A stretch of DNA of 64,000 nucleotides from Hyphomicrobiales bacterium. GTDB lineage: Bacteria; Pseudomonadota; Alphaproteobacteria; Rhizobiales; Rhizobiaceae. Below, piece after piece: positions 1 through 64,000 of this stretch. The position numbers were made by a program, and so were the translations under genes. Numbering within the stretch: the stretch's first letter is position 1; each line of letters opens with the position of its first letter. The notes under the pieces were generated by a model. The model worked only from the letters and a program-made list of their open reading frames with translations, made no database searches and had not been told where the DNA came from. Location: contig UBYA01000007.1 in NCBI GenBank assembly GCA_900469615.1, positions 1 to 64,000 on the forward strand. Reading direction: 5' to 3'.

Positions 1-224
1 CTGGAAAGCGTTCCATCGAAGGTGATGTAGGTCTGAATCAAGCCCTGTATGAGAATTCCGATGAGTGTCCCTCCGACGAACCCCGCTCCTCCCGTCAGCA
101 ACGTTCCGCCGATCACCACGGCAGCGATCGCGTCAAGCTCGACACCAACCGTGGCCAGCGAATATCCGGCCGATGTATAGAGCGAAAAAACGATTCCGGA
201 TAGACCGGCGACATCCGCCAAGGG
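1..224 (-). pseudogene. Truncated sugar ABC transporter permease remnant (RbsC/YjfF type)
   Basis: Reading the minus strand, this segment encodes the C-terminal half of a ribose/galactofuranose-type permease: GVELDAIAAVVIGGTLLTGG is followed by further glycine-rich membrane sequence and the run QTYITFDGTLS, and then the frame leaves the window. Upstream, the frame is closed by an in-frame stop at 225-227, with no plausible start between the stop and the homologous part, and homology seems to begin abruptly near 215. Intact family members have about 200 more N-terminal residues with several membrane helices, so this is a 5'-truncated, probably silent remnant. The 3' end lies outside the window and may be intact. 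Family assignment rests on recognised motifs; loss of function is inferred. Confidence 0.75.
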
Positions 225-394
225 CTATCTCGCTGGCCCGCGGGTCAAAAAATCATATAGTAATATTTTTAATTCATCATTTAGCCTTTCAGGGTGCACG
301 CGTCCTGAAGGAAATATTGAAGATGCTTGTGCGCTTGGATAATCTTTCTATTGCTGCGGAGATGAGATACCAATTACAGAGATATGCTGAAGAG

Positions 395-1375
395 CTAACC
401 CTTAAGGATATGTAGGCGATCGAGAATATATTGTAGACGTTCTTGCGCCTCAAAATTTCCTTTTTCGGCAGCCTTTCGATACCAGAATATTGCCAAGTCA
501 ATATCCTTTTCGAGCCCAAAACCGCCAACAGCATATGCATCCCCAAGACTCTTTTCTGCGTCTGGGTTGCCTTGCTCCGCAGCTTTTCGATACCAAAATA
601 TCGCCAGGCTGGTATCCTTTTCGACCCCAAAGCCACCGGCATACGCATTCGCAAGATTCGCTTCCGCCGCTGGAGCGCCCTGCGCTGCCGCTTTCCGAAA
701 CCAATCCACTGCGCAAGTATAGTCTTTCGGCCCGTTCAGCCCGAGAAAGCATATAGTACCAAGACCATTTTGCCCCCCCGAGTAACCCTGATCCGTTGAC
801 TTTTGAAAAAGAATTGCAGCCTTCGAATAGTCCTTTATTCCATCCTCCGTCAGGTAGATGAAGCCTAAATTGGCTTGAGCAACGGAGTTACCAGCATCGG
901 ATGCTTTTTCAAGCCAAGCAATAGCTAGGTTTATATCCCGAGGAACGCCAAGCCCCCATTGATACCGAGTACTCAAATTCACTTCTGCGTGGACATTTCC
1001 TTGTTCCGCCGCCTTACGATACCACTCAGTGGCTTGCACATCATCTTTGGCAACCCCCCGACCAACATCATACATTGCCCCTAGTGCATTTTGCGCATCA
1101 GACAAGCCTTGCTCAGCCGCCTTACGATACCAACTTTGGGCCGTATCAAAGTTTTGCACCACACCATGCCCGGTTTCATAGAGAAGCCCCAAACCAAACT
1201 CGGCTTGAGCATCTCCATTTTCAGCCAGGGGTTGCCAATATTTCAGCGCGCGCTCGTAGTCTCCGGCGTTGTATCTATCCTGACCTTCGTCGGCGTGCGC
1301 AGTTGCTGCAAATAAAGCCAGAACCATTGATATTGCGGTTACATATCTGACACACATAGCGATACCCAGCTTCAT
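395..1375 (-). CDS. Exported Sel1-repeat (SLR/TPR-like) protein
   Basis: The 326-residue protein starts with a signal peptide (residues about 1-28, ending TAHADEG) followed by seven to eight tandem Sel1-like repeats of about 36 residues. Typical features are LGxxYxxGxGV turns and WYRKAAEQG helices; the last two units (IFWYRKAAEQGNPDAEKSLG and the next) are close copies. Sel1 proteins are solenoid adaptors for protein-protein contacts, often periplasmic or involved in host interaction and envelope signalling; no specific partner can be named. The gene and its flanks are visibly more AT-rich than the rest of the window and sit beside a truncated permease, so acquisition or rearrangement is likely. 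The 225-394 gap holds nothing I recognise. Confidence 0.85.
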   Translation of the reverse strand: MKLGIAMCVRYVTAISMVLALFAATAHADEGQDRYNAGDYERALKYWQPLAENGDAQAEFGLGLLYETGHGVVQNFDTAQSWYRKAAEQGLSDAQNALGAMYDVGRGVAKDDVQATEWYRKAAEQGNVHAEVNLSTRYQWGLGVPRDINLAIAWLEKASDAGNSVAQANLGFIYLTEDGIKDYSKAAILFQKSTDQGYSGGQNGLGTICFLGLNGPKDYTCAVDWFRKAAAQGAPAAEANLANAYAGGFGVEKDTSLAIFWYRKAAEQGNPDAEKSLGDAYAVGGFGLEKDIDLAIFWYRKAAEKGNFEAQERLQYILDRLHILKG

Positions 1376-1474
1376 ATGTGAGTTAGAGATTGCCGTAACA
1401 GCGTACTCGTTCTTTCACGCGTTTTCACCTTTTAATTGATTTGCCCCACGGGGCAGACCAACTTGGTGACGTAT

Positions 1475-1501
1475 AGAAAAAAGGGGCGCCGCAGGCGCCC
1501 C
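1475..1501 (-). terminator. Rho-independent terminator of the BMP transporter operon
   Basis: An 8-bp perfect stem, GGGGCGCC (1483-1490) and GGCGCCCC (1494-1501), with a 3-base loop. On the minus strand it is followed by a run of six T. It lies 27 bases after the stop of the substrate-binding protein gene. A second short palindrome (TGCCCC-AC-GGGGCA, 1442-1455) lies just beyond. Confidence 0.85.
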
Positions 1502-1528
1502 TTGTCTACCTCAGTCTATTTGGATGCC

Positions 1529-2605
1529 TTACTTCGAAGCGGGCAGCTTGTCGTCCACGCCTTCGATGTAGAAGTTCATGCCGAGCAGCGTGCCGTCGTC
1601 GGCTTTTTCGCCAGCCTTCAGCCAGGGCGTGCCGTCCTGCTTGTTGATCGGGCCGGTGAACGGCGCGATTTCGCCGGACTTGATCTTGGCTTCGGTTTCC
1701 TCAGCCATCTTCTTCACGTCGTCGGGCATGTTGGTGTAGGGCGCCATCTTCAGGATGCCGTCCTTCAGGCCGTCCCAGCTCTGCTCGGACTTCCAGGTGC
1801 CGTCGAGCAGCGCATGCACGCGCTTGGAATAATAGTTGCCCCAGGTGTCGACGATAGCGGTCAGCTGTGCCTTCGGGCCAGCCTTGATCATGTCGGAAGC
1901 CTGACCGAATGCATGGATTCCGCGCTCTTCTGCGACCTGCATCGGCGCGGTGGTGTCGGTGTGCTGGGTCAAAACATCGACGCCCTGATCGACCATGGCC
2001 TTGGCGGCGTCGGCTTCCTTGCCTGGGTCGAACCAGGTGTTGACCCAGACGACCTTGAGCTTGAAGCTCGGGTCGATCGAACGGGCCCCCTGTTCGAACG
2101 AGTTGATGCCCATGACAACTTCCGGAATCGGGAAGGATGCAATGTAGGCGGCACCATGGTTCTTCGACGTCTTGGCGGCGATCTGGCCGAGGATGTAGCG
2201 GCCTTCATAGAAGCGCGAATTGTAGGTCGCGAGATTCGGGCCGCTCTTGAAGCCGGTCGCATGCTCGAACTTCACCTTCGGGAACTTGGCGGCAACCTTG
2301 ACGGTCGCGTCCATGAAGCCGAACGAGGTGGAGAAGATCAGCGAGCAGCCGGAGCGGGCGAGACGCTCGATGGCGCGCTCGGCATCCGGGCCTTCCGGCA
2401 CGTTTTCGAGATAAGGCGTCTCGATCTTGTTGCCGAATTCCTTCTGGATCTGCTGGCGGCCGAGATCGTGGGCCTGCGAATAGCCGCCATCCGTGTGCGA
2501 GCCGACGTAAACGAAGCAGACCTTGGTCGGCGCCGCTTCGGCCGCAGCGGCGAAACCAACGATGGAAGCGGCTGTCGTGGCGAGTGCGAGTGCTAGTTTT
2601 TTCAT
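1529..2605 (-). CDS. BMP-family ABC transporter substrate-binding protein
   Basis: This 358-residue periplasmic protein has a clear signal peptide (MKKLALALATTAAS to AAEAAP) and the basic membrane protein (BMP/PnrA) fold signature: VCFVYVGSHTDGGYSQAHD near the N-terminus, a SLIFSTSFGFMD segment and a FYEGRYILGQIA segment. BMP proteins bind purine nucleosides or related bases and deliver them to the cognate importer; the ligand here is not proven. It is the last gene of a minus-strand operon (ATPase, two permeases, then this protein), directly before a strong terminator. The start is supported by AGGGG upstream of ATG. Length is normal for the family. Confidence 0.9.
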   Translation of the reverse strand: MKKLALALATTAASIVGFAAAAEAAPTKVCFVYVGSHTDGGYSQAHDLGRQQIQKEFGNKIETPYLENVPEGPDAERAIERLARSGCSLIFSTSFGFMDATVKVAAKFPKVKFEHATGFKSGPNLATYNSRFYEGRYILGQIAAKTSKNHGAAYIASFPIPEVVMGINSFEQGARSIDPSFKLKVVWVNTWFDPGKEADAAKAMVDQGVDVLTQHTDTTAPMQVAEERGIHAFGQASDMIKAGPKAQLTAIVDTWGNYYSKRVHALLDGTWKSEQSWDGLKDGILKMAPYTNMPDDVKKMAEETEAKIKSGEIAPFTGPINKQDGTPWLKAGEKADDGTLLGMNFYIEGVDDKLPASK

Positions 2606-2653
2606 GGTTACCCCTGTTGGTTTGACACTATGAAATCCGTCCGGTTCTTGTTC

Positions 2654-3574
2654 TTAACGCTCCGGAACGAAGGCCTTGCCGAGCGACGCTGGCGTGTTGA
2701 TCAAGGTCGCGCGGCGATTTTGAGAGATGATGACGAGAACCACAATAGTCGATGCATAAGGCAGCATCGACAGGAACTGCGAGGGAATGCCGATGCCGAA
2801 TCCCTGCGCGTGAAACTGCAGGATCGTCACGGCGCCGAAGAGATAGCCGCCGGCCATGACGCGCATCGGCCGCCAGGATGCGAAGACCACCAATGCCAGC
2901 GTCACCCAGCCGCGGCCGGCCGACATGTTCTCGACCCATTGCGGCGTGTACACAAGCGACAATTGCGCACCGGCAAGTCCGGCGCAGGCACCGCCGAACA
3001 TGACGGCGAGATAGCGCGTGCGTATGACGTCGATGCCAAGCGCGTGGGCCGAGCCGTGGCTGTCGCCGACGGCGCGCAGCTTAAGGCCCGCGCGGCTGCG
3101 GAAGAGGAACCAGTTGACCCCGATGAGCAGCGCAATCGAGAGGTAGAATGTCAGGTCCTGCTTGAACAGCACCGATCCGATCAGCGGAATATCCGACAGA
3201 AACGGGAAGACGATCTCGTGCAGCTGCACGCCCGGCACGCTGACATAGCCCTCGCCGATCATGCCGGAAAGACCGAGGCCAAGAATGGTCAGCGCCAGGC
3301 CGGTCGCGACCTGGTTCGTGACCAGGGTCAGGGTAAGAAAGCCGAACAGCAGCGAAAACAACGCGCCCGCAATGATGCCCGTCACAAGGCCGACATAGGG
3401 CGATCCGCTTATCTGCGCCCCGACGAAAGCCGCCACGGCGCCGATGATCATCATGCCTTCGACGCCGAGATTGAGCACGCCGGAGCGCTCCACCACCAGT
3501 TCGCCGAGACCGGCGATGACGAGCGGGGTCGATGCCGTGATGATGGTGAGGAGGACTGCTTCAAAGACGCTCAT
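2654..3574 (-). CDS. BMP-type ABC transporter permease (second subunit)
   Basis: This 306-residue inner-membrane protein of about eight to nine helices has the conserved early motif VVERSGVLNLGVEGMMIIGA, typical of the permease (BPD_transp_2 family) that pairs with BMP binding proteins. It should form the heterodimeric channel with the product of the overlapping upstream gene. Its ATG overlaps the stop of that gene by four bases (ATGA), so the two are translationally coupled. The binding protein gene follows after 48 bases. Proposed substrate: nucleosides or purine-like compounds, inferred from the family only. Confidence 0.9.
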   Translation of the reverse strand: MSVFEAVLLTIITASTPLVIAGLGELVVERSGVLNLGVEGMMIIGAVAAFVGAQISGSPYVGLVTGIIAGALFSLLFGFLTLTLVTNQVATGLALTILGLGLSGMIGEGYVSVPGVQLHEIVFPFLSDIPLIGSVLFKQDLTFYLSIALLIGVNWFLFRSRAGLKLRAVGDSHGSAHALGIDVIRTRYLAVMFGGACAGLAGAQLSLVYTPQWVENMSAGRGWVTLALVVFASWRPMRVMAGGYLFGAVTILQFHAQGFGIGIPSQFLSMLPYASTIVVLVIISQNRRATLINTPASLGKAFVPER

Positions 3575-4656
3575 GCCGCACCTCCCCGAACCCGCGACCA
3601 GACCAGACGGATCTTGTAGTAGATCAGCGTGTCGCAGGAGAGCACGAAAAACAGCAGCAATCCCTGGAAAACGCTGGCCGCCTTGGCGGAAATGCCTGGC
3701 GACAATTGCGCCGCCTCGCCGCCAAGATAGGTCAGGGCGAGCACAAAACCCGAAAGGATGGCACCGAGCGGATTGAGGCGCGCAAGAAAAGCGACGATGA
3801 TGGCAGTAAAGCCGTAACCCGGCGAAATCGCGGGCTGCAGATGGCCGATGGAGCCGGAAACTTCGGATATGCCGGCAAGGCCCGAAAGCGCGCCGGAGAA
3901 GAGGAAGGCGAACCAGACCATTTTGCGCGAGGAAAAACCGGCAAAGCGCCCTGCCCGCGCCGACTGGCCGAGCACCGTTATCTCAAAGCCCTTCAGCGTA
4001 TATTTCATCAGGAACCAGGCGAGGATCGCCGCGATCACGGCAAAGACGATGCCCCAATGCGCCCGCCCGGAATCCTCCCATATCGCCGGCAGCACAGCCT
4101 CCGGCGGAAAATCGATGCTCTGCGGGAAGTTATGGCCCTGCGGATCGCGCCAAGGCCCGCGCGAGAGCCAATCCAGGAAAAGCTGCGCGATATAGACCAG
4201 CATCAGGCTCGTCAAAATCTCATTGGTATTGAAGTGCGCTTTCAAGAGCGCCGGAATGGCTGCATAAAGCGCGCCACCGATGGCGCCGGCAATCAGCATC
4301 AACGGCAGAACCATCGGCGAATGCCAGTCCGTGAAGATGATCGGGATGAACGAGCCGGCGACCGCCCCCATGGTGAACTGGCCCTCCGCGCCGATATTCC
4401 AGTTGTTGGAGCGGTAACAGAGGCAAAGGCCGACGGCGATCAGAATCAGCGGCCCCGCCTTGATCGCCAGTTCGTGCAGCGACCAGACTTCCAGCAAAGG
4501 CTCGACGAAGAAGGCATCGAGCGCCTCGACAGGGTCCTTGCCCATGACGGCGAACATGATCGTGCCGGCGATCAGCGCCAATACGAGAGCGAGCAGCGGC
4601 GACAGGAAGCCGAACAGTTTCGAGACCTGCGGGCGCTTTTCGAGTTCAATGCGCAT
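3571..4656 (-). CDS. BMP-type ABC transporter permease (first subunit)
   Basis: This integral membrane protein of 361 residues is counted from the ATG at 4656. A start ten codons further upstream (4686) is open, but the chosen ATG has a GGAG box seven bases upstream. Conserved permease elements are LCYRSNNWNIGAEGQFTMGA and GYGFTAIIVAFLARLNP. It is the larger partner of the two-permease channel of a BMP-family importer. The start overlaps the end of the ATPase gene by 11 bases, which suggests coupled translation of equal subunits. Confidence 0.9.
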   Translation of the reverse strand: MRIELEKRPQVSKLFGFLSPLLALVLALIAGTIMFAVMGKDPVEALDAFFVEPLLEVWSLHELAIKAGPLILIAVGLCLCYRSNNWNIGAEGQFTMGAVAGSFIPIIFTDWHSPMVLPLMLIAGAIGGALYAAIPALLKAHFNTNEILTSLMLVYIAQLFLDWLSRGPWRDPQGHNFPQSIDFPPEAVLPAIWEDSGRAHWGIVFAVIAAILAWFLMKYTLKGFEITVLGQSARAGRFAGFSSRKMVWFAFLFSGALSGLAGISEVSGSIGHLQPAISPGYGFTAIIVAFLARLNPLGAILSGFVLALTYLGGEAAQLSPGISAKAASVFQGLLLFFVLSCDTLIYYKIRLVWSRVRGGAA

Positions 4657-6220
4657 GGGCAGGCTCCGAATGCGTCGTGGATTCATGCAGGCCGCCCATC
4701 AGCAGGCCGATCTTTTCGCGGGTCAATTCGCCGGCGGGATAGGATGCCGACAGACGCCCTTCGGAGATGACGGCGATATCCGTCGCGACTTCGAAAATCT
4801 CATCGAGATCCTGACTGATGACGAGCACGGCCGAACCGTCGCGGGCGAGATCGACCAGGGCCTGACGGATACGGCTTGCGGCGCCCGCATCCACGCCCCA
4901 GGTCGGCTGATTGACGACGAGCACGCTCGGCTGCCGATCCAGTTCGCGGCCGACGATGAATTTCTGCAGATTGCCGCCGGAAAGAGCGCCGGCAGCCGGG
5001 TCCTCGCCACTCTTGCGCACATCCATCGCAGCGCAGATCCGCTTCGTCGCCTGCTTGACCGCACCGTGTCTGATGACGTTGAGAAATCCGCCGCCGAGGA
5101 ATGCCTTGCGATCCGACTGATTACGGGCGAGCACGAGATTGTCCGACAGCTTCAATGCCGATACGGCCGCATGACCATGACGCTCCTCCGGCACGAAACC
5201 GGCTCCCAGCAGCCGGCGCGCATTGATGCCTTTGGTCCCCACCGGCTTGCCGCGCAACTGGATCAGATCGTCGGATGCGACGGTGTATTCGCCTGAGATG
5301 ACATCGAACAATTCACCCTGGCCATTTCCGGCAACCCCGGCTATCGCCAGGATTTCACCGGCGCGCACGCGCAGGGAGACACCCTTCAACGACATGGCGA
5401 AGGGAGTTCGGGCCGGTGCCGAAAGGCCGGCAACCTCCAGGAGAATATCCCCCGTCTTGCCGAGACCTTCGTGCTGGACGCTGGCGACATCGCTGCCGAC
5501 CATCATGCGGGCAAGCGATCCGGTCGTTTCCTGCCTGGGATCGCAGGCGCCCGTAACCTTGCCATGACGCAACACCGTGGCGCGCGAACAGATGCGCTGC
5601 ACTTCCTCCAGCCGATGGCTGATATAAAGCACCGAGCGCCCCTCGTCTCTGAGCTGGAACAGCGTCTCGAACAGGCGATCGGCCTCCTGCGGCGTCAATA
5701 CGGAGGTCGGCTCGTCGAGAATGATGAGCCTGGGATTCTGCAGGAGCGCGCGGACGATTTCGATGCGCTGCCTCTCGCCGACGGAAAGGTCCGCCACATG
5801 GGCATTCGGATCGAGCGGCAGTCCATAGGCGTGCGAGAGCTTTGCGGCTTCCTCGGAAATTTTTGCGAGCGGAATATTGCTGTCGAGCGAAAGCGCGATA
5901 TTTTCCGCGACAGTCAGCGCTTCGAACAGGGAAAAATGCTGGAATACCATGCCAATGCCGAGCTTGCGCGCCGTGCCCGGCGCATCGATCGACACAGGCT
6001 GCCCCTGCCAGACGATCTGCCCGTGCGACGGTTCGAGCACGCCGAACAGCATCTTGACGAGCGTGGATTTGCCTGCGCCGTTCTCACCGAGGAGAGCGTG
6101 AATTTCGCCTGGCTGAATTTCAAGATCGATTTCGTTACAGGCTGCAAAACTACCGAATAGTTTCGTCAGTTTGCGAACCGACAATAGTGCACCGGTTGCC
6201 GGCACATCGGATGACGACAC
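4646..6220 (-). CDS. ABC transporter ATPase with two nucleotide-binding domains (BMP importer)
   Basis: This 524-residue cytoplasmic protein has two ABC domains in tandem, as in sugar and nucleoside importers (RbsA/NupA-like). Domain 1 has Walker A GENGAGKST (residues 45-53), signature LSVGERQRIEI and Walker B LIILDEPT. Domain 2 begins near residue 255 and is degenerate at Walker A (AGNGQGEL instead of GxxGxGKST) while keeping LSGGNLQKFIVGREL, the usual asymmetry of this family. It powers import with the two permeases downstream. It is first of the four transporter genes and lies only 41 bases after the quinone oxidoreductase gene, so transcription may start further upstream. Confidence 0.92.
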   Translation of the reverse strand: MSSSDVPATGALLSVRKLTKLFGSFAACNEIDLEIQPGEIHALLGENGAGKSTLVKMLFGVLEPSHGQIVWQGQPVSIDAPGTARKLGIGMVFQHFSLFEALTVAENIALSLDSNIPLAKISEEAAKLSHAYGLPLDPNAHVADLSVGERQRIEIVRALLQNPRLIILDEPTSVLTPQEADRLFETLFQLRDEGRSVLYISHRLEEVQRICSRATVLRHGKVTGACDPRQETTGSLARMMVGSDVASVQHEGLGKTGDILLEVAGLSAPARTPFAMSLKGVSLRVRAGEILAIAGVAGNGQGELFDVISGEYTVASDDLIQLRGKPVGTKGINARRLLGAGFVPEERHGHAAVSALKLSDNLVLARNQSDRKAFLGGGFLNVIRHGAVKQATKRICAAMDVRKSGEDPAAGALSGGNLQKFIVGRELDRQPSVLVVNQPTWGVDAGAASRIRQALVDLARDGSAVLVISQDLDEIFEVATDIAVISEGRLSASYPAGELTREKIGLLMGGLHESTTHSEPAHAH

Positions 6221-6261
6221 GTTCCCCTCATTTCCTTCCCACCGTCCTGCCCTTTACGGAT

Positions 6262-7245
6262 CTATGGGATCAGTAGTGTAGTTCCACTCGTTTTCCTGGC
6301 TTCAAGATCCGCGTGCGCGCGCCCAGCCTCGCTCAACGGATAAGTCTGATGAATATTGATACGCACTTTGTTGCTTTGCACAACAGCAAATAATGCGTCG
6401 GCGCTGGCTCTCAACTCTTCAGGCGTGCCGACATAGGCGAAAAGGCTAGGGCGCGTGGTGAAAAGCGATCCCTTCTGATTGAGGATGGCGAGATTGAAAT
6501 TCTCGATCGGGCCGGACGATTGACCGAAGGTGACCCACATGCCGCGCGGTTTCAGGCAATCGAGCGAATGCGGGAACGTGTCCCTGCCGACCGAGTCGTA
6601 GACGACATCGACGCCCTTGCCGCCGGTAATCTCGCGGACGCGATCGGCAAAGTTCTCCTTGCCGTAATCGATGACGTGATCGTAGCCATGCGCCAATGCC
6701 AGCTCGACCTTCTCTGCGGAACCGGCGGTGCCGATGACGGTGCCGGCTCCGAGAGCCTTGGCCCACTGGCCGGCGATCAGGCCCACGCCGCCTGCGGCCG
6801 CATGAAACAGCAAGGTCGTACCGGGACCGACCTTGAAGGTGCGGTTCAGCAGATATTCGGCCGTCATTCCCTTCAGCATCATCGATGCCGCCGTTTCGAG
6901 AGAAATATCGTCGGGCACCTTCACCAGATGGCGGGTCTCGATGTTGCGCTCGACGCTATAAGCGCCGTCGCTGCCGACATAGGCCACGCGATCACCCACG
7001 GCAAAATCGGTCACGCCGGGCCCGACTTCGGTGATCGTTCCTGCCGCCTCCTTGCCGAGCGGCAACGGAAACCGAGGCGCCTTGTAGAGACCGGAGCGGA
7101 AATAAACGTCTATGAAATTCAGGCCGATCGCGGCATGGCGGATCTGTACCTCACCGGCGCCCGGAGGCGGCAGATCCACCTCCTCCAGCTTCATGACATC
7201 GGGACCGCCATTTTCGTGGATGCGAACAACCTTGGTCTTCTTCAT
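6262..7245 (-). CDS. NADPH:quinone oxidoreductase (zinc-free MDR / zeta-crystallin family)
   Basis: This 327-residue protein of the medium-chain dehydrogenase family has IGLNFIDVYFRSGLY near residue 50, the segment FPLPLGKEAAGTI, and the nucleotide-binding AAAGGVGLIAGQWAKALGA (Rossmann GxGxxG variant). It lacks the structural zinc-ligand loop, as expected of quinone oxidoreductases, which reduce quinones with NADPH. An in-frame TTG lies three codons upstream; I chose ATG at 7245 because an AGGA box sits at proper distance. It follows the phosphatidylcholine synthase gene by 12 bases. Substrate is inferred from the family. Confidence 0.88.
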   Translation of the reverse strand: MKKTKVVRIHENGGPDVMKLEEVDLPPPGAGEVQIRHAAIGLNFIDVYFRSGLYKAPRFPLPLGKEAAGTITEVGPGVTDFAVGDRVAYVGSDGAYSVERNIETRHLVKVPDDISLETAASMMLKGMTAEYLLNRTFKVGPGTTLLFHAAAGGVGLIAGQWAKALGAGTVIGTAGSAEKVELALAHGYDHVIDYGKENFADRVREITGGKGVDVVYDSVGRDTFPHSLDCLKPRGMWVTFGQSSGPIENFNLAILNQKGSLFTTRPSLFAYVGTPEELRASADALFAVVQSNKVRINIHQTYPLSEAGRAHADLEARKTSGTTLLIP

Positions 7246-7257
7246 GACGCGCAATCC

Positions 7258-7983
7258 TCATTGACGCCCGAGGGACGGGAAAAACTGCAGCACGGCGCCG
7301 ATACAATAAAGATAAATACCACTGATGATGAAGAGGACAACTGCCCATTGCGGCATGACGAACTGCATGAGCAGCGAATAGATGCCGAGCGCCGACCAGA
7401 AAAGGAATATGCCGAGATTGAGCGGGCGCAATCGCTTGACGCGTACGGGATGGAGGAAATTGATCGGCAGGAAGGTCAGGACGACGGAAACGCCGACGAG
7501 GACCATGGCTGTCGTGGCACTTGCGTCTATGACGAAAAGCGTGAAGATCACCATGTTCCAGACGACCGGAAAGCCGGAGAAGAAATATTCGTCCGTCTTC
7601 ATGCCGGTATCGGCGTAATAGATGGCGCTGGAGACCACGATCATGCCGGCCGCGACGAACGACCATGGCTCGCCGATCATGCCGCTTTCGTAGAGCGCAA
7701 AGGCAGGCAGGAGCACATAGGTCACGTAGTCGATAATATTGTCGAGCGTATCGCCAGACCAATTCGGAAGGACCTCCTTGACCCGGACCTTGCGGGCGAT
7801 CGGCCCGTCGATGCCGTCGACGAGCAGCGCCAGCCCGAGCCACCAGAACATGTCGACAAAACGATGCTCCGATGCGGCAACGACACCGAGAAAGGCGAGA
7901 AAAGATCCCGAGGCTGTCAGAATATGGACGGAGAAGGCACGAATCTCCGCATAAGGCACCCGCTTGTAATTGAAGATTTTCAT
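7258..7983 (-). CDS. pcs: Phosphatidylcholine synthase
   Basis: This integral membrane enzyme condenses CDP-diacylglycerol with choline to make phosphatidylcholine, the pathway typical of rhizobia and other host-associated alphaproteobacteria. The CDP-alcohol phosphotransferase motif DG-x2-A-R-x8-G-x3-D-x3-D is visible: DGIDGPIAR, then WSGDTLDNIIDY. The product begins MKIFNYKRVPYAEIRAF, giving 241 residues as I remember for the characterised rhizobial enzyme; an open frame of 29 more codons upstream is unlikely to be translated. About seven or eight membrane helices follow the motif. It is probably the first gene of a unit with the downstream quinone oxidoreductase, and is divergent from the hydroxylase gene at 8196. 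Confidence 0.95.
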   Translation of the reverse strand: MKIFNYKRVPYAEIRAFSVHILTASGSFLAFLGVVAASEHRFVDMFWWLGLALLVDGIDGPIARKVRVKEVLPNWSGDTLDNIIDYVTYVLLPAFALYESGMIGEPWSFVAAGMIVVSSAIYYADTGMKTDEYFFSGFPVVWNMVIFTLFVIDASATTAMVLVGVSVVLTFLPINFLHPVRVKRLRPLNLGIFLFWSALGIYSLLMQFVMPQWAVVLFIISGIYLYCIGAVLQFFPSLGRQ

Positions 7984-8195
7984 CCGCCCCGTGACTCGCC
8001 TGCTTATGCGCCTGCCCCGGCAGGCGATTTTTCTCGCTAATATGCATCCTTTGGTTTGCACCGCCAGCACAAAAGCGTCGATGCCGGCACGCTAGCGCGA
8101 CTTCGTGTCATTTTCACCCGTTGCGATGTTTCATCCCATGGATTTCAACAGGCTAAGCGCCTATTTTCAGAAGCAGAGGCAATTGAGGCATCGAT

Positions 8196-9398
8196 ATGAA
8201 GCAGATTGAAGTGGCCGTTATCGGCGGTGGCCTGGCCGGCATGATCACGGCGTTCGCACTCGCGCGCGGCGGAAGATCCGTCGCGCTGGTCGCCGCGCCG
8301 CATAACAAAGCCGACAGACGAACCACGGCGCTGATGGATCAATCGATCCGCTTTCTCGAGCGCCTGACGCTGTGGGACAGCATCGCGCCCTCGGCGGCGC
8401 CCCTGACCACCATGCGCATCGTCGACGGCACTTCGCGGCTGCTGCGAGGCCCGACCGTCTCGTTCAGATCCTCCGAGATCGGCCTGGATGCCTTCGGCTA
8501 CAACATTCCGAATGCGATATTGCTCGACAGTCTGGGCAAAGCCATCGACGCCGAAGGCAATGTCAGCCGCATCGACGCCACCGCCTCCGAACTCACCTTC
8601 CGCGACGATGGTGTCTCGATTGCCCTCGACAACGGTGATTCGATCGATGCCGCCTTCGTCGTCGGCGCCGACGGGCGCAACTCGATGGTGCGCGAGACGC
8701 TGGGGATCAAGGTGAAGGGCTGGTCCTATCCGCAATCGGCCATGGTGCTGAATTTTGCACATAGCCTGCCGCATCAGAACATCTCCACGGAATTTCATAC
8801 GGAAAGCGGCCCTTTCACCCAGGTTCCTCTGCCCGGCAGGCGCTCCAGTCTCGTCTGGGTGCAGAAACCCGCCGAAGCGGCGGCGAATGCCGAAAAGTCG
8901 CTCGAAGAGATCGGCAGATTGGTCGAGGAGCGGATGCAATCGATGCTCGGCGAGATTACTGTCGAGGACAGCGTGCAGGTCTGGCCGCTGTCCGGCATGA
9001 CGGCCCATCGCTTCGGTAAGGGCCGCGCCGCCTTGATCGGCGAAGCCGCTCATGTCTTTCCACCGATCGGGGCCCAGGGGCTCAATCTCAGCCTGCGCGA
9101 TATACTGGCCTTGTCCGAGATTCTTTGCGGGCGCACGGACCAGCCGATCCCGGCGACATCCGGCGACAGCTTCGACCGCAAGAGACGCGCGGACATCGTC
9201 AGCCGGACGGCAAGCGTCGATCTCCTCAACCGTTCGCTGCTGTCGGACTTCCTGCCTGTGCAGATGCTGCGCGCCGCTGGGCTGCATGTGCTTTCGGCCA
9301 TCGCTCCGCTGCGCAATATCGTCATGCGCGAAGGCATCGAGCCCGGGGGCAGCTTGCGCAATTTTCCGTCGATCTTACGGGAAAAGCTGCGCCGGTAA
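8196..9398 (+). CDS. UbiH/UbiF/COQ6-family FAD-dependent hydroxylase
   Basis: This 400-residue flavoprotein monooxygenase has an N-terminal dinucleotide-binding motif VAVIGGGLAGMITAFALARG, the central VVGADGRNSMVRE (DG motif, FAD/NADPH) and a C-terminal GRAALIGEAAHVFPPIGAQG (second FAD motif, usually GDAAH). It probably hydroxylates the ubiquinone ring in the aerobic pathway, though which position cannot be told; alphaproteobacterial UbiL/UbiH homologues differ in regiospecificity. A GAGG box precedes the ATG. Its last 24 bases overlap the 3' end of the convergent carrier gene. Confidence 0.85.
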   Translation: MKQIEVAVIGGGLAGMITAFALARGGRSVALVAAPHNKADRRTTALMDQSIRFLERLTLWDSIAPSAAPLTTMRIVDGTSRLLRGPTVSFRSSEIGLDAFGYNIPNAILLDSLGKAIDAEGNVSRIDATASELTFRDDGVSIALDNGDSIDAAFVVGADGRNSMVRETLGIKVKGWSYPQSAMVLNFAHSLPHQNISTEFHTESGPFTQVPLPGRRSSLVWVQKPAEAAANAEKSLEEIGRLVEERMQSMLGEITVEDSVQVWPLSGMTAHRFGKGRAALIGEAAHVFPPIGAQGLNLSLRDILALSEILCGRTDQPIPATSGDSFDRKRRADIVSRTASVDLLNRSLLSDFLPVQMLRAAGLHVLSAIAPLRNIVMREGIEPGGSLRNFPSILREKLRR

Positions 9399-10337
9399 GG
9401 CGCCGGATTTTATGAAGTAAAGAACGAGCGAAACCGTCACCACGGAACAGGCCGTGGTGATGAGGATGGTGGCGGATGCCCGCTCTTGCCACACGCCGTA
9501 TTGCTGACCGATGACGAACACATTCGTCGCCGTCGGCAATGCCGCCAGCAACACGGCCGCCTCGATCCATACGGGATCGAAACCGCCGACCAGTTGCAGA
9601 ACGATATAGACGACGAGCGGATGCAGGATGAGCTTCGCCGGCACGATATAGCCGATCTCGACCGGAATTCGCTTCAGGGGGCGCAATGCAAGCGTAACAC
9701 CCATGGAGAATAATGCACACGGTGCAGCAGCTTGTGCGAGATAATTCACAAACCGCTCGAAGGCGACCGGCTGGTTCAGCGACAGCGCAGCCGCGGCGAA
9801 GCCCAATGCGGTCGACAGGATGAAGGGGTGCAGCAGCACCTTTCGGGCGATGTCCGCGGCAAGTCGTAACGGCGAACGCCTGTCTCCGCCTTCCAGCGCC
9901 ATCAAGGCCGGCGCGACGATGAAATGCAGGGCGTTCTCGAAACAGACGATCAATGCAACAGGAACGGCAGCCCTCTCGCCCAGCGCCAGCAATGCCAAAC
10001 CCGGTCCCATATAGCCGATATTGCCATAGGCGCCGGCAAAGGCCTGGACCGTGCTGTCGGCCAGTGAGTTGCGACGCAGGAAGCGGCCCGCCAGAAACAA
10101 CAGCAGAAAAATCGAATAGGTCGCGGCAATATCGGTGACGATGAAATCGATCCGTGTCAGCTGTTCGATCGGAGTCTGTGACACGAGCTTGAAGAACAGT
10201 GCTGGCAAGGCGGCATAGATGATGAACGTGTTGAGCCAGCCGAGCGCCTCGGCCGGCTGTTTCGTCACGCATGCGGCGACATAGCCTATCAGGATCAGGC
10301 CGAAGAACGGCAGCAGCAGACCGACAATGTCAGCCAT
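9375..10337 (-). CDS. AEC-family (auxin efflux carrier-like) transporter
   Basis: This membrane protein of about 320 residues has eight to ten predicted helices and the AEC/PIN-like architecture: MADIVGLLLPFFGLILIGYV at the start, GNIGYMGPGLALLALGE in the middle and LAALPTATNVFVIGQQYGV near the end. Members export or take up small organic acids such as malate or malonate, or auxin-like molecules; no substrate is assigned here. I take ATG at 10337; an upstream ATG at 10364 would add nine residues without obvious conservation. It follows ccdA by about 66 bases and its end overlaps the convergent hydroxylase gene. Confidence 0.85.
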   Translation of the reverse strand: MADIVGLLLPFFGLILIGYVAACVTKQPAEALGWLNTFIIYAALPALFFKLVSQTPIEQLTRIDFIVTDIAATYSIFLLLFLAGRFLRRNSLADSTVQAFAGAYGNIGYMGPGLALLALGERAAVPVALIVCFENALHFIVAPALMALEGGDRRSPLRLAADIARKVLLHPFILSTALGFAAAALSLNQPVAFERFVNYLAQAAAPCALFSMGVTLALRPLKRIPVEIGYIVPAKLILHPLVVYIVLQLVGGFDPVWIEAAVLLAALPTATNVFVIGQQYGVWQERASATILITTACSVVTVSLVLYFIKSGALPAQLFP

Positions 10338-10403
10338 GGGGTTCAGCCATCGGGCATGTTCCATTTTGCCGAGGAAAATCAGGGCGAAAGATATGCGCCC
10401 GAC

Positions 10404-11156
10404 TTAGCCGATTTTCATCAGGATTGGAAAGGTCTGCTGAAACCAGATCGCCATGTCGCTGATATAGCCGAAGATGAAAGCCAGGCCGGTCAGCACCAGA
10501 AGTCCGCCCATGACCTTCTCGACCGTTCCCAGGTGGCGGCGGAAGCGGGAAAGAAAGCGCATGAAGGCACCGGAGAAGCCGGCGGCGATCCAGAAGGGAA
10601 TGGCGAGCCCGAGCGAATAGACGGCGAGCAGCCCGGCGCCGGCGCCGACGGTTTCGCGCGAGGCGGCAATGCCAAGGATGGCGCCGAGCACCGGACCGAT
10701 GCAGGGCGTCCAGCCGAAGGCGAAGGCAAGGCCCATGACATAGGCGCCCGTCAGCGTCGCCGGCTTGCCGCCGCCCTGGAACCGGGCTTCCCTCGCAAGC
10801 AGGCCGATTCGGAAAACGCCGAGGAAATTCAAACCCATGACGACAATAATGAGACCGCCGATCTTGGCGAGAACATCGAGATGCTGGCGCAGCAGCAGCC
10901 CTATGGAGGATGCCCCCGCGCCCAACGCGACGAAGACAGAGGCAAATCCGAGCGTGAAGAAGAGCGCCGACATCAGCACATTGCCGCGAGCGCCGGGCCC
11001 GGCAGCAACGGCCGCCCCGCCGCCGCGAAACTGCTCGACCGAGATTCCCGCCATGTAACAGAGATAGGGCGGCACGAGCGGAAGCACGCAAGGCGAGAGA
11101 AACGAAAGTGCTCCGGCGAGCAAGGCACTCAGAAGCGAGATATCGGCAAGCGACAC
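10404..11156 (-). CDS. ccdA: CcdA-type cytochrome c biogenesis / thiol-disulfide membrane transporter
   Basis: This 250-residue polytopic membrane protein of the DsbD/CcdA family carries reducing equivalents from cytoplasmic thioredoxin to periplasmic thiol proteins, in particular for cytochrome c maturation. The two redox cysteines are visible in SPCVLPLVPPYLCYMAGIS and GWTPCIGPVLGAILGIA, at the start of helices 1 and 4. There is no periplasmic thioredoxin domain, so it is the short CcdA form. It lies upstream of the AEC carrier on the same strand and may share its transcript. Confidence 0.9.
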   Translation of the reverse strand: MSLADISLLSALLAGALSFLSPCVLPLVPPYLCYMAGISVEQFRGGGAAVAAGPGARGNVLMSALFFTLGFASVFVALGAGASSIGLLLRQHLDVLAKIGGLIIVVMGLNFLGVFRIGLLAREARFQGGGKPATLTGAYVMGLAFAFGWTPCIGPVLGAILGIAASRETVGAGAGLLAVYSLGLAIPFWIAAGFSGAFMRFLSRFRRHLGTVEKVMGGLLVLTGLAFIFGYISDMAIWFQQTFPILMKIG

Positions 11157-11445
11157 GATGGACTCCGGCTATGTCATTCCGGCTCCTTCCTAACGTCGCA
11201 GTAACCCGAAAGCCAATCACCTTTTCGAGCGAGCACCTTTTCCAGCAAGGCCGGGCGAAACCCCTCAAAGTTGAGGGAGACAAAAGCCACCGATCAATAC
11301 GTGAATATGAGGCGTCGCGGGCGCGACCAACGGTCGCAGAGCCGTTCGACGAACAAATTGCTTTTGCGAAAATATTGGTTCAAGCTGTTGTCGTTCGTCG
11401 AACAACGTACATTCCACCCAGTTAGTTAGCGGAGGAAAAGCCCCC

Positions 11446-11724
11446 ATGCGAATCGCTACTATGTTCACGACTGCAGCCTTTGCCGCGCTCTTCAGCGTAA
11501 GCGCCATGGCGCAAACGGCGACCCCCAGCACAACGCCAACGACGACTCCCAGTGCGACGACGTCGACTCCTTCGACGACCACCACGACCAAGCCGAAGGC
11601 AATGAAGCCGGCTCAGACAGCCGTTTCCAAGGCATGTTCGACCCAGGCCGATGCCAAGGGCCTGCACGGAAAGGCGCGCGCCAAGTTCCGTAGCGACTGC
11701 AAGAAGAACGGCGGCAAGGCCTGA
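11446..11724 (+). CDS. PsiF-repeat small periplasmic protein
   Basis: This 92-residue protein has a signal peptide (to SAMAQ, about residue 23), a Thr/Pro-rich low-complexity linker (residues 24-50) and a C-terminal basic motif ACSTQADAKGLHGKARAKF followed by a second cysteine, matching the PsiF repeat. PsiF of E. coli is phosphate-starvation inducible but has no established biochemical function, so none is claimed here. GGAGG lies upstream of the ATG. A hairpin follows the stop. Confidence 0.8.
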   Translation: MRIATMFTTAAFAALFSVSAMAQTATPSTTPTTTPSATTSTPSTTTTTKPKAMKPAQTAVSKACSTQADAKGLHGKARAKFRSDCKKNGGKA

Positions 11725-11750
11725 CGGTCGGGCTCCGCCCCACTCTGATG

Positions 11751-11783
11751 TCAACTTTACCGTCGAAATGGCGGTAAAGTTGA
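11751..11783 (+). terminator. Hairpin downstream of the PsiF-like gene
   Basis: A perfect 12-bp inverted repeat, TCAACTTTACCG (11751-11762) with CGGTAAAGTTGA (11772-11783), and a 9-base loop. The T run after it is short (TTT), so termination is likely but not certain. It begins 26 bases after the stop codon. Confidence 0.6.
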
Positions 11784-11784
11784 T

Positions 11785-12117
11785 TTCCGCGGCAGGGTTG
11801 CCGCCTCTTTAAAACATAGACGGACAGACATGTTTGCGTGCGGCATCGGAAAGCCGCTTGCAGGGTGAAACGATGTCCGCTTCACCGTCCCTCCGCGGAT
11901 TTGCCGGCCGATACAATCAACTCGGGCGCTATCGTTTCTTATCTATTCATTCGAGCCGGGCGGATAGGCCGAGGCCTGCCGATAGAACGCTATCTTCAGT
12001 TCCATCGAAACCGCCCGCAGCGGCAGCAACACTTTGCAACAGACGAGACAAACAGGGGAAACCTGTTAAAATTACAGCTCGTTCCTGTTTGGTCGACTCA
12101 ATGGACGGAGCAGGAAA
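11785..12117. other. Intergenic stretch without a recognisable gene
   Basis: About 330 bases between the PsiF-like gene and a doubtful small gene. Short frames are open on the plus strand, but none has a convincing ribosome binding site or recognisable protein sequence. I see no repeat or RNA gene here. Confidence 0.4.
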
Positions 12118-12333
12118 TTGAAACCAGCCATAAACCCTCCCCCTTCTGACACGGGATCGCATGCGAGCTACCTTGCAGCTTGTCTTTTCGCTCTCGAGCC
12201 TTCCATCGAGAGCCTGATTGTTGCCGCCGAGAAATCGGGCTGGAGAAAGGAATATGTTCTCCTCGCGATCGTAGCAGCCGCCATGGGCGACAACGACTCC
12301 GCGTCGTCGCCATCCATGCCGATGCATTCCTGA
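12118..12333 (+). CDS. Small hypothetical protein (uncertain)
   Basis: This 71-codon frame starts with TTG, preceded by GGAGCAGGAAA. The central part (LAACLFALEPSIESLIVAAE and following) reads like an amphipathic small protein of the kind common in rhizobia, with alternating Glu/Leu and no transmembrane segment. I recognise no family. The sequence around it is gene-poor, so the call rests on the start context and amino-acid composition only. Confidence 0.4.
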   Translation: MKPAINPPPSDTGSHASYLAACLFALEPSIESLIVAAEKSGWRKEYVLLAIVAAAMGDNDSASSPSMPMHS

Positions 12334-12366
12334 ATGGCAGACGATTAAGATAGCGCCGGAAATGAG

Positions 12367-12626
12367 CTATCGCTGAAGACCGCGTCGGAGCGCCGCTGCC
12401 GCCCGGCCGAAAACGAAATCGGATTCGGTGCCGTCGATCAGCTTGACGCGGCCGGAACCGTCGAGACCGTTGGCCTTACGGAGGTGTCAAGCGCATCGGA
12501 GGTGCCGGAACACTTGACCGTCTTGCCTTTGAGCTTTCCGGCAAACCCGGAAGCCTCCGCCGGACATCGTTGCCGGCGAAGTTCCCGCATGACGCCGCCT
12601 TTGCCGGAAATCACCGTCACAGGCAC
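12367..12626 (-). pseudogene. Possible decayed small ORF with a frame break near 12480
   Basis: On the minus strand two adjoining frames both read like protein. Frame one runs from about 12626 (VTVISGKGGVMRELRRQ, then FAGKLKGKTVKCSGTSDAL). Frame two continues with RKANGLDGSGRVKLIDGTES, then DFVFGRAAAALRRGLQR and a TAG stop at 12367-12369. Joining them needs a one-base shift around 12478-12486. This could be a pseudogene or two chance frames; I recognise no family. The rest of 12334-12753 holds nothing else I can support. Confidence 0.25.
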
Positions 12627-12753
12627 GGTTATGGCACATGACGCTAAAGGCGAACGGTCAATCCCGCCTCACCCGACCGCAGCAGGTCTCATTTCATTGC
12701 GCGGCAACGGCGAGCGCAGGGCTCGTCGACACGGTTTGCAAGCCAGCAATTAC

Positions 12754-12957
12754 TTATGCGCCTTTTGGTTTGAGCTCCTTCGTCGCCGGATCGACCTTGC
12801 CTTCCGCAAGCCTTTTGCGAGGATCGGCAACGAGCGGGGCCTTGTCGTCTTCTTCCCCTACCCGATCGGCTTCATGCGCCTCGCTGTGCTGTATCTTTGC
12901 CAGCGCCTGCGTGCTTTCCCTTTCCTCGTGCGGATCATGCGATTGATCTTGGGACAA
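12754..12957 (-). CDS. Small hydrophilic hypothetical protein, 67 aa
   Basis: The proposed product begins at a TTG (12957) with AAGAGG about seven bases upstream and runs 67 residues. It is strongly charged, rich in Glu, Asp and Lys, with no hydrophobic segment (STQALAKIQHSEAHEADRVG in the middle, DPATKELKPKGA at the end). The composition is unlike a chance reading of GC-rich DNA and suggests a small cytosolic, perhaps disordered, protein. I know no function. The same frame stays open further upstream, but that extension lacks similar character. Confidence 0.55.
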   Translation of the reverse strand: MSQDQSHDPHEERESTQALAKIQHSEAHEADRVGEEDDKAPLVADPRKRLAEGKVDPATKELKPKGA

Positions 12958-13233
12958 GATGCACCTCTTCCTGTTAGAGAGAAAAACTCGCTTGGCAAGA
13001 AAACTCGACCGATCCCCGTTAGGTTCCAAACAAACGAAGATACCGACCGATAGGCAAATCCGCCTCATTTACCGGTCTGCGAACCTCTACGGATCCGGCG
13101 GCGGCTCCAAACGCATCAAGGTTCAAATCCGCCATAATTTTAGCGATATGTCATATTACAAAAATGTCGATCAATATGAAACGGATCATGAATTCCAGCG
13201 TTTGAATTTCACTGTGATGTGAGGAACCTGATC

Positions 13234-13344
13234 ATGACGTTGGTCGAAAAGAAGAAGCTGGCGCGGCGCGTCATGCTTGTCTTGCTGCCGATCTTCGGCG
13301 GCCTGACAGCGGTAGCTATCGTAGCTCTCTCCACGATCGCCTGA
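13234..13344 (+). CDS. Small single-pass membrane protein, 36 aa
   Basis: The ATG at 13234 is preceded by GAGGA at eight bases and opens a 36-residue frame. It has a basic start (MTLVEKKKLARRVM), one hydrophobic helix of about 18-20 residues (residues 14-35) and a TGA stop. This positive-inside, single-helix layout is typical of real bacterial membrane microproteins. No family is recognised. A short inverted repeat, GTCTCA/TGAGAC (13352-13365), follows. Confidence 0.5.
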   Translation: MTLVEKKKLARRVMLVLLPIFGGLTAVAIVALSTIA

Positions 13345-13399
13345 GTCGCCCGTCTCAGATGAGACAGCTGCGACCCGCCGGCAACTCCCTATCCGGATC

Positions 13400-13909
13400 T
13401 CACGAGCAATCGGTGCTGTCGACCGAAAATGAATAATCCTTGCCCTTGAGCTGGTAAATATAGTTCGCCAGCGAGGCCTCACCGGAGCTGAACTTCGGCA
13501 GCAGAGAATCACACAGGTCGGAGAGCTGGGCAGACTTCACCAGTGGAGGGTCGAAGTCGTCGTCGTCATCATCCAGATCATAAAAATAGCTGTAGATATG
13601 ATCGGCAAAGTCAATTTTCGTCAGCGTGGTCTTCTGATCGATTTTCCTGGGCAGGTCCTTGTTGGCGAAGATGACCGGATAGCGTTCCGTGAGATAGGGA
13701 ATCACGAGATGCTCCGTTACCGGCGTCGTGATCGCCACGCCGATCAGGGGCAGCACCTGCAGCGCGATCCCAAACCGCTGCCTGGCGGCGATCAACCCGA
13801 TCAAAATCCCAAGGAAACCCAGGAAACCGCAAACGATTGCGTAGATTTCCCACACAGATAGTTCCGCCACGAACTCCATCATTCGCCCATCGTCTTTACC
13901 GGCCGTCAT
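13400..13909 (-). CDS. Hypothetical membrane protein with acidic C-terminal region
   Basis: This 169-residue protein has two adjacent hydrophobic segments (about residues 20-42 and 47-64) separated by AARQRFG. A hydrophilic domain follows, with a striking acidic run (DLDDDDDDFDPP, about residues 110-121) and a cysteine-containing end (LSDLCDSLLP, DSTDCS). An alternative start is the ATG pair at residues 10-11. I do not recognise a family. It lies alone between a microprotein gene and a tRNA in a gene-poor area, and may be accessory. Confidence 0.65.
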   Translation of the reverse strand: MTAGKDDGRMMEFVAELSVWEIYAIVCGFLGFLGILIGLIAARQRFGIALQVLPLIGVAITTPVTEHLVIPYLTERYPVIFANKDLPRKIDQKTTLTKIDFADHIYSYFYDLDDDDDDFDPPLVKSAQLSDLCDSLLPKFSSGEASLANYIYQLKGKDYSFSVDSTDCS

Positions 13910-14015
13910 ATTGATTGAGCTATTTTACTCCCAGATCGCCGTTCGTCACCAGCCATTTTACCGCAAATGCGATCAAATGGCCTGCGCGTCGGCAGGTCCG
14001 TTGATGGATCGCAAC

Positions 14016-14158
14016 AAAGTCCCACAAACGCCATGTCGTAAACGGCCGAAATCGCGGCAACCAAGCATGGACTTTTCAAGCGACGGCATGCTCTGACCAG
14101 CACAGCGCCCAATATTCGGTCTCGTGGGACTTTCTACCTGTCCCAAAGTCCCACAAAA
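14016..14158. repeat. Short direct and inverted repeats beside tRNA-Lys
   Basis: CAAAGTCCCACAAA occurs at 14015-14028 and again at 14144-14157 as a direct repeat. The second copy also pairs with GTGGGACTTT (14124-14133) to form a perfect 10-bp inverted repeat with an 11-base spacer. The set lies 25-165 bases beyond the 3' end of the tRNA-Lys gene. Such clusters can be recombinase or attachment-site remnants; no integrase gene is present in the window. Confidence 0.6.
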
Positions 14159-14181
14159 TGCCAGTAAATCGTTGAATTTAT

Positions 14182-14257
14182 TGGTGAGAGCGTCGGGGTT
14201 CGAACCCGAGACCTACTGATTAAAAGTCAGTTGCTCTACCGGCTGAGCTACGCTCTC
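14182..14257 (-). tRNA. tRNA-Lys (anticodon UUU)
   Basis: A 76-base cloverleaf on the minus strand. The acceptor stem is GAGAGCG/CGCTCTC (14251-14257 with 14186-14192), the anticodon stem CTGAC/GTCAG encloses the loop CTTTTAA with anticodon TTT, the T arm has GGTTCGAACC, and the discriminator is A. The terminal CCA is encoded (14182-14184). Confidence 0.97.
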
Positions 14258-14631
14258 CCTCTCCGCAGGCTGATCTTGCCTCGGCTGGAAGTGCGCGGAA
14301 CATATGCAGACGCCCTATTGCGGTCAACCCATAAAATTGCGCTCGTAAGGGCCCGAACATGCTTTTCCTCATCTTCGGACGACGAAATACCGGCATCGAA
14401 CCGGGGAAATCGCCCGGTGCCAGGGACGTCGGGCATCCGACGCGGCGAAAAACCGAGCTTTCGGCGCGCCAATCGATTCCTCCAGACCCGCAAGACCTTT
14501 ACGATTTTCCTTGAAAATCAGGGTTGCAGGATGCGGATTGATCATTGCCTCATCCGCAATAGTTGGGGCACGAATCGTTTTTGGTGTATATCAACATCTG
14601 TGAACAACCCACCGAGTCTCAGGAGGACCTT
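14258..14631. other. Intergenic stretch between tRNA-Lys and a GlsB-type gene
   Basis: About 370 bases that must contain the tRNA promoter (minus) and the promoter of the small membrane protein (plus). I see no convincing gene. A 7-bp inverted repeat, TGCGGAT/ATCCGCA (14533-14559), lies about 75 bases before the start codon at 14632 and could be regulatory. Confidence 0.4.
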
Positions 14632-14883
14632 ATGGAAGTCGGTTGGATTGCAGCAATTATCATCGGTGGCCTTGCCGGCTGGTTCGCTGAAATGATCATG
14701 AAGAGCAATACCGGCATATTCATGAACATCGTTCTCGGCATTGTCGGCGCAATCGTTGCTAGTTGGCTGTTCAGGCAGGTCGGCTTTACGCTGCCTTTCA
14801 ACAGCCCATTGATCAACTATCTGATCACGGGTTTCATCGGCGCCTGCATCCTGATTTTCGTTGGTCGATTGATCAGGCGTTAG
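14632..14883 (+). CDS. GlsB/YeaQ/YmgE-family small membrane protein
   Basis: This 83-residue protein has three predicted membrane helices and the family pattern: GGLAGWFAEMIM in helix 1, MNIVLGIVGAIVASWLF in helix 2 and YLITGFIGACILIFVGRLIR in helix 3. Transglycosylase-associated (GlsB) proteins are stress-related inner-membrane proteins of unclear role. AGGAGG precedes the ATG. The frame is open further upstream, but the family start and the ribosome site fix this ATG. It is monocistronic, with a strong terminator, and is one of three such paralogues in the window. Confidence 0.88.
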   Translation: MEVGWIAAIIIGGLAGWFAEMIMKSNTGIFMNIVLGIVGAIVASWLFRQVGFTLPFNSPLINYLITGFIGACILIFVGRLIRR

Positions 14884-14922
14884 CGGCGGACGTTTCGAAA
14901 TACACTCCCGAATCGGGAAGAG

Positions 14923-14959
14923 AAAAAGGGGAAGGCGGAACAAACGCCTTCCCCTTTTT
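14923..14959 (+). terminator. Strong Rho-independent terminator
   Basis: A perfect 15-bp stem, AAAAAGGGGAAGGCG (14923-14937) with CGCCTTCCCCTTTTT (14945-14959), a 7-base loop and a built-in T run. It lies 40 bases after the GlsB-type gene. Confidence 0.92.
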
Positions 14960-15154
14960 CGTCGCATGGACCTTGCGCGAGATGCGCCTGAAGCATGCCC
15001 TGCAAAGCGAGGTGGTTTGACGGCTGCGCCTTACGGAAAGCCGCCAGCTGAGACGGAAGAAAGAGAATCCGAAAGATTGCGATACGCTTTAAGGCCTTTC
15101 CAATGCCGACCTCGGCGCTATCTACCAAAGAGGAACCGAAAGGAGGTTGAAAAC

Positions 15155-15361
15155 ATGACGGAAAACGCCAATCGGACAACCACCCGTAAAGTCATCCGCG
15201 GCCGGCCCTACAGCATTGCCGAATTCGCGCGGAAATATCGCCTCGACGACACGGAGGCCAGGCGCCTCTTCAATAAGTTCGGACCGTCATCGACGGAGCT
15301 GGACCTGCTCATGGCCGCCAAGCGAAGACCGCCGAGCCTTTCGACAGCCATCCGCCAATAA
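15155..15361 (+). CDS. Small hypothetical protein, 68 aa
   Basis: The ATG has an ideal AGGAGG nine bases upstream. The product is basic, with a predicted helical region resembling a short helix-turn-helix: YSIAEFARKYRLDDTEARRL, then FNKFGPSSTELDLLMAAKR. It resembles the small DUF3606-type proteins of rhizobia (a LDDTEARRLF / GPSS pattern), but I am not certain. No membrane segment. Stand-alone gene before a GntR regulator. Confidence 0.65.
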   Translation: MTENANRTTTRKVIRGRPYSIAEFARKYRLDDTEARRLFNKFGPSSTELDLLMAAKRRPPSLSTAIRQ

Positions 15362-15516
15362 TATCAGGCTCTTTCAGCCACGAGTGCGAACGAGCATCGG
15401 GATAGCCGTCTATTGGGCCGGGCTGAACGAGCCTCCTGATATATCACAATCGGTTGCTTTCGGCGACGCCAGATGACAGTCTGTGCCATCCATGCACAAG
15501 CCGGACACAGCCTCGA

Positions 15517-16131
15517 ATGCAAAATTCGCTTAGCCACCTTGCCTATTTGGCGCTCGAGTACCTGATCGTGACACTCGAGCTCAAACCCGGCGCGCTGGTG
15601 ACCGAAAAGCAGCTGATTGAAATGGCGGGGCATGGGCGGACCCCGGTACGCGAGGCAATCCAGAAACTTGCCTGGCAGGGCTTGATTCACGTCCGGCCTC
15701 GCGTCGGCCTCCAGATTGCGGAGATCCGGCCCGAGGATCATCAATATGTCATGCAGGTCAGGCGCGAACTGGAGCCGATCGCGGCCGCGCTCGCCGCCAC
15801 CCATGCCGATCCGCAGCAGCGCGAGCAGTTGCAGGAATGCGCGCAGCTTATGACGACGTGTGCCGATGCCGGCGATCTGCCCGGCTTTTTCGCCGCCGAC
15901 AAGGCATTCGATGAGATCCTCGAAGCCGCCTGCCCCAACAATTTCATCACGGCCGCGCTCGGGCCGGTGCAGACCCATGCGCGCAGGCTCTGGTATTCCA
16001 CCGGAACCCATGAACGGATGGACCGCGCGATCGCAATGCATGTGCAGGCTATAGAAGCGATTTTAGACGGCGATGCGAACAACGCACGGGCAGCGATGGC
16101 ATCACTTATCGATTATCTCAGCAGCCCATGA
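15517..16131 (+). CDS. GntR-family transcriptional regulator (FadR/FCD subgroup)
   Basis: This 204-residue regulator has an N-terminal winged helix with the typical core VTEKQLIEMAG followed by RTPVREAIQKLAWQGLIHVR. A C-terminal helical FCD-type effector domain (about residues 75-200) has AADKAFDEILEAA and HERMDRAIAMHVQAIEAIL, where the histidines usually bind a metal that holds a carboxylate ligand. It presumably represses a catabolic operon; no obvious target is adjacent. The chosen ATG is 21 codons inside a longer TTG-initiated frame whose extra residues look non-coding. Confidence 0.88.
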   Translation: MQNSLSHLAYLALEYLIVTLELKPGALVTEKQLIEMAGHGRTPVREAIQKLAWQGLIHVRPRVGLQIAEIRPEDHQYVMQVRRELEPIAAALAATHADPQQREQLQECAQLMTTCADAGDLPGFFAADKAFDEILEAACPNNFITAALGPVQTHARRLWYSTGTHERMDRAIAMHVQAIEAILDGDANNARAAMASLIDYLSSP

Positions 16132-16133
16132 AA

Positions 16134-16161
16134 AAGGCGGCTTCGCCGCCGAAACCGCCTT
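16134..16161 (+). terminator. Possible terminator after the GntR gene
   Basis: GGCGGC-TTC-GCCGCC (16136-16150) directly follows the stop, and an alternative longer pairing AAGGCGG/CCGCCTT spans 16134-16161. The T run is weak, so termination is only probable. Confidence 0.4.
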
Positions 16162-16184
16162 GCCCTTTGCCTCTGGAACTCACC

Positions 16185-16288
16185 GAGAGCGTTTCCGCTT
16201 TCATCTGATCGCGAAAACGTCCCATCCTTTTGTTCTCATGCAACTCCGAACGGGAAACCGCTGCGCACTTTTCCTGGAATTGTTCTAG
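16185..16288. repeat. RIME-like palindromic intergenic repeat, copy 1
   Basis: About 100 bases sharing the run ACCGCTGCGCACTTTTCCTG, then GAATTG, with the copy near 37.9 kb, plus a similar left half (CCCATCCTTTTGTT). The right end, CTAG, supplies the TAG stop of the ferredoxin reductase gene read on the minus strand. The family matches the mosaic intergenic repeats described in Rhizobium; the name is from memory of that family, not from a search. Confidence 0.75.
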
Positions 16289-17097
16289 CCGACGAAAGCG
16301 CGTTCGATGACGAACTCGGCGGGCTTGTTGTTTGCACCTTCATTCAGGCCGGCCTTTTCAAGCAGCCCCTTGGTGTCCTTGAGCATGGCGGAAGAACCGC
16401 AGATCATGCCGCGATCGATGGCGGGATCAAGCGCAGGTACGCCGAGATCGCTGAAAAGCTTGCCGTTTTCGATGAGATCGGTAATGCGGCCCGTGAAGGG
16501 GAACTCCTCGCGTGTCACCGTCGCATAGTGGCGCAACTTGTCGCCGACGACCTCGCTCAGAATTTCGTCGTTGCGAATTTCCTCGACGAGATCGAAGCCA
16601 TACTTCAATTCGGCGACATCGCGCGTGGTATGGGTGAGGATGACTTCCTCGTACTTCTCATAGGTTTCCGGATCGCGGATCAGGCTCGCGAAAGGCGCAA
16701 TCCCGGTGCCGGTCGAGAACATGTAGAGACGCCTGCCCGGCGTCAGCGCGTCAAGGACCAAGGTCCCGGTCGGCTTCTTGCGCATCAGCACTTCATCGCC
16801 GGGCTTGATGTTCTGCAGATGCGAGGTCAGCGGACCGTCCGGCACCTTGATGGAAAAGAACTCGAGCTCGTCGGCCCAGGCGGGGCTCGCGATCGAATAG
16901 GCGCGGTAGAGCGGCTTGCCATCGACCATCAGGCCGATCATGGCGAACTCGCCGGAGCGGAAGCGGAAGCCTTGCGGCCTGGTCATGGTGAAGCGAAAGA
17001 GCCGGTCGGTATAATGCGTGACGCTCAGCACCTTCTCGGCGAAAACACCGGCTGGGACTGCTGAAGCAAACTCATCTGATTTGGCGGGGGCGTTCAT
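16285..17097 (-). CDS. fpr: Ferredoxin--NADP+ reductase
   Basis: This 270-residue FAD enzyme exchanges electrons between NADPH and ferredoxin or flavodoxin. The FAD-binding RAYSIASPAW (RxYS motif, about residues 65-74), the NADP-binding GTGIAPFASLIRD and a C-terminal CGSSAML are visible. The tail ends ERAFVG, typical of the bacterial Fpr subgroup. It lies downstream of the sulfite-reductase operon but is separated by 230 bases and possible terminators, so it probably has its own promoter. It could supply electrons for sulfite reduction, which is an inference from position. Its TAG stop lies in an intergenic repeat. Confidence 0.93.
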   Translation of the reverse strand: MNAPAKSDEFASAVPAGVFAEKVLSVTHYTDRLFRFTMTRPQGFRFRSGEFAMIGLMVDGKPLYRAYSIASPAWADELEFFSIKVPDGPLTSHLQNIKPGDEVLMRKKPTGTLVLDALTPGRRLYMFSTGTGIAPFASLIRDPETYEKYEEVILTHTTRDVAELKYGFDLVEEIRNDEILSEVVGDKLRHYATVTREEFPFTGRITDLIENGKLFSDLGVPALDPAIDRGMICGSSAMLKDTKGLLEKAGLNEGANNKPAEFVIERAFVG

Positions 17098-17212
17098 TCT
17101 GTTTCGGATCCCGTATTAATCTTGCACGTCTTTCCTGGCAGGCTCATTGCGCGATGCTGATATTATAATATAGCCGGTTTTGAAAGGCATTCCATTTCGT
17201 CCGGCCGCTTAA

Positions 17213-17308
17213 GACTGAAATATGTATTTTTCAGTCAAGATTCCAGATCGCCAACGTTCCACGTATTGGCAGGCTTTATTACGGCAATCCGTCATTATGG
17301 AATTGCCG
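17213..17308 (-). terminator. Two candidate hairpins downstream of the sulfite-reductase operon
   Basis: CGGCAAT/ATTGCCG (17282-17308, with further CC/GG pairing) and GACTGAAA/TTTCAGTC (17213-17236, 8-base loop) follow the DUF934 gene on the minus strand. Neither has a long T run, so they are possible rather than clear terminators. The second could also belong to the fpr promoter region. Confidence 0.35.
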
Positions 17309-17327
17309 CAATCCAAATCCGCCGAAG

Positions 17328-17840
17328 TCAGGCCGATCTTGCCGGCAGCCGACGCCAGCTATAGGCCTGCCCGGCTTCCGCGCGACGCGCAGCCGGCTGA
17401 TAGTAATGCGGAATGCCCGGCAGCCGGTTTTCCGACAATCTCCTCAATGCCGTCTCATTGGTAACGGCGAAACTATCGATGCCGACGCGCAGCATCAACG
17501 GAACCTGGTCGATCAGCACATCACCGACGGCGCGCAGCTCCTTTGCGTAGCCGAGACGCTCGCGCAGCAGCGAGGCATGGCTGAAAGCGCGACCGTCGCT
17601 GAAGGCCGGAAAGGCAACGGCCACGATATCGAGACGATCGAGATAGGGCTGCAGCCGTGTCACGTCGTCCGCCGGCTTGACGATGACGCCGAGGCCGGCC
17701 TCATTGCTTTCTTCTGCCTTTGCGATCAGCGCATCGAGGCCGAGCAGAGGCTTCTGCGTCTCGGTCGCCTTGACCTCGTCGGTCTCGACGATCCACGGAT
17801 CGTTTTCCACGAAGCCGGTTTCCCGCCAGATCTTGGTCAT
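17328..17840 (-). CDS. DUF934 family protein of the sulfite-reductase operon
   Basis: This 170-residue soluble protein begins MTKIWRETGFVENDPWIVE and has the central DUF934 segment DIVAVAFPAFSDGRAFSHAS followed by LLRERLGY. The family is found almost only beside siroheme-dependent sulfite reductase genes in proteobacteria and is thought to be an accessory or electron-transfer partner; no reaction is established. AAGGAG lies seven bases before the ATG. A longer open frame upstream overlaps cysI and is not used. It follows cysI by 11 bases and is last in the operon. Confidence 0.9.
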   Translation of the reverse strand: MTKIWRETGFVENDPWIVETDEVKATETQKPLLGLDALIAKAEESNEAGLGVIVKPADDVTRLQPYLDRLDIVAVAFPAFSDGRAFSHASLLRERLGYAKELRAVGDVLIDQVPLMLRVGIDSFAVTNETALRRLSENRLPGIPHYYQPAARRAEAGQAYSWRRLPARSA

Positions 17841-17851
17841 ATTCAATCTCC

Positions 17852-19531
17852 TTACGCTGCTTCGGCTGCGGTCGAGGACGAACCGTAGAGCGCATTCTTG
17901 AAAGGCTGCGGTCCGACGCGGCGATAAGCGGCGAGGAAGGTTTCGGAAGGATCGAGACGAAGGCCGAGGTAGGTATCGACAATTGTCTCGATGGCATCGG
18001 TCACTTTGTCGGGTTCGAAGCCGCGGCCGATGATCTCGCCGATCGAGGTGTTCTCGTCGCCAGAGCCGCCGAGCGTGATCTGATAGAGTTCCGCGCCCTT
18101 CTTCTCGACGCCAAGCAGGCCGATATGACCGACATGGTGATGGCCGCAGGCATTGATGCAACCGGAAATCTTGATCTTCAATTCACCGATTTCGGCCTGA
18201 CGCTCGGCCGAACCGAAGCGCCGCGAAATCTCCTGTGCGACAGGGATCGAGCGTGCATTGGCAAGCGCGCAATAGTCGAGACCGGGACAGGCGATGATAT
18301 CGGTGATCAGACCGGCATTCGCCGTTTCCAGGCCAGCGGCGACGAGGCCGCGATAGACGGCTTCAAGATCGGCGAGCGCCACATGCGGCAGGATGAGGTT
18401 CTGCTCATGGCTGACGCGGATTTCATCGAAAGCATATTCCTCTGCGATATCGGCCACGGTTTCCATCTGCGCATCGGAGGCATCGCCGGGGATACCGCCG
18501 ATCGGCTTCAGCGAAATCGTCACCATGCCGTAGTCGGGATTCTTGTGCGGCTGCACGTTTTGCTGCACCCAGCGCGCGAAGGCCGGATCGGCTTTCTTCC
18601 AGCGCGCCAGGCTTTCCCAGCCCTCGGCGCGTTCCGGCAGCGCCGGCGGCGCGAAATAGGCCGAAATCGCCTGGACGTCGGCTTCCGGCAGCTTCAGTTC
18701 GGTGTCTCTCAGCTTGTCGAATTCGACTTCGACCTGACGCGCCAGCTCCTCGGCGCCGGTTTCATGCACGAGGATCTTGATGCGTGCCTTGTACTTGTTG
18801 TCGCGGCGGCCATGCAGGTTGTAAACGCGCATAATGGCGGTGACGTAGGACAGAAGATCCTCTTCCGGAAGGAAATCGCGGATCAGCTTCGCAACCAGCG
18901 GCGTGCGGCCCTGCCCGCCCCCGACATAGACGGCAAAGCCGATCTCGCCCTTGTCGTTCTTCTTCAGATGCAGGCCGATATCGTGCACCTGGATCGCGGC
19001 GCGGTCGCGTTCGGCGCCGGTGACGGCAATCTTGAACTTACGCGGCAGGAACGAGAATTCCGGATGAACGGACGACCATTGCCGCAGAATTTCAGCATAG
19101 GGCCTGGGATCGGCGACTTCGTCCGCCGCCGCACCGGCAAAATGATCGGCCGTCACGTTGCGAATGCAGTTGCCCGAGGTCTGAATGGCATGCATCTCGA
19201 CGGAAGCGAGATCGGAGAGCGCATCGGGCATCTCGGACAGCTTCGGCCAGTTGAACTGCAGATTCTGCCGGGTCGTGAAATGACCATAGCCGCGATCGTA
19301 GGTGCGGGCGACGTGCGCGAGCATGCGCATCTGGCGCGAGCTCAACGTACCGTAGGGAATGGCGATGCGCAGCATGTAGGCGTGTAGCTGCAGGTAAACG
19401 CCATTCATCAGGCGCAGCGGCTTGAAGGCATCTTCCGAAAGCTCGCCCGAGAGGCGCCGCTCCACCTGATCGCGGAACTGGGCAACCCGCTCCGCGACAA
19501 AGGCGTGGTCGAATTCATCGTAACGATACAT
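17852..19531 (-). CDS. cysI: Sulfite (nitrite/sulfite-family) reductase hemoprotein
   Basis: This 559-residue siroheme/[4Fe-4S] enzyme would reduce sulfite to sulfide for cysteine synthesis. The N-terminal half has the conserved TSGNCIRNVTADHFAG and an arginine-rich substrate loop. The C-terminal half has the cluster cysteines in CPGLDYC (C-x5-C) and SGCINACGHHHVGHIG (C-x3-C). I start at ATG 19531 (MYRYDEFDHAFVAERV); the longer frame upstream runs through the DUF2849 gene and is spurious. It follows that gene by 17 bases. Genomic partners (siroheme synthase, DUF934) favour sulfite over nitrite. Confidence 0.93.
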   Translation of the reverse strand: MYRYDEFDHAFVAERVAQFRDQVERRLSGELSEDAFKPLRLMNGVYLQLHAYMLRIAIPYGTLSSRQMRMLAHVARTYDRGYGHFTTRQNLQFNWPKLSEMPDALSDLASVEMHAIQTSGNCIRNVTADHFAGAAADEVADPRPYAEILRQWSSVHPEFSFLPRKFKIAVTGAERDRAAIQVHDIGLHLKKNDKGEIGFAVYVGGGQGRTPLVAKLIRDFLPEEDLLSYVTAIMRVYNLHGRRDNKYKARIKILVHETGAEELARQVEVEFDKLRDTELKLPEADVQAISAYFAPPALPERAEGWESLARWKKADPAFARWVQQNVQPHKNPDYGMVTISLKPIGGIPGDASDAQMETVADIAEEYAFDEIRVSHEQNLILPHVALADLEAVYRGLVAAGLETANAGLITDIIACPGLDYCALANARSIPVAQEISRRFGSAERQAEIGELKIKISGCINACGHHHVGHIGLLGVEKKGAELYQITLGGSGDENTSIGEIIGRGFEPDKVTDAIETIVDTYLGLRLDPSETFLAAYRRVGPQPFKNALYGSSSTAAEAA

Positions 19532-19548
19532 GATTTCCTCGGGACTTC

Positions 19549-19863
19549 TCAGACTGCAATAAAATCGGGATCGGCCGCAGCGTAGCCGGGCGCGTATTCC
19601 ATGGTGGGGCCTTCGGCGCGGATGCGCTCGCGCAGGCGCAGCGGCCAGAGCTTGCCGTCGGTTTCCTGAACATCGATCAGGTTGACGTCGACAACCTTGT
19701 TGTCGGCATAGGCTTGCTTGCCGATCGCTTCCAGCGCAGCTTCCGCTTCGGTATGGCGAGCAACCAGCGCCTCCTGCAGCGATGTCGTCCACTCACCATT
19801 TGCGTTCAGCCAAACGGCGACGCCATCGGTGAGCCGGTTTGCGGTCAGAACCTTGTCGACCAT
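19549..19863 (-). CDS. DUF2849 family protein
   Basis: This 104-residue protein matches the small family that sits between cysG and cysI in alphaproteobacteria. It begins MVDKVLTANRLTDGVAVWLN, has an alanine/glutamate-rich middle (EAEAALEAIGKQAYADNK) and ends in PGYAAADPDFIAV. No membrane segment or known catalytic motif. The position, three bases after cysG and 17 before cysI, points to a role in sulfite reduction or siroheme delivery; the biochemical role is unknown. Confidence 0.9.
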   Translation of the reverse strand: MVDKVLTANRLTDGVAVWLNANGEWTTSLQEALVARHTEAEAALEAIGKQAYADNKVVDVNLIDVQETDGKLWPLRLRERIRAEGPTMEYAPGYAAADPDFIAV

Positions 19864-19866
19864 AAA

Positions 19867-21309
19867 TCAGCTCCTTGCATAGTCTTGAGCAACGGTCTCG
19901 CGACGGACCAGCGGCTCGGATTGTTCGAAATTCGCCCCGGCGACGGCATCGCCGATAATGACCATGACCGGCCCGCTCAATTCATCGCGGCGCTCAAGAT
20001 CGGGCAAATCCTTCAAGATGCCGTGCATCAGGCGGCGGTCGCGGCGGCTCGCGTTCTCGATAACCGCAACGGTCGTTTCGGGAGGCACGCCGGCCTGCAT
20101 CAGGCGACCGGCAACGGAAGCGGCGACCGTGCGGCCCATATAGACGGCAATCGTCGCGCCCGATACGGCAAGGCTCGCCCAATCAGGCAGCACATCGCCG
20201 GTCAGATCATGACCCGTCGTGAAGACCAGCGACGAGGCAACGCCGCGCAGCGTCAGCGGCAGCTCGAAATCGGCGGCCGCGGCAAAGGCGGAGGTGATTC
20301 CGGGAACGATCTCATAGCCGATACCCGCAGCACGCAGGGCGGCCATTTCCTCGCCGGCACGACCATAGACCAGCGGATCGCCCGACTTCAGGCGCACCAC
20401 GCGCTTGCCTTCACGGCCAAGCTGCACCAGCAGATCGTTGATCTCTTCCTGCGATTTGCTATGGCAACCCTTGCGCTTGCCGACCGACAGGCGCTCGGCA
20501 TCGCGCCGACCCATATCCACAATCGCCTGCGGCACCAGAGCGTCATAGACGATGACATCGGCCTCCATCATCACGCGCTGCGCCCGCAACGTCAGAAGGT
20601 CCTCCGCGCCCGGACCCGCGCCGACCAGCCAGATGCGGCCTTCGACTTTGCGCGATGACCGCAGCAGATCGTCAGCCGCCCGTTCGGCCTGCCGGAGTTG
20701 ACCGGCATTGACGGCATCGGCGACAGGACCGGAAAAGAAGCGCCGCCAGAACACACGACGAGCGACACCACGCGGCACCAGGCGCTCTACCGGCTTGCGA
20801 TAGCGCGTTGCCAGGTCCGCCAGTTTGCCGAGCGACGGCGACAGCATCTGGTCGATCTGCGCGCGGATCATCTGCGCCAGCACCGGCCCTGCACCCTCGG
20901 TGCCGATGGCAACGGCGACCGGCGCGCGATTGACGAGCGCCGGCGTGTAGAAATCGCAATAATCGGGCTGATCGACGGCATTCGCCGGAATTTTCGCGGC
21001 GCGCGCTGCATCGACGATGGCGCGATCCGCCTCGGCATCGCCGGTAGCGGCGAATACCAGCGTCGCCCCCTCCACCTGCCGGGGCGAAAAGGCGCCACGC
21101 ACGGTTTCGATGCGGTTGGCGATGAGGAAGGCGTGATAATCAGCCTCGGGCGCCTGCACATAGGCAACGATCCTCGCCTGCGTGTTCATGAGCAGCCGCG
21201 CCTTGGCAAAGGCTTCGTCGCCATTGCCGAAGACAGCCGCCACCCGTCCTTCTACGCGAAAGAAGGCGGGAAATACCGAAAGCTGTTCAGTCCTGGGAGG
21301 CATCATCAT
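19867..21309 (-). CDS. cysG: Siroheme synthase (trifunctional CysG)
   Basis: This 480-residue fusion has an N-terminal precorrin-2 dehydrogenase/ferrochelatase half (about residues 1-215; NAD motif VFGNGDEAFAKARLL and PDYCDFYTPALVNR). The C-terminal half is a uroporphyrinogen-III methyltransferase (about 215-470; VWLVGAGPGAEDLLTLRA-like start, GRAGEEM, and VVPGITSAFAAA-like pocket). It makes siroheme from uroporphyrinogen III for the CysI reductase encoded downstream. Three consecutive ATG codons open the gene; the first is given. The 287-base gap upstream separates it from the divergent deaminase gene and should hold its promoter. Confidence 0.94.
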   Translation of the reverse strand: MMMPPRTEQLSVFPAFFRVEGRVAAVFGNGDEAFAKARLLMNTQARIVAYVQAPEADYHAFLIANRIETVRGAFSPRQVEGATLVFAATGDAEADRAIVDAARAAKIPANAVDQPDYCDFYTPALVNRAPVAVAIGTEGAGPVLAQMIRAQIDQMLSPSLGKLADLATRYRKPVERLVPRGVARRVFWRRFFSGPVADAVNAGQLRQAERAADDLLRSSRKVEGRIWLVGAGPGAEDLLTLRAQRVMMEADVIVYDALVPQAIVDMGRRDAERLSVGKRKGCHSKSQEEINDLLVQLGREGKRVVRLKSGDPLVYGRAGEEMAALRAAGIGYEIVPGITSAFAAAADFELPLTLRGVASSLVFTTGHDLTGDVLPDWASLAVSGATIAVYMGRTVAASVAGRLMQAGVPPETTVAVIENASRRDRRLMHGILKDLPDLERRDELSGPVMVIIGDAVAGANFEQSEPLVRRETVAQDYARS

Positions 21310-21596
21310 TCCACTTCGAGATTTGCCGAATATCGCCTTTGCGGCCAGCAGATAGAAGAAACAGAAATTCTAATGCCCCGGCGCAGGCGTATTCTTTTGC
21401 TCGACATGGCAGGGATTTGAGCAAAACTCACCAGACGAGAAGATGACGATAAATATAGGAAATTTATAGACTATTTTGATTGACCTTAATCCGCGGCGGT
21501 TTTATTGCCTGTGACAAACCCGGATCGCATGTCGTTTGCGCATTCCGGTGCCGGAGCAATCCGGCTAGACTGAAGTCGGAAATCTGGAGCAAGCCC

Positions 21597-22184
21597 TTGT
21601 CGGACAACAGCATTGCAGCCCGCCTTCTCGACGTCGTGGAGCACGACATCCTGCCTCTGACGCGCAAGGGCGTTGCCGCCGGCAACAAGGTCTTCGGCGC
21701 CGCCATTCTGCGCAAGTCCGATCTCTCGCTCGTCATCGCCGAAACGAACAACGAGCTGGAAAACCCGCTCTGGCATGGCGAAGTTCACGCGCTCAAGCGC
21801 TTCTACGAACTTGGCGAGAAGCCCGCCACCAAGGATCTGATTTTCCTGTCGACCCATGAGCCCTGCACCATGTGCATGTCGGCAATCACCTGGGCCGGCT
21901 TCGACAATTACTACTACTTCTTCAGCCATGAGGATTCGCGGGATGCTTTCGCGATCCCGCACGATCTCAAGATTCTGAAGGAAGTCTTCGGTCTGGAGCC
22001 GGGCGGCTATCGGCGGCAAAATGCCTTCTGGAAGAGTTTTGCCATCGCCGACCTCGTGGAAACGGAAGCTGATCCGCGCAAAGGCGCGTTGAAGGAACAG
22101 ACGGCACGCATCAAGCAAGCCTATGCCGGACTGTCCGACAACTACCAGGCATCCAAGAGCGGCAACGACATCCCACTGAATTGA
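21597..22184 (+). CDS. Cytidine/deoxycytidylate deaminase-fold protein
   Basis: The zinc-dependent deaminase signature is present: HGEVHALKRF (H-x-E) followed by HEPCTMCMSAITWAGF (PC-x2-C), where His and two Cys bind zinc and Glu is the proton shuttle. About 195 residues when started at TTG 21597, which has GGAG eight bases upstream; the frame is open further upstream without a good start. The C-terminal extension (FGLEPGGYRRQNAFWKSF) is unlike CDA, tRNA-A34 deaminase or guanine deaminase that I know, so the substrate is undecided. It overlaps the frame leading into mazG. Confidence 0.8.
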   Translation: MSDNSIAARLLDVVEHDILPLTRKGVAAGNKVFGAAILRKSDLSLVIAETNNELENPLWHGEVHALKRFYELGEKPATKDLIFLSTHEPCTMCMSAITWAGFDNYYYFFSHEDSRDAFAIPHDLKILKEVFGLEPGGYRRQNAFWKSFAIADLVETEADPRKGALKEQTARIKQAYAGLSDNYQASKSGNDIPLN

Positions 22185-22207
22185 TTCCAGCAAGACCCGA
22201 GGCAACG

Positions 22208-23056
22208 ATGGAAGCATCGCGAGACATAAACGGCCTGATCGACATCATGGCGGCGCTGCGCAACCCCGAGAGCGGCTGCCCTTGGGACATCGTCCAGACC
22301 TTCGAAACCATCAAGCCCTATACGATCGAGGAAGCTTACGAAGTCGCGGACGCGATCGAGCGCAGGGACACGGACGATCTGTGCGACGAGCTTGGCGATC
22401 TCCTGCTGCAGGTCGTATTCCATGCGCGAATCGCCGAGGAGGCCGGCGCGTTTTCCTTCGGCGATGTGGTGCATGCGATCAGCCGTAAAATGATCCGCCG
22501 CCATCCGCATGTCTTTGCCGTTTCCGATGCAAAGACCGAGGATGCGGTGACGCTGCAATGGGATCGGATCAAGGCCGAGGAGAAACGCGAGCGCGCAGAG
22601 CGCCGCGCCAAGAGCGGCTTGACCGAGGATTTCAAGGATGGGTTCCTTGGTTCGGTGCAACGGACATTCCCTGCCCTGACGGAAGCGTTGAAATTGCAGG
22701 AGCGGGCCGCCAAGGTCGGCTTCGACTGGTCGGCACCCGAGCCGATCCTCGACAAGATCGAGGAAGAGATCGGCGAATTGCGGTCGGCGCTCGCCAGCGG
22801 CGACCGGGCCAAGGTGAGCGACGAGCTGGGGGACCTGATCTTTGCGGTGGTCAATATCGGCCGCCATGTGAAGACCGATCCGGAGCAGGCCCTGCGCGGC
22901 ACGAACACGAAGTTTCGCCGCCGCTTCCATCACATAGAAACGACGCTCGATGCCAATGGAGAGACGCTGGAAGGCGCCTCACTGGAACGCATGGAAGAAA
23001 TCTGGCAGGCGGCGAAAGCCATCGAGCGGCAGCTGGCAGGCGTGAAAACAGCCTGA
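22208..23056 (+). CDS. mazG: Nucleoside triphosphate pyrophosphohydrolase MazG
   Basis: This 282-residue house-cleaning enzyme hydrolyses (d)NTPs to monophosphate and pyrophosphate. Two MazG domains are visible. The first, near residues 20-95, begins with NPESGCPWD and has IEEAYEVADAIE, then DELGDLLLQVVFHARIAEE (metal-binding EEx2E/Ex2D pattern). The second, around 170-245, has EEEIGELRSAL and DELGDLIFAVVNIGRH. I chose ATG 22208 with GAGG upstream rather than an in-frame TTG that overlaps the preceding stop. Probably co-transcribed with the deaminase gene. Confidence 0.93.
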   Translation: MEASRDINGLIDIMAALRNPESGCPWDIVQTFETIKPYTIEEAYEVADAIERRDTDDLCDELGDLLLQVVFHARIAEEAGAFSFGDVVHAISRKMIRRHPHVFAVSDAKTEDAVTLQWDRIKAEEKRERAERRAKSGLTEDFKDGFLGSVQRTFPALTEALKLQERAAKVGFDWSAPEPILDKIEEEIGELRSALASGDRAKVSDELGDLIFAVVNIGRHVKTDPEQALRGTNTKFRRRFHHIETTLDANGETLEGASLERMEEIWQAAKAIERQLAGVKTA

Positions 23057-23196
23057 AATGCGCGACAATTCAGATTCGCGTTGAACGCTTCGGATCTGTG
23101 CTCTCCGGCATGCCTTGCGCGCGGAACGGCTGCCCGCTGCCGCGCGACATACCCCGAGTGCGCCCGGAGCGGTCCCGCGTTTCATGGGATGGCTGA

Positions 23197-23267
23197 ACCG
23201 CTCCAGTTCTCTGTTTTTACGCAATTCCGGATGGAAAGCACTGAGCAATTTTCCGGGAATTACCCTA
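23197..23267. repeat. RIME-like palindromic intergenic repeat, copy 3 (diverged)
   Basis: The segment CTGTTTTTACGCAATTCCGG to TTTTCCGGGAATTACCCTA resembles the copies at 16.2 and 37.9 kb, with imperfect pairing of CAATTCCGG with CCGGGAATTA. Its end contributes the CTA that is the TAG stop of hflX on the minus strand. The copy sits between the convergent mazG and hflX ends and may work as a terminator. Confidence 0.6.
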
Positions 23268-24599
23268 TTCCCAGTCCTCGCGCTGCGGCTTGGGGCCATT
23301 GCCCATGCGTCGCTCCAGTTCAGCCGCCTCGGTCTCGGTCAGGCGCACGTCGAGCGTCACCGTGCCGTCCTCGTTATCCTCGCGATTGTCGACGATGGCA
23401 TGGTTATAGAGCCAGGGCAGCAACGCCAGCTTTTCGACGGGAAGCGTAATCGTCGTTTCCGTCAGCACGCCCGAGAGACGCCGGCTGATCTCCGCCATCA
23501 GGCGATCGACGCCCTCGCCGCTTCTGGCGGAGACGGCAATGACGTTCTCCGTATTCGAAGCCTTCTGCACGATGGCATCGTGCGCTTCCGGCTCCAGGCG
23601 GTCGATCTTGTTCCAGACCTCGAGAATGCGTTCCGCACTTTCCGCCTCGCCGATGCCGAGATCGCCGAGAATACGCAGGACATCGGCACTCTGGGCCTGA
23701 TTGTCATCGTCGGACAGGTCGCGCACATGCAGGATGAGGTCGGCTTCCAGAACCTCTTCCAGAGTCGCGCGGAACGCAGCCACCAGATGCGTCGGCAGGT
23801 CGGAGATGAAACCGACCGTATCGGACAGAATCACCGTTCGGCCATGCGGCAGCTTCATTCGGCGCAGCGTGGGATCGAGCGTCGCAAAGAGCATGTCTTC
23901 CGCCAGAACGCCGGCGCCGGTGATACGATTGAACAGTGTCGACTTGCCGGCATTGGTATAGCCGACCAGAGCCACGATCGGATGCGGCACCTTCCTGCGC
24001 TTGGCACGATGAAGCTGGCGGGTGCGAACCACCTGCTCCAGCTCGCGCTCCAGACGGACAATCCGCTCCTGCAGCAGACGACGGTCGGCTTCGATCTGGG
24101 TTTCGCCCGGACCGCCCATGAAGCCGGCGCCGCCGCGCTGGCGTTCAAGGTGGGTCCAGCTTCGAACCAGCCGGCCCTTCTGATAGTTCAGATGCGCAAG
24201 CTCGACCTGCAGCGTGCCTTCCTTTGTGGAGGCGCGGCGGCCGAAGATCTCAAGGATCAGGCCGGTACGGTCGATGACCTTGGCATTCCATGCCTTTTCG
24301 AGATTGCGCTGCTGGACCGGCGTCAGCGGATGGTCAACGATGACAAGCCCGGCATTGAATTCGTCGAGCAGCGCGAGGATTTCCTCGATCTTGCCGGTGC
24401 CCAGCAGCGTTGCCGGCCGCGGATCGTTGATCGGAACGATGGAGCCGTTCACGACGTCAAGATCGATGGCAAGCGCAAGGCCCTTGGCTTCTTCCAAGCG
24501 GCTTTCGGGCGGGCGCGAGACGGAGATGGCGCTGTCGGCCTGAGCGGCACGCGCCGCGCGTGCCTGCTTCAGCACGGGCACGACCACGACAGCGCGCAT
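23265..24599 (-). CDS. hflX: GTPase HflX
   Basis: This 444-residue ribosome-associated GTPase has an N-terminal HflX domain with a glycine-containing TLLGTGKIEEI, a coiled region GGPGETQIEADRRLLQERI, and a G domain: G1 GYTNAGKSTLFNRI, G3 DTVGFI, G4 NKID. HflX splits stalled or hibernating 70S ribosomes under stress. It follows hfq by 78 bases, the classical hfq-hflX pair. The frame upstream of this ATG stays open to the hfq stop but has no ATG, GTG or TTG. The stop TAG lies in an intergenic repeat. Confidence 0.95.
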   Translation of the reverse strand: MRAVVVVPVLKQARAARAAQADSAISVSRPPESRLEEAKGLALAIDLDVVNGSIVPINDPRPATLLGTGKIEEILALLDEFNAGLVIVDHPLTPVQQRNLEKAWNAKVIDRTGLILEIFGRRASTKEGTLQVELAHLNYQKGRLVRSWTHLERQRGGAGFMGGPGETQIEADRRLLQERIVRLERELEQVVRTRQLHRAKRRKVPHPIVALVGYTNAGKSTLFNRITGAGVLAEDMLFATLDPTLRRMKLPHGRTVILSDTVGFISDLPTHLVAAFRATLEEVLEADLILHVRDLSDDDNQAQSADVLRILGDLGIGEAESAERILEVWNKIDRLEPEAHDAIVQKASNTENVIAVSARSGEGVDRLMAEISRRLSGVLTETTITLPVEKLALLPWLYNHAIVDNREDNEDGTVTLDVRLTETEAAELERRMGNGPKPQREDWE

Positions 24600-24677
24600 G
24601 TCATCCCGGTGCTTTACGGACTCCGGAATGAGGGAATCGTTTTTGGTATCGCGTGTCGTGATAATAGAAAATCCCGG

Positions 24678-24920
24678 TTAGGATGCGGCTTCTTCGCTCT
24701 CGAACATCTGCATCGGCTGACCCGGCATGATCGTTGAGATCGCATGCTTGTAGACGAGCTGCGAATGACCATCGCGGCGGAGCAAGACGCAGAAATTGTC
24801 GAACGAAGTCACAACTCCCGTAAGCTTCACGCCGTTAATCAAGAAAATTGTCAGGGAAATCTTTTGCTTGCGAACAGTATTGAGAAACAAGTCCTGCAAG
24901 TTCTGAGAACGTTCCGCCAT
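24678..24920 (-). CDS. hfq: RNA chaperone Hfq
   Basis: This 80-residue Sm-like protein forms hexamers that pair small RNAs with mRNAs. Sm1 ([20 protein letters not shown]) and Sm2 ([12 protein letters not shown], the YKH motif) are intact, with the proximal-face QNLQDLFLN at the start. I start at [10 protein letters not shown] as in other rhizobia, though ten more codons are open upstream. It lies between the aminotransferase gene and hflX, continuing the ntr cluster on the same strand. Confidence 0.97.
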
Positions 24921-25027
24921 CGCGCCGCTTCTTTCTTTTTTGCCGACCAAGGTCGGTGGAATGTCATGATATATAAAGGTCCCGGACAGGAGATACCCTC
25001 ACTCTCTCCTCCCAGCGAATGTTGGTA

Positions 25028-25891
25028 TCAAATCGCAGTCTTTTCCGCAACGTCGAAAAAGGCTTCTCGAATTTTCTGTGACATGCTGCCCGGATGACCG
25101 TTGGCAATCGCCTCTCCGTCGATGGAAACGACCGGAAAACATATACTTGTCGCCGCCGTGATAAAGACTTCCCGGGCCGCCATCATCTCCTCCACGGAGA
25201 AGAATCGCTCCACGATCGTCACTCCGAGCTTTGCGGCGACGTCCAGCAGGGTCGTGCGCGTGATGCCGCGCAGGATGCCATGCTCGGCCGGTCGAGTGAC
25301 GAGATTGCCATCGTGATCGACGATCCAGACGTTGGTGGCAGCTCCTTCCTTCACCATGCGGTTGTGATCGATATAGATCGCCTCCTGCGCGCCGGCCTCC
25401 TTGGCCTGCTGGCGAGCCATCGCATTCGGAAGCAGGCCGACGGACTTGATATCCACACGGTCCCAGCGATTGTCGCGAACGGTGATTGCCTTGATACCCT
25501 CGGCATTTTTCCTGGCGATCGCGGATTGATCGGTGCTCTTGGCGGTCACGACGATCGAGGACGGCGTACCGGCCGGCGGAAAGACGTGGTCGCGCCGGGC
25601 GACGCCGCGCGTCACCTGCAGGTAGAACAGACCGTTTCGGACGTGATTTCGGCGCAGCGTCTCGCGAATCACCAGGATCAGCGCCGGACGCGTCATCGGC
25701 CAGGCGATGCGCAGTTCGCTCAGCGAGCGGTCGAGACGATCGAGATGGCGCGTCAGATCGACGATGACGCCACGACGAACCTCGCAGACTTCATAGACAC
25801 CATCGGCGAACTGATAGCCGCGATCCTCGACATGCACCATGGCATCGCTGTGTCGCACATAGCGGCCATTCACATAAGCTATTCTCGGCAT
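25028..25891 (-). CDS. D-amino-acid aminotransferase (class IV PLP enzyme)
   Basis: This 287-residue fold-type IV transaminase starts with YVNGRYVRHSDAMVHVEDRG and YQFADGVYEV; the PLP lysine is in VDIKSVGLLPNAMARQQA. The cofactor phosphate site lies in EGAATNVWIVD and GILRGITRTTLLDVA. The subgroup resembles D-alanine aminotransferase (Dat), but a branched-chain or ADC-lyase activity cannot be excluded by eye. It is inserted between ntrX and hfq, 47 bases after ntrX, as in other rhizobia. Confidence 0.85.
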   Translation of the reverse strand: MPRIAYVNGRYVRHSDAMVHVEDRGYQFADGVYEVCEVRRGVIVDLTRHLDRLDRSLSELRIAWPMTRPALILVIRETLRRNHVRNGLFYLQVTRGVARRDHVFPPAGTPSSIVVTAKSTDQSAIARKNAEGIKAITVRDNRWDRVDIKSVGLLPNAMARQQAKEAGAQEAIYIDHNRMVKEGAATNVWIVDHDGNLVTRPAEHGILRGITRTTLLDVAAKLGVTIVERFFSVEEMMAAREVFITAATSICFPVVSIDGEAIANGHPGSMSQKIREAFFDVAEKTAI

Positions 25892-25938
25892 GCGAGCCCC
25901 TGATCCGAATTCCGTAATATCGAAGGCCGGGCGGCCGC

Positions 25939-27303
25939 TCAGACGCCCAGCGACTTCAGCTTGCGATGCAGCGCCGAACGCTCCATGCCGACAAATTCCG
26001 CCGTACGCGAGATATTGCCGCCGAAGCGGTTGATCTGCGCGATGAGGTAATCACGCTCGAACATTTCGCGGGCCTCGCGCAGAGGCAGCGTCATGATGTG
26101 ATAATCGTTCTTGGCAGAAACCTTCGGCAGCATGTCGCCAAGGTCGGTCGGCAGCATTTCCGCGGTGATCGGCGTGTCGGCGCCATCGGAACGCGCAAGA
26201 ATCATCAGACGTTCGATGTTGTTGCGCAGCTGGCGGATATTACCCGGCCAGTCATGCGCCTGCAGCACGGCCATGGCATCATCGCCGATCCGGCGCGGAC
26301 GGATGCCTGCCTGCTCGGAAATCTGGCGCATCAGCTGATCGACGAGGAATGGGATATCCTCCCGGCGCTCGGCAAGAGCGGGAACGCGCACCGGCACGAC
26401 GGCCAGGCGATGATAGAGGTCTTCGCGGAACAGGCCCTCGGCGATACGGCTCTCGAGATTATAGGCCGTGGAAGAAATGATGCGCACGTCCACCTTGACG
26501 CGCTTGGAGCCGCCGACGCGTTCGAACTGCTGATCGACGAGCACGCGCAGGATCTTGTTCTGCGTCTCGCGCGGCATTTCACCGACCTCGTCGAGATAGA
26601 GGATGCCGCGATGGGCCTCTTCCAGAGCGCCGATCTTGCGCGCCTGCCCCGGCGAGCCCTCGGTGCCGAACAGGGCGATTTCCATGCGCTCAGGCGTGAT
26701 CGTCGCGGCATTCAACGCCACGAAAGGACCATTGGCGCGGGTCGACTTCTTGTGGATCATGCGAGCCACGAGTTCCTTGCCGGAGCCGGATGGGCCGAAG
26801 ATCATGACGCGGCTGTTGGTCGGCGACACCTTGTCGATGGTCTGTCGCAGCTGCGAAACGGCAACGGAAGTTCCGATCAGCTCGACGGCATCGCCCGTGC
26901 GGCGCTTCAACTCGGAAACCTCGCGCTTCAGCTTGGAATTCTCCAGCGCACGCTCGGCGATCAGGATCAGGCGATCCGCCTTGAACGGTTTCTCGATGAA
27001 ATCGAAAGCGCCGCGCTTGATGGCGGACACGGCCGTCTCGATATTGCCATGGCCGGAAATCATGACGACGGGCAGATCGGGATGGCGTGCCTTGATCTCG
27101 TCCAGCAGCGCCAAACCGTCGAGCTTGCTGCCCTGCATCCAGATATCGAGGAAGATCAGCCGCGGCGCGCGATCGGAAATCGCCGCCAGCGCGCTGTCGC
27201 TGTCATGCGCCGTGCGCGTTTCGTGACCCTCGTCCGAAAGAATTCCCGAAACGATTTCGCGAATGTCTTCCTCGTCGTCGACTACGAGAATATCAGATGC
27301 CAT
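25939..27303 (-). CDS. ntrX: Response regulator NtrX
   Basis: This 454-residue partner of NtrY has a receiver domain (ILVVDDEEDIREIV, phospho-acceptor Asp in LIFLDIWMQG), an AAA+ domain (Walker A FGPSGSGKELVAR, Walker B GILYLDEVGEM) and a Fis-type helix-turn-helix at the end (NISRTAEFVGMERSALHRKL). The sigma-54-contacting GAFTGA loop is absent: the position reads ALFGTEGSPGQARKIG, so it is unlikely to be a classical sigma-54 activator. The chosen ATG overlaps the ntrY stop by 11 bases. It probably controls nitrogen, redox and envelope genes, as reported for alphaproteobacterial NtrX. Confidence 0.95.
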   Translation of the reverse strand: MASDILVVDDEEDIREIVSGILSDEGHETRTAHDSDSALAAISDRAPRLIFLDIWMQGSKLDGLALLDEIKARHPDLPVVMISGHGNIETAVSAIKRGAFDFIEKPFKADRLILIAERALENSKLKREVSELKRRTGDAVELIGTSVAVSQLRQTIDKVSPTNSRVMIFGPSGSGKELVARMIHKKSTRANGPFVALNAATITPERMEIALFGTEGSPGQARKIGALEEAHRGILYLDEVGEMPRETQNKILRVLVDQQFERVGGSKRVKVDVRIISSTAYNLESRIAEGLFREDLYHRLAVVPVRVPALAERREDIPFLVDQLMRQISEQAGIRPRRIGDDAMAVLQAHDWPGNIRQLRNNIERLMILARSDGADTPITAEMLPTDLGDMLPKVSAKNDYHIMTLPLREAREMFERDYLIAQINRFGGNISRTAEFVGMERSALHRKLKSLGV

Positions 27304-29623
27304 AGACGCTTTCCTTGTCACTTGCTGTCTGGGCGACGGCGGCCTGCTCACGGCGCGGCAGATGCACGCGGATCATGGCTCCCCTGCCCTGGTCGAAATC
27401 GGCGGGAGCATCGTGAAGTTCGATCTGTCCGCCATGGTCTTCAATGATCTTCTTGACGATGGCGAGCCCCAGGCCCGTCCCTTTCTCGCGCATCGTCATA
27501 TAGGGTTCGAGAATGCTGTGCCGGTTCTCCACCGGCAGGCCGCGGCCATTGTCGATGACATCGACGGTGAAGCGGTCGCGATCCGGGTCCAGCGATGAGC
27601 GAACCAGAACCTTCGGCTGCTCGCGGGCCTGATCGCTCGGAACGGCCTCGATCGCCTCCACGGCATTCTTGATGAGATTGCCGAACGCCTGGCCGAGCAT
27701 GCGGGCATCGAACATGCCCTCCAGCCGCTCGTCTCCAAGGTCACGCTCGAATTTGACATGGTTGTTGCCCATCTCGCGCAGGAACACGGCATCGCGCAGG
27801 ATATCGCGCAGGTCGCTCGGCTCCATGGTCGGCTTGGGCATGCGGGCGAAGGACGAGAACTCGTCCACCATGCGGCCGATATCGCCCACCTGACGGATAA
27901 TGGTATCGGTGCATTGATCGAAGACCGGCCGGTCCGCATCCGCGATGTTCTTGCCAAAACGGCGGCGGATTCGCTCGGCGGAAAGCTGGATCGGCGTCAG
28001 CGGGTTCTTGATTTCGTGCGCGATGCGACGCGCGACATCGGCCCAGGCGGTCGAGCGCTGCGCGATGACCAGATCGGTGATGTCGTCGAGCGTAATCACA
28101 TAGGATTCGTTGGCATCGCGCGATTCCTCCCGCGTCACCTGGACACTGAGCGTTCGTACCGTTCCGCCGCGAACGAGGCTGATCTGCTTGCGGAAATCGC
28201 TGCGATGGCGCGTCGTCGCCTCGGTCACGACCTGATCGACCTCAGGCGCGATTTCCGCCAGGTTCTTGCCGATAAGCTCATCGCTCTTCAAGCTCAGCAG
28301 TTCTTCGGCAGATGTGTTGACGATGGTGATGCGCCGATCGTTCTCGACGCCGATCACCGCCGCCGTCACGCCCGACAGCACGGCCTCGATGAAGCGTCGG
28401 CGGTCGTCGACCTCATCCTTCGCCTCGAGGATTTCATCGCGCTGGGTGCGGATTTCCGAGATCATCTTGTTGAAGGTACGCGACAGGCTGCCGACATCGC
28501 CATCGGCCGAACGCACGGGAACCAGCACGTTCATATTGCCCGAGGCGACATTGTCCGCGGCGCTGATGAGGAGACGGATCGGCCGGACGATACGGTCGGC
28601 GATCGCGATGGCGGTCCAGATCGCCGCCAGCAACACGATGAGGGCAAAGCCGATGTAGAGAACGGCAAAGGCGATCTGCAGCGACATGCGCCCCTCCTCC
28701 ATCGCCTTGTACTCGACGGTGTTGTCCTCCACCATGCGCATGGCGTTCATGACGCGCGGGTCGACCGCGCGCACCGTGTAAAGGAACGAGCCGGGAATTT
28801 CATCGAGCTTGATGACCGCACCGACGAGATTGGTCACACCGGGCGGGATAAGCGTCGGCTGGCCGTTGGCCGAGGAATCGAGCGCATCTTTCGGAATGGC
28901 CGGCAGCGGCCGCTCGGTCTTGATATCGGCCTGGACGATGGCACTGCCGTCGCGGCGCACGAGGAAGGCGCCCAGCAAGCCGCGGCCCCGAGCCTGGCGG
29001 GTCATCAGATCGGCAAATCCGGTACGATCGAGATTGAAGAGCGAGCGATTGCGCTCCAGATCGTTCGCCATCGAGACCGTCTGGCCCTGCAGATAGCTGG
29101 CATTCTCCATGAGATAGGCCTGGGCAACGTTCTGCGAGGAGCTGATGATCTGCTGCGTCCGCACCCCGAACCACCGGTCGAGGCCGACATTGAGCGTCAG
29201 GCTGGCAACGATGGCGACGAGAATGGCCGGCGTAATGGCCACGATCGAAAACAGAACGACGATACGGATATGCAGGCGCGCCGCGGCGCGGCCTCGGCTG
29301 CGCGCCTTCACAAGCCGGCCAACCTCGCGGGCGATCAGCGCAATCAGTCCCAGTACGAACAGGCCGTTGATCACGACCGAGGTGAAGACCACGGAGGATG
29401 TCGGCGCTATCGGCGTCAGCCCGAGAAGCATCAGCAGGGTCGCGATGGCGCACAACAGCGCGCCGCCGGCCAGGATCAAGCCAGGCAGGGCAAAGGAAGC
29501 ACGACGGTCCGTCACCTTGACGACCGCCTCGTCGCTCGCCGCCGGCGACACCGCGTCCTGCATCATTCCCATCATCTCCACGCCCGAGCGACGGTCGGCG
29601 CCCTGGTCAAATCGCACGGCCAT
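27293..29623 (-). CDS. ntrY: Sensor histidine kinase NtrY
   Basis: This membrane kinase of 776 residues, started at MAVRFDQGADRRSG, has four hydrophobic segments (about residues 45-70, 78-105, 120-150, 325-350), a periplasmic domain between the last two, HAMP, PAS (VIGVENDRRITIVNTSAEE), HisKA with HEIKNPLTPIQLSAERIRRR and a HATPase (NLIKNAVEAIEAV, DNGRGLP, GTGLGLAIVKKI). It phosphorylates NtrX. An upstream ATG (29680) would add 19 unconserved residues. The 228-base gap to ntrC separates it from the ntrBC transcript and probably contains its own promoter. Confidence 0.95.
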   Translation of the reverse strand: MAVRFDQGADRRSGVEMMGMMQDAVSPAASDEAVVKVTDRRASFALPGLILAGGALLCAIATLLMLLGLTPIAPTSSVVFTSVVINGLFVLGLIALIAREVGRLVKARSRGRAAARLHIRIVVLFSIVAITPAILVAIVASLTLNVGLDRWFGVRTQQIISSSQNVAQAYLMENASYLQGQTVSMANDLERNRSLFNLDRTGFADLMTRQARGRGLLGAFLVRRDGSAIVQADIKTERPLPAIPKDALDSSANGQPTLIPPGVTNLVGAVIKLDEIPGSFLYTVRAVDPRVMNAMRMVEDNTVEYKAMEEGRMSLQIAFAVLYIGFALIVLLAAIWTAIAIADRIVRPIRLLISAADNVASGNMNVLVPVRSADGDVGSLSRTFNKMISEIRTQRDEILEAKDEVDDRRRFIEAVLSGVTAAVIGVENDRRITIVNTSAEELLSLKSDELIGKNLAEIAPEVDQVVTEATTRHRSDFRKQISLVRGGTVRTLSVQVTREESRDANESYVITLDDITDLVIAQRSTAWADVARRIAHEIKNPLTPIQLSAERIRRRFGKNIADADRPVFDQCTDTIIRQVGDIGRMVDEFSSFARMPKPTMEPSDLRDILRDAVFLREMGNNHVKFERDLGDERLEGMFDARMLGQAFGNLIKNAVEAIEAVPSDQAREQPKVLVRSSLDPDRDRFTVDVIDNGRGLPVENRHSILEPYMTMREKGTGLGLAIVKKIIEDHGGQIELHDAPADFDQGRGAMIRVHLPRREQAAVAQTASDKESVYGI

Positions 29624-29851
29624 GGTTTGGCACCAGCGCGAGCAACAGGCAAAGGCGGGAACTGTCGTCCGGTTTCGCACAGAAGCGAAACCACTACTTC
29701 AAATCATCTTTGCAATAGACTGAAAAATCAGACGAACTCTCATTCTTACGAGAGTGGGTCAGACGAATCGCCACCGCAAAAAACGACGAATCTGCTGCGT
29801 GACCTTTAAGCAACGCATTGTGGCGAAAATGCAACGCATCGGATTGCGTTG

Positions 29852-31303
29852 TCAAGCCGTGCGGGAGCTTCTGTATACGGAAACACCCAGTTCTCTGATC
29901 TTTTTGCGCAGCGTATTGCGGTTGAGGCCCAGAAGATCGGCCGCCTTGATCTGATTGCCGCGCGTGGCGGTCAATGCGGCGAGAATCAGCGGGTACTCCA
30001 TTTCCGTCAGCACGCGATCATAGAGACCCGGGGGCGGGAGATTGTCGCCGAAGCCGGCAAAATAGGTCCGCATATTTTCCTCGACGGCCTGGGCTATCGT
30101 CATCGTGCCGGTGCGTACGGGACCTTTCTCGATCGGGCTGTCGGGCACATCTGCCCGCAGTTCCGCATCGATGATCTCCTTGGTGATGACATCCTGCGGA
30201 TAGAGCGCCATCAGCCGGCGGATCAGATTTTCCAGCTCTCGGACGTTGCCGGGCCAAGGATAGGCCTTCATCAGCTCGAGCGCCTCCTGGTCGAAGCGCT
30301 TGGAGCCAAGGCCCTCCTTCTCCGCCTGCTGTATGAAGTGGCGCACGAGATCGGGAATATCCTCGGCGCGGTCACGCAGCGGCGGCAGGCGCAGCGGCAC
30401 GACATTGAGACGGTAATAAAGATCCTCGCGGAACAGGCCCTGGTTGATCGCCTGCTTCAGGTCCTTGTTGGTGGCGGCGACGATGCGGACATCGGTGCGG
30501 ATCGGTGTGCGGCCGCCGACGGTCGTGTACTCGCCCTGCTGCAGCACGCGCAACAGGCGGGTCTGCGCATCCATCGGCATGTCGCCGATTTCATCGAGAA
30601 ACAGGGTACCGCCCTCGGCCTGCTCGAAGCGGCCGGTCGAGCGGGTCTGCGCGCCGGTGAAAGCGCCTTTCTCATGGCCGAACAGCTCGGATTCGATCAA
30701 ATCACGCGGGATCGCCGCCATGTTGATCGCCACGAAAGGGCCGTTGCGGCGCTTGCCGTAATCATGCAGGGCGCGTGCGACCAGTTCCTTGCCGGTGCCG
30801 GATTCGCCGGTAATCATCAGCGTGAGATCGGTCTGCATCAGGCGCGCGAGCACACGATAGATTTCCTGCATCGCGGCGGAACGGCCGACAAGCGGCATGC
30901 CGTCCTGCATGTCGTCATCGATCTTCGCCGGCTTGCGCTTCGGCTCGGACAATGCCCTGCCGACGATCGCGATCAATTCCGTCAGGTCGAACGGCTTCGG
31001 CAGATAATCGTAAGCGCCCTTCTCGGATGCCTTGATCGCCGTCATGAAGGTATTCTGCGCGCTCATGACGAGGACAGGCAGATCCGGCCGTGCCTTCTTG
31101 ATGCGCGGCAGCAGGTCGAATGCGTTTTCGTCGGGCATGACGACATCGGTTACGACGAGGTCGCCCTCGCCGGCGGAGACCCAGCGCCAGAGCGTGGCGG
31201 CGTTGGACGTAATGCGCACATCGTAACCCGCTCGGCTCAGTGCCTGGTTGAGCACGGTACGGATGGCCGCATCGTCATCGGCGACAAGGATCGTGGCTGT
31301 CAT
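29852..31303 (-). CDS. ntrC: Nitrogen regulator NtrC
   Basis: This 483-residue sigma-54 activator has a receiver ([14 protein letters not shown]; Asp in [11 protein letters not shown]), an AAA+ domain with Walker [14 protein letters not shown], an intact GAFTGA loop in [15 protein letters not shown] and Walker [14 protein letters not shown], and a C-terminal Fis-type helix-turn-helix ([18 protein letters not shown]). It turns on nitrogen-scavenging genes when phosphorylated by NtrB. ATG overlaps the ntrB stop by four bases (ATGA). Confidence 0.97.
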
Positions 31304-32457
31304 CGAGTAGTCCCTGTAGAGTTCGGAAGGGGGGCATCATCTAGGGTGATGCCTTTGGAGGCTGGCATCAAAACGCGGAAAGTGGTGCGATGGTTCTGGC
31401 TGTCGCATTCGACGATACCGCCGTGATCGCCGATGATCTTGGCGACCAGCGCAAGGCCGAGGCCGGTTCCATTCGTCTTCGTGGTGATGAAAGGATCGAA
31501 CAGATGCGGCACCAGATCGGACGGCACGCCGGGACCATTGTCGATGACGCAGAATTCCAGCGGCAAGGAGATTTTCTCGCGGGTGCCGGCAACAGAAAGC
31601 CGGATGCCCGGGCGATAGGCCGTCGTCAGCATGATTTCGCCGTCCTGCCGGTCTCCGACCGCTTCGGCGGCATTCTTCACCAGATTGAGGAAAACCTGAA
31701 TGAGCTGGTCCCGGTTTGCGAAAACCGCCGGGAGCGACGGATCATAGTTCTCGGAAATCTTGATGTTGCGGGCAAAGCCGGCCTTGGCGATCGCTTTTAC
31801 ATGATCGAGGACGGAATGAATATTGACCGGGACACGATCGACCGGACGCTCGTCGGAAAAGACCTCCATGCGATCGACCAGCGATACGATGCGGTCCGTC
31901 TCGTCGCAGATGAGACGCGTCAGCGCACGGTCGTCATCCTCGACCGACTGCTCCAGCAGCTGTGCGGCGCCGCGAATGCCCGACAGCGGATTCTTGATCT
32001 CGTGCGCCAGCATGGAAGCCAGCCCGGTGACCGAGCGGGCGGCGGCACGATGGGTCAGCTGCCGGTCGATCTTGTCCGCCATGGAACGTTCCTGGAATAC
32101 GACCACCACGGAGCCGGGATTGCTGGAAACCGGTGCGACGTAAAGGTCCACCAGCTTGTCCTGCCCCAGCCGCGGCGAGCTGAGATCGACGCGATATTCG
32201 TTGACCGGCGCGCGGCGCTCGCGCACCTGATCGATCAGCGCCAGCAAGGGGCTGCCGAACGGGATGAAGGTGGAAATCCTATAGCGCGACAGATGCGAGG
32301 CGCTGGCGCCGAAAAAGGCTTCCGCCTCCCAATTGGCAAAGGCGATCAGCCCCGCCTCGTCGACCATCACGACCGGATTCTGGATCGCGTTGAGAACGGC
32401 CATGGCCACGGAATTGGCCGTGTTGTCCCCGGCCTCGGAGCTGGATTTCGAAGTCAT
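31300..32457 (-). CDS. ntrB: Nitrogen sensor kinase NtrB
   Basis: This soluble kinase of 385 residues has an N-terminal PAS domain ([20 protein letters not shown]), HisKA with [20 protein letters not shown] and a HATPase domain ([34 protein letters not shown]). With PII it sets the phosphorylation of NtrC according to glutamine level. ATG 32457 has AGGAGG upstream and overlaps the dusB stop (ATGA), fixing the start; six more codons upstream are open but unlikely. Confidence 0.96.
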
Positions 32458-33479
32458 GCAGCCTCCTGGACGCACTGGGCGATATCAGCGCCTGCCTGCA
32501 GCGCCGCATGGAACGATGCGGCTACCTCGCCGCTTTCTTTCGACGTCATGATTTTCGCCTTGTCGGCGCCTGGCGTCGCCGGCGCATACCGATCGAGATA
32601 CCAGGCCAAATGCTTGCGGGCGTGGCGAATGCCGACGGCTTCACCGTAGAACTCCAGCATCATCCGGTAGTGTTCGAGTGCAATATCGACGATCTCCTGG
32701 CGGCCTGGCTGGCGATGACCGGCCAGAACGCCCGCATGCCACGGACGGCCCTGGCAACCTCGGCCGATCATGACGGCATCGGCTCCCGAGCGCCGCAGGA
32801 TTTCCTGAGCGTCTTCCGCCGTCTCGACATCGCCATTGGCGACAAGCGGAATGGAGACGGCATCGCGCACGGCGCGGATCGCATCCCAATCCGCCCTGCC
32901 TTCATAAAACTGCATGCGCGTGCGGCCATGAATGGTCACGAGCTGGATACCGGCTTCTTCGGCACGGCGCGCGATATGAGGCGCGTTGATGGTGTTCTCA
33001 TCCCAGCCGAGCCGCATCTTCAGCGTGACGGGAACGCTCACAGCGCCGACCGTCGCTTCGATCAATGTCAGCGCATGATCCGGATCGCGCATCAGCGCCG
33101 AGCCGGAATAACCGCCGATCACCTTCTTGGCCGGGCAGCCCATATTGATATCGATGATATCTGCACCATTGTCGGCAGCGATCTTCGCGGCCTCGGCCAT
33201 CCAATGGGCCTCGCGGCCGGCAAGCTGCACCATATGCGGCTTCAATCCGGCGCTCTTCAGGCGCGCCCAGGATTCAGCCGTATCCTGCACGAGTTCGCGA
33301 CTTGCAACCATTTCCGTGACGACAAGCCCGGCGCCGTAACGCAAGGCAAGCTGCCGGAAAGGGAGATCGGTCACGCCCGACATCGGCGCGAGAATCACGC
33401 GATTTCGGATAGGCACGGAACCGATGGAGAACGAGGCTGCAAGCTTGGGAGAAAGCAAATGATTATCTTTCGGGCACAC
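32454..33479 (-). CDS. dusB: tRNA-dihydrouridine synthase (DusB/NifR3)
   Basis: This 341-residue FMN enzyme reduces uridine to dihydrouridine in tRNA. It has the N-terminal barrel motif [15 protein letters not shown], the catalytic cysteine in [20 protein letters not shown], and the phosphate-binding [16 protein letters not shown]. This is the gene called nifR3 ahead of ntrBC in rhizobia. The start is uncertain: GTG at 33479 lacks a clear ribosome site and homologues seem to begin a few residues later, near LSPKLAASF. First gene of the dusB-ntrBC unit. Confidence 0.93.
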
Positions 33480-33586
33480 TGTACATCTGCACTATTTTTA
33501 GACACGCTTTAAAAGTTTGCCAAGAGGTTTCCGAGAATGCCGATATTTTTTGGGCAAATGCTGGAAAATGCTCGGTTGAGGCGCTA

Positions 33587-33606
33587 GACCCTGCTGACGC
33601 AGGGTC
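33587..33606. repeat. Perfect short palindrome in the dusB-ispDF intergenic region
   Basis: GACCCTGC (33587-33594), spacer TGAC, GCAGGGTC (33599-33606). It lies about 100 bases upstream of ispDF, between divergent genes. There is no T run on either side, so an operator or mRNA-leader hairpin is more likely than a terminator. Confidence 0.5.
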
Positions 33607-33704
33607 CCGGTTCGGCCATCCATTTAGCATGTGCTTGCTTACAGGAAAGCGCTACACTTTTCAAAGCCATGCCGGAGACCGGACCTTTCATTCTTCGGGG
33701 GTTT

Positions 33705-34925
33705 ATGACGCAAATGCACGCAACGCAACCGCTGTCGGTGGGAATCGTGATCGTTGCCGCCGGGCGTGGCGAACGCGCGGGATCTCCGGAAGAAGGTCCC
33801 AAGCAATATCGCCCGATCGGCGGCAAGGCGGTTATTACGCATACGCTTGAAAGATTCGTGACATGGTCGCACGCGTCGAGGATCGTCGTGGTCATCCATC
33901 GCGACGATGAAACACTGCTGCGGTCGGCGCTGGAGCAGGTTGCCGAGTTGCCTGAAATCGAGATCGCCTTCGGCGGCGCGACGCGCCAGCAATCCGTGCT
34001 TTCCGGGCTACGGCAGCTTGCGGGAAGCGGTGTAACGCATGTGATGATTCACGATGCCGTGCGCCCTTTCTTCGACCACGATCTGCTGGATCGTGTTGCC
34101 GCGGCGCTGGCAGACGGTGCGCCGGCCGTGCTGCCCGCCATGCCCGTCACCGACACATTGAAGCGCGGCGACGAAAGCGGGCTGGTCGTGGACACCGTGT
34201 CCCGCAGCGGGCTTCACGCCGCGCAGACGCCGCAATCCTTCCGCTTTGCCGATATTCTCGCCGCCCATGAAGAGGCCGCTGCCAACGGCAGAAGCGATTT
34301 CACCGACGATGCGGCGATTGCGGAATGGTGTAACTTGCCGGTGACGTTGGTAGCCGGCAGCGCCGACAACGTGAAACTGACGATCAGGAGGGATATTGCC
34401 ATGGCCGATGAAAAGCTCAGTGCCGGCCTGCTGCCCGACGTGCGCACCGGCAACGGCTATGACGTGCATCAGCTGGAACCCGGCGACGGCGTCACGCTTT
34501 GCGGCGTTTTCATCCCTCACGACCAGAAGCTGAAGGGCCACTCGGATGCCGATGTCGCCCTGCATGCCCTGACGGATGCCCTGCTCGCCACTTGCGGCGC
34601 CGGCGATATCGGCGACCATTTTCCGCCCTCCGATCCGCAATGGAAGGGCGCGCCATCCCGCATCTTCATCGAGCATGCCGCCAAGATCGTGCGCGAGCGT
34701 GGCGGCACCATCATGAATGCGGATGTCTCGCTGATCGCCGAAGCGCCGAAGGTCGGGCCGCATCGCGATGTCATGCGCGCCAGGCTTTCGGAGTTTCTGG
34801 GCATCAGCATCGATCGCTGCTCGGTCAAGGCAACGACAAATGAGAAAATCGGCTTCGTCGGCCGCCGCGAGGGCATCGCGGCCATTGCGACGGCGACGGT
34901 GGTCTATCGCGGAGGCAAGGCATAA
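33705..34925 (+). CDS. ispDF: Bifunctional IspD/IspF isoprenoid enzyme
   Basis: This fused protein of about 406 residues catalyses two MEP-pathway steps. The IspD half (about 1-235) has [17 protein letters not shown] and [11 protein letters not shown]. The IspF half (about 245-406) has [29 protein letters not shown] and [13 protein letters not shown]. IspDF fusions are usual in alphaproteobacteria. ATG 33705 has a weak GGGGG upstream; the ATG three codons later is an alternative. It overlaps the start of cinA by one base (TAATG), so both are coupled. Confidence 0.95.
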
Positions 34926-35419
34926 TGCATTTCCCCGATGAAATTCTCGCGCTTGCGCAAAAGATCGTCACGGACTTCACGGCAAAGGGCTGGATGGTCG
35001 CGACGGCAGAATCCTGCACCGGCGGCCTGATCGCCGGAGCGCTGACGGAAATTCCCGGCTCGTCCGCCGTGGTCGATCGCGGCTTCGTGACCTACACCAA
35101 TACCGCCAAGATGGAGATGCTGGGCGTTCAGGAGCAAACCCTTGCGCAATTCGGCGCGGTCTCGAAGGAAACGGCGCTGCAGATGGTGCACGGTGCCCTC
35201 TTCCGCTCACGAGCCGATTTTGCCGTGGCCGTTACAGGTGTTGCCGGCCCCGGCGGCGGCTCCGCGGAAAAACCTGTCGGCCTCGTCCACCTCGCCGCGA
35301 AGGCGCGCAACGGCACGCTGATTCATCGCGAAATGCGCTATGGCGATATCGGCCGCGACAATGTCAGGCTCGCCACCTTGAAAACGGCGCTGGAGATGCT
35401 CGTCGCGCTCGGTCGGTGA
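34925..35419 (+). CDS. pncC: CinA C-terminal domain protein, nicotinamide-nucleotide amidase (PncC)
   Basis: This 164-residue stand-alone CinA C-terminal domain has the hallmark TAESCTGGLIAGALTEIPGS, then VVDRGFVTYTNTAK and VAVTGVAGPGGGSAEKPVG. The family deamidates nicotinamide mononucleotide to nicotinate mononucleotide for NAD salvage. It starts inside the ispDF stop (TAATG) and ends 10 bases from the convergent COQ10-type gene. Confidence 0.9.
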   Translation: MHFPDEILALAQKIVTDFTAKGWMVATAESCTGGLIAGALTEIPGSSAVVDRGFVTYTNTAKMEMLGVQEQTLAQFGAVSKETALQMVHGALFRSRADFAVAVTGVAGPGGGSAEKPVGLVHLAAKARNGTLIHREMRYGDIGRDNVRLATLKTALEMLVALGR

Positions 35420-35429
35420 CACCGTCCGG

Positions 35430-35876
35430 TCAGGCGTAGATCTTGTTCGCGCGCGTCTCGAAGGCATCCGTAAACATGCGGAAGGCCCGATCGAACATCG
35501 ACCCCATCAGGGCACCGAGAATGCGGCTCTTGAACTCGTAGTCGATAAAGAAATCGATGACGCAGCCGCCATTTTCCGACGGCTGAAAGCGCCAGCGATT
35601 GTCGAGATACTTGAAGGGGCCGTCGATGTATTTCACATCGATCGCGCGCTCCGCCTTGTTCAACAGCACCTGCGTCGTGAAGGTCTCGCGGATCGCCTTG
35701 TAGCCGACGGTCATATCGGCGATCAGCAGGATCTTGCCGTCGCGCTCCTTGCCGCTGCGGACCACGAGCGCCTCGCAAAGCGGCAGGAACTCCGGGTAGC
35801 GCTCGACATCGGCGACGAGGTCGAACATCTGGTCAGGCGAATGCGGAACGGGGCGATGGGTTTCGAACTGAGGCAT
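35430..35876 (-). CDS. COQ10/RatA-type START-domain ubiquinone-binding protein
   Basis: This 148-residue protein of the polyketide-cyclase/START (COQ10) family has the opening PHSPDQMFDLVADVERYPEF and LPLCEAL, then FIDYEFKSRILGALMGSMFD near the end. Members bind ubiquinone and help its delivery to the respiratory chain; the E. coli homologue RatA has also been called a ribosome-association toxin. ATG 35876 lies ten bases after the stop of the ATPase gene, so the two are translated together. Usually near lipA and PDH genes in this group. Confidence 0.88.
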   Translation of the reverse strand: MPQFETHRPVPHSPDQMFDLVADVERYPEFLPLCEALVVRSGKERDGKILLIADMTVGYKAIRETFTTQVLLNKAERAIDVKYIDGPFKYLDNRWRFQPSENGGCVIDFFIDYEFKSRILGALMGSMFDRAFRMFTDAFETRANKIYA

Positions 35877-35885
35877 GATCGGCAA

Positions 35886-36512
35886 TTAAGCAGGACCGCC
35901 AAGAAGATCAAGAAGCTGACGCATTTCGCCGCGGGATTTCACCTGCAAAACGGGCACCTCCGCGCCATGCGCGGCAAGACCCGCAAGAACGCGCGGCGTG
36001 AACTTCTCCTCGAATGTCCAGATGAAGCGCAGAAACTCCCAATCGACCTTTTCGATGCAGCCTGGCGCCATTTCCGGGCGTGTGCGGCCCATCCATTTGA
36101 TCCAGCGGGACACGACGCCCCAGACGCAAAGCAGACGCGGCATCCGCACCCAGATGACGAGATCGGTACGCGGCAGGCGAACGTCGAATGTCGAGGGGTT
36201 GGTTCCGTCCATGATCCAGCGCTCGCCCCGCACCTTGGCGACGATGATGGCGCGCTGCTCCTCTTTGCCGCGCTCGACCCAGCCCGGCAGCCACAGAATG
36301 TCGCGATCGATCGAGATGTAGGCAAGACCGAAGCGGGCGGCGAGCTTCAACGACAAGGTCGACTTACCCCCGCCGGAACAGCCCATGACGAGGATGCGGT
36401 TCGCCTTCCTGACAAGAGCGGCACCCTGATCGATATCGACATAGGCAAGCGCCTGCGGCGCGACGATCTGCTCCACGGTCCAGCTCCACAGGCGACTCCA
36501 AAGCACCGACAT
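35886..36512 (-). CDS. P-loop ATPase / adenylate-kinase-like protein
   Basis: This 208-residue protein has a Walker A MGCSGGGKSTLSLKLA (about residues 43-58) and a kinase-like layout: FGLAYISIDRDILWLPGWVE, then GERWIMDGTNPSTFDVRLPR, and an LVIWVRMPR strand. It resembles the topology-modulation (FlaR-like) nucleotide kinases; the phosphate acceptor is unknown. Initiation is placed at ATG 36512; the TTG two codons upstream is an alternative. It precedes the COQ10-type gene. Confidence 0.75.
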   Translation of the reverse strand: MSVLWSRLWSWTVEQIVAPQALAYVDIDQGAALVRKANRILVMGCSGGGKSTLSLKLAARFGLAYISIDRDILWLPGWVERGKEEQRAIIVAKVRGERWIMDGTNPSTFDVRLPRTDLVIWVRMPRLLCVWGVVSRWIKWMGRTRPEMAPGCIEKVDWEFLRFIWTFEEKFTPRVLAGLAAHGAEVPVLQVKSRGEMRQLLDLLGGPA

Positions 36513-36572
36513 CGGCAACGAACGGCGGCATGTTCTCCATTCCGCCCATATGCAAGCAAAAACAGCACAAAC

Positions 36573-36599
36573 AAAAACCGCGGCACAATCGCCGCGGTT
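36573..36599 (-). terminator. Rho-independent terminator after lipA
   Basis: The 9-bp stem AACCGCGGC (36576-36584) with GCCGCGGTT (36591-36599), 6-base loop, is followed on the minus strand by a T run (36573-36577). It lies 33 bases after the lipA stop and ends the long pdh-lpd-lip gene cluster. Confidence 0.85.
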
Positions 36600-36631
36600 C
36601 GTTCAAAAGGCAAGCCTCGATGCCATCCGGC

Positions 36632-37603
36632 TTATTCGGCCGCCATCAGCAGCTTCTTGGCGCGAGCGGCACGCAGCCGCTCGAAATCGTCACCCGCATG
36701 ATGCGACGAGCGGGTCAGCGGGCTTGAGGACACCATAAGAAAACCCTTCGTGTAAGCCACGGTCTCATAGGACTTGAATTCTTCCGGCGTGACGAATTTC
36801 ATCACCTGATGATGCTTGCGCGTCGGCTGCAGATACTGGCCGATGGTCAGGAAGTCGACATCGGCGGTGCGCAAGTCGTCCATCAGCTGAAGCACTTCGT
36901 TACGCTCTTCTCCGAGGCCGACCATGATGCCGGACTTGGTGAACATGGTCGGGTCCAGTTCCTTGACGCGCTGCAGCAGGCGGACCGAATGAAAATAGCG
37001 AGCGCCGGGACGAACCGTCAGATAGTTCCCCGGTACGGTCTCCATGTTGTGGTTGAAGACATCGGGCTTGGCGGCGACGACGCGCTCCAGCGCACCCGGC
37101 TTCTTCAGAAAGTCCGGTGTCAGGATCTCGATCGTCGTTGCCGGCGACGCGGCGCGGATCGCCCAGATGACCTTTTCGAAATGCTCGGCGCCGCCGTCTG
37201 CCAAATCGTCACGATCGACAGAGGTGATGACAACGTGGCTGAGCCCCATCTCCTTGACGGCCTTGGCGATATTCTCCGGCTCCGCCATGTCGAGCGCGTT
37301 CGGCTTGCCTGTCGCGACATTGCAGAAGGCGCAGGCGCGCGTACAGATCTCGCCCATGATCATGAACGTGGCGTGCTTCTTGTCCCAGCACTCGCCGATA
37401 TTCGGGCATCCCGCCTCCTCGCAGACCGTGACGAGCTTGTGCTCCTTCACGATCGAGCGGGTTTCGGCATAGCCCTTCGATGTCGGCGCCTTCACGCGGA
37501 TCCAGTCCGGCTTGCGCAGGACTTCCGTATCCGGCTTGTGCGCCTTCTCCGGATGCCTGACGCGCTTCGCATCGGGGTTGATCCTGTCGAGTATCGTGAC
37601 CAT
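36632..37603 (-). CDS. lipA: Lipoyl synthase
   Basis: This 323-residue radical SAM enzyme inserts sulfur into octanoyl-lipoyl domains. The auxiliary cluster motif is [13 protein letters not shown] (C-x4-C-x5-C), the radical SAM motif [10 protein letters not shown] (C-x3-C-x2-C), and the tail carries [10 protein letters not shown] with the conserved RSSYHA-type serine ligand. The products of pdhB, pdhC and other 2-oxoacid complexes are the targets, which fits its position at the end of the PDH gene cluster. Confidence 0.97.
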
Positions 37604-37638
37604 GAAACGTCTACTTTCCGCCGCCTAGATGCGGCCCT

Positions 37639-37887
37639 TCATCGCCGAGCGGCTTTGGCGAGGAATATCAGAATGCATGCACCGATGAAACCGGTGATGA
37701 AAAAGCCAAGCCGGCCACCTGGCGCACTGACATGCAGGGCCACCATAAGCCCTGCCGCCACGACCGAGCCGGCAATGCCGAGGACGATGTTCAGGATGAT
37801 GCCGTAGCGCGCGTCCATCAGCTTGCCTGCGAGCCAGCCCGCGAGACCGCCGATGATGACCAGACCCAGCCAGCTGACACTTTCCAT
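37639..37887 (-). CDS. GlsB/YeaQ/YmgE-family small membrane protein
   Basis: This 82-residue protein, started at MESVSWLGLVIIGGLAGWLA, has three membrane helices with the family's ILNIVLGIAGSVVAAGLM in the middle and FFITGFIGACILIFLAKAAR at the end. A longer frame upstream runs into the intergenic repeat. It lies 35 bases upstream of lipA. Function is unknown; family members respond to stress. Paralogue of the genes at 14632 and 38000. Confidence 0.85.
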   Translation of the reverse strand: MESVSWLGLVIIGGLAGWLAGKLMDARYGIILNIVLGIAGSVVAAGLMVALHVSAPGGRLGFFITGFIGACILIFLAKAARR

Positions 37888-37904
37888 CACATCCCCGATC
37901 TCAG

Positions 37905-38003
37905 GACATTTCCGTTTCCAAAGGGAGTCACGGAAATGCCCCATCCTTCTGTTTTTCGCAATTCCAGGAAAACCGCTGCGCACTTTTCCTGGAATTGCTC
38001 TAG
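37905..38003. repeat. RIME-like palindromic intergenic repeat, copy 2
   Basis: The best-preserved copy in the window. CAATTCCAGGAAAA (37959-37972) pairs perfectly with TTTTCCTGGAATTG (37984-37997) across an 11-base loop, CCGCTGCGCAC. A second inverted pair, CATTTCCGT/ACGGAAATG, covers the left half. The right end is GCTCTAG, whose CTA is the stop codon of the neighbouring minus-strand gene. Strong hairpin potential on either strand. Confidence 0.85.
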
Positions 38004-38254
38004 GCGATCAATCTCGCCAATAGCACCACAATGATCGCGCCGACGGTGGCATGGATGATTTCCACCACCAGCGCATTTTGAATGCCGAGCGAAATCCCGA
38101 ACCAATGGAACAGGAAACCGCCCACGAAAGCGCCGATCACGCCGCTCACCAGGCAGCTGATGAGCCCGCCTCCCCCGACCACCAGGCTCGCGAGAAAGCC
38201 GGCGACCAGACCGATGAGAAGAAAGACGACCCAACCTTCCGTCGTGATAGACAT
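38000..38254 (-). CDS. GlsB/YeaQ-like small membrane protein
   Basis: This 84-residue glycine-rich membrane protein has VFLLIGLVAGFLASLVVGGG, then LISCLVSGVIGAFVGGFLF and a final helix EIIHATVGAIIVVLLARLIA. It has the same three-helix plan as the other two GlsB-type proteins but a different sequence group. Role unknown. It lies 55 bases downstream of lpdA, and its TAG stop is formed by the end of an intergenic repeat. Confidence 0.85.
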   Translation of the reverse strand: MSITTEGWVVFLLIGLVAGFLASLVVGGGGLISCLVSGVIGAFVGGFLFHWFGISLGIQNALVVEIIHATVGAIIVVLLARLIA

Positions 38255-38309
38255 GTTGATTTCCTTTCCTGTTTTCCACCCTTCGGATAAAGGGCGTGGC
38301 AGGAAATTA

Positions 38310-39755
38310 TCAAGCGTTCAGCGCCCGGCCATAGGCGTCCAGCACAGCTTCCTTCATCGTTTCGGAAACGGTCGGATGCGGGAAGATCGTGTGCATCAGT
38401 TCTTCCTCCGTCGTCTCCAGGTTCATGGCGACGACGAAGCCCTGAATGAGTTCGGTCACTTCGGCGCCGACCATATGTGCGCCCAAAAGCTCGCCGGTCT
38501 TCTTGTCGAAGATCACCTTGCAAAGCCCCTGATCTTCGCCAAGCGCGATTGCCTTGCCGTTTGCGGCAAAGGAGAAGCGGCCGACACGAATATCGCGGCC
38601 GAGTTCCTTGGCCCTGGCTTCCGTCAGGCCGACCGAGGCAACCTGCGGCTGGCAATAGGTGCAGCCCGGAACCTTGCCCTTGTCGGTTGGATGAACGTTC
38701 GGCAGGCCGGCGATCTTCTCGATGCAGACGACGCCCTCATGCTCGGCCTTGTGCGCCAGCATCGGCGGACCGGCGACGTCGCCGATGGCGTAGATGCCCG
38801 GCACGTTGGTCTTGCCGTAGCCGTCGATGACGATGCAGCCGCGGTCGGTCTTGACGCCGAGCGCCTCGAGACCGAGGTTCTCGATGTTGCCCTGCACGCC
38901 GACAGCCGAGATCATGCGGTCGGCAACGATCTGCTGCACCTTGCCGTCTTCGGTCTCGACATGGGCGGTGATCGAGTTGGCAGCCTTGTCGACCTTCGTG
39001 ACCTTTGCCTTGGTGAAGATCTTCAGCCCGCGCTTTTCAAGCTGCTTGCGGGCGATGCCGGAGATTTCGGCATCCTCGACAGGCATGATCGTAGGCATGA
39101 CTTCGACGACGGTGACGTCGACGCCCATCGAGCGATAGAAGCTCGCGAATTCGATGCCGATGGCGCCGGAGCCCATGACGAGCAGCGACTTCGGCAGGAA
39201 GTCCGGCTTCAGCGCCTCGAAATAAGTCCAGATCAGCTTGCCGTCCGGCTCGATGCCGGGCAGAGCGCGCGGACGGGCGCCGGTGGCGATGATGATGTGC
39301 TTGGCGGTATAGGTGCCTTCGCCCTTGACGTTCTTCGGCAGCGGATGCTGCGGCTCGACGACAGGCTTGGTCGATTTGCCGACGACGATCTCGCCGGGCT
39401 TGGTGATCTTGGCTTCGCCCCAGATCACGTCGACCTTGTTCTTCTTCATCAGGAAGCCGACGCCGGTGTTAAGGCGAGCGGAGACGCCGCGCGAACGGGC
39501 AACGACCGCCTTCACATCGGGGCTTACCTTGCCTTCGAGAACGAGGCCGTAATCCTTCAGATGGTTGGAGTGATCGAGAATTTCAGCCGAGCGGAGCAGC
39601 GCCTTCGTGGGTATGCAGCCCCAGTTGAGGCAGATGCCGCCCAGATGCTCGCGCTCGACGATCGCGGTCTTCAGGCCAAGCTGGCCGGCGCGCACGGCGG
39701 CGACATAACCGCCCGGACCGGAGCCGATGATAATGACGTCGTAATTCTCAGCCAT
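38310..39755 (-). CDS. lpdA: Dihydrolipoamide dehydrogenase (E3 of PDH)
   Basis: This 481-residue FAD enzyme reoxidises the lipoyl groups of the PDH complex. FAD motif YDVIIIGSGPGGYVAAVRAG; redox disulfide in GGICLNWGCIPTKALL (C-x4-C); NAD motif VMGSGAIGIEFASFY; C-terminal His-Glu pair in HTIFPHPTVSETMKEA. The position behind pdhABC indicates the PDH-specific E3, though 2-oxoglutarate dehydrogenase normally has its own copy elsewhere in rhizobia. Confidence 0.96.
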   Translation of the reverse strand: MAENYDVIIIGSGPGGYVAAVRAGQLGLKTAIVEREHLGGICLNWGCIPTKALLRSAEILDHSNHLKDYGLVLEGKVSPDVKAVVARSRGVSARLNTGVGFLMKKNKVDVIWGEAKITKPGEIVVGKSTKPVVEPQHPLPKNVKGEGTYTAKHIIIATGARPRALPGIEPDGKLIWTYFEALKPDFLPKSLLVMGSGAIGIEFASFYRSMGVDVTVVEVMPTIMPVEDAEISGIARKQLEKRGLKIFTKAKVTKVDKAANSITAHVETEDGKVQQIVADRMISAVGVQGNIENLGLEALGVKTDRGCIVIDGYGKTNVPGIYAIGDVAGPPMLAHKAEHEGVVCIEKIAGLPNVHPTDKGKVPGCTYCQPQVASVGLTEARAKELGRDIRVGRFSFAANGKAIALGEDQGLCKVIFDKKTGELLGAHMVGAEVTELIQGFVVAMNLETTEEELMHTIFPHPTVSETMKEAVLDAYGRALNA

Positions 39756-39807
39756 GTGTTTCCTGCCTTATTGGTGGCGGCGGATCGGAGCCGGCGCCTT
39801 GACTGTA

Positions 39808-40449
39808 TCAGAGACCGAGCATCATCCGCACGATCGGCTCGAGGCCGCGACCGAGCGCCCGGGTATTTTCCGCATCGAGATGCACGCCATCGAGCGGCGT
39901 GGTGACGGCGGCCGAATTGGCATCGAAGAAGCCGCAGCCCAGTTCATCGGCCAGATCGCTGTAAAGCGTCGGCAGCTTGCTCGATTCCTGGACTGCGCCG
40001 AGAAAGCTGGCCGCGAAGGCGGGATTGGCCGTCTCGGAGATTGCCGGCGGGGCGACGATGAGGATATCGGGCACCTCGTAATCGAACCCCCAGGCATGAT
40101 TGCGCACCAGCTGGATCAAGCGGCTGATACCCTGCAGAGCGGCAAAGGCCGAGCCGGCCACGACCGGCTTCATGTCGTTGGTGCCGAGCATGATGATGAC
40201 GAGATCGAGCGGATTGTGAGTCTGCAGGATCGTCGGAAGAATCCGCGCGCCGTTGCGATCACAATCGGCGAGATGATCGTCGAACGCCGTCGTGCGGCCG
40301 TTCAACCCTTCCGGGATGACGCGCACCTGATCGCCGAGCGCCTTTTGCAGCACGCTCGGCCATCGATCTTCATAGGCATGACGGCCGACCGTCTCGGCGC
40401 TATAGCCCCATGTCAGCGAGTCGCCATAACACAGAACAGTCTTGGTCAT
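39808..40449 (-). CDS. SGNH/GDSL-family hydrolase (arylesterase-like)
   Basis: This 213-residue esterase has the four SGNH blocks: CYGDSLTWGY (nucleophile Ser), LNGRTTAFDD (Gly), IMLGTNDMK (Asn) and DGVHLDAENTRALG (Asp-x2-His). It resembles the arylesterases of Agrobacterium and related species. No signal peptide, so it is probably cytoplasmic. It sits between pdhC (25 bases) and lpdA (52 bases) on the same strand, so it is transcribed with PDH genes. The natural ester is unknown; deacylation of a lipoyl or acyl intermediate is only speculation. Confidence 0.9.
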   Translation of the reverse strand: MTKTVLCYGDSLTWGYSAETVGRHAYEDRWPSVLQKALGDQVRVIPEGLNGRTTAFDDHLADCDRNGARILPTILQTHNPLDLVIIMLGTNDMKPVVAGSAFAALQGISRLIQLVRNHAWGFDYEVPDILIVAPPAISETANPAFAASFLGAVQESSKLPTLYSDLADELGCGFFDANSAAVTTPLDGVHLDAENTRALGRGLEPIVRMMLGL

Positions 40450-40474
40450 TCATGCCTCCGTGTCAGAACAAGGC

Positions 40475-41851
40475 TCAGACAAGCATCCCCATCGGATTTT
40501 CGATGTAGCCCTTGAAGGCGGCCAGGAGCTCGGCACCGAGCGCACCGTCGACGGCGCGGTGGTCGGTCGACAGCGTGACGGTCATCACGGTGGCGATCGC
40601 CATTTCGCCCTTCTTGACGATGACGCGCTGTTCGCCCGCGCCGACGGCCAGGATGGTCGCATGCGGCGGGTTGACGACGGCAGCGAAGTTCTTGACGCCC
40701 ATCATGCCCATGTTCGACACGGCGGTCGTACCGCCCTGATACTCCTCGGGCTTCAACTTGCGCTCCTTGGCGCGCTTGCCGTAGTCCTTCATCTCGTTGG
40801 AGATGGTCGAGAGCGTCTTCTGCTCGGCGCTGCGGATGATCGGGGTGATCAGGCCGCCCGGAATGGAAACGGCGACGCCGACATCGGCATGCTTGTGCTT
40901 GACCATGGCGCTGTCGGTCCAGGAAACGTTGGCATCCGGAACGTCGCGCAATGCCAGCGCCAGGGCCTTGATGACCATGTCGTTGACCGAGAGCTTGTAG
41001 GCCGGAACGCCATCCTTCGACTTCGGAGCGGAATCGTTGAGCTGCGTGCGGAGCGCCAGCAGCGCGTCGAGTTCGCAATCGACCGAAACGTAGAAGTGCG
41101 GGATCGTCTGCTTGGATTCCTGCAGGCGCTTGGCGATGGTCTTGCGCATGCCGTCATGCGGCACGAGTTCGTAGGAACCCTGCTCGAACAGCTTGAGGAC
41201 GGCATCGTCCGACATGCCCTTCGGCGCGGCCGGAGCAGCGGAGGCGGCTGTCGGTTGCGCGGCCGGTGCAGCTGCAGGAGCGGCTTTGGCGGTGCCGCCG
41301 GAAACAGCAGCTTCGATATCCTTCTTGACCACGCGACCATGAGGACCGGAGCCGGAAACGGCAGCCACATCGATGCCGGCTTCCTTGGCCAGACGGCGTG
41401 CAAGCGGCGACGCGAAGGTGCGATGACCGTCGTTTGCGGCCGGAGCCGATGCCGAGGGTGCCGGGGCGGGTGCAGCAGGAGCCGAAACGCTTGCCGGAGC
41501 AGGCGCTGCGGCGGGAGCGGCCGCCGGGGCTGCCTCCGCCTTCGGAGCTTCCTTGGGCGCCGGTGCAGCAGCGGCGCCAGCGCCGGAAGCTGCAGCCGCG
41601 ACATCTTCGCCATCGGCGGCAAGCACGGCGATCAAGGCATTGACCTTCACGCCTTCGGTGCCGGCAGGAACGACGATCTTGGCGACGGTGCCTTCATCGA
41701 CGGCCTCGACTTCCATCGTTGCCTTGTCAGTCTCGATCTCGGCGATCACGTCGCCGGACTTGATCTTGTCGCCTTCCTTGACCAGCCACTTGGCGAGGTT
41801 GCCCTCTTCCATGGTCGGCGAGAGGGCAGGCATGGTGATGTTGATAGGCAT
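40475..41851 (-). CDS. pdhC: Dihydrolipoamide acetyltransferase (E2 of PDH)
   Basis: This 458-residue protein has one N-terminal lipoyl domain (residues 1-80; lysine in [18 protein letters not shown]), a long Ala/Pro linker (about 85-140), a peripheral-subunit-binding domain ([20 protein letters not shown], then [12 protein letters not shown]) and an acetyltransferase domain with the catalytic [15 protein letters not shown]. It forms the core of the pyruvate dehydrogenase complex and receives its lipoyl from LipA and a LipB-type transferase. It is third in pdhA-pdhB-pdhC, 15 bases after pdhB. Confidence 0.96.
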
Positions 41852-41866
41852 CGATGAGCCCTCCCC

Positions 41867-43249
41867 TTATTTGTAGCAAACGGCCTTCACCGCATCGACC
41901 ACTTCGGCGACGCTCGGGAGCGCCAGCTTTTCGAGGTTGGCGGCGTATGGCATGGGTACGTCCTTGCCAGCGATCGTCAGGATCGGCGCGTCGAGATAGT
42001 CGAAGGCCTGCTGCATGACGCGGGTGGCGATTTCCGTGCCGACGGAGGACTGCGGATAACCTTCCTCGACGGTGACCAGACGCCCGGTCTTCTTGACCGA
42101 CTCGATGATCGTCGGCAGGTCCATCGGGCGGATGGTACGCAGATCGATGAGTTCGACATCGATGCCCTGGGCTTCCAGCTCGGCGACCGCCTTGATGGCA
42201 TAGGTCATGCCGATGCCGAAGGAGACGACCGTTACGTCCTTGCCGGGACGGTGAATGCGGGCCTTGCCGATCGGCAGGACGAAATTATCCAGCTTCGGCA
42301 CATCGAAGTGCTGACCGTAGAGAATTTCGTTTTCGAGGAAGATGACCGGGTTCGGATCGCGGATGGCAGCCTTCAGGAGACCCTTAGCGTCGGCTGCCGT
42401 GTAGGGCATGACGACCTTGAGGCCCGGAATGTGGCTGTACCAGGCCGCGTAGTCCTGGCTGTGCTGGGCGCCGACGCGGGCTGCCGCACCGTTCGGGCCG
42501 CGAAAGACGATCGGAGCGCCCATCTGGCCGCCGGACATATAGAGCGTCTTGGCGGCGGAGTTGATGATCTGGTCGATCGCCTGCATGGCGAAGTTGAAGG
42601 TCATGAACTCGACGATCGGGCGGAGGCCCGCCATGGCGGCGCCGACGCCGATACCGGCAAAGCCGTGCTCGGTGATCGGGGTGTCGATGACGCGGCGGTC
42701 GCCGAATTCCTGCAACAGGCCCTGGGTTACCTTGTAGGCGCCCTGATATTCGGCCACTTCCTCACCCATGACGAAGACGTCCGGGTTGGCGCGCATTTCC
42801 TCGGCCATGGCGTCGCGCAGCGCTTCGCGCACCGTCATCGACACCATTTCGGTGCCGGCCGGAATTTCCGGATCGGCTGCTGCGGCAACCTTCGGCTGAG
42901 CCGGAACCGGCGCGGCTGCCGGCGCCGGAGCGGCGACGGGCGCTTCCGTCTTTGCCGGCTCGGCGGCAGGTGCGGCCTTGGCTGAAGAAATGGCATCGGC
43001 CGATTCGCCGTCCTGCAGCAGGATGGCGATCTTGGTGTTGACCTTGACGCCTTCGGTGCCGGCGTCGATCAGCAGCTTGCCGATCGTGCCTTCGTCGACG
43101 GCTTCCACTTCCATGGTGGCCTTGTCGGTTTCGATTTCGGCAATGACATCACCGGAAACGACCTTGTCGCCTTCCTTCTTGAGCCATTTCGAAAGTGTAC
43201 CCTCTTCCATTGTCGGAGAAAGGGCGGGCATGAGAATGTCGATGGGCAT
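41867..43249 (-). CDS. pdhB: Pyruvate dehydrogenase E1 beta subunit with N-terminal lipoyl domain
   Basis: This 460-residue protein has a lipoyl domain at its N-terminus (residues 1-80; [18 protein letters not shown], nearly the same as in pdhC), an Ala/Pro-rich linker (about 85-135) and then the transketolase-like E1-beta domain ([48 protein letters not shown]). The lipoyl-E1-beta fusion is a known alphaproteobacterial arrangement, as in Sinorhizobium and Zymomonas. It pairs with PdhA, which binds thiamine diphosphate. The gene follows pdhA by 18 bases. Confidence 0.96.
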
Positions 43250-43267
43250 GGATCGTCCCTCCCCGAT

Positions 43268-44311
43268 TTAGAGCAGAATGTCGGTGTAGAGCTCGGATGC
43301 ATCCGGCTCCGGATCGTTCTGGGCGAAATCGGCGCTGTCGGCGACGATTTCGCGGACATCCTTGTCGATATCCTTCAGATCGTCCTCGGTCGCCCAGCCC
43401 TTTTCGAGAAGGCGAACACGAACCTGCTCGATCGGGTCATGCTCGGAGCGCATCTTCTGCACTTCGTCCTTGGAGCGGTATTTAGCCGGATCCGACATGG
43501 AGTGGCCGCGATAACGGTAGGTCAGCATTTCCAGGATGATCGGGCCCTTGCCGGAGCGGCAGTGCGCAACGGCTTCATCGGCAGCCGCCTTGACGGCGCG
43601 AACGTCCATGCCATCGACCTGGATGCCCGGAATGCCGAAGGAGGCGCCGCGCTTGGAGAAATCGGCCTGCGCGGTGGCGCGCGCCGTCGAGGTGCCCATG
43701 GCATAGCGGTTGTTCTCGATGACGAAAATCACCGGCAGCTTCCACAGCTGCGCCATGTTGAAGCTTTCATAGACCTGGCCCTGGTTGGCAGCACCGTCGC
43801 CGAAATAGGCGACGCTGACATTATCATTGCCGCGATACCAGTTGGCAAAGCCCAGACCGGTGCCGAGCGAAACCTGCGCGCCGACGATGCCATGGCCGCC
43901 GTAGAAATTCTTTTCCTTGGAGAACATGTGCATGGAGCCGCCCTTCCCTCGGGAATAGCCGCCCTGGCGTCCGGTGAGCTCGGCCATGACGCCGCGCGCA
44001 TTCATGCCGGTCGCCAGCATGTGACCGTGGTCGCGATAGCCGGTAATGACCTGGTCGCCGTCCTTCAGCGCCATTTGCATGCCGACAACGACAGCTTCCT
44101 GGCCGATGTAAAGGTGACAGAAGCCGCCGATGAAGCCCATGCCGTAAAGCTGGCCGGCTTTTTCCTCGAAGCGGCGGATCAGGAGCATCTCACGATAAGC
44201 CTTGAGTTCCGCATCACGATCGAAATCTGCGATCGGACCGCCATTGGTTTCCTTGGCTGGCCTTGATGCCGTCTTACGGCTGGAAACGGACGCGTTCTTT
44301 CGCGGCGCCAT
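43268..44311 (-). CDS. pdhA: Pyruvate dehydrogenase E1 alpha subunit
   Basis: This 347-residue thiamine diphosphate enzyme decarboxylates pyruvate. The TPP/Mg motif is GDGAANQGQVYESFNMAQLW then NN (GDG-x27-NN type). It also has EEKAGQLYGMGFIGGFCHLY, and the phosphorylation-loop region YRYRGHSMSDPAKYR. It is first in the pdhABC operon. The 157 bases upstream, AT-rich, contain the FtsB-like gene's terminator and presumably the pdh promoter. Confidence 0.96.
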   Translation of the reverse strand: MAPRKNASVSSRKTASRPAKETNGGPIADFDRDAELKAYREMLLIRRFEEKAGQLYGMGFIGGFCHLYIGQEAVVVGMQMALKDGDQVITGYRDHGHMLATGMNARGVMAELTGRQGGYSRGKGGSMHMFSKEKNFYGGHGIVGAQVSLGTGLGFANWYRGNDNVSVAYFGDGAANQGQVYESFNMAQLWKLPVIFVIENNRYAMGTSTARATAQADFSKRGASFGIPGIQVDGMDVRAVKAAADEAVAHCRSGKGPIILEMLTYRYRGHSMSDPAKYRSKDEVQKMRSEHDPIEQVRVRLLEKGWATEDDLKDIDKDVREIVADSADFAQNDPEPDASELYTDILL

Positions 44312-44429
44312 TCAACCCTCCCTATGTGAGTAGCCTCGTTCTATAACGAAATCTAACATAGGCAAGATTGTCCGCCACAGCAATGCTATAATTGCATGGC
44401 TCATATTCTTTGTAAATTATTGAAATATC

Positions 44430-44463
44430 AAAAGAAAAAACGATTAACCTGAATTCGGTTAAT
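44430..44463 (-). terminator. Rho-independent terminator after the FtsB/DivIC-like gene
   Basis: ATTAACC (44443-44449) pairs with GGTTAAT (44457-44463) around a 7-base loop. On the minus strand it is followed by CGTTTTTTCTTTT. It starts a few bases after the stop codon at 44469. Confidence 0.75.
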
Positions 44464-44468
44464 TGCGG

Positions 44469-44780
44469 CTATTTGTTGAAGATGACGATTTCGTTCGCCT
44501 TGGAATAGGTCAGCTGATAGCGCGCATACTGATCGAGCATATCCTTGTCCAGCGAGCCGTCGCTCAACAAAGCAACCTCCTTTTCGAGGTGCTCGCGCCT
44601 GGCGACGAGATCCGCCAATTCCTTGCTGCGGTCGATGCGGCGCTGTTCGAAAACCTCGGTTGCCTTCAGGCCGTAGTCACCATGGATACAATGATAACCG
44701 AAGTAACTCACAAAAGCGATGGTAATGGCGGGAAGAACGAAACGGCCGAACCTTCTCTTCTTATGATACTTTGTCCACAT
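44469..44780 (-). CDS. FtsB/DivIC-family septum formation initiator protein
   Basis: This 103-residue bitopic protein has a short basic cytoplasmic end (MWTKYHKKRRFGR), one membrane helix (about residues 14-33) and an extracytoplasmic coiled coil (ELADLVARREHLEKEVALL). It should act with FtsL and FtsQ at the division site. Five more codons are open upstream. As in many alphaproteobacteria the gene lies between enolase and the pdh operon. Confidence 0.88.
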   Translation of the reverse strand: MWTKYHKKRRFGRFVLPAITIAFVSYFGYHCIHGDYGLKATEVFEQRRIDRSKELADLVARREHLEKEVALLSDGSLDKDMLDQYARYQLTYSKANEIVIFNK

Positions 44781-44922
44781 GCTCGCTCGAAACATCCCGG
44801 CTTAGGCAACCTTACTTCAAAGCCGATACCGCCTTCGAAGAAGATCGCGTCAAATCAAACACCTACAGCCAATCTAACCGGCAGAGATTAACCGTCCGTT
44901 GACTCTAACTGCGCAAGGCAAC

Positions 44923-44948
44923 AAAAAACCGCGCCCGAGGGCGCGGTT
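44923..44948 (-). terminator. Rho-independent terminator after eno
   Basis: AACCGCGCCC (44927-44936) pairs with GGGCGCGGTT (44939-44948). On the minus strand it is followed by a run of six T (44923-44928). It lies 55 bases after the enolase stop. Confidence 0.88.
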
Positions 44949-45002
44949 CGATTTCAACGGATGATATGGCCGCAAGCCCGAACGGGCTCTGCGCATCGAA
45001 CA

Positions 45003-46298
<1,296 letters not shown>

Positions 46299-46429
46299 TT
46301 ATAAATCGATTTAAATCGTCTTAGTCGAAGGCGCGGAAATTACAATGCCGTTCCGCGCGCCCAATCTGTGACACTCCTGCAGGCCGCGTAGCGCAATTTC
46401 ATGTCAGCCTGTTGAATGTCGGTTATTTC

Positions 46430-47269
46430 TCAGGCCTTGGCGATGGCGTCGAAGGCCAGCAGCTTTTCCAGAAGACGCGGCATGTCCTTCAGATAGACCA
46501 TGTTCGGACCGTCCGAGGGCGCGTTATCCGGATCCTCGTGCGTCTCGACGAACACGCCGGCAACGCCGACGGCAACGGCGGCGCGCGCCAGAGTCTCGAC
46601 GAATCGGCGGTCGCCGCCGGTGGAGCCACCCTGCCCGCCCGGCTGCTGTACCGAATGGGTCGCGTCGAAGATGACCGGCGCGCCTATCGCCGCCATGATC
46701 GGCAGCGAGCGCATGTCGGAGACGAGGGTATTGTAGCCGAAGGAGGCGCCGCGCTCGCACAGGAGGATGTTCGGATTGCCGCTGTCATTGAGCTTGGCCA
46801 GCACGTTCTTCATGTCCCAGGGAGCGAGGAACTGCCCCTTCTTGACGTTGACGACACGACCGGTCTTCGCAGCCGCAACCAGAAGATCCGTCTGACGCGA
46901 CAGGAAGGCCGGAATCTGCAGGATATCGACCGTCTTCGAAACGATGGCGCACTGCTCTTCCGTATGAATGTCGGTCAATACCGGAAAGCCATACTCCTTC
47001 TTGAGATCGGCAAAGACTTCCAGCGCCTTTTCCAGGCCGATGCCGCGCTTGCCGGACAAGGACGTACGGTTGGCCTTGTCGAAGGAGGACTTGTAGACGA
47101 GGCCGATGCCGAGCTTGCCGCAGAGCTCTTTCAGGACGCCGGCGACCATGAAAGCATGGTCGCGGCTTTCCATCTGGCAGGGACCGGCAATCAGCGACAG
47201 CTTGGCGGCGTTGGAAAACAGGACCTTGGAGGCACCCTCGCCGACGGTCACTTCGGAATTCGTGCTCAT
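46430..47269 (-). CDS. kdsA: 3-deoxy-D-manno-octulosonate 8-phosphate synthase
   Basis: This 279-residue aldolase-type enzyme joins phosphoenolpyruvate with arabinose 5-phosphate to give Kdo-8-phosphate for the lipopolysaccharide core. It has [38 protein letters not shown], the segment [10 protein letters not shown] and [20 protein letters not shown]. Its ATG overlaps the stop of the preceding VOC gene (ATGA). It connects with the lpx genes at the other end of the window. Confidence 0.97.
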
Positions 47270-48153
47270 GCTATCTCCTCGAAGGCGAATAATGCGCCCT
47301 GTCCGGGCGCAAGCCTCGCCAATATACGATTGTTCTTACGCGTGTAGGTGACGCCGTTAGCAGCGAAATGCGACGATGTCACGGAAAGATCGCGCGTTTT
47401 GAAAAGGATTGCGCGCGCACGAAGCCCCGGATCTTCCGGGGAGACCGGCAAATCGTAAAACGCCTCCATTCCTTCCGGCGTCAAAATTTCAAGATCCGCA
47501 TTGGCCGCATTGACCGTTAATCCGAAGGAATGTTCCGATACGCGCGGGCCGCCGATAACCTCTTCGAGGAAGCTGCGATAGGCCGCCGGCTTCGGCGCGG
47601 AAAGCGCCACCCGCGCAATTCCGGTCACGCCGTTTTCATGACGCTCCAGCACGCCGCGGTCTGCCGGCAAGGGATTGATGCGCTGGCAGCAGAAGGCGAG
47701 AAGATCGGGCGCGCGCAGATCGGCCGCGAAAGCAAGGCGAAAGCCGGCGACAGTTTCCGTTCCGTCCGGCATTCTCATGGGCCGGGAAAAATCCAGCATC
47801 CGCCCGGCCGAGATCGCAGCTGCCTTGAACCGCTCATCATCGGCAACAGCATCGTCCGACCCGAAGACGACGGCCGAGAAGCCATCCTCACCCACACGAA
47901 AGCGGTAGGCCTGATCGCGCGCGACGAAGACGTTGCCCTCCGCGAGGCTCACCTCGCACTGCTCCTGGGAGGCCACGCCCAAAGGTTCGAGATAGGTCTT
48001 GTCGGCAAGGAAGACGCAGGCATTCTCGGTGCCGAAAGGATGACGCGCATCGGGGGCCACCGTGAAACCGAGCTTGCCCAAGCGTTCACGCGCCAAGGCA
48101 ATATTGACGGTGGGCAGCACGAGATGATCCAGCGGATGCGGTGACGAGGTCAT
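47266..48153 (-). CDS. VOC-superfamily (glyoxalase-like) protein
   Basis: This 295-residue protein of the vicinal-oxygen-chelate superfamily begins [20 protein letters not shown], followed by [22 protein letters not shown]; the DHLVL start and the HPFGT box match Glyoxalase_3/YhbS-like sugar-transfer-related groups. The second half repeats the module weakly. Reaction unknown. Start at [11 protein letters not shown] with AGGAAAA upstream; a longer frame upstream is non-coding. It overlaps kdsA by four bases, an arrangement that ties it to LPS sugar genes only by position. Confidence 0.82.
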
Positions 48154-48571
48154 GGCTTTTCCTGTGTTCCTGCCAGAGCAGATTTGCGCCCATCCAACGC
48201 CTGATTCAAGATGGAAGCAAGAACCTTGGGATATGGCGGCAAAGAAGACGGCAATCCCGGCGACGGGATAGCTGATTCTCTCTTCCAGCCGGTCTATCCG
48301 CCGCGATTTCGCGTGCATTCACGAATCCAATGTCACCATGGAACCGGAACGCCGCGGAAGCAGCCGTGGCAGCATTTTCCATATTTATCGGCAGGTTAGC
48401 GCACATGTACCCCTCTTGGGTATCCAGCCGCTTCATTCGACAGTGGTAATTATTTAATTGGCCGGACAAGGTTTTACCGAAATTTAAGTACTTGCGGAAC
48501 ACATATGGAACATATAGTGTCCGTTCTGGATTTGTTTCACGACCTTTTCTTGATTCTGGGGTTCCAAGACG
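48154..48571. other. Divergent intergenic region of lexA
   Basis: About 420 bases between the VOC gene (minus) and lexA (plus). The right part contains the SOS boxes described separately; AT-rich sequence at 48450-48495 probably belongs to the lexA promoter. I see no coding frame with a good start and no repeat in the remainder. Confidence 0.6.
48497..48538 (+). promoter_or_regulatory. LexA operators (alphaproteobacterial SOS boxes)
   Basis: The alphaproteobacterial operator is GTTC-N7-GTTC. GAAC-N7-GAAC (48497-48511) is its exact reverse complement, and GTTC-N7-GTTT (48523-48537) is a one-mismatch second copy in the opposite orientation. Both lie 35-75 bases before the lexA start, which fits autorepression. 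Confidence 0.85.
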
Positions 48572-49294
48572 ATGTTGACGCGCAAGCAGCAGGAACTGCT
48601 TTTGTTCATTCACGAACGCATGAAGGAATCCGGTGTCCCGCCGTCTTTCGACGAGATGAAGGACGCGCTGGATCTGGCATCCAAGTCCGGCATTCACCGC
48701 CTGATCACGGCTCTGGAAGAGCGCGGTTTCATCCGCCGCCTGCCGAATAGAGCAAGAGCGCTGGAGGTCATCAAACTGCCGGAAGCCTATAATCCAAGCC
48801 TGCAGCCGCGACGCGGCTTTTCGCCCAGTATCATCGAAGGCAGTCTCGGCAAGCCTCAACCGGTCGCTCCCCCCGCGCCGGCGAAGGTTGCGAATGACGA
48901 TCACAACGGTTCGGCCTCGGTGCCGGTCATGGGGCGTATCGCTGCCGGCGTTCCGATTTCCGCCATCCAGAACAACACGCACGACATTACCGTTCCCGCC
49001 GACATGCTCGGCTCCGGCGAGCATTATGCGCTGGAGGTCAGGGGCGATTCGATGATCGATGCCGGAATTTTTGACGGCGACACCGTCATCATCCGCAATT
49101 CAACGACAGCCAATCCGGGTGATATCGTGGTCGCTCTTGTCGACGACGAGGAAGCAACCCTGAAGCGCTTTCGCCGCAAGGGCGCCTCCATTGCGCTGGA
49201 AGCCGCCAATCCGGCCTATGAAACCCGCATTTTCGGACCGGATCGCGTCAAGGTCCAGGGCAAGCTCGTCGGTCTCATTCGGCGCTATCACTAA
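48572..49294 (+). CDS. lexA: SOS repressor LexA
   Basis: This 240-residue repressor has an N-terminal winged helix ([39 protein letters not shown]) and a C-terminal S24 self-cleavage domain: Ala-Gly scissile site in RIAAGVPIS, catalytic serine in [16 protein letters not shown] and lysine in [12 protein letters not shown]. It represses DNA-damage genes and is cleaved with RecA. SOS boxes lie upstream. Its 3' end overlaps the convergent comEC-like gene by 20 bases. Confidence 0.97.
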
Positions 49295-51734
49295 CCGTCG
49301 GCACGGGCCTGGCTGGCGTGCCGAATTTATCCGTGCGCCAATCGTAGGTTCGATGCCGCGTCCACGGCCGTTGGGGGTTTTCGAACGCTGCGGAAACAAC
49401 AGGTTTGTCGGTGGCAAGCGCCATTTCGATGGAACCGGTTTGCCGTAATGTGGCGCCGGTTATGAGCATGGCGCCGGAGCGGCAATGATCCAGCCGCAGG
49501 CGGATGGATGTCACGACGATATTTGCCGTATCGCAAGCCGGAGGCAGATAGGCTGCGTTTTCGATGGTGACGAGCATGGCGCCGTTTTCGAGCATGGCCA
49601 CGCACCATGCGCCTTTCTGGCAGGCGAAGCTTCCCTGCATCGTCCGGTCGAGGGCCTCTTCCATTGCCCTGCGAACGGCGCTCTCCTCTTCACGGCTTAG
49701 CCGTCGGTGGCGATCCGACTTGCTGATACGAGGAAGCCGGCTGTCTACAGGAAGAATGGTCGGCGGCTGATATTCAGGTGCAACCAGCGCCTTTTGCCAT
49801 TGTTCGAAGATGAAGGCCTGCGGCCGTTCGCGATTGGTGGCCAGTATGGCGTCCTGACGCAGAGCGACGAGAACACCGTCTTCGGAGATCATCAGATCCG
49901 GCTTCGGCACGCCGGAGCCGAATGCCGCCGCGCCGACGGATGAAAGCGACAGCACCAAGCCCAAATGGCGAAGCCTGGTCCGCAGCATGCTCATGATCAG
50001 GAAGCCGATAATGAATGTCGGCATCAGCCAGCCCGGCTGGCGGCCGAAGGTGATGTCCCCGCCCCAGCCGGCCACGGTTTTGGCAATCACGATGACGAGC
50101 TCCAGCCCCTCCCCGGTGACGTTCCAGAAAGGACCGTCGAGGCCAAGCGGCATGAGCATCATCGCCGCCATGCCAAACGGCATGACGATGAAGGAAACCA
50201 CCGGCATGGCCGCAAGATTGGCGGCGAGACCGTATGTCGCCAGGCGGTGAAAATGTTCGATCGAGAATATGGCCGTCGACGCACCGCCGATGAACGAGGT
50301 CGACAGCACGCCGCCAAAGAAGCGCGAAACAAACAGCAGCGGGCTCAGCACGCGGAACCGCGAGAGAATGCTTTCCCGATGTCGCCGTCGCTTCCACAGC
50401 GAATAGCCGGACACCAGCGCCAGGGTTGCGGCATAGGACATCTGGAAGCTCGGGCCGAGCACCTGCGACGGCGAAAGGATGAGAATGACGATGGCGGATA
50501 ACGCCACGTTGCGGAGGCTGAGCGACGGCCGGTCGAGAAGAACGGCAACCAGCATGATCGCCATCATGATGAAAGCGCGCTCCGCCGACACGCCGAAACC
50601 GGAAATGAGGTAATAGGCCGTCACCGTGACAAGCGCGCCGAATGCCGCGAATTTCTTGGTAGGCCACGCCTGCACGACGCCGGGAAACAGGCTGAACAGA
50701 TAGCGCAGGCCGACATAGAAGATGCCGGCCGACAGCGCCATGTTCAAACCCGAAATTGCGATGATGTGGGTGAGGCCGGCAATTCTCAGCGCCTCGGTCG
50801 TGTCCTTGGAGATCGCCCGTCTCTCATCGGTGACAAGTGCCGCAGCAAAAGCGCCGGCGTCACCGGGCAAGGTTTGCCTTATCCTGTCGCCTATGCTGTT
50901 GCGAAGGGCGGCAAGTCTGATATCGGCCATGTCGAGCAACGAACCCGCCGCATTGTCATCAGCCGGAGACAACAGTTTCGGCGTGCCGTAAGCGAAGCCG
51001 TTCGCTCCGATACCGTTGAAATAGGAACTGAATGCGAAGTCGTTGAGACCGGGCAAGGCCGGCCCGGCAGGAGGCGTCAGACGCGCCCTGCCCTGGATGC
51101 GATCGCCGAGATCGAAAGCATCCGCCTGTTTGCGCACGAAGATCGTGACTCGCTGCGGCGACCTGCGAATGCTGGGCTTTTCGGTCGCCTCGACACGAAC
51201 GACATAGCGCCAGCCGCCCTTGTCATAGGATTCGCGCCGCTCGACCTGGCCGGTAACGGTCGTCGTCACCGCCGAATCGAGCATCACCGTGGAAGCCCGC
51301 CAGCTTTCGCATTGCGCCAGCGCCATGCCTAGGCAAATGAGCATGCCGGCGAAAAGCAGATGGCGAGACACCCTGCCCGCTTCCCGCCTGAACACGAAGC
51401 CGCCGGCAAAGAGCAGCAAGCCTGCAATCACCGCCTGCGGAGGCGGGTCGCTGCCGGCCTTGAACCAGAAGATCGCGCCGATCCCCATATAGATCGGCGC
51501 GAACAGGATGGCGCGTCCGTATGCCGCCTCCTCCTCGATCAGGTTCCTGATACCGAGTTGAAGCCGCTTCAGAATCCGAAGCAAACGAGATGTCAGCGGC
51601 GCCTGGTCCTGCGTCCGCTCCCGTTGTCGCGCTTTGGCACGTAAGGTGATCGCGGCAATGGCGGGGCGAGGCCGCAACGGTGCGGCGACATCCCGGCCCT
51701 CCTCCTGCTGTTCCGATGCCTCCAAATTAGGCAC
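49275..51734 (-). CDS. ComEC/Rec2-family membrane protein
   Basis: This 819-residue polytopic protein has an N-terminal domain with hydrophobic segments (about 65-120), a small OB-like region ([20 protein letters not shown]), and the Competence core with [19 protein letters not shown], then [20 protein letters not shown] and [18 protein letters not shown]. The C-terminal third lacks the HxHxDH motif of the metallo-hydrolase domain found in many ComEC proteins. ComEC is the DNA channel of natural transformation; whether this one works is unknown. GTG start, divergent from gltA. Confidence 0.88.
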
Positions 51735-52015
51735 TCGCCGCTGCCCCCACGCAAAACTACAGCTTCTGCGCGATTTTTGCCGTCACCATGCAGGGATTTC
51801 AACCGAAATCGACATGTGCGCCGGTAAATGAGGCCGCTCTCCCGGCATCGCATGATCAGCGCCGCCGACGCAGTGCCCAAAAGTTGATACTGCAATGCAC
51901 AATTCGGCGTTAGGATAACTTGGCATTAGCCTCGGGATCATATAGCTAGTCGGTAGTCGCTTAACCTTTTGGCGCTTTTTATGGCGTCAATCCCGCCAAA
52001 TCTTGGAGGATCAGC

Positions 52016-53305
52016 ATGACGGAACAAAGCGCGAAACTAACTTGGGGCGAAAAGACGGTGGACTTGCCGGTGAAGACCGGAACCATCGGCCCAAGTGTCA
52101 TTGATATTGGTGCCCTTTATAAGAACACCTCCACTTTCACTTACGATCCTGGCTTCACATCCACCGCGTCGTGCGAGTCCAGCATTACCTATATCGATGG
52201 CGACGAAGGCGTTCTGCTGCATCGCGGCTATCCGATCGATCAGCTGGCCGAACACGGCGATTTCCTCGAAGTATGCTACCTCCTTCTCTACGGCGAATTG
52301 CCGACGACAGCACAGAAGAAGGACTTCGACTATCGTGTGACCCACCATACGATGGTGCACGAGCAGATGTCGCGCTTCTTCACGGGCTTCCGTCGCGACG
52401 CGCATCCGATGGCCGTCATGTGCGGCTGTGTCGGCGCGCTCTCCGCCTTCTATCACGACTCGACCGACATCACCGATCCGCATCAGCGCATGGTCGCGAG
52501 CCTGCGCATGATCGCCAAGATGCCGACGCTCGCCGCGATGGCCTACAAGTACCACATCGGCCAGCCCTTCGTTTATCCGAAGAACGACCTCGACTATGCG
52601 TCGAACTTCCTGCGCATGTGCTTTGCCGTTCCGTGCGAGGACTATGTCGTCAATCCGGTGCTGGCCCGCGCCATGGACCGCATCTTCATCCTGCATGCCG
52701 ACCACGAGCAGAATGCTTCGACCTCGACCGTTCGCTTGGCAGGCTCTTCCGGCGCCAATCCGTTCGCCTGTATCGCAGCAGGCATTGCCTGCCTCTGGGG
52801 TCCGGCTCACGGTGGCGCCAATGAAGCTGCGCTCAACATGCTGAACGAAATCGGCACCGTGGACCGCATTCCGGAGTTCATCGCCCGCGCCAAGGACAAG
52901 AACGACCCGTTCCGTCTGATGGGCTTCGGCCACCGCGTTTACAAGAACTACGATCCGCGCGCCAAGATCATGCAGAAGACGGCGCACGAGGTTCTCGGCG
53001 AACTCGGCATCAAGGACGATCCGTTGCTCGACATCGCGATCGAGCTGGAGCGCATTGCTCTCACCGATGAATATTTCATCGAGAAGAAGCTCTATCCGAA
53101 CGTCGACTTCTACTCCGGCATCACGCTGAAGGCTCTCGGCTTCCCCACGACCATGTTCACCGTTCTGTTCGCTCTCGCCCGCACGGTCGGCTGGATCGCG
53201 CAGTGGAACGAAATGATCGAGGATCCGCATCAGCGCATCGGCCGCCCGCGCCAGCTCTACACCGGCGCTCCGCTGCGCGAATACGTGCCTGTTTCCAAGC
53301 GCTGA
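52016..53305 (+). CDS. gltA: Citrate synthase (type II)
   Basis: This 429-residue enzyme condenses oxaloacetate with acetyl-CoA. It has the hexameric type II features: [20 protein letters not shown], the catalytic His in [17 protein letters not shown], the second in [14 protein letters not shown] and the Asp in the conserved [23 protein letters not shown] lies 8 bases before the ATG. It stands alone with its own promoter in the 281-base divergent gap, and a bidirectional terminator follows. Confidence 0.97.
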
Positions 53306-53321
53306 GCTTCGGCAATGAAAC

Positions 53322-53353
53322 AAAAAAACCGGTCAGAGATGACCGGTTTTTTT
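53322..53353. terminator. Bidirectional terminator shared by gltA and lpxB
   Basis: A perfect stem of AAAAAAACCGGTCA (53322-53335) with TGACCGGTTTTTTT (53340-53353) and a 4-base loop. It ends with T runs on both strands. The last codons and stop of lpxB lie in the right arm and loop. Confidence 0.9.
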
Positions 53354-54511
53354 ATTGGCGAGAATATCCAGAACAATCTGCGCTGCCTTGTCGCCGGGCG
53401 GCTCTTCGGTCTGCATGCGCTGCCAGACCAAATCATAGCCCGTCAGCATGGCCCTGCGCTCCGGAGTGTCGCTCGACAGCCGTTCCATGTAGCGAGCCAG
53501 AAGGCCAGGCCGCAACACGTCGTTGATAAGCTCGGGCAAGACGGCGTAATCGGCGATCAGGTTCGGCAGGGCCGCCGTCCACACCTTGATGCGCGACATC
53601 ACGAATTTGGCAAGCCACTCGGTCTTGTAGGTCGAAACCACGGGAACACTGGCAAGGCCCAGTTCCAGGATTACCGTACCGGATGCCGCCATGGCCGCAT
53701 CCGCCTCCGCGAAAGCTTTCCACTTTGCATCCTGGCCAACGAGAATATCCGGCTTGACGCTCCAGCTATCGAGAAGAGAGCGTACCAGGGCTTCCTGCTT
53801 CGGCACCGTCGGGAGCAGGTAGCGGATGGCATCATTTCGCCGGCTAAACTCTTCGGTAGCCTGTTTGAAAACCGGCAGAAGCTGGCGGATTTCCGAAGCC
53901 CGCGATCCGGGCAGAAGAAGGATGGTCTTTTGCGCGTCGGCTGCATCCGCCTTATGCAGGGCGCGCAGGCGGCGCGTCTCCAGCAAGTCGGCATCGACCG
54001 TCAGGCGGTGGCCGACATAGGTCGTCGCCGGGCCGCCCAGACGCTGCATGGCGGCAGGCTCGAACGGCAAGACGGCCAGCACATGATCGACATAGGCAAG
54101 CATCTGCTGCGCGCGATATTCCTTCCACGCCCAAACGCTGGGGCAGACGTAATCGACGATCGGGAGAGCGGGCAATGCCTTGCGCACCCGCTTCGCGACG
54201 CGATGGGTGAAATCAGGGCTATCGATGATCAGAAGCACGTCAGGCTCGGCGGCGATAATGGCATCGGCCGTCTGTCGGATGCGGGCAAGCAGCTTCGGCA
54301 GCCGCTTGATGACCTGTATGAAGCCCATGATCGAAAGTTCGGAGTAATCGAAGAGCGAGCGCAAGCCCTGCGCTTCCAGAGCCTCGCCGCCGACGCCTAC
54401 CAGCTCGACCGGCCCATCGTAACGCCGCTTCAGCGAGGCGACGAGATCGCCGCCCAGCAGATCACCAGAAACCTCTCCGGCGACGACGGCAAGCTTCAAT
54501 GGCGTACTCAC
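53333..54511 (-). CDS. lpxB: Lipid-A-disaccharide synthase
   Basis: This 392-residue peripheral membrane glycosyltransferase (GT19) joins UDP-2,3-diacylglucosamine with lipid X. It has LAVVAGEVSGDLLGGDLVAS at the start, PSVWAWKEYRAQQMLAYVDH, VGHRL and LLLPGSRASEIRQLLPVF. Last gene of the envelope operon; ATG overlaps the lpxI stop (ATGA). Its C-terminal KKTGHL codons form one arm of the bidirectional terminator. Confidence 0.96.
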   Translation of the reverse strand: MSTPLKLAVVAGEVSGDLLGGDLVASLKRRYDGPVELVGVGGEALEAQGLRSLFDYSELSIMGFIQVIKRLPKLLARIRQTADAIIAAEPDVLLIIDSPDFTHRVAKRVRKALPALPIVDYVCPSVWAWKEYRAQQMLAYVDHVLAVLPFEPAAMQRLGGPATTYVGHRLTVDADLLETRRLRALHKADAADAQKTILLLPGSRASEIRQLLPVFKQATEEFSRRNDAIRYLLPTVPKQEALVRSLLDSWSVKPDILVGQDAKWKAFAEADAAMAASGTVILELGLASVPVVSTYKTEWLAKFVMSRIKVWTAALPNLIADYAVLPELINDVLRPGLLARYMERLSSDTPERRAMLTGYDLVWQRMQTEEPPGDKAAQIVLDILANKKTGHL

Positions 54512-55389
54512 ATGAAACCCTCCGTGCCGAGCCCGCGGTCAATGCCGCAAACAAAAATGCCGGCCTCATCGGCAGCCGCGATGACGGCTTGCCTATCGAG
54601 AATCAGGGCTCGGCCAGCTTCCACAGCAATGCCGGCAAGGCCCGCTTTCCTGGCGTTCAGCACCGTAGAGGCTCCAATGGAGGGAAGGTCAGCGCGGACA
54701 TCCTGCTGTGGCTTGCAGAGCTTGACGAGCACACCGCGCCGGCGTGTCGATATACGCCCGGCCGTCCGCAACTCGGCAACCCGCTCGATCATCAAATCCG
54801 TGCCTTCGGCGCCTTCAAGCGCGACAACGCGGCCGCCGACACTGACCGCGCCCTGCCCGACATCCAGAAGACCGAGCGCATCGGCTGCCTTGGCTCCCTG
54901 CGCGATATCCCGCAAATCCTCCTCGGACGGAGACAATCGCCCCAGCGGACCGGTCGCCGCCAGCAGGTCGGGCGCGATCTCATGCGCGCCGACGACGCGA
55001 ACGCCGCCTGCCTCGATCAATCGAATGACCATTTGCAGAACGGCATTGTCACCACCCGAAAGAAGAGTGCGTATGGTCGAGGGCAGTTCCTTGATGACGC
55101 GCCAGGTCGGATGCACCTGTCGCCAGGACGGACGCCTTGCCACGCCGCCCGACATCACGACGCGATCCACGCCATGCCGGCGAAACATCGCCTCAAGGCC
55201 TGCGAAATTGCCGACGCCGAGATTGGCATGATCAAAGGCGGACCAATCCCGATCCGCCTCATCCGTCAATGCGATAATGACGGGGTTCTCACCGGCCTGA
55301 CGAGCTGCATCGGCGACGTAAACCGGCAGAAGGCCACTGCCTGCGATGATCGCCAGCCTGCCTTTGCCGCCCTGGCCGGCCGAAACCAC
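54508..55389 (-). CDS. lpxI: UDP-2,3-diacylglucosamine pyrophosphatase LpxI
   Basis: This 293-residue protein of the DUF1009 family performs the fourth lipid A step in alphaproteobacteria that lack LpxH. It has RLAIIAGSGLLPVYVADAA, VDRVVMSGGVARRP and the C-terminal ISTRRRGVLVKLCKPQQDVR followed by ADLPSIGASTV. GTG start one base after the lpxA stop. Its place between lpxA and lpxB supports the role. Confidence 0.93.
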   Translation of the reverse strand: MVSAGQGGKGRLAIIAGSGLLPVYVADAARQAGENPVIIALTDEADRDWSAFDHANLGVGNFAGLEAMFRRHGVDRVVMSGGVARRPSWRQVHPTWRVIKELPSTIRTLLSGGDNAVLQMVIRLIEAGGVRVVGAHEIAPDLLAATGPLGRLSPSEEDLRDIAQGAKAADALGLLDVGQGAVSVGGRVVALEGAEGTDLMIERVAELRTAGRISTRRRGVLVKLCKPQQDVRADLPSIGASTVLNARKAGLAGIAVEAGRALILDRQAVIAAADEAGIFVCGIDRGLGTEGFM

Positions 55390-55390
55390 G

Positions 55391-56206
55391 TCAGCTCTTG
55401 CCGCGATTGGGGGACGACAGCGCGCGGTCGCTATCGGCTGCGATGAAATCGAGGATCTCGATCACTTCCTTGCAATCGGCATATTCGCCGCGGATCGCGG
55501 CAGCATTGTCGCGGATGGAACCCTCGCCTTCGAAGATGGCCTTGTAGGCGCGTCGAACCCTGTGGATGGCTGCACGATCTATGCCTGCGCGCGACATGCC
55601 GACGATATTCAAACCCGAGAGTACGCCCGGATTGCCGTTCAACATGCCGTAAGGAATGACGTCGTAGCTTGCAGCCGAAAGTCCGCCGATGAAAGCCTGG
55701 CGGCCGATGCGGGTGAACTGATGCACCGCGCAGCCCCCGCCGAGAATGGCGCGATCTCCGACGACCACATGCCCCGCCAGCATGACGTTGTTGGACATGA
55801 TGACGTTGTTGCCGACGCGACAATCGTGAGCCACATGCGAATTGGCAAGGAACAGATTGTTGTTGCCGACGATCGTCTTGCCGCCGTAATCGGCTGTGCC
55901 GGTATTGATCGTCACGCCTTCCCGGATCGTGCAGTTTTCGCCGACATCGAGCGTCGTCTCCTCGCCGCCGTGATGAACGCTCTGCGGATCACCACCGACA
56001 ACGGCCATCGGAAATATCTTCGTTCCCTTGCCGATCGTCGTGCGACCGGTAACGACGGCATGGGTCAGCAGATGGACACTCTCATGCAATACGACCTTGG
56101 GGCCGACATGGCAAAAGGGTCCGACCACGACGTTCTCGCCGATGATGGCACCATCCTCAACGACCGCGAACTTATGAATGCTCGCGCTTTTTGCGATGGT
56201 GCTCAT
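55391..56206 (-). CDS. lpxA: UDP-N-acetylglucosamine acyltransferase
   Basis: This 271-residue left-handed beta-helix protein starts with hexapeptide repeats ([20 protein letters not shown]). The catalytic His is in [20 protein letters not shown], with a C-terminal helical cap ([17 protein letters not shown]). It attaches the first 3-hydroxyacyl chain in lipid A synthesis. ATG 56206 overlaps the fabZ stop by four bases, so I use it and not a longer open frame upstream. Confidence 0.96.
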
Positions 56207-56676
56207 GCCTCGTCCTGATCCTTCCTGACGATCATCGCTCCGATATCGGCTTCCGCGACCAGAGAGCCATCGACCTTGGCGTCGCAATGGAACTTCCAGA
56301 TCGTACCGCGCTGCTTGAGCTTGACGACATGGAATTCGACGCGGTCGCCGGGAACGACCGGCTTGCGGAAGCGGGCGTTGTCGATCGTCATGAAATAGAC
56401 GAGGTTACCGCCGATGCCGTCCTTGCGGGCGCAGATCGCGCCGGCGGTCTGCGCCATGCCCTCGATGAGCAGCACACCCGGCATGATCGGGGAACCCGGG
56501 AAATGCCCCATGAATTGCGGCTCGTTCGCCGTCACGTTCTTGATGCCGATCGCGGAGTTGTCGCTATCGATCTCGATGATCCTGTCGACCATCAAGAAAG
56601 GATAGCGATGCGGCAAAAGCTTCATAATCTCAATGATGTCAGCCGACGACAGCGACGTCTTGGCTTCCTCAGTCAT
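56203..56676 (-). CDS. fabZ: 3-hydroxyacyl-ACP dehydratase FabZ
   Basis: This 157-residue hot-dog enzyme has [20 protein letters not shown] and the active-site [20 protein letters not shown] (His in HFPG, Glu in IEGM). It dehydrates hydroxyacyl-ACP for fatty acid synthesis, competing with LpxA and LpxD for substrate, which explains its place between them. ATG 56676 overlaps lpxD by eight bases. Confidence 0.96.
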
Positions 56677-57736
56677 GCTCCGCACTCCCGTCTTTCTTTT
56701 CCCTGGCTCCTGACCGCTTCGCGATCTCCGCCGATTCCCTTAGAAAATCCCACAGCGGCCGCGCTGGGAGACCCGCGTAGCGCTCGCCTGCGGGAATACT
56801 GTTCATCACGCCGCTCTTGGCGCCGATCTGAACCCCGTCGCCGATGTGGATATGCCCGTTGAGCCCAGCCTGACCGCCGATCTGCACGCCATCGCCGATC
56901 ACCGTGCTACCGGCGATGCCGACCTGGCTGACAATAGCACAATGCCGACCGATCCGGACGTTATGTCCGATCTGTACCTGATTGTCGATCTTGGTGCCTT
57001 CGCCGATCACGGTGTCGTCCATGGTGCCGCGATCGATCGTCGTATTGGCGCCGATCTCGACATTGTCCTGAATGATGACACGGCCGATCTGCACGATTTT
57101 TACCATGCCGCGCGGGCCCGGTGCGTATCCGAAACCGTCCTGCCCGATGCGCGCGCCATTGTGGATGATAACGCCGTTGCCGAGATAGGCGCAGAGCACG
57201 CTCGCTCCACCACCGATGCTGCAATTGCGACCGATCTTCACGCCCGGCCCGATCAGGGCATTGGCACCGATATACGTCCCTTCGCCGATCTCGGCGCCTG
57301 CACCGATGACGGCGCCAGGCTCGACGCCGATATTGGCCTCCAGCTTCGCTGTCGCATCGATCGTCGCGGCGGGTGAGATCGTTGCCGGGGCCGATGTGAA
57401 CACGACCGGCCGCATGGCCTCCGGATGCAGCAACCCGCCGGCAATGGCAAAATCCGTATGCGGTTTCCTGGAAAGAAGCACCGGGATATGCGCGGGAACG
57501 AAAGATTTCAGCGCCGGCAAGCAAATGATGGCAGAAGCCTTGCAGGTTTCCAGCTCACCGCGATTCTTTCGGGAGAGGATATAGCAAATATCACCCTCGC
57601 CCGCCCGATAAACGGGGGCGATTGATCTGATGACGACCTCCGAAGAGGCCGTATCAGCCAGTTCCGCCCCAAGATATTCCGCCAGCTGCTTCAAGCTGAC
57701 GCCACCATGGGACGGGAAAAAACGTGTATGATCCAT
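56669..57736 (-). CDS. lpxD: UDP-3-O-(3-hydroxyacyl)glucosamine N-acyltransferase
   Basis: This 355-residue protein has an N-terminal uridine-binding domain (residues 1-105) and then a left-handed beta-helix of hexapeptide repeats ([34 protein letters not shown]), with the catalytic His in [20 protein letters not shown]. Adds the second acyl chain in lipid A synthesis. It follows bamA by 53 bases on the same strand. Confidence 0.96.
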
Positions 57737-57789
57737 ATAAGCACCAGCTCCAGAACGGTGTTCAAGCCCGCAGTTCTGGACTGCCGATA

Positions 57790-60123
57790 TCAGAACTGGT
57801 TGGCGATGCCAAACCGGAAATTCTCAACCTTGTCGTAGTCTTCCTTGAGAACCGGTACGGCATAGTCGACACGGATGACACCGAACGGCGACGACCAGAT
57901 CAGACCTGCACCAAGCGAGGCGCGGATCGAGTTGTCGTTGTGAAGCGTATCGCCGAAGAGATTCGCCTTGTTGCCGTAGAGCGAGCCAGCATCCGCAAAG
58001 GCTGCGATGCGCAGACCGATATCCTGCGGAACACCCGGCATTGGCATGCTCGCTTCAGCCGAAGCGGTGAAGTAGGTCGTGCCACCGAGCGGATCGCCAT
58101 GCGACGAACGCGGTCCGATACCGGCATTCTCGAAGCCGCGGATTTCACGGCCACCGAGCGTGAACTGATCGAAGACGTTCAGCTTTCCGTCTGTCGGCAT
58201 CACATAACCGGCACCGACCGTCAGCGAGCCGATGATATCGGCTTCGTCACTGATCATCTGATAGTAACGAGCCTTACCGCTCAGCTTGTAGAAGTCGGAA
58301 TCGCCGCCGAGACCGGCATATTCATGCGTGAACTTGGCGATGATACCTTCACGCGGCAGATTCTGGTCATCCAGCGTGTTGTAGGTGAAGGTCTGCGAAA
58401 CCGTCGACTGAACCCAGGGGCCGTTCTCGACGAGATTGAGGTACGGGGCCGACAGGTGATCCTGCCAGTCGTTCGTGCCGTCGTAAGTCAGGCGCTTGTA
58501 GTTATAGCGCAGGGTCGTCGCAAAATTCTCGGTGATCGGCGCAGTCACGCGCAGCGAGAAGCCTTCTTCCGAATAGTCGTAGTAATCGTCGCTCGACGTC
58601 TGGTTCTTGAAGATATCGAAACCGGCAGCCAGGCGATAGCCAAGGAAGTAGGGTTCGGTGAACGAGATGTTGTAGGTACGATTACCTTCAGTACCGGCAC
58701 CAGCCGCGACGCGGATGTACTGACCGCGACCGAGGAAGTTCTTTTCCTCGACCGAAGCTTCCAGCAGCAGGCCGCCGTTGTTGCCGACGGCGTAACCCGC
58801 ACCGATACCGAACGAGCCGGTCGGCTGGTCTTCGACGTTGACGATAACAACCACGCGATCCGGAGCGCTGCCCTGAGCCGTCGTGATGTCGACCTTGGTG
58901 AAGTAGCCGAGAGCGTCGAGGCGGCGCTTGGCGCGCGTGATCATTTCCTGGTTGAAGGCATCGCCTTCATTGAGGTCGAACTCGCGGCGGATGACGTAAT
59001 CGCGCGTACGGGTGTTGCCACGGATCTCGATGCGCTCGACATAGGCACGCTCGCCCTGGTCGACCAGATACTCGATACCGATGGTGTGTCCGGACAGATC
59101 GCGGTTGCCGCGCGGCGTGATACGGGCGAACGGATAGCCCGCGGATGCCACGCGCTTGGAAATGTTCTCGATCGAGGTCTGGATGTCCTTGGCGCTGTAG
59201 ACATCGCCCTTGTGGGTGATGACCAGGCCCTTCAGCTCATCGGCGTTGACACCATCTACCGTCGAAATGACGTTGATGTCGCCGTAGGTGTAACGCGGAC
59301 CTTCGTCGACATTGAAGTTCAGCGTGTATTCGTTGTTCTGCTCGTTCAGCGTCGCGTCGGCGCTGACGATGCGGAAGTCGGCATAGCCGTGATTGTAGTA
59401 GAACTGGCGCAGCGCATCCTGGTCGGCCTGCTGACGCTCAGGGCTGTAGACGTCCTTACGGGTCAGGAACGACAGGAAGTTGCTCTTCTTGGTGCTGATG
59501 ACCGAAGCAAGGCGACCGCTGCCGTAGGCCTGATTGCCCGAGAAATTGATTTTATCGATCTTGGTACGATCGCCCTCGTTGATGACGAAAGCCACGTTGA
59601 GGCGACCCGGGGAAACCTCGGCGGTCTGCGTCGTCACCTGCACGTCGTTGCGGCCGATGGTGGCGTAGGCATCCTTGATGGTCTTGATGTCAGCCTGAAC
59701 GGTCGCCTCATTGTACGGCCCGGCCGAATGAGTCTGGACGATGCCCTGAAGCTTGTCGTCCTTGATCTTGCGGTTGCCATTGAAGACAACGGCATTGATC
59801 AGCTTGTTTTCCTTGACCGATATGATCAGGGAGCTGCCGGCAACGGTGATATGGACGTCGGAGAAATATCCGGTCGCATAAAGTTGCTTTACCGAAGCAT
59901 CGATGTCACCGGCAGAGAAGCTCTTACCGGGTTTGATCGTGATATTGTCACGAACAGCCGCCTCACCGACGCGTTCAGCACCACGAACGTCAACCCGCTG
60001 AATGACAGCTGCTTCCGCGACTGAAGCAGAGGCAAGTGTGAGAACACCAGCGCCCGACGCAACAACACCAGCAGACAGCGCTACCGCCGACACTGCGTTC
60101 AAAAATTTTGAACCAGCCTTCAT
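57790..60123 (-). CDS. bamA: Outer membrane protein assembly factor BamA
   Basis: This 777-residue Omp85 protein has a signal peptide (about residues 1-38, ending SVAEAAV), five POTRA domains (about 40-430; first [20 protein letters not shown]) and a 16-stranded barrel ending [10 protein letters not shown] with terminal phenylalanine. The surface-loop motif VRGF appears as [12 protein letters not shown]. It folds and inserts outer membrane proteins. It lies between rseP and lpxD, as in most proteobacteria; the 198 bases upstream to rseP may hold an extra promoter. Confidence 0.97.
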
Positions 60124-60321
60124 TTCACTTCTTACCTTTTTTCAATCGTCCCCAGCCCCGAGCGAACCCGATTCCGGCCACGTGTGTCGTTTTACCCGCT
60201 TTTGACATACAAGCAAGGGAGCACGTTAATTTCTGTTTACTTCATTTCAAAGCGTGGCTCATTCGCCACTACAGCTTTGAAACATCGTAAATAAATCGTA
60301 ATTTCCTCTCTCGTTGCCCCA

Positions 60322-61995
60322 CTAGCCTATTCGGGAACTAATATCGTTCCACGTCGCAAACACCATGAGCGAGAGCACCATCGCAAATCCAATCCGGAAA
60401 GCGATATCCTGTGCCCGTGCACCCAGAGGTTTTCCCCTTACGGCTTCAATCGCATAGAACATCAGATGCCCGCCATCAAGTACCGGCACGGGCATCAAAT
60501 TTAATAACCCTATTGAAACAGAAAGTATGGCGGCGAATTGCAACACGGCGGCAAAACCCAGAGTTGCCATCTGACCCGACAGCTGCGCAACCCGAATGGG
60601 GCCGCCGAGCTGATCGGCTTTCATGTAGCCGCCGATGACATTGCCGATATATTCGAAGGTGCCGGAAACGATGCTGGCGGTCTGCTTCACGCCTTCGGAC
60701 AGCGCCTGTAGCGGCCCATATGCCTCGTAGCGCAGCCTGATCGGCTTCTGACCATCGGTGATGCCGATGGTGGCGATCTCCGTCCGGGCGCCGAAAGCAT
60801 CGGTCTCTTCCGATTTCCTCGGCGTGACCGTTACCTCACGCGTCTGGCCATCGCGCTTGACCGTCATCGTCATGGGCTTGTCGGCGTGAGCCGCTGCGGA
60901 GCGCTGCACTTCACCAATGGAGCCGATTTCCCGTCCATCCACAGAAAGAATGCGATCACCGACTTCAAGACCCGCCGCCTGGGCCGGGCTGTCGGAGGCG
61001 ATCGATGCCACCAGCGGATCGATCGGCGCAATGCCGATGCTGCCGACATCCTTCTTGTCACCGGACGCGGCCGTATCGACCAGTGTATCGGTCATCATCG
61101 GAAAATCGCGGATTGCACCGCTGCGCTGTATGGTGAGCACGATGTTCTTGCCGGGGTGCTCGGACACGTAGCGGCCAATATCGTAATAGGTTGCGACATT
61201 GTTGCCGTCGACCGCGATCAGGCGATCCCCCGCCAGCACGCCGGCCTTTGCCGCCGGTCCGGCCGGCTCCACCGCAGTGACGACCGGATCGACCAAAGCG
61301 ATGCCGATGCGACCCATCTCCATCTTGTTGCCGAATTGATCGGTGTCTTCCACCAGCTTCGGGACGATCCGGAAGTCGCGGTTCTGGCCGTCGCGCTCGA
61401 CGGTCAGCACGATCGTACGGCCAGGGCGCAGGCCGACATAGCGCTGCACCTCATCGAAGGTGGCCACCTTGGCGCCGTCGATGGCAACAAGGCGATCGCC
61501 CGGTTCGATTCCGGCTTCCGCCGCCGCGCCGTCACGCGTCACCATGGCAACGACAGGATCGGCGACCGTGCGGCCATAGATGCCGAAAAGTACCGCGAAG
61601 ATCACGATGGCAAGAAGGAAATTCGCAATCGGACCGGCGGCAACCGTCGCGGCCCGTTTCCAGAGCCTGGCGCCGGCAAAGGAATGAGCGCGCTCTTCCT
61701 CCGTCATGGCTGCAAGCTGATCCACGTCGGTCTTGCTGGAGGCATCCTCGTCGCCGAAGAAGCGCACGTAACCGCCGAGCGGAATCAGCGAAAGCTTCCA
61801 GCGCGTGCCATGTCGGTCCGTGAAGCCGGCAATTTCCGGCCCGAAGCCGATCGAGAAGGCCATGACGCGGATACCCGACCAGCGGCCGACCAGATAGTGG
61901 CCCATCTCGTGCACGAAAACGAGCAACGACAGGACGAAGACAAACGTAATGACGTTGTTCGTCAAGAAACCGATCAAGCTAGCCGCGCTACCCAT
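60322..61995 (-). CDS. rseP: Site-2 protease RseP with three tandem PDZ domains
   Basis: This inner-membrane zinc protease cuts transmembrane anti-sigma factors and signal peptide remnants. Zinc motif VFVHEMGHYLVGR (His29, Glu30, His33), GGYVRFFGD, and the third ligand in NLMPVPVLDGGHLMF (Asp507). At 557 residues it is about 180 longer than the usual alphaproteobacterial enzyme. The extra length is two additional PDZ domains: units start at Asp146, Asp236 and Asp326 (DPVVAMV, DPVVTAV, DPLVASI) and end with IGI at residues 230-232, 320-322 and 410-412, an exact 90-residue period. It lies between cdsA and bamA. Confidence 0.95.
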   Translation of the reverse strand: MGSAASLIGFLTNNVITFVFVLSLLVFVHEMGHYLVGRWSGIRVMAFSIGFGPEIAGFTDRHGTRWKLSLIPLGGYVRFFGDEDASSKTDVDQLAAMTEEERAHSFAGARLWKRAATVAAGPIANFLLAIVIFAVLFGIYGRTVADPVVAMVTRDGAAAEAGIEPGDRLVAIDGAKVATFDEVQRYVGLRPGRTIVLTVERDGQNRDFRIVPKLVEDTDQFGNKMEMGRIGIALVDPVVTAVEPAGPAAKAGVLAGDRLIAVDGNNVATYYDIGRYVSEHPGKNIVLTIQRSGAIRDFPMMTDTLVDTAASGDKKDVGSIGIAPIDPLVASIASDSPAQAAGLEVGDRILSVDGREIGSIGEVQRSAAAHADKPMTMTVKRDGQTREVTVTPRKSEETDAFGARTEIATIGITDGQKPIRLRYEAYGPLQALSEGVKQTASIVSGTFEYIGNVIGGYMKADQLGGPIRVAQLSGQMATLGFAAVLQFAAILSVSIGLLNLMPVPVLDGGHLMFYAIEAVRGKPLGARAQDIAFRIGFAMVLSLMVFATWNDISSRIG

Positions 61996-62019
61996 GCAAC
62001 GATCCTGTTCGTGTTAATT

Positions 62020-62853
62020 TCAGACCCCGAGCAGAACGCCGCCCAATGAAAAGGTCTCGCCGCTCATTGTCAGCGACATTACGATAGCCAACAAAAACGC
62101 TGCAAAACAAGCAAAAATTAGTCCATCGACGCGATCCATGACCCCGCCATGGCCGGGAATGAGATGGCTGGAGTCCTTTACGCCGAACTTGCGCTTGATG
62201 AATGACTCGAACAGATCGCCGCTCTGGCTGCAGACGGAAAGCACCAGGGCAAGGACGGGAATCCTCAAATCCTCGGCGGAAAAAAAGCTCCAGACGACCG
62301 CGGTTCCGGCAAGGACGGCCGCGATGGCGCCGCCGATCGCGCCCGACCATGTCTTGCCCGGCGATATACGCGGGGCAAGCTTCGGCCCTCCGATGGCTCG
62401 GCCGACGAAATAGGCGAAAATATCCGTCGCCCACACCGTCGCGAAAACGAACAGCATCAGCACGAAGCCGCGCAGGTCGTCGTCCCGCATCTCTGCAAGG
62501 GCAATCACCGTCAATCCGGAATAGAATATGCCACCCGGCAGCCACCAGCTTTTGCCGCGAATGCCGACCATGATCGCCGTGACGGCGACGAAGGCGGCCA
62601 GAACCTCGATGGAATAGACGGATTCGCCCAGGACCGTCGCGCCGGCGATCAGCACGAGCGCAAGCCAGCCGAGGGCGTTGCCCTGCGGGTCGCGGCCATG
62701 CAAATCCGTTATCGTCGACCATTCATAGTAGACGAGCAGGCCGATTACCGACGCCAGAAGGCGAAAGCCGAGACCTCCGAACCAGGTGGCGGCAAGAACG
62801 ACGACGGCAAGGATGATGCCTGAAACAATGCGCAGCCTGAGTTCGCGATTCAT
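62020..62853 (-). CDS. cdsA: Phosphatidate cytidylyltransferase
   Basis: This 277-residue membrane enzyme makes CDP-diacylglycerol, the precursor of phospholipids including the phosphatidylcholine made by Pcs. The family signature is SQSGDLFESFIKRKFGVKDS followed by GHGGVMDRVDGLIF; PGKTWSGAIGG lies before it. ATG 62853 shares a base with the uppS stop (TGATG). A longer frame upstream runs inside uppS. Confidence 0.95.
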   Translation of the reverse strand: MNRELRLRIVSGIILAVVVLAATWFGGLGFRLLASVIGLLVYYEWSTITDLHGRDPQGNALGWLALVLIAGATVLGESVYSIEVLAAFVAVTAIMVGIRGKSWWLPGGIFYSGLTVIALAEMRDDDLRGFVLMLFVFATVWATDIFAYFVGRAIGGPKLAPRISPGKTWSGAIGGAIAAVLAGTAVVWSFFSAEDLRIPVLALVLSVCSQSGDLFESFIKRKFGVKDSSHLIPGHGGVMDRVDGLIFACFAAFLLAIVMSLTMSGETFSLGGVLLGV

Positions 62854-63599
62854 CAGGACCCCACGGCCGCCGCCTGCTTGGCGGAAAGACCGCCAAAACG
62901 CCGGTCGCGCGCAGCATATTTCTCCAGCGCGGCGAAGAACAGATCGCGATTGAAATCCGGCCAGTAGTCCGGCACGAACATGAATTCCGAATAGGCCGCC
63001 TGCCACAGCAGGAAATTCGAGAGCCGCTCCTCGCCGCTCGTGCGGATAATGAGGTCGGGATCGGGAATTCCGGCGGTGTCCAAACGGGCATCGACCAGTT
63101 CCGGACTGATATCCTGCGGACGCAACCGCCCGGCCTCGACATCCTTTGCGAGGCTTATGAAGGCACGCGTGATCTCGTCGCGCGAGCCGTAGTTGAAGGC
63201 GATGACCAGCGTCAGGGCCGTATTGTTCCTGGTGGTCTCCTCCGCCTCGAGCAGCAGGGGCAGGATGTCACCGCGCAGGCCACCGCGATCGCCGATGACG
63301 CGAATCCGGACATTCTGCCGGTGAAGCTCGGCAAGATCCCGCCGGATGAAGGCCTTAAGGAGGCCGAGGAGATCGCTCACCTCCGCCTCGGGACGGCGCC
63401 AGTTCTCCGAGGAGAAGGCGAAAAGCGTCAGATATTTGATGCCGATATCGCCGGCAGCCCTCACCGTCTCGCGAACGGCCTCCACGCCCTTGCGGTGGCC
63501 CATGGTGCGCGGCAGGCCGCGCGCATTGGCCCAGCGACCGTTGCCATCCATGATGATGGCAACGTGTTCGGGTACGACAGAGAACGTAGGAGCTGACAT
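62853..63599 (-). CDS. uppS: Isoprenyl transferase (undecaprenyl diphosphate synthase)
   Basis: This 248-residue cis-prenyltransferase makes the C55 lipid carrier for peptidoglycan and LPS. It has [20 protein letters not shown] with the catalytic Asp, [26 protein letters not shown] and the C-terminal [19 protein letters not shown]. It follows frr by 108 bases; its end is coupled to cdsA. Confidence 0.96.
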
Positions 63600-63707
63600 A
63601 TGGGTCCGGTTTCGTTCGGCGGAAAGAAGCTCTGGCCTCGTAATCTAGGGCACCATCGCCGCTTTCAATATTGGCATATCGAAAGCGCGACACTCCCCGG
63701 CATACGA

Positions 63708-64000
63708 TCAGACCTGCATGATTTCCTTTTCTTTGTCGGCGAGCAAGCGGTCGACTTCCGAAATCGTCTCATCCGTCATCTTCTGCACACGTTCGGAGAG
63801 AGAGCGGCTCTCGTCCTGACCGATTACGCCGTCCTTTTCGGCCTTTTTGAGGCCGTCCATACCGTCACGGCGGACATGGCGAATCGCCACCTTCGCCTTT
63901 TCGGCATATTCATGGGCCACCTTCACCAGCGAGCGGCGACGCTCTTCGTTGAGTTCCGGCAGCGGGATGCGCAGGTTCTGTCCATCCATGATGGGATTGA
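63708..64000 (-). CDS. frr: Ribosome recycling factor (C-terminal part, runs off the window)
   Basis: The visible 97 residues are the C-terminal half of [23 protein letters not shown], then [34 protein letters not shown], ending [12 protein letters not shown]. Two helices of the L-shaped protein's long arm are recognisable. The gene continues beyond the right edge, where pyrH and tsf are expected from the conserved order. It begins the frr-uppS-cdsA-rseP-bamA-lpx series. Confidence 0.93.

Follow-up and report, generated by a model that had tools for sequence, protein, structure and literature searches.

The rseP gene in the 64,000-nucleotide stretch of Rhizobiaceae DNA analyzed here (the window) encodes a site-2 protease with three tandem PDZ units in a periplasmic insert between its second and third transmembrane segments (TM2 and TM3). 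This tripling is real, old, and common to many species of one Rhizobium branch. The amplification from one to three units most likely took place once, in situ, before the clade diversified, with vertical inheritance and no later exchange between units. Coordinates of the features discussed are collected in Table 1.

Table 1. Features of the rseP locus, in window coordinates
Feature	Position	Strand	Evidence
rseP, site-2 (M50B) intramembrane metalloprotease, 557 aa	60322..61995	-	ORF list, Pfam, TIGR00054, structure match
HExxH zinc motif (HEMGH), residues 29-33	61897..61911	-	Sequence and alignment
PDZ unit 1, residues 146-235, most conserved unit	61291..61560	-	Repeat register, Pfam, trees, dN/dS
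PDZ unit 2, residues 236-325	61021..61290	-	Repeat register, Pfam, trees, dN/dS
PDZ unit 3, residues 326-415, most diverged unit	60751..61020	-	Repeat register, Pfam, trees, dN/dS
LDGGH motif, second active-site motif, residues 506-510	60466..60480	-	Sequence and alignment
bamA, downstream neighbor, species-tree control	57790..60123	-	ORF list
cdsA ORF, upstream neighbor, species-tree control	62020..63006	-	ORF list, GTG start

The identification as RseP made in the initial annotation was borne out by a TIGR00054 score of 353.8 bits (cut-off 147.55), and Pfam Peptidase_M50 scored 239.2 bits (cut-off 27.2). Both active-site motifs of the family, HExxH and LDG, are present, with H29, E30, H33, and L506-H510 invariant across 48 aligned proteins; the Asp of LDGGH is presumably a zinc ligand. 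The window protein is RseP, though outside the E. coli-type equivalog NF008046/PRK10779, against which it scores 329.1 bits, below the cut-off of 477. The neighboring genes, taken to be bamA (downstream) and cdsA (upstream), both accompany rseP in 101 of the 101 loci searched. The listed GTG start of cdsA is probably wrong, with the true start lying about 50 codons further in. Antisense to bamA and rseP run two open frames on the forward strand (57724-60024, 766 aa, and 60886-62049, 387 aa), probably by-products of GC-rich codon usage.

The repeat register is unambiguous. Units opening with DPVV, DPVV, and DPLV at residues 146, 236, and 326 carry IGI at residues 230, 320, and 410, exactly as first annotated, and the proposed 90-residue period is likewise exact: an offset of 90 yields 69 identities over 180 positions, against 13.2 +/- 3.5 (maximum 26) in 5000 shuffles, with the remaining offsets between 80 and 100 giving 7-18 each. 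While the count of three units therefore stands, the interval first assigned to them (60760-61563) corresponds to residues 145-412, whereas the units occupy residues 146-415. Removal of two units leaves 377 residues (557 - 180), in agreement with the earlier figure. Pfam reports M50 plus three PDZ_6/PDZ_2 stretches, in keeping with a family of variable PDZ number, and each unit searched alone matches PDZ_6 above the curated cut-off (E of 2e-12 or better). Pairwise identities in the window protein are 48, 39, and 29% at the amino acid level and about 61, 58, and 52% at the nucleotide level for units 1-2, 1-3, and 2-3, respectively. Because the units are so diverged, a tandem-repeat finder (TRF) reported no array at the PDZ region.

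Mapping of the units onto a structure prediction, as the initial annotation had proposed, displayed one strand-helix pattern three times. AlphaFold, run on the 557-residue protein with the 48 aligned sequences, returned a mean pLDDT of 76.1 and a pTM of 0.64, with ten-residue block means of 68-93, mostly 79 or more, across the three units; the three-unit fragment gave a pLDDT of 80.3 and a pTM of 0.65. The best match among solved structures was E. coli RseP (7w6x; Z 30.1, rmsd 9.0, 424 aligned residues), followed by other RseP-family entries, and single-PDZ chains from RseP and MucP matched at Z 11.5-15.4 and rmsd 1.4-2.7. Domain order is clear in the model, relative packing is not, given these pTM values and the rmsd of 9.0 to 7w6x. 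Like the window protein, E. coli RseP, a group I site-2 protease, combines a membrane protease core bearing HExxH and LDGGH with a PDZ insert between TM2 and TM3. The insert of the E. coli protein, which belongs to a different class of bacteria, contains two PDZ domains instead of three and aligns with window units 1 and 2.

The IGI triplet, which we take to be the PDZ ligand-binding loop, occurs unchanged in units 1, 2, and 3 of 40, 38, and 37, respectively, of the 40 distinct three-unit sequences, the exceptions being VGI, IGV, and IGM. In unit 2 it aligns with VGI of E. coli RseP at chain positions 302-304 (assuming numbering from Met1), so that window I322 corresponds to residue 304, the isoleucine mutated in PDB 3id3. 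Since the triplet is kept in all three units, each looks able to bind peptide. Unit 3 has lost the GD pair in 2 of the 40 sequences and the DG pair in 2.

Across the genus Rhizobium, the three-unit form was found in 41 of 148 genomes and the one-unit form in the other 107, with no two-unit intermediate among the 148. Thirty-nine of the 41 match residues 1-557, one (G100) matches residues 1-522, and one (G003) is split over two contig ends; the 107 one-unit genomes have rseP frames of 302-402 residues, insufficient for two units. Among the named holders of the three-unit form are R. tropici, R. rhizogenes, R. freirei, R. mayense, and R. calliandrae, and by this kinship the window probably derives from a Rhizobium of their group. 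Twelve complete titled genome records show the same architecture; this set overlaps the 148, with L056 and L138, for example, both on contigs of 1,597,374 bases. The span between HExxH and DGGH provides a second view of the same division. From 150 loci, 6 of which lacked a complete frame, 144 were measured: the span is 478 residues in 52 and 298 in 86 (40 and 85 distinct genes, respectively, as some were fetched twice), a difference of exactly 180 residues, and none has the 388 expected of two units. The only larger spans apart from 478 are 384 and 412, both two-PDZ forms from other families, and a span of 317 (L142) is a one-PDZ form. A span of 351 at L133 (G310) was produced by a chance upstream HExxH, the actual value being 298. 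Long frames suggestive of multiple PDZs in G351, G181, G310, G352, G395, G367, G405, G277, G1146, and G741 proved to have spans of 297-298, that is, one PDZ plus an upstream in-frame extension.

No full-length three-unit match was retrieved outside the genus from 394 family genomes (E up to 1e-118), 397 order genomes (E up to 1e-78), or 398 Pseudomonadota genomes (E up to 1e-62), samples that overlap, include genus members, and were searched at thresholds that could miss a very diverged three-unit case. The family and order searches targeted full-length three-unit matches, in which two-unit forms would not show. In the class sample, at least 16 of 190 genomes have a contiguous two-PDZ-type match; of the 15 fetched (all listed except G486), two PDZ hits were obtained in 11 and a single hit in three, with no frame recovered from the last. 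RsePs of other alphaproteobacterial families (L144, L145, L167-L173, L178, L179) belong to the same protein family and carry two PDZs in tandem, and the earlier statement that alphaproteobacterial RseP typically has one PDZ applies to the Rhizobiaceae relatives examined and not universally to the class. Those relatives, among them other Rhizobium, Agrobacterium, Neorhizobium, and Shinella, have the same gene with a single unit.

The initial annotation had inferred a lineage-specific, in-frame amplification, and the spans of 298 and 478, which are exactly two units apart, together with the unit and RseP trees, agree with it. The event is neither private to this genome nor recent, as its presence in 41 genomes of the genus attests. 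The same annotation had allowed that the feature would be old and ordinary if all close relatives had three units, which is true inside the three-unit clade and false outside it. It had also raised an assembly artifact; this is excluded for practical purposes, the chance of an assembly or sequencing error being negligible, as the architecture recurs in the 41 genus genomes and in the complete titled records, and units this different in sequence could not have arisen by mis-assembly of one another.

Phylogenetic analysis places the gain at the base of one clade. In a tree of individual units (21 of the 40 three-unit proteins, hence 63 units, plus 43 of the 85 single sequences), the 63 units fall on one side of a branch and the 43 single PDZs on the other, with support of 100/95; units 2 and 3 each form a starred clade and unit 1 a clade at 83/92. 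When the PDZs are removed, the three-unit proteins still form one clade in the tree of catalytic parts (SH-aLRT 100; 40 three-unit and 85 single sequences), and the 85 distinct single-unit proteins all lie outside it. This tree holds all 125 distinct sequences, with the frameshifted C-terminus of L134 trimmed, and covers part of the 107 single-unit genomes; G003 is in no tree. The species-tree controls concur, as three-unit loci form one clade in the BamA and CdsA trees (SH-aLRT 99 and 91), which were built from the 101 of 125 loci longer than 4500 bases (35 three-unit, 66 single). The separation of the units from single PDZs, taken with the single clade in the RseP, CdsA, and BamA trees, makes a single in-situ gain the most likely history. 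A source for the additional units in some other PDZ protein, such as HtrA, is disfavored by the unit tree of RseP PDZs, in which the three units cluster as one clade beside the single PDZs. Each unit is also a single clade across species, and no ongoing gene conversion between units was seen in the unit tree.

Addition of two-PDZ proteins from other families leaves the three-unit clade at only 85/81, and it then takes in one very long-branched unit (L179 d2); apart from this unit, the PDZs of the two-PDZ proteins are separate from those of the window protein, and the two units of L144 pair with each other (87/93). Within the three-unit clade, units 2 and 3 group at 87/85, with the program warning of long branches meeting, and the 1+2 and 1+3 arrangements are not rejected (p-AU 0.258 and 0.381).

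Dating of the duplication by comparison of the three 270-base units, another suggestion of the initial annotation, was carried out and yielded no date. Codons for the same residue agree between units in 48-57% of cases, where codon usage by itself would lead one to expect 43%. With synonymous sites this close to saturation, DNA identity cannot date the gain, and phylogeny supplies a relative age. The same codon agreement and the lack of a TRF array rule out a recent, DNA-datable duplication.

All three units are under purifying selection. Within the clade, units 1, 2, and 3 average 90.9, 78.2, and 72.2% amino acid identity, compared with 94.9% for residues 1-145 and 94.3% for the C-terminal part, the latter a figure that retains the frameshifted C-terminus of L134. 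The corresponding dN/dS values are 0.035 for the N-terminal part, 0.057, 0.159, and 0.186 for the units, and 0.059 for the C-terminal part (309 of 780 pairs, with dS < 1 in every segment). Single-PDZ Rhizobium relatives, 28 of the 85 picked by hand and used for the identity, stem-branch, dN/dS, and motif comparisons, gave 0.071 for the N-terminal part, 0.164 for the PDZ, and 0.154 for the C-terminal part (221 of 378 pairs, same dS limit). Units 2 and 3, whose dN/dS is roughly threefold that of unit 1, accordingly show a constraint similar to that on a typical single PDZ, and the constraint on unit 1 is tighter.

Branch lengths suggest faster change along the stem of the three-unit clade, most clearly in unit 1. 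The stem accounts for 7.7% of tree length in unit 1 (0.857 of 11.2) and 3.5% in the joined membrane parts of RseP (2.5% for the N-terminal and 2.7% for the C-terminal part alone), against 1.7% in BamA and 1.1% in CdsA, a purely descriptive comparison of lengths with two control genes only, made with L124 dropped. In absolute terms, the stem lengths of the N-terminal (0.198) and C-terminal (0.257) parts are not far above those of BamA (0.169) and CdsA (0.168). A burst of change at the time of amplification is possible.

A single in-situ tripling in the R. tropici/R. rhizogenes group and its kin, leading to an enlarged periplasmic gate, is in our judgment the probable explanation, at moderate confidence. 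As distribution and trees show, the lone 90-residue PDZ unit between TM2 and TM3 was tandemly amplified to three in the clade ancestor, and the units then diverged, each being retained, on the evidence of dN/dS and motifs, under purifying selection as a PDZ of predicted intact fold. Unit 1 would hold the ancestral place beside TM2 and is the most strongly constrained, and units 2 and 3 would supply bulk and two further possible peptide-binding surfaces between the substrate and the membrane active site. Such a protease might discriminate more strictly, or differently, among the periplasmic ends of membrane substrates. By analogy with E. coli RseP, the three units would likely form a larger or more selective periplasmic gate, or a docking module, and the size-exclusion filter for substrates may be altered, as first proposed. 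In PMC7728848 and PMC10202637, the two PDZs of E. coli RseP are reported to block access of full-length RseA to the recessed active site; the size-exclusion idea comes from this E. coli protein, which is of another class and has two PDZs against three here. No substrate of the window protein was found in the literature searched. The higher dN/dS of units 2 and 3, together with the GD and DG losses in unit 3, also fits weaker functional demand on these units.

Alternatively, the individual PDZs might bind distinct C-termini or partners, with a site-1 protease, the tail of an outer-membrane protein, and an anti-sigma partner among the candidates, so that the array recruits or senses rather than excludes by size. 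Such an arrangement, which we consider possible though unlikely, is consistent with the near-universal retention of IGI, with a divergence between units (29-48% amino acid identity in the window) that is expected if their ligands differ, and with the extensive change of unit 1 itself on the stem; set against these points, a conserved loop does not prove binding. Similarly tentative is a more far-reaching proposal, that the tripling re-specialized RseP into a three-stage gate with three different peptide-binding sites and an altered choice of membrane proteins to cut in free-living or symbiotic cells, and that this coincided with a burst of change on the stem branch, affecting unit 1 and perhaps also the membrane part. 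More doubtful still is a nearly neutral amplification that became fixed, in which the extra units are tolerated spacers retained since in-frame loss is rare. The lower conservation of units 2 and 3 relative to unit 1 and the flanking parts agrees with this, as does the lack of any unit loss in the 41 genomes; yet, with units only 51-61% alike in DNA, recombinational loss would be rare anyway. Tolerated spacers are also at odds with the dN/dS of units 2 and 3 (0.16-0.19), which indicates genuine constraint, on a par with that seen for the single PDZ in relatives, and with motifs that are mostly kept and a fold predicted intact by AlphaFold. Gate enlargement following a single tripling remains the reading we prefer.

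Variable PDZ number among site-2 proteases is already published, as stated in PMC10202637 and PMC7728848, and the three-unit Rhizobium form adds a well-supported evolutionary event. Searches of the open-licence literature found no paper on a three-PDZ RseP or site-2 protease and none on rseP of Rhizobium tropici. The original source for the variable PDZ number is reportedly Kinch et al. (2006). In the papers examined, the contribution of each PDZ has so far been studied mainly through mutants of a two-PDZ protein. With exactly two PDZ units setting sister clades of one genus apart, in a protein otherwise colinear and at a shared locus, the genus offers a clean natural comparison, and a one- versus three-unit contrast of this kind suits the question of whether the PDZs act as a size filter or as a set of docking sites.

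Several rseP genes in the survey are irregular. In the three-unit gene of L134 (G100), homology ends near residue 522, and the frame, 563 residues in all, closes with a different C-terminus, reflecting either a sequencing frameshift or a genuine change. Two single-PDZ genes look broken across frames: that of L135 (G107) has an open frame of 302 residues, and that of L136 (G096) has its HExxH in a different frame from the remainder. Since the gene is conserved elsewhere, both cases may stem from sequence errors. Among the matches listed for 247 family genomes, the RseP matches in G299, G198, and G368 were each flagged with one internal stop (TAA or TAG).
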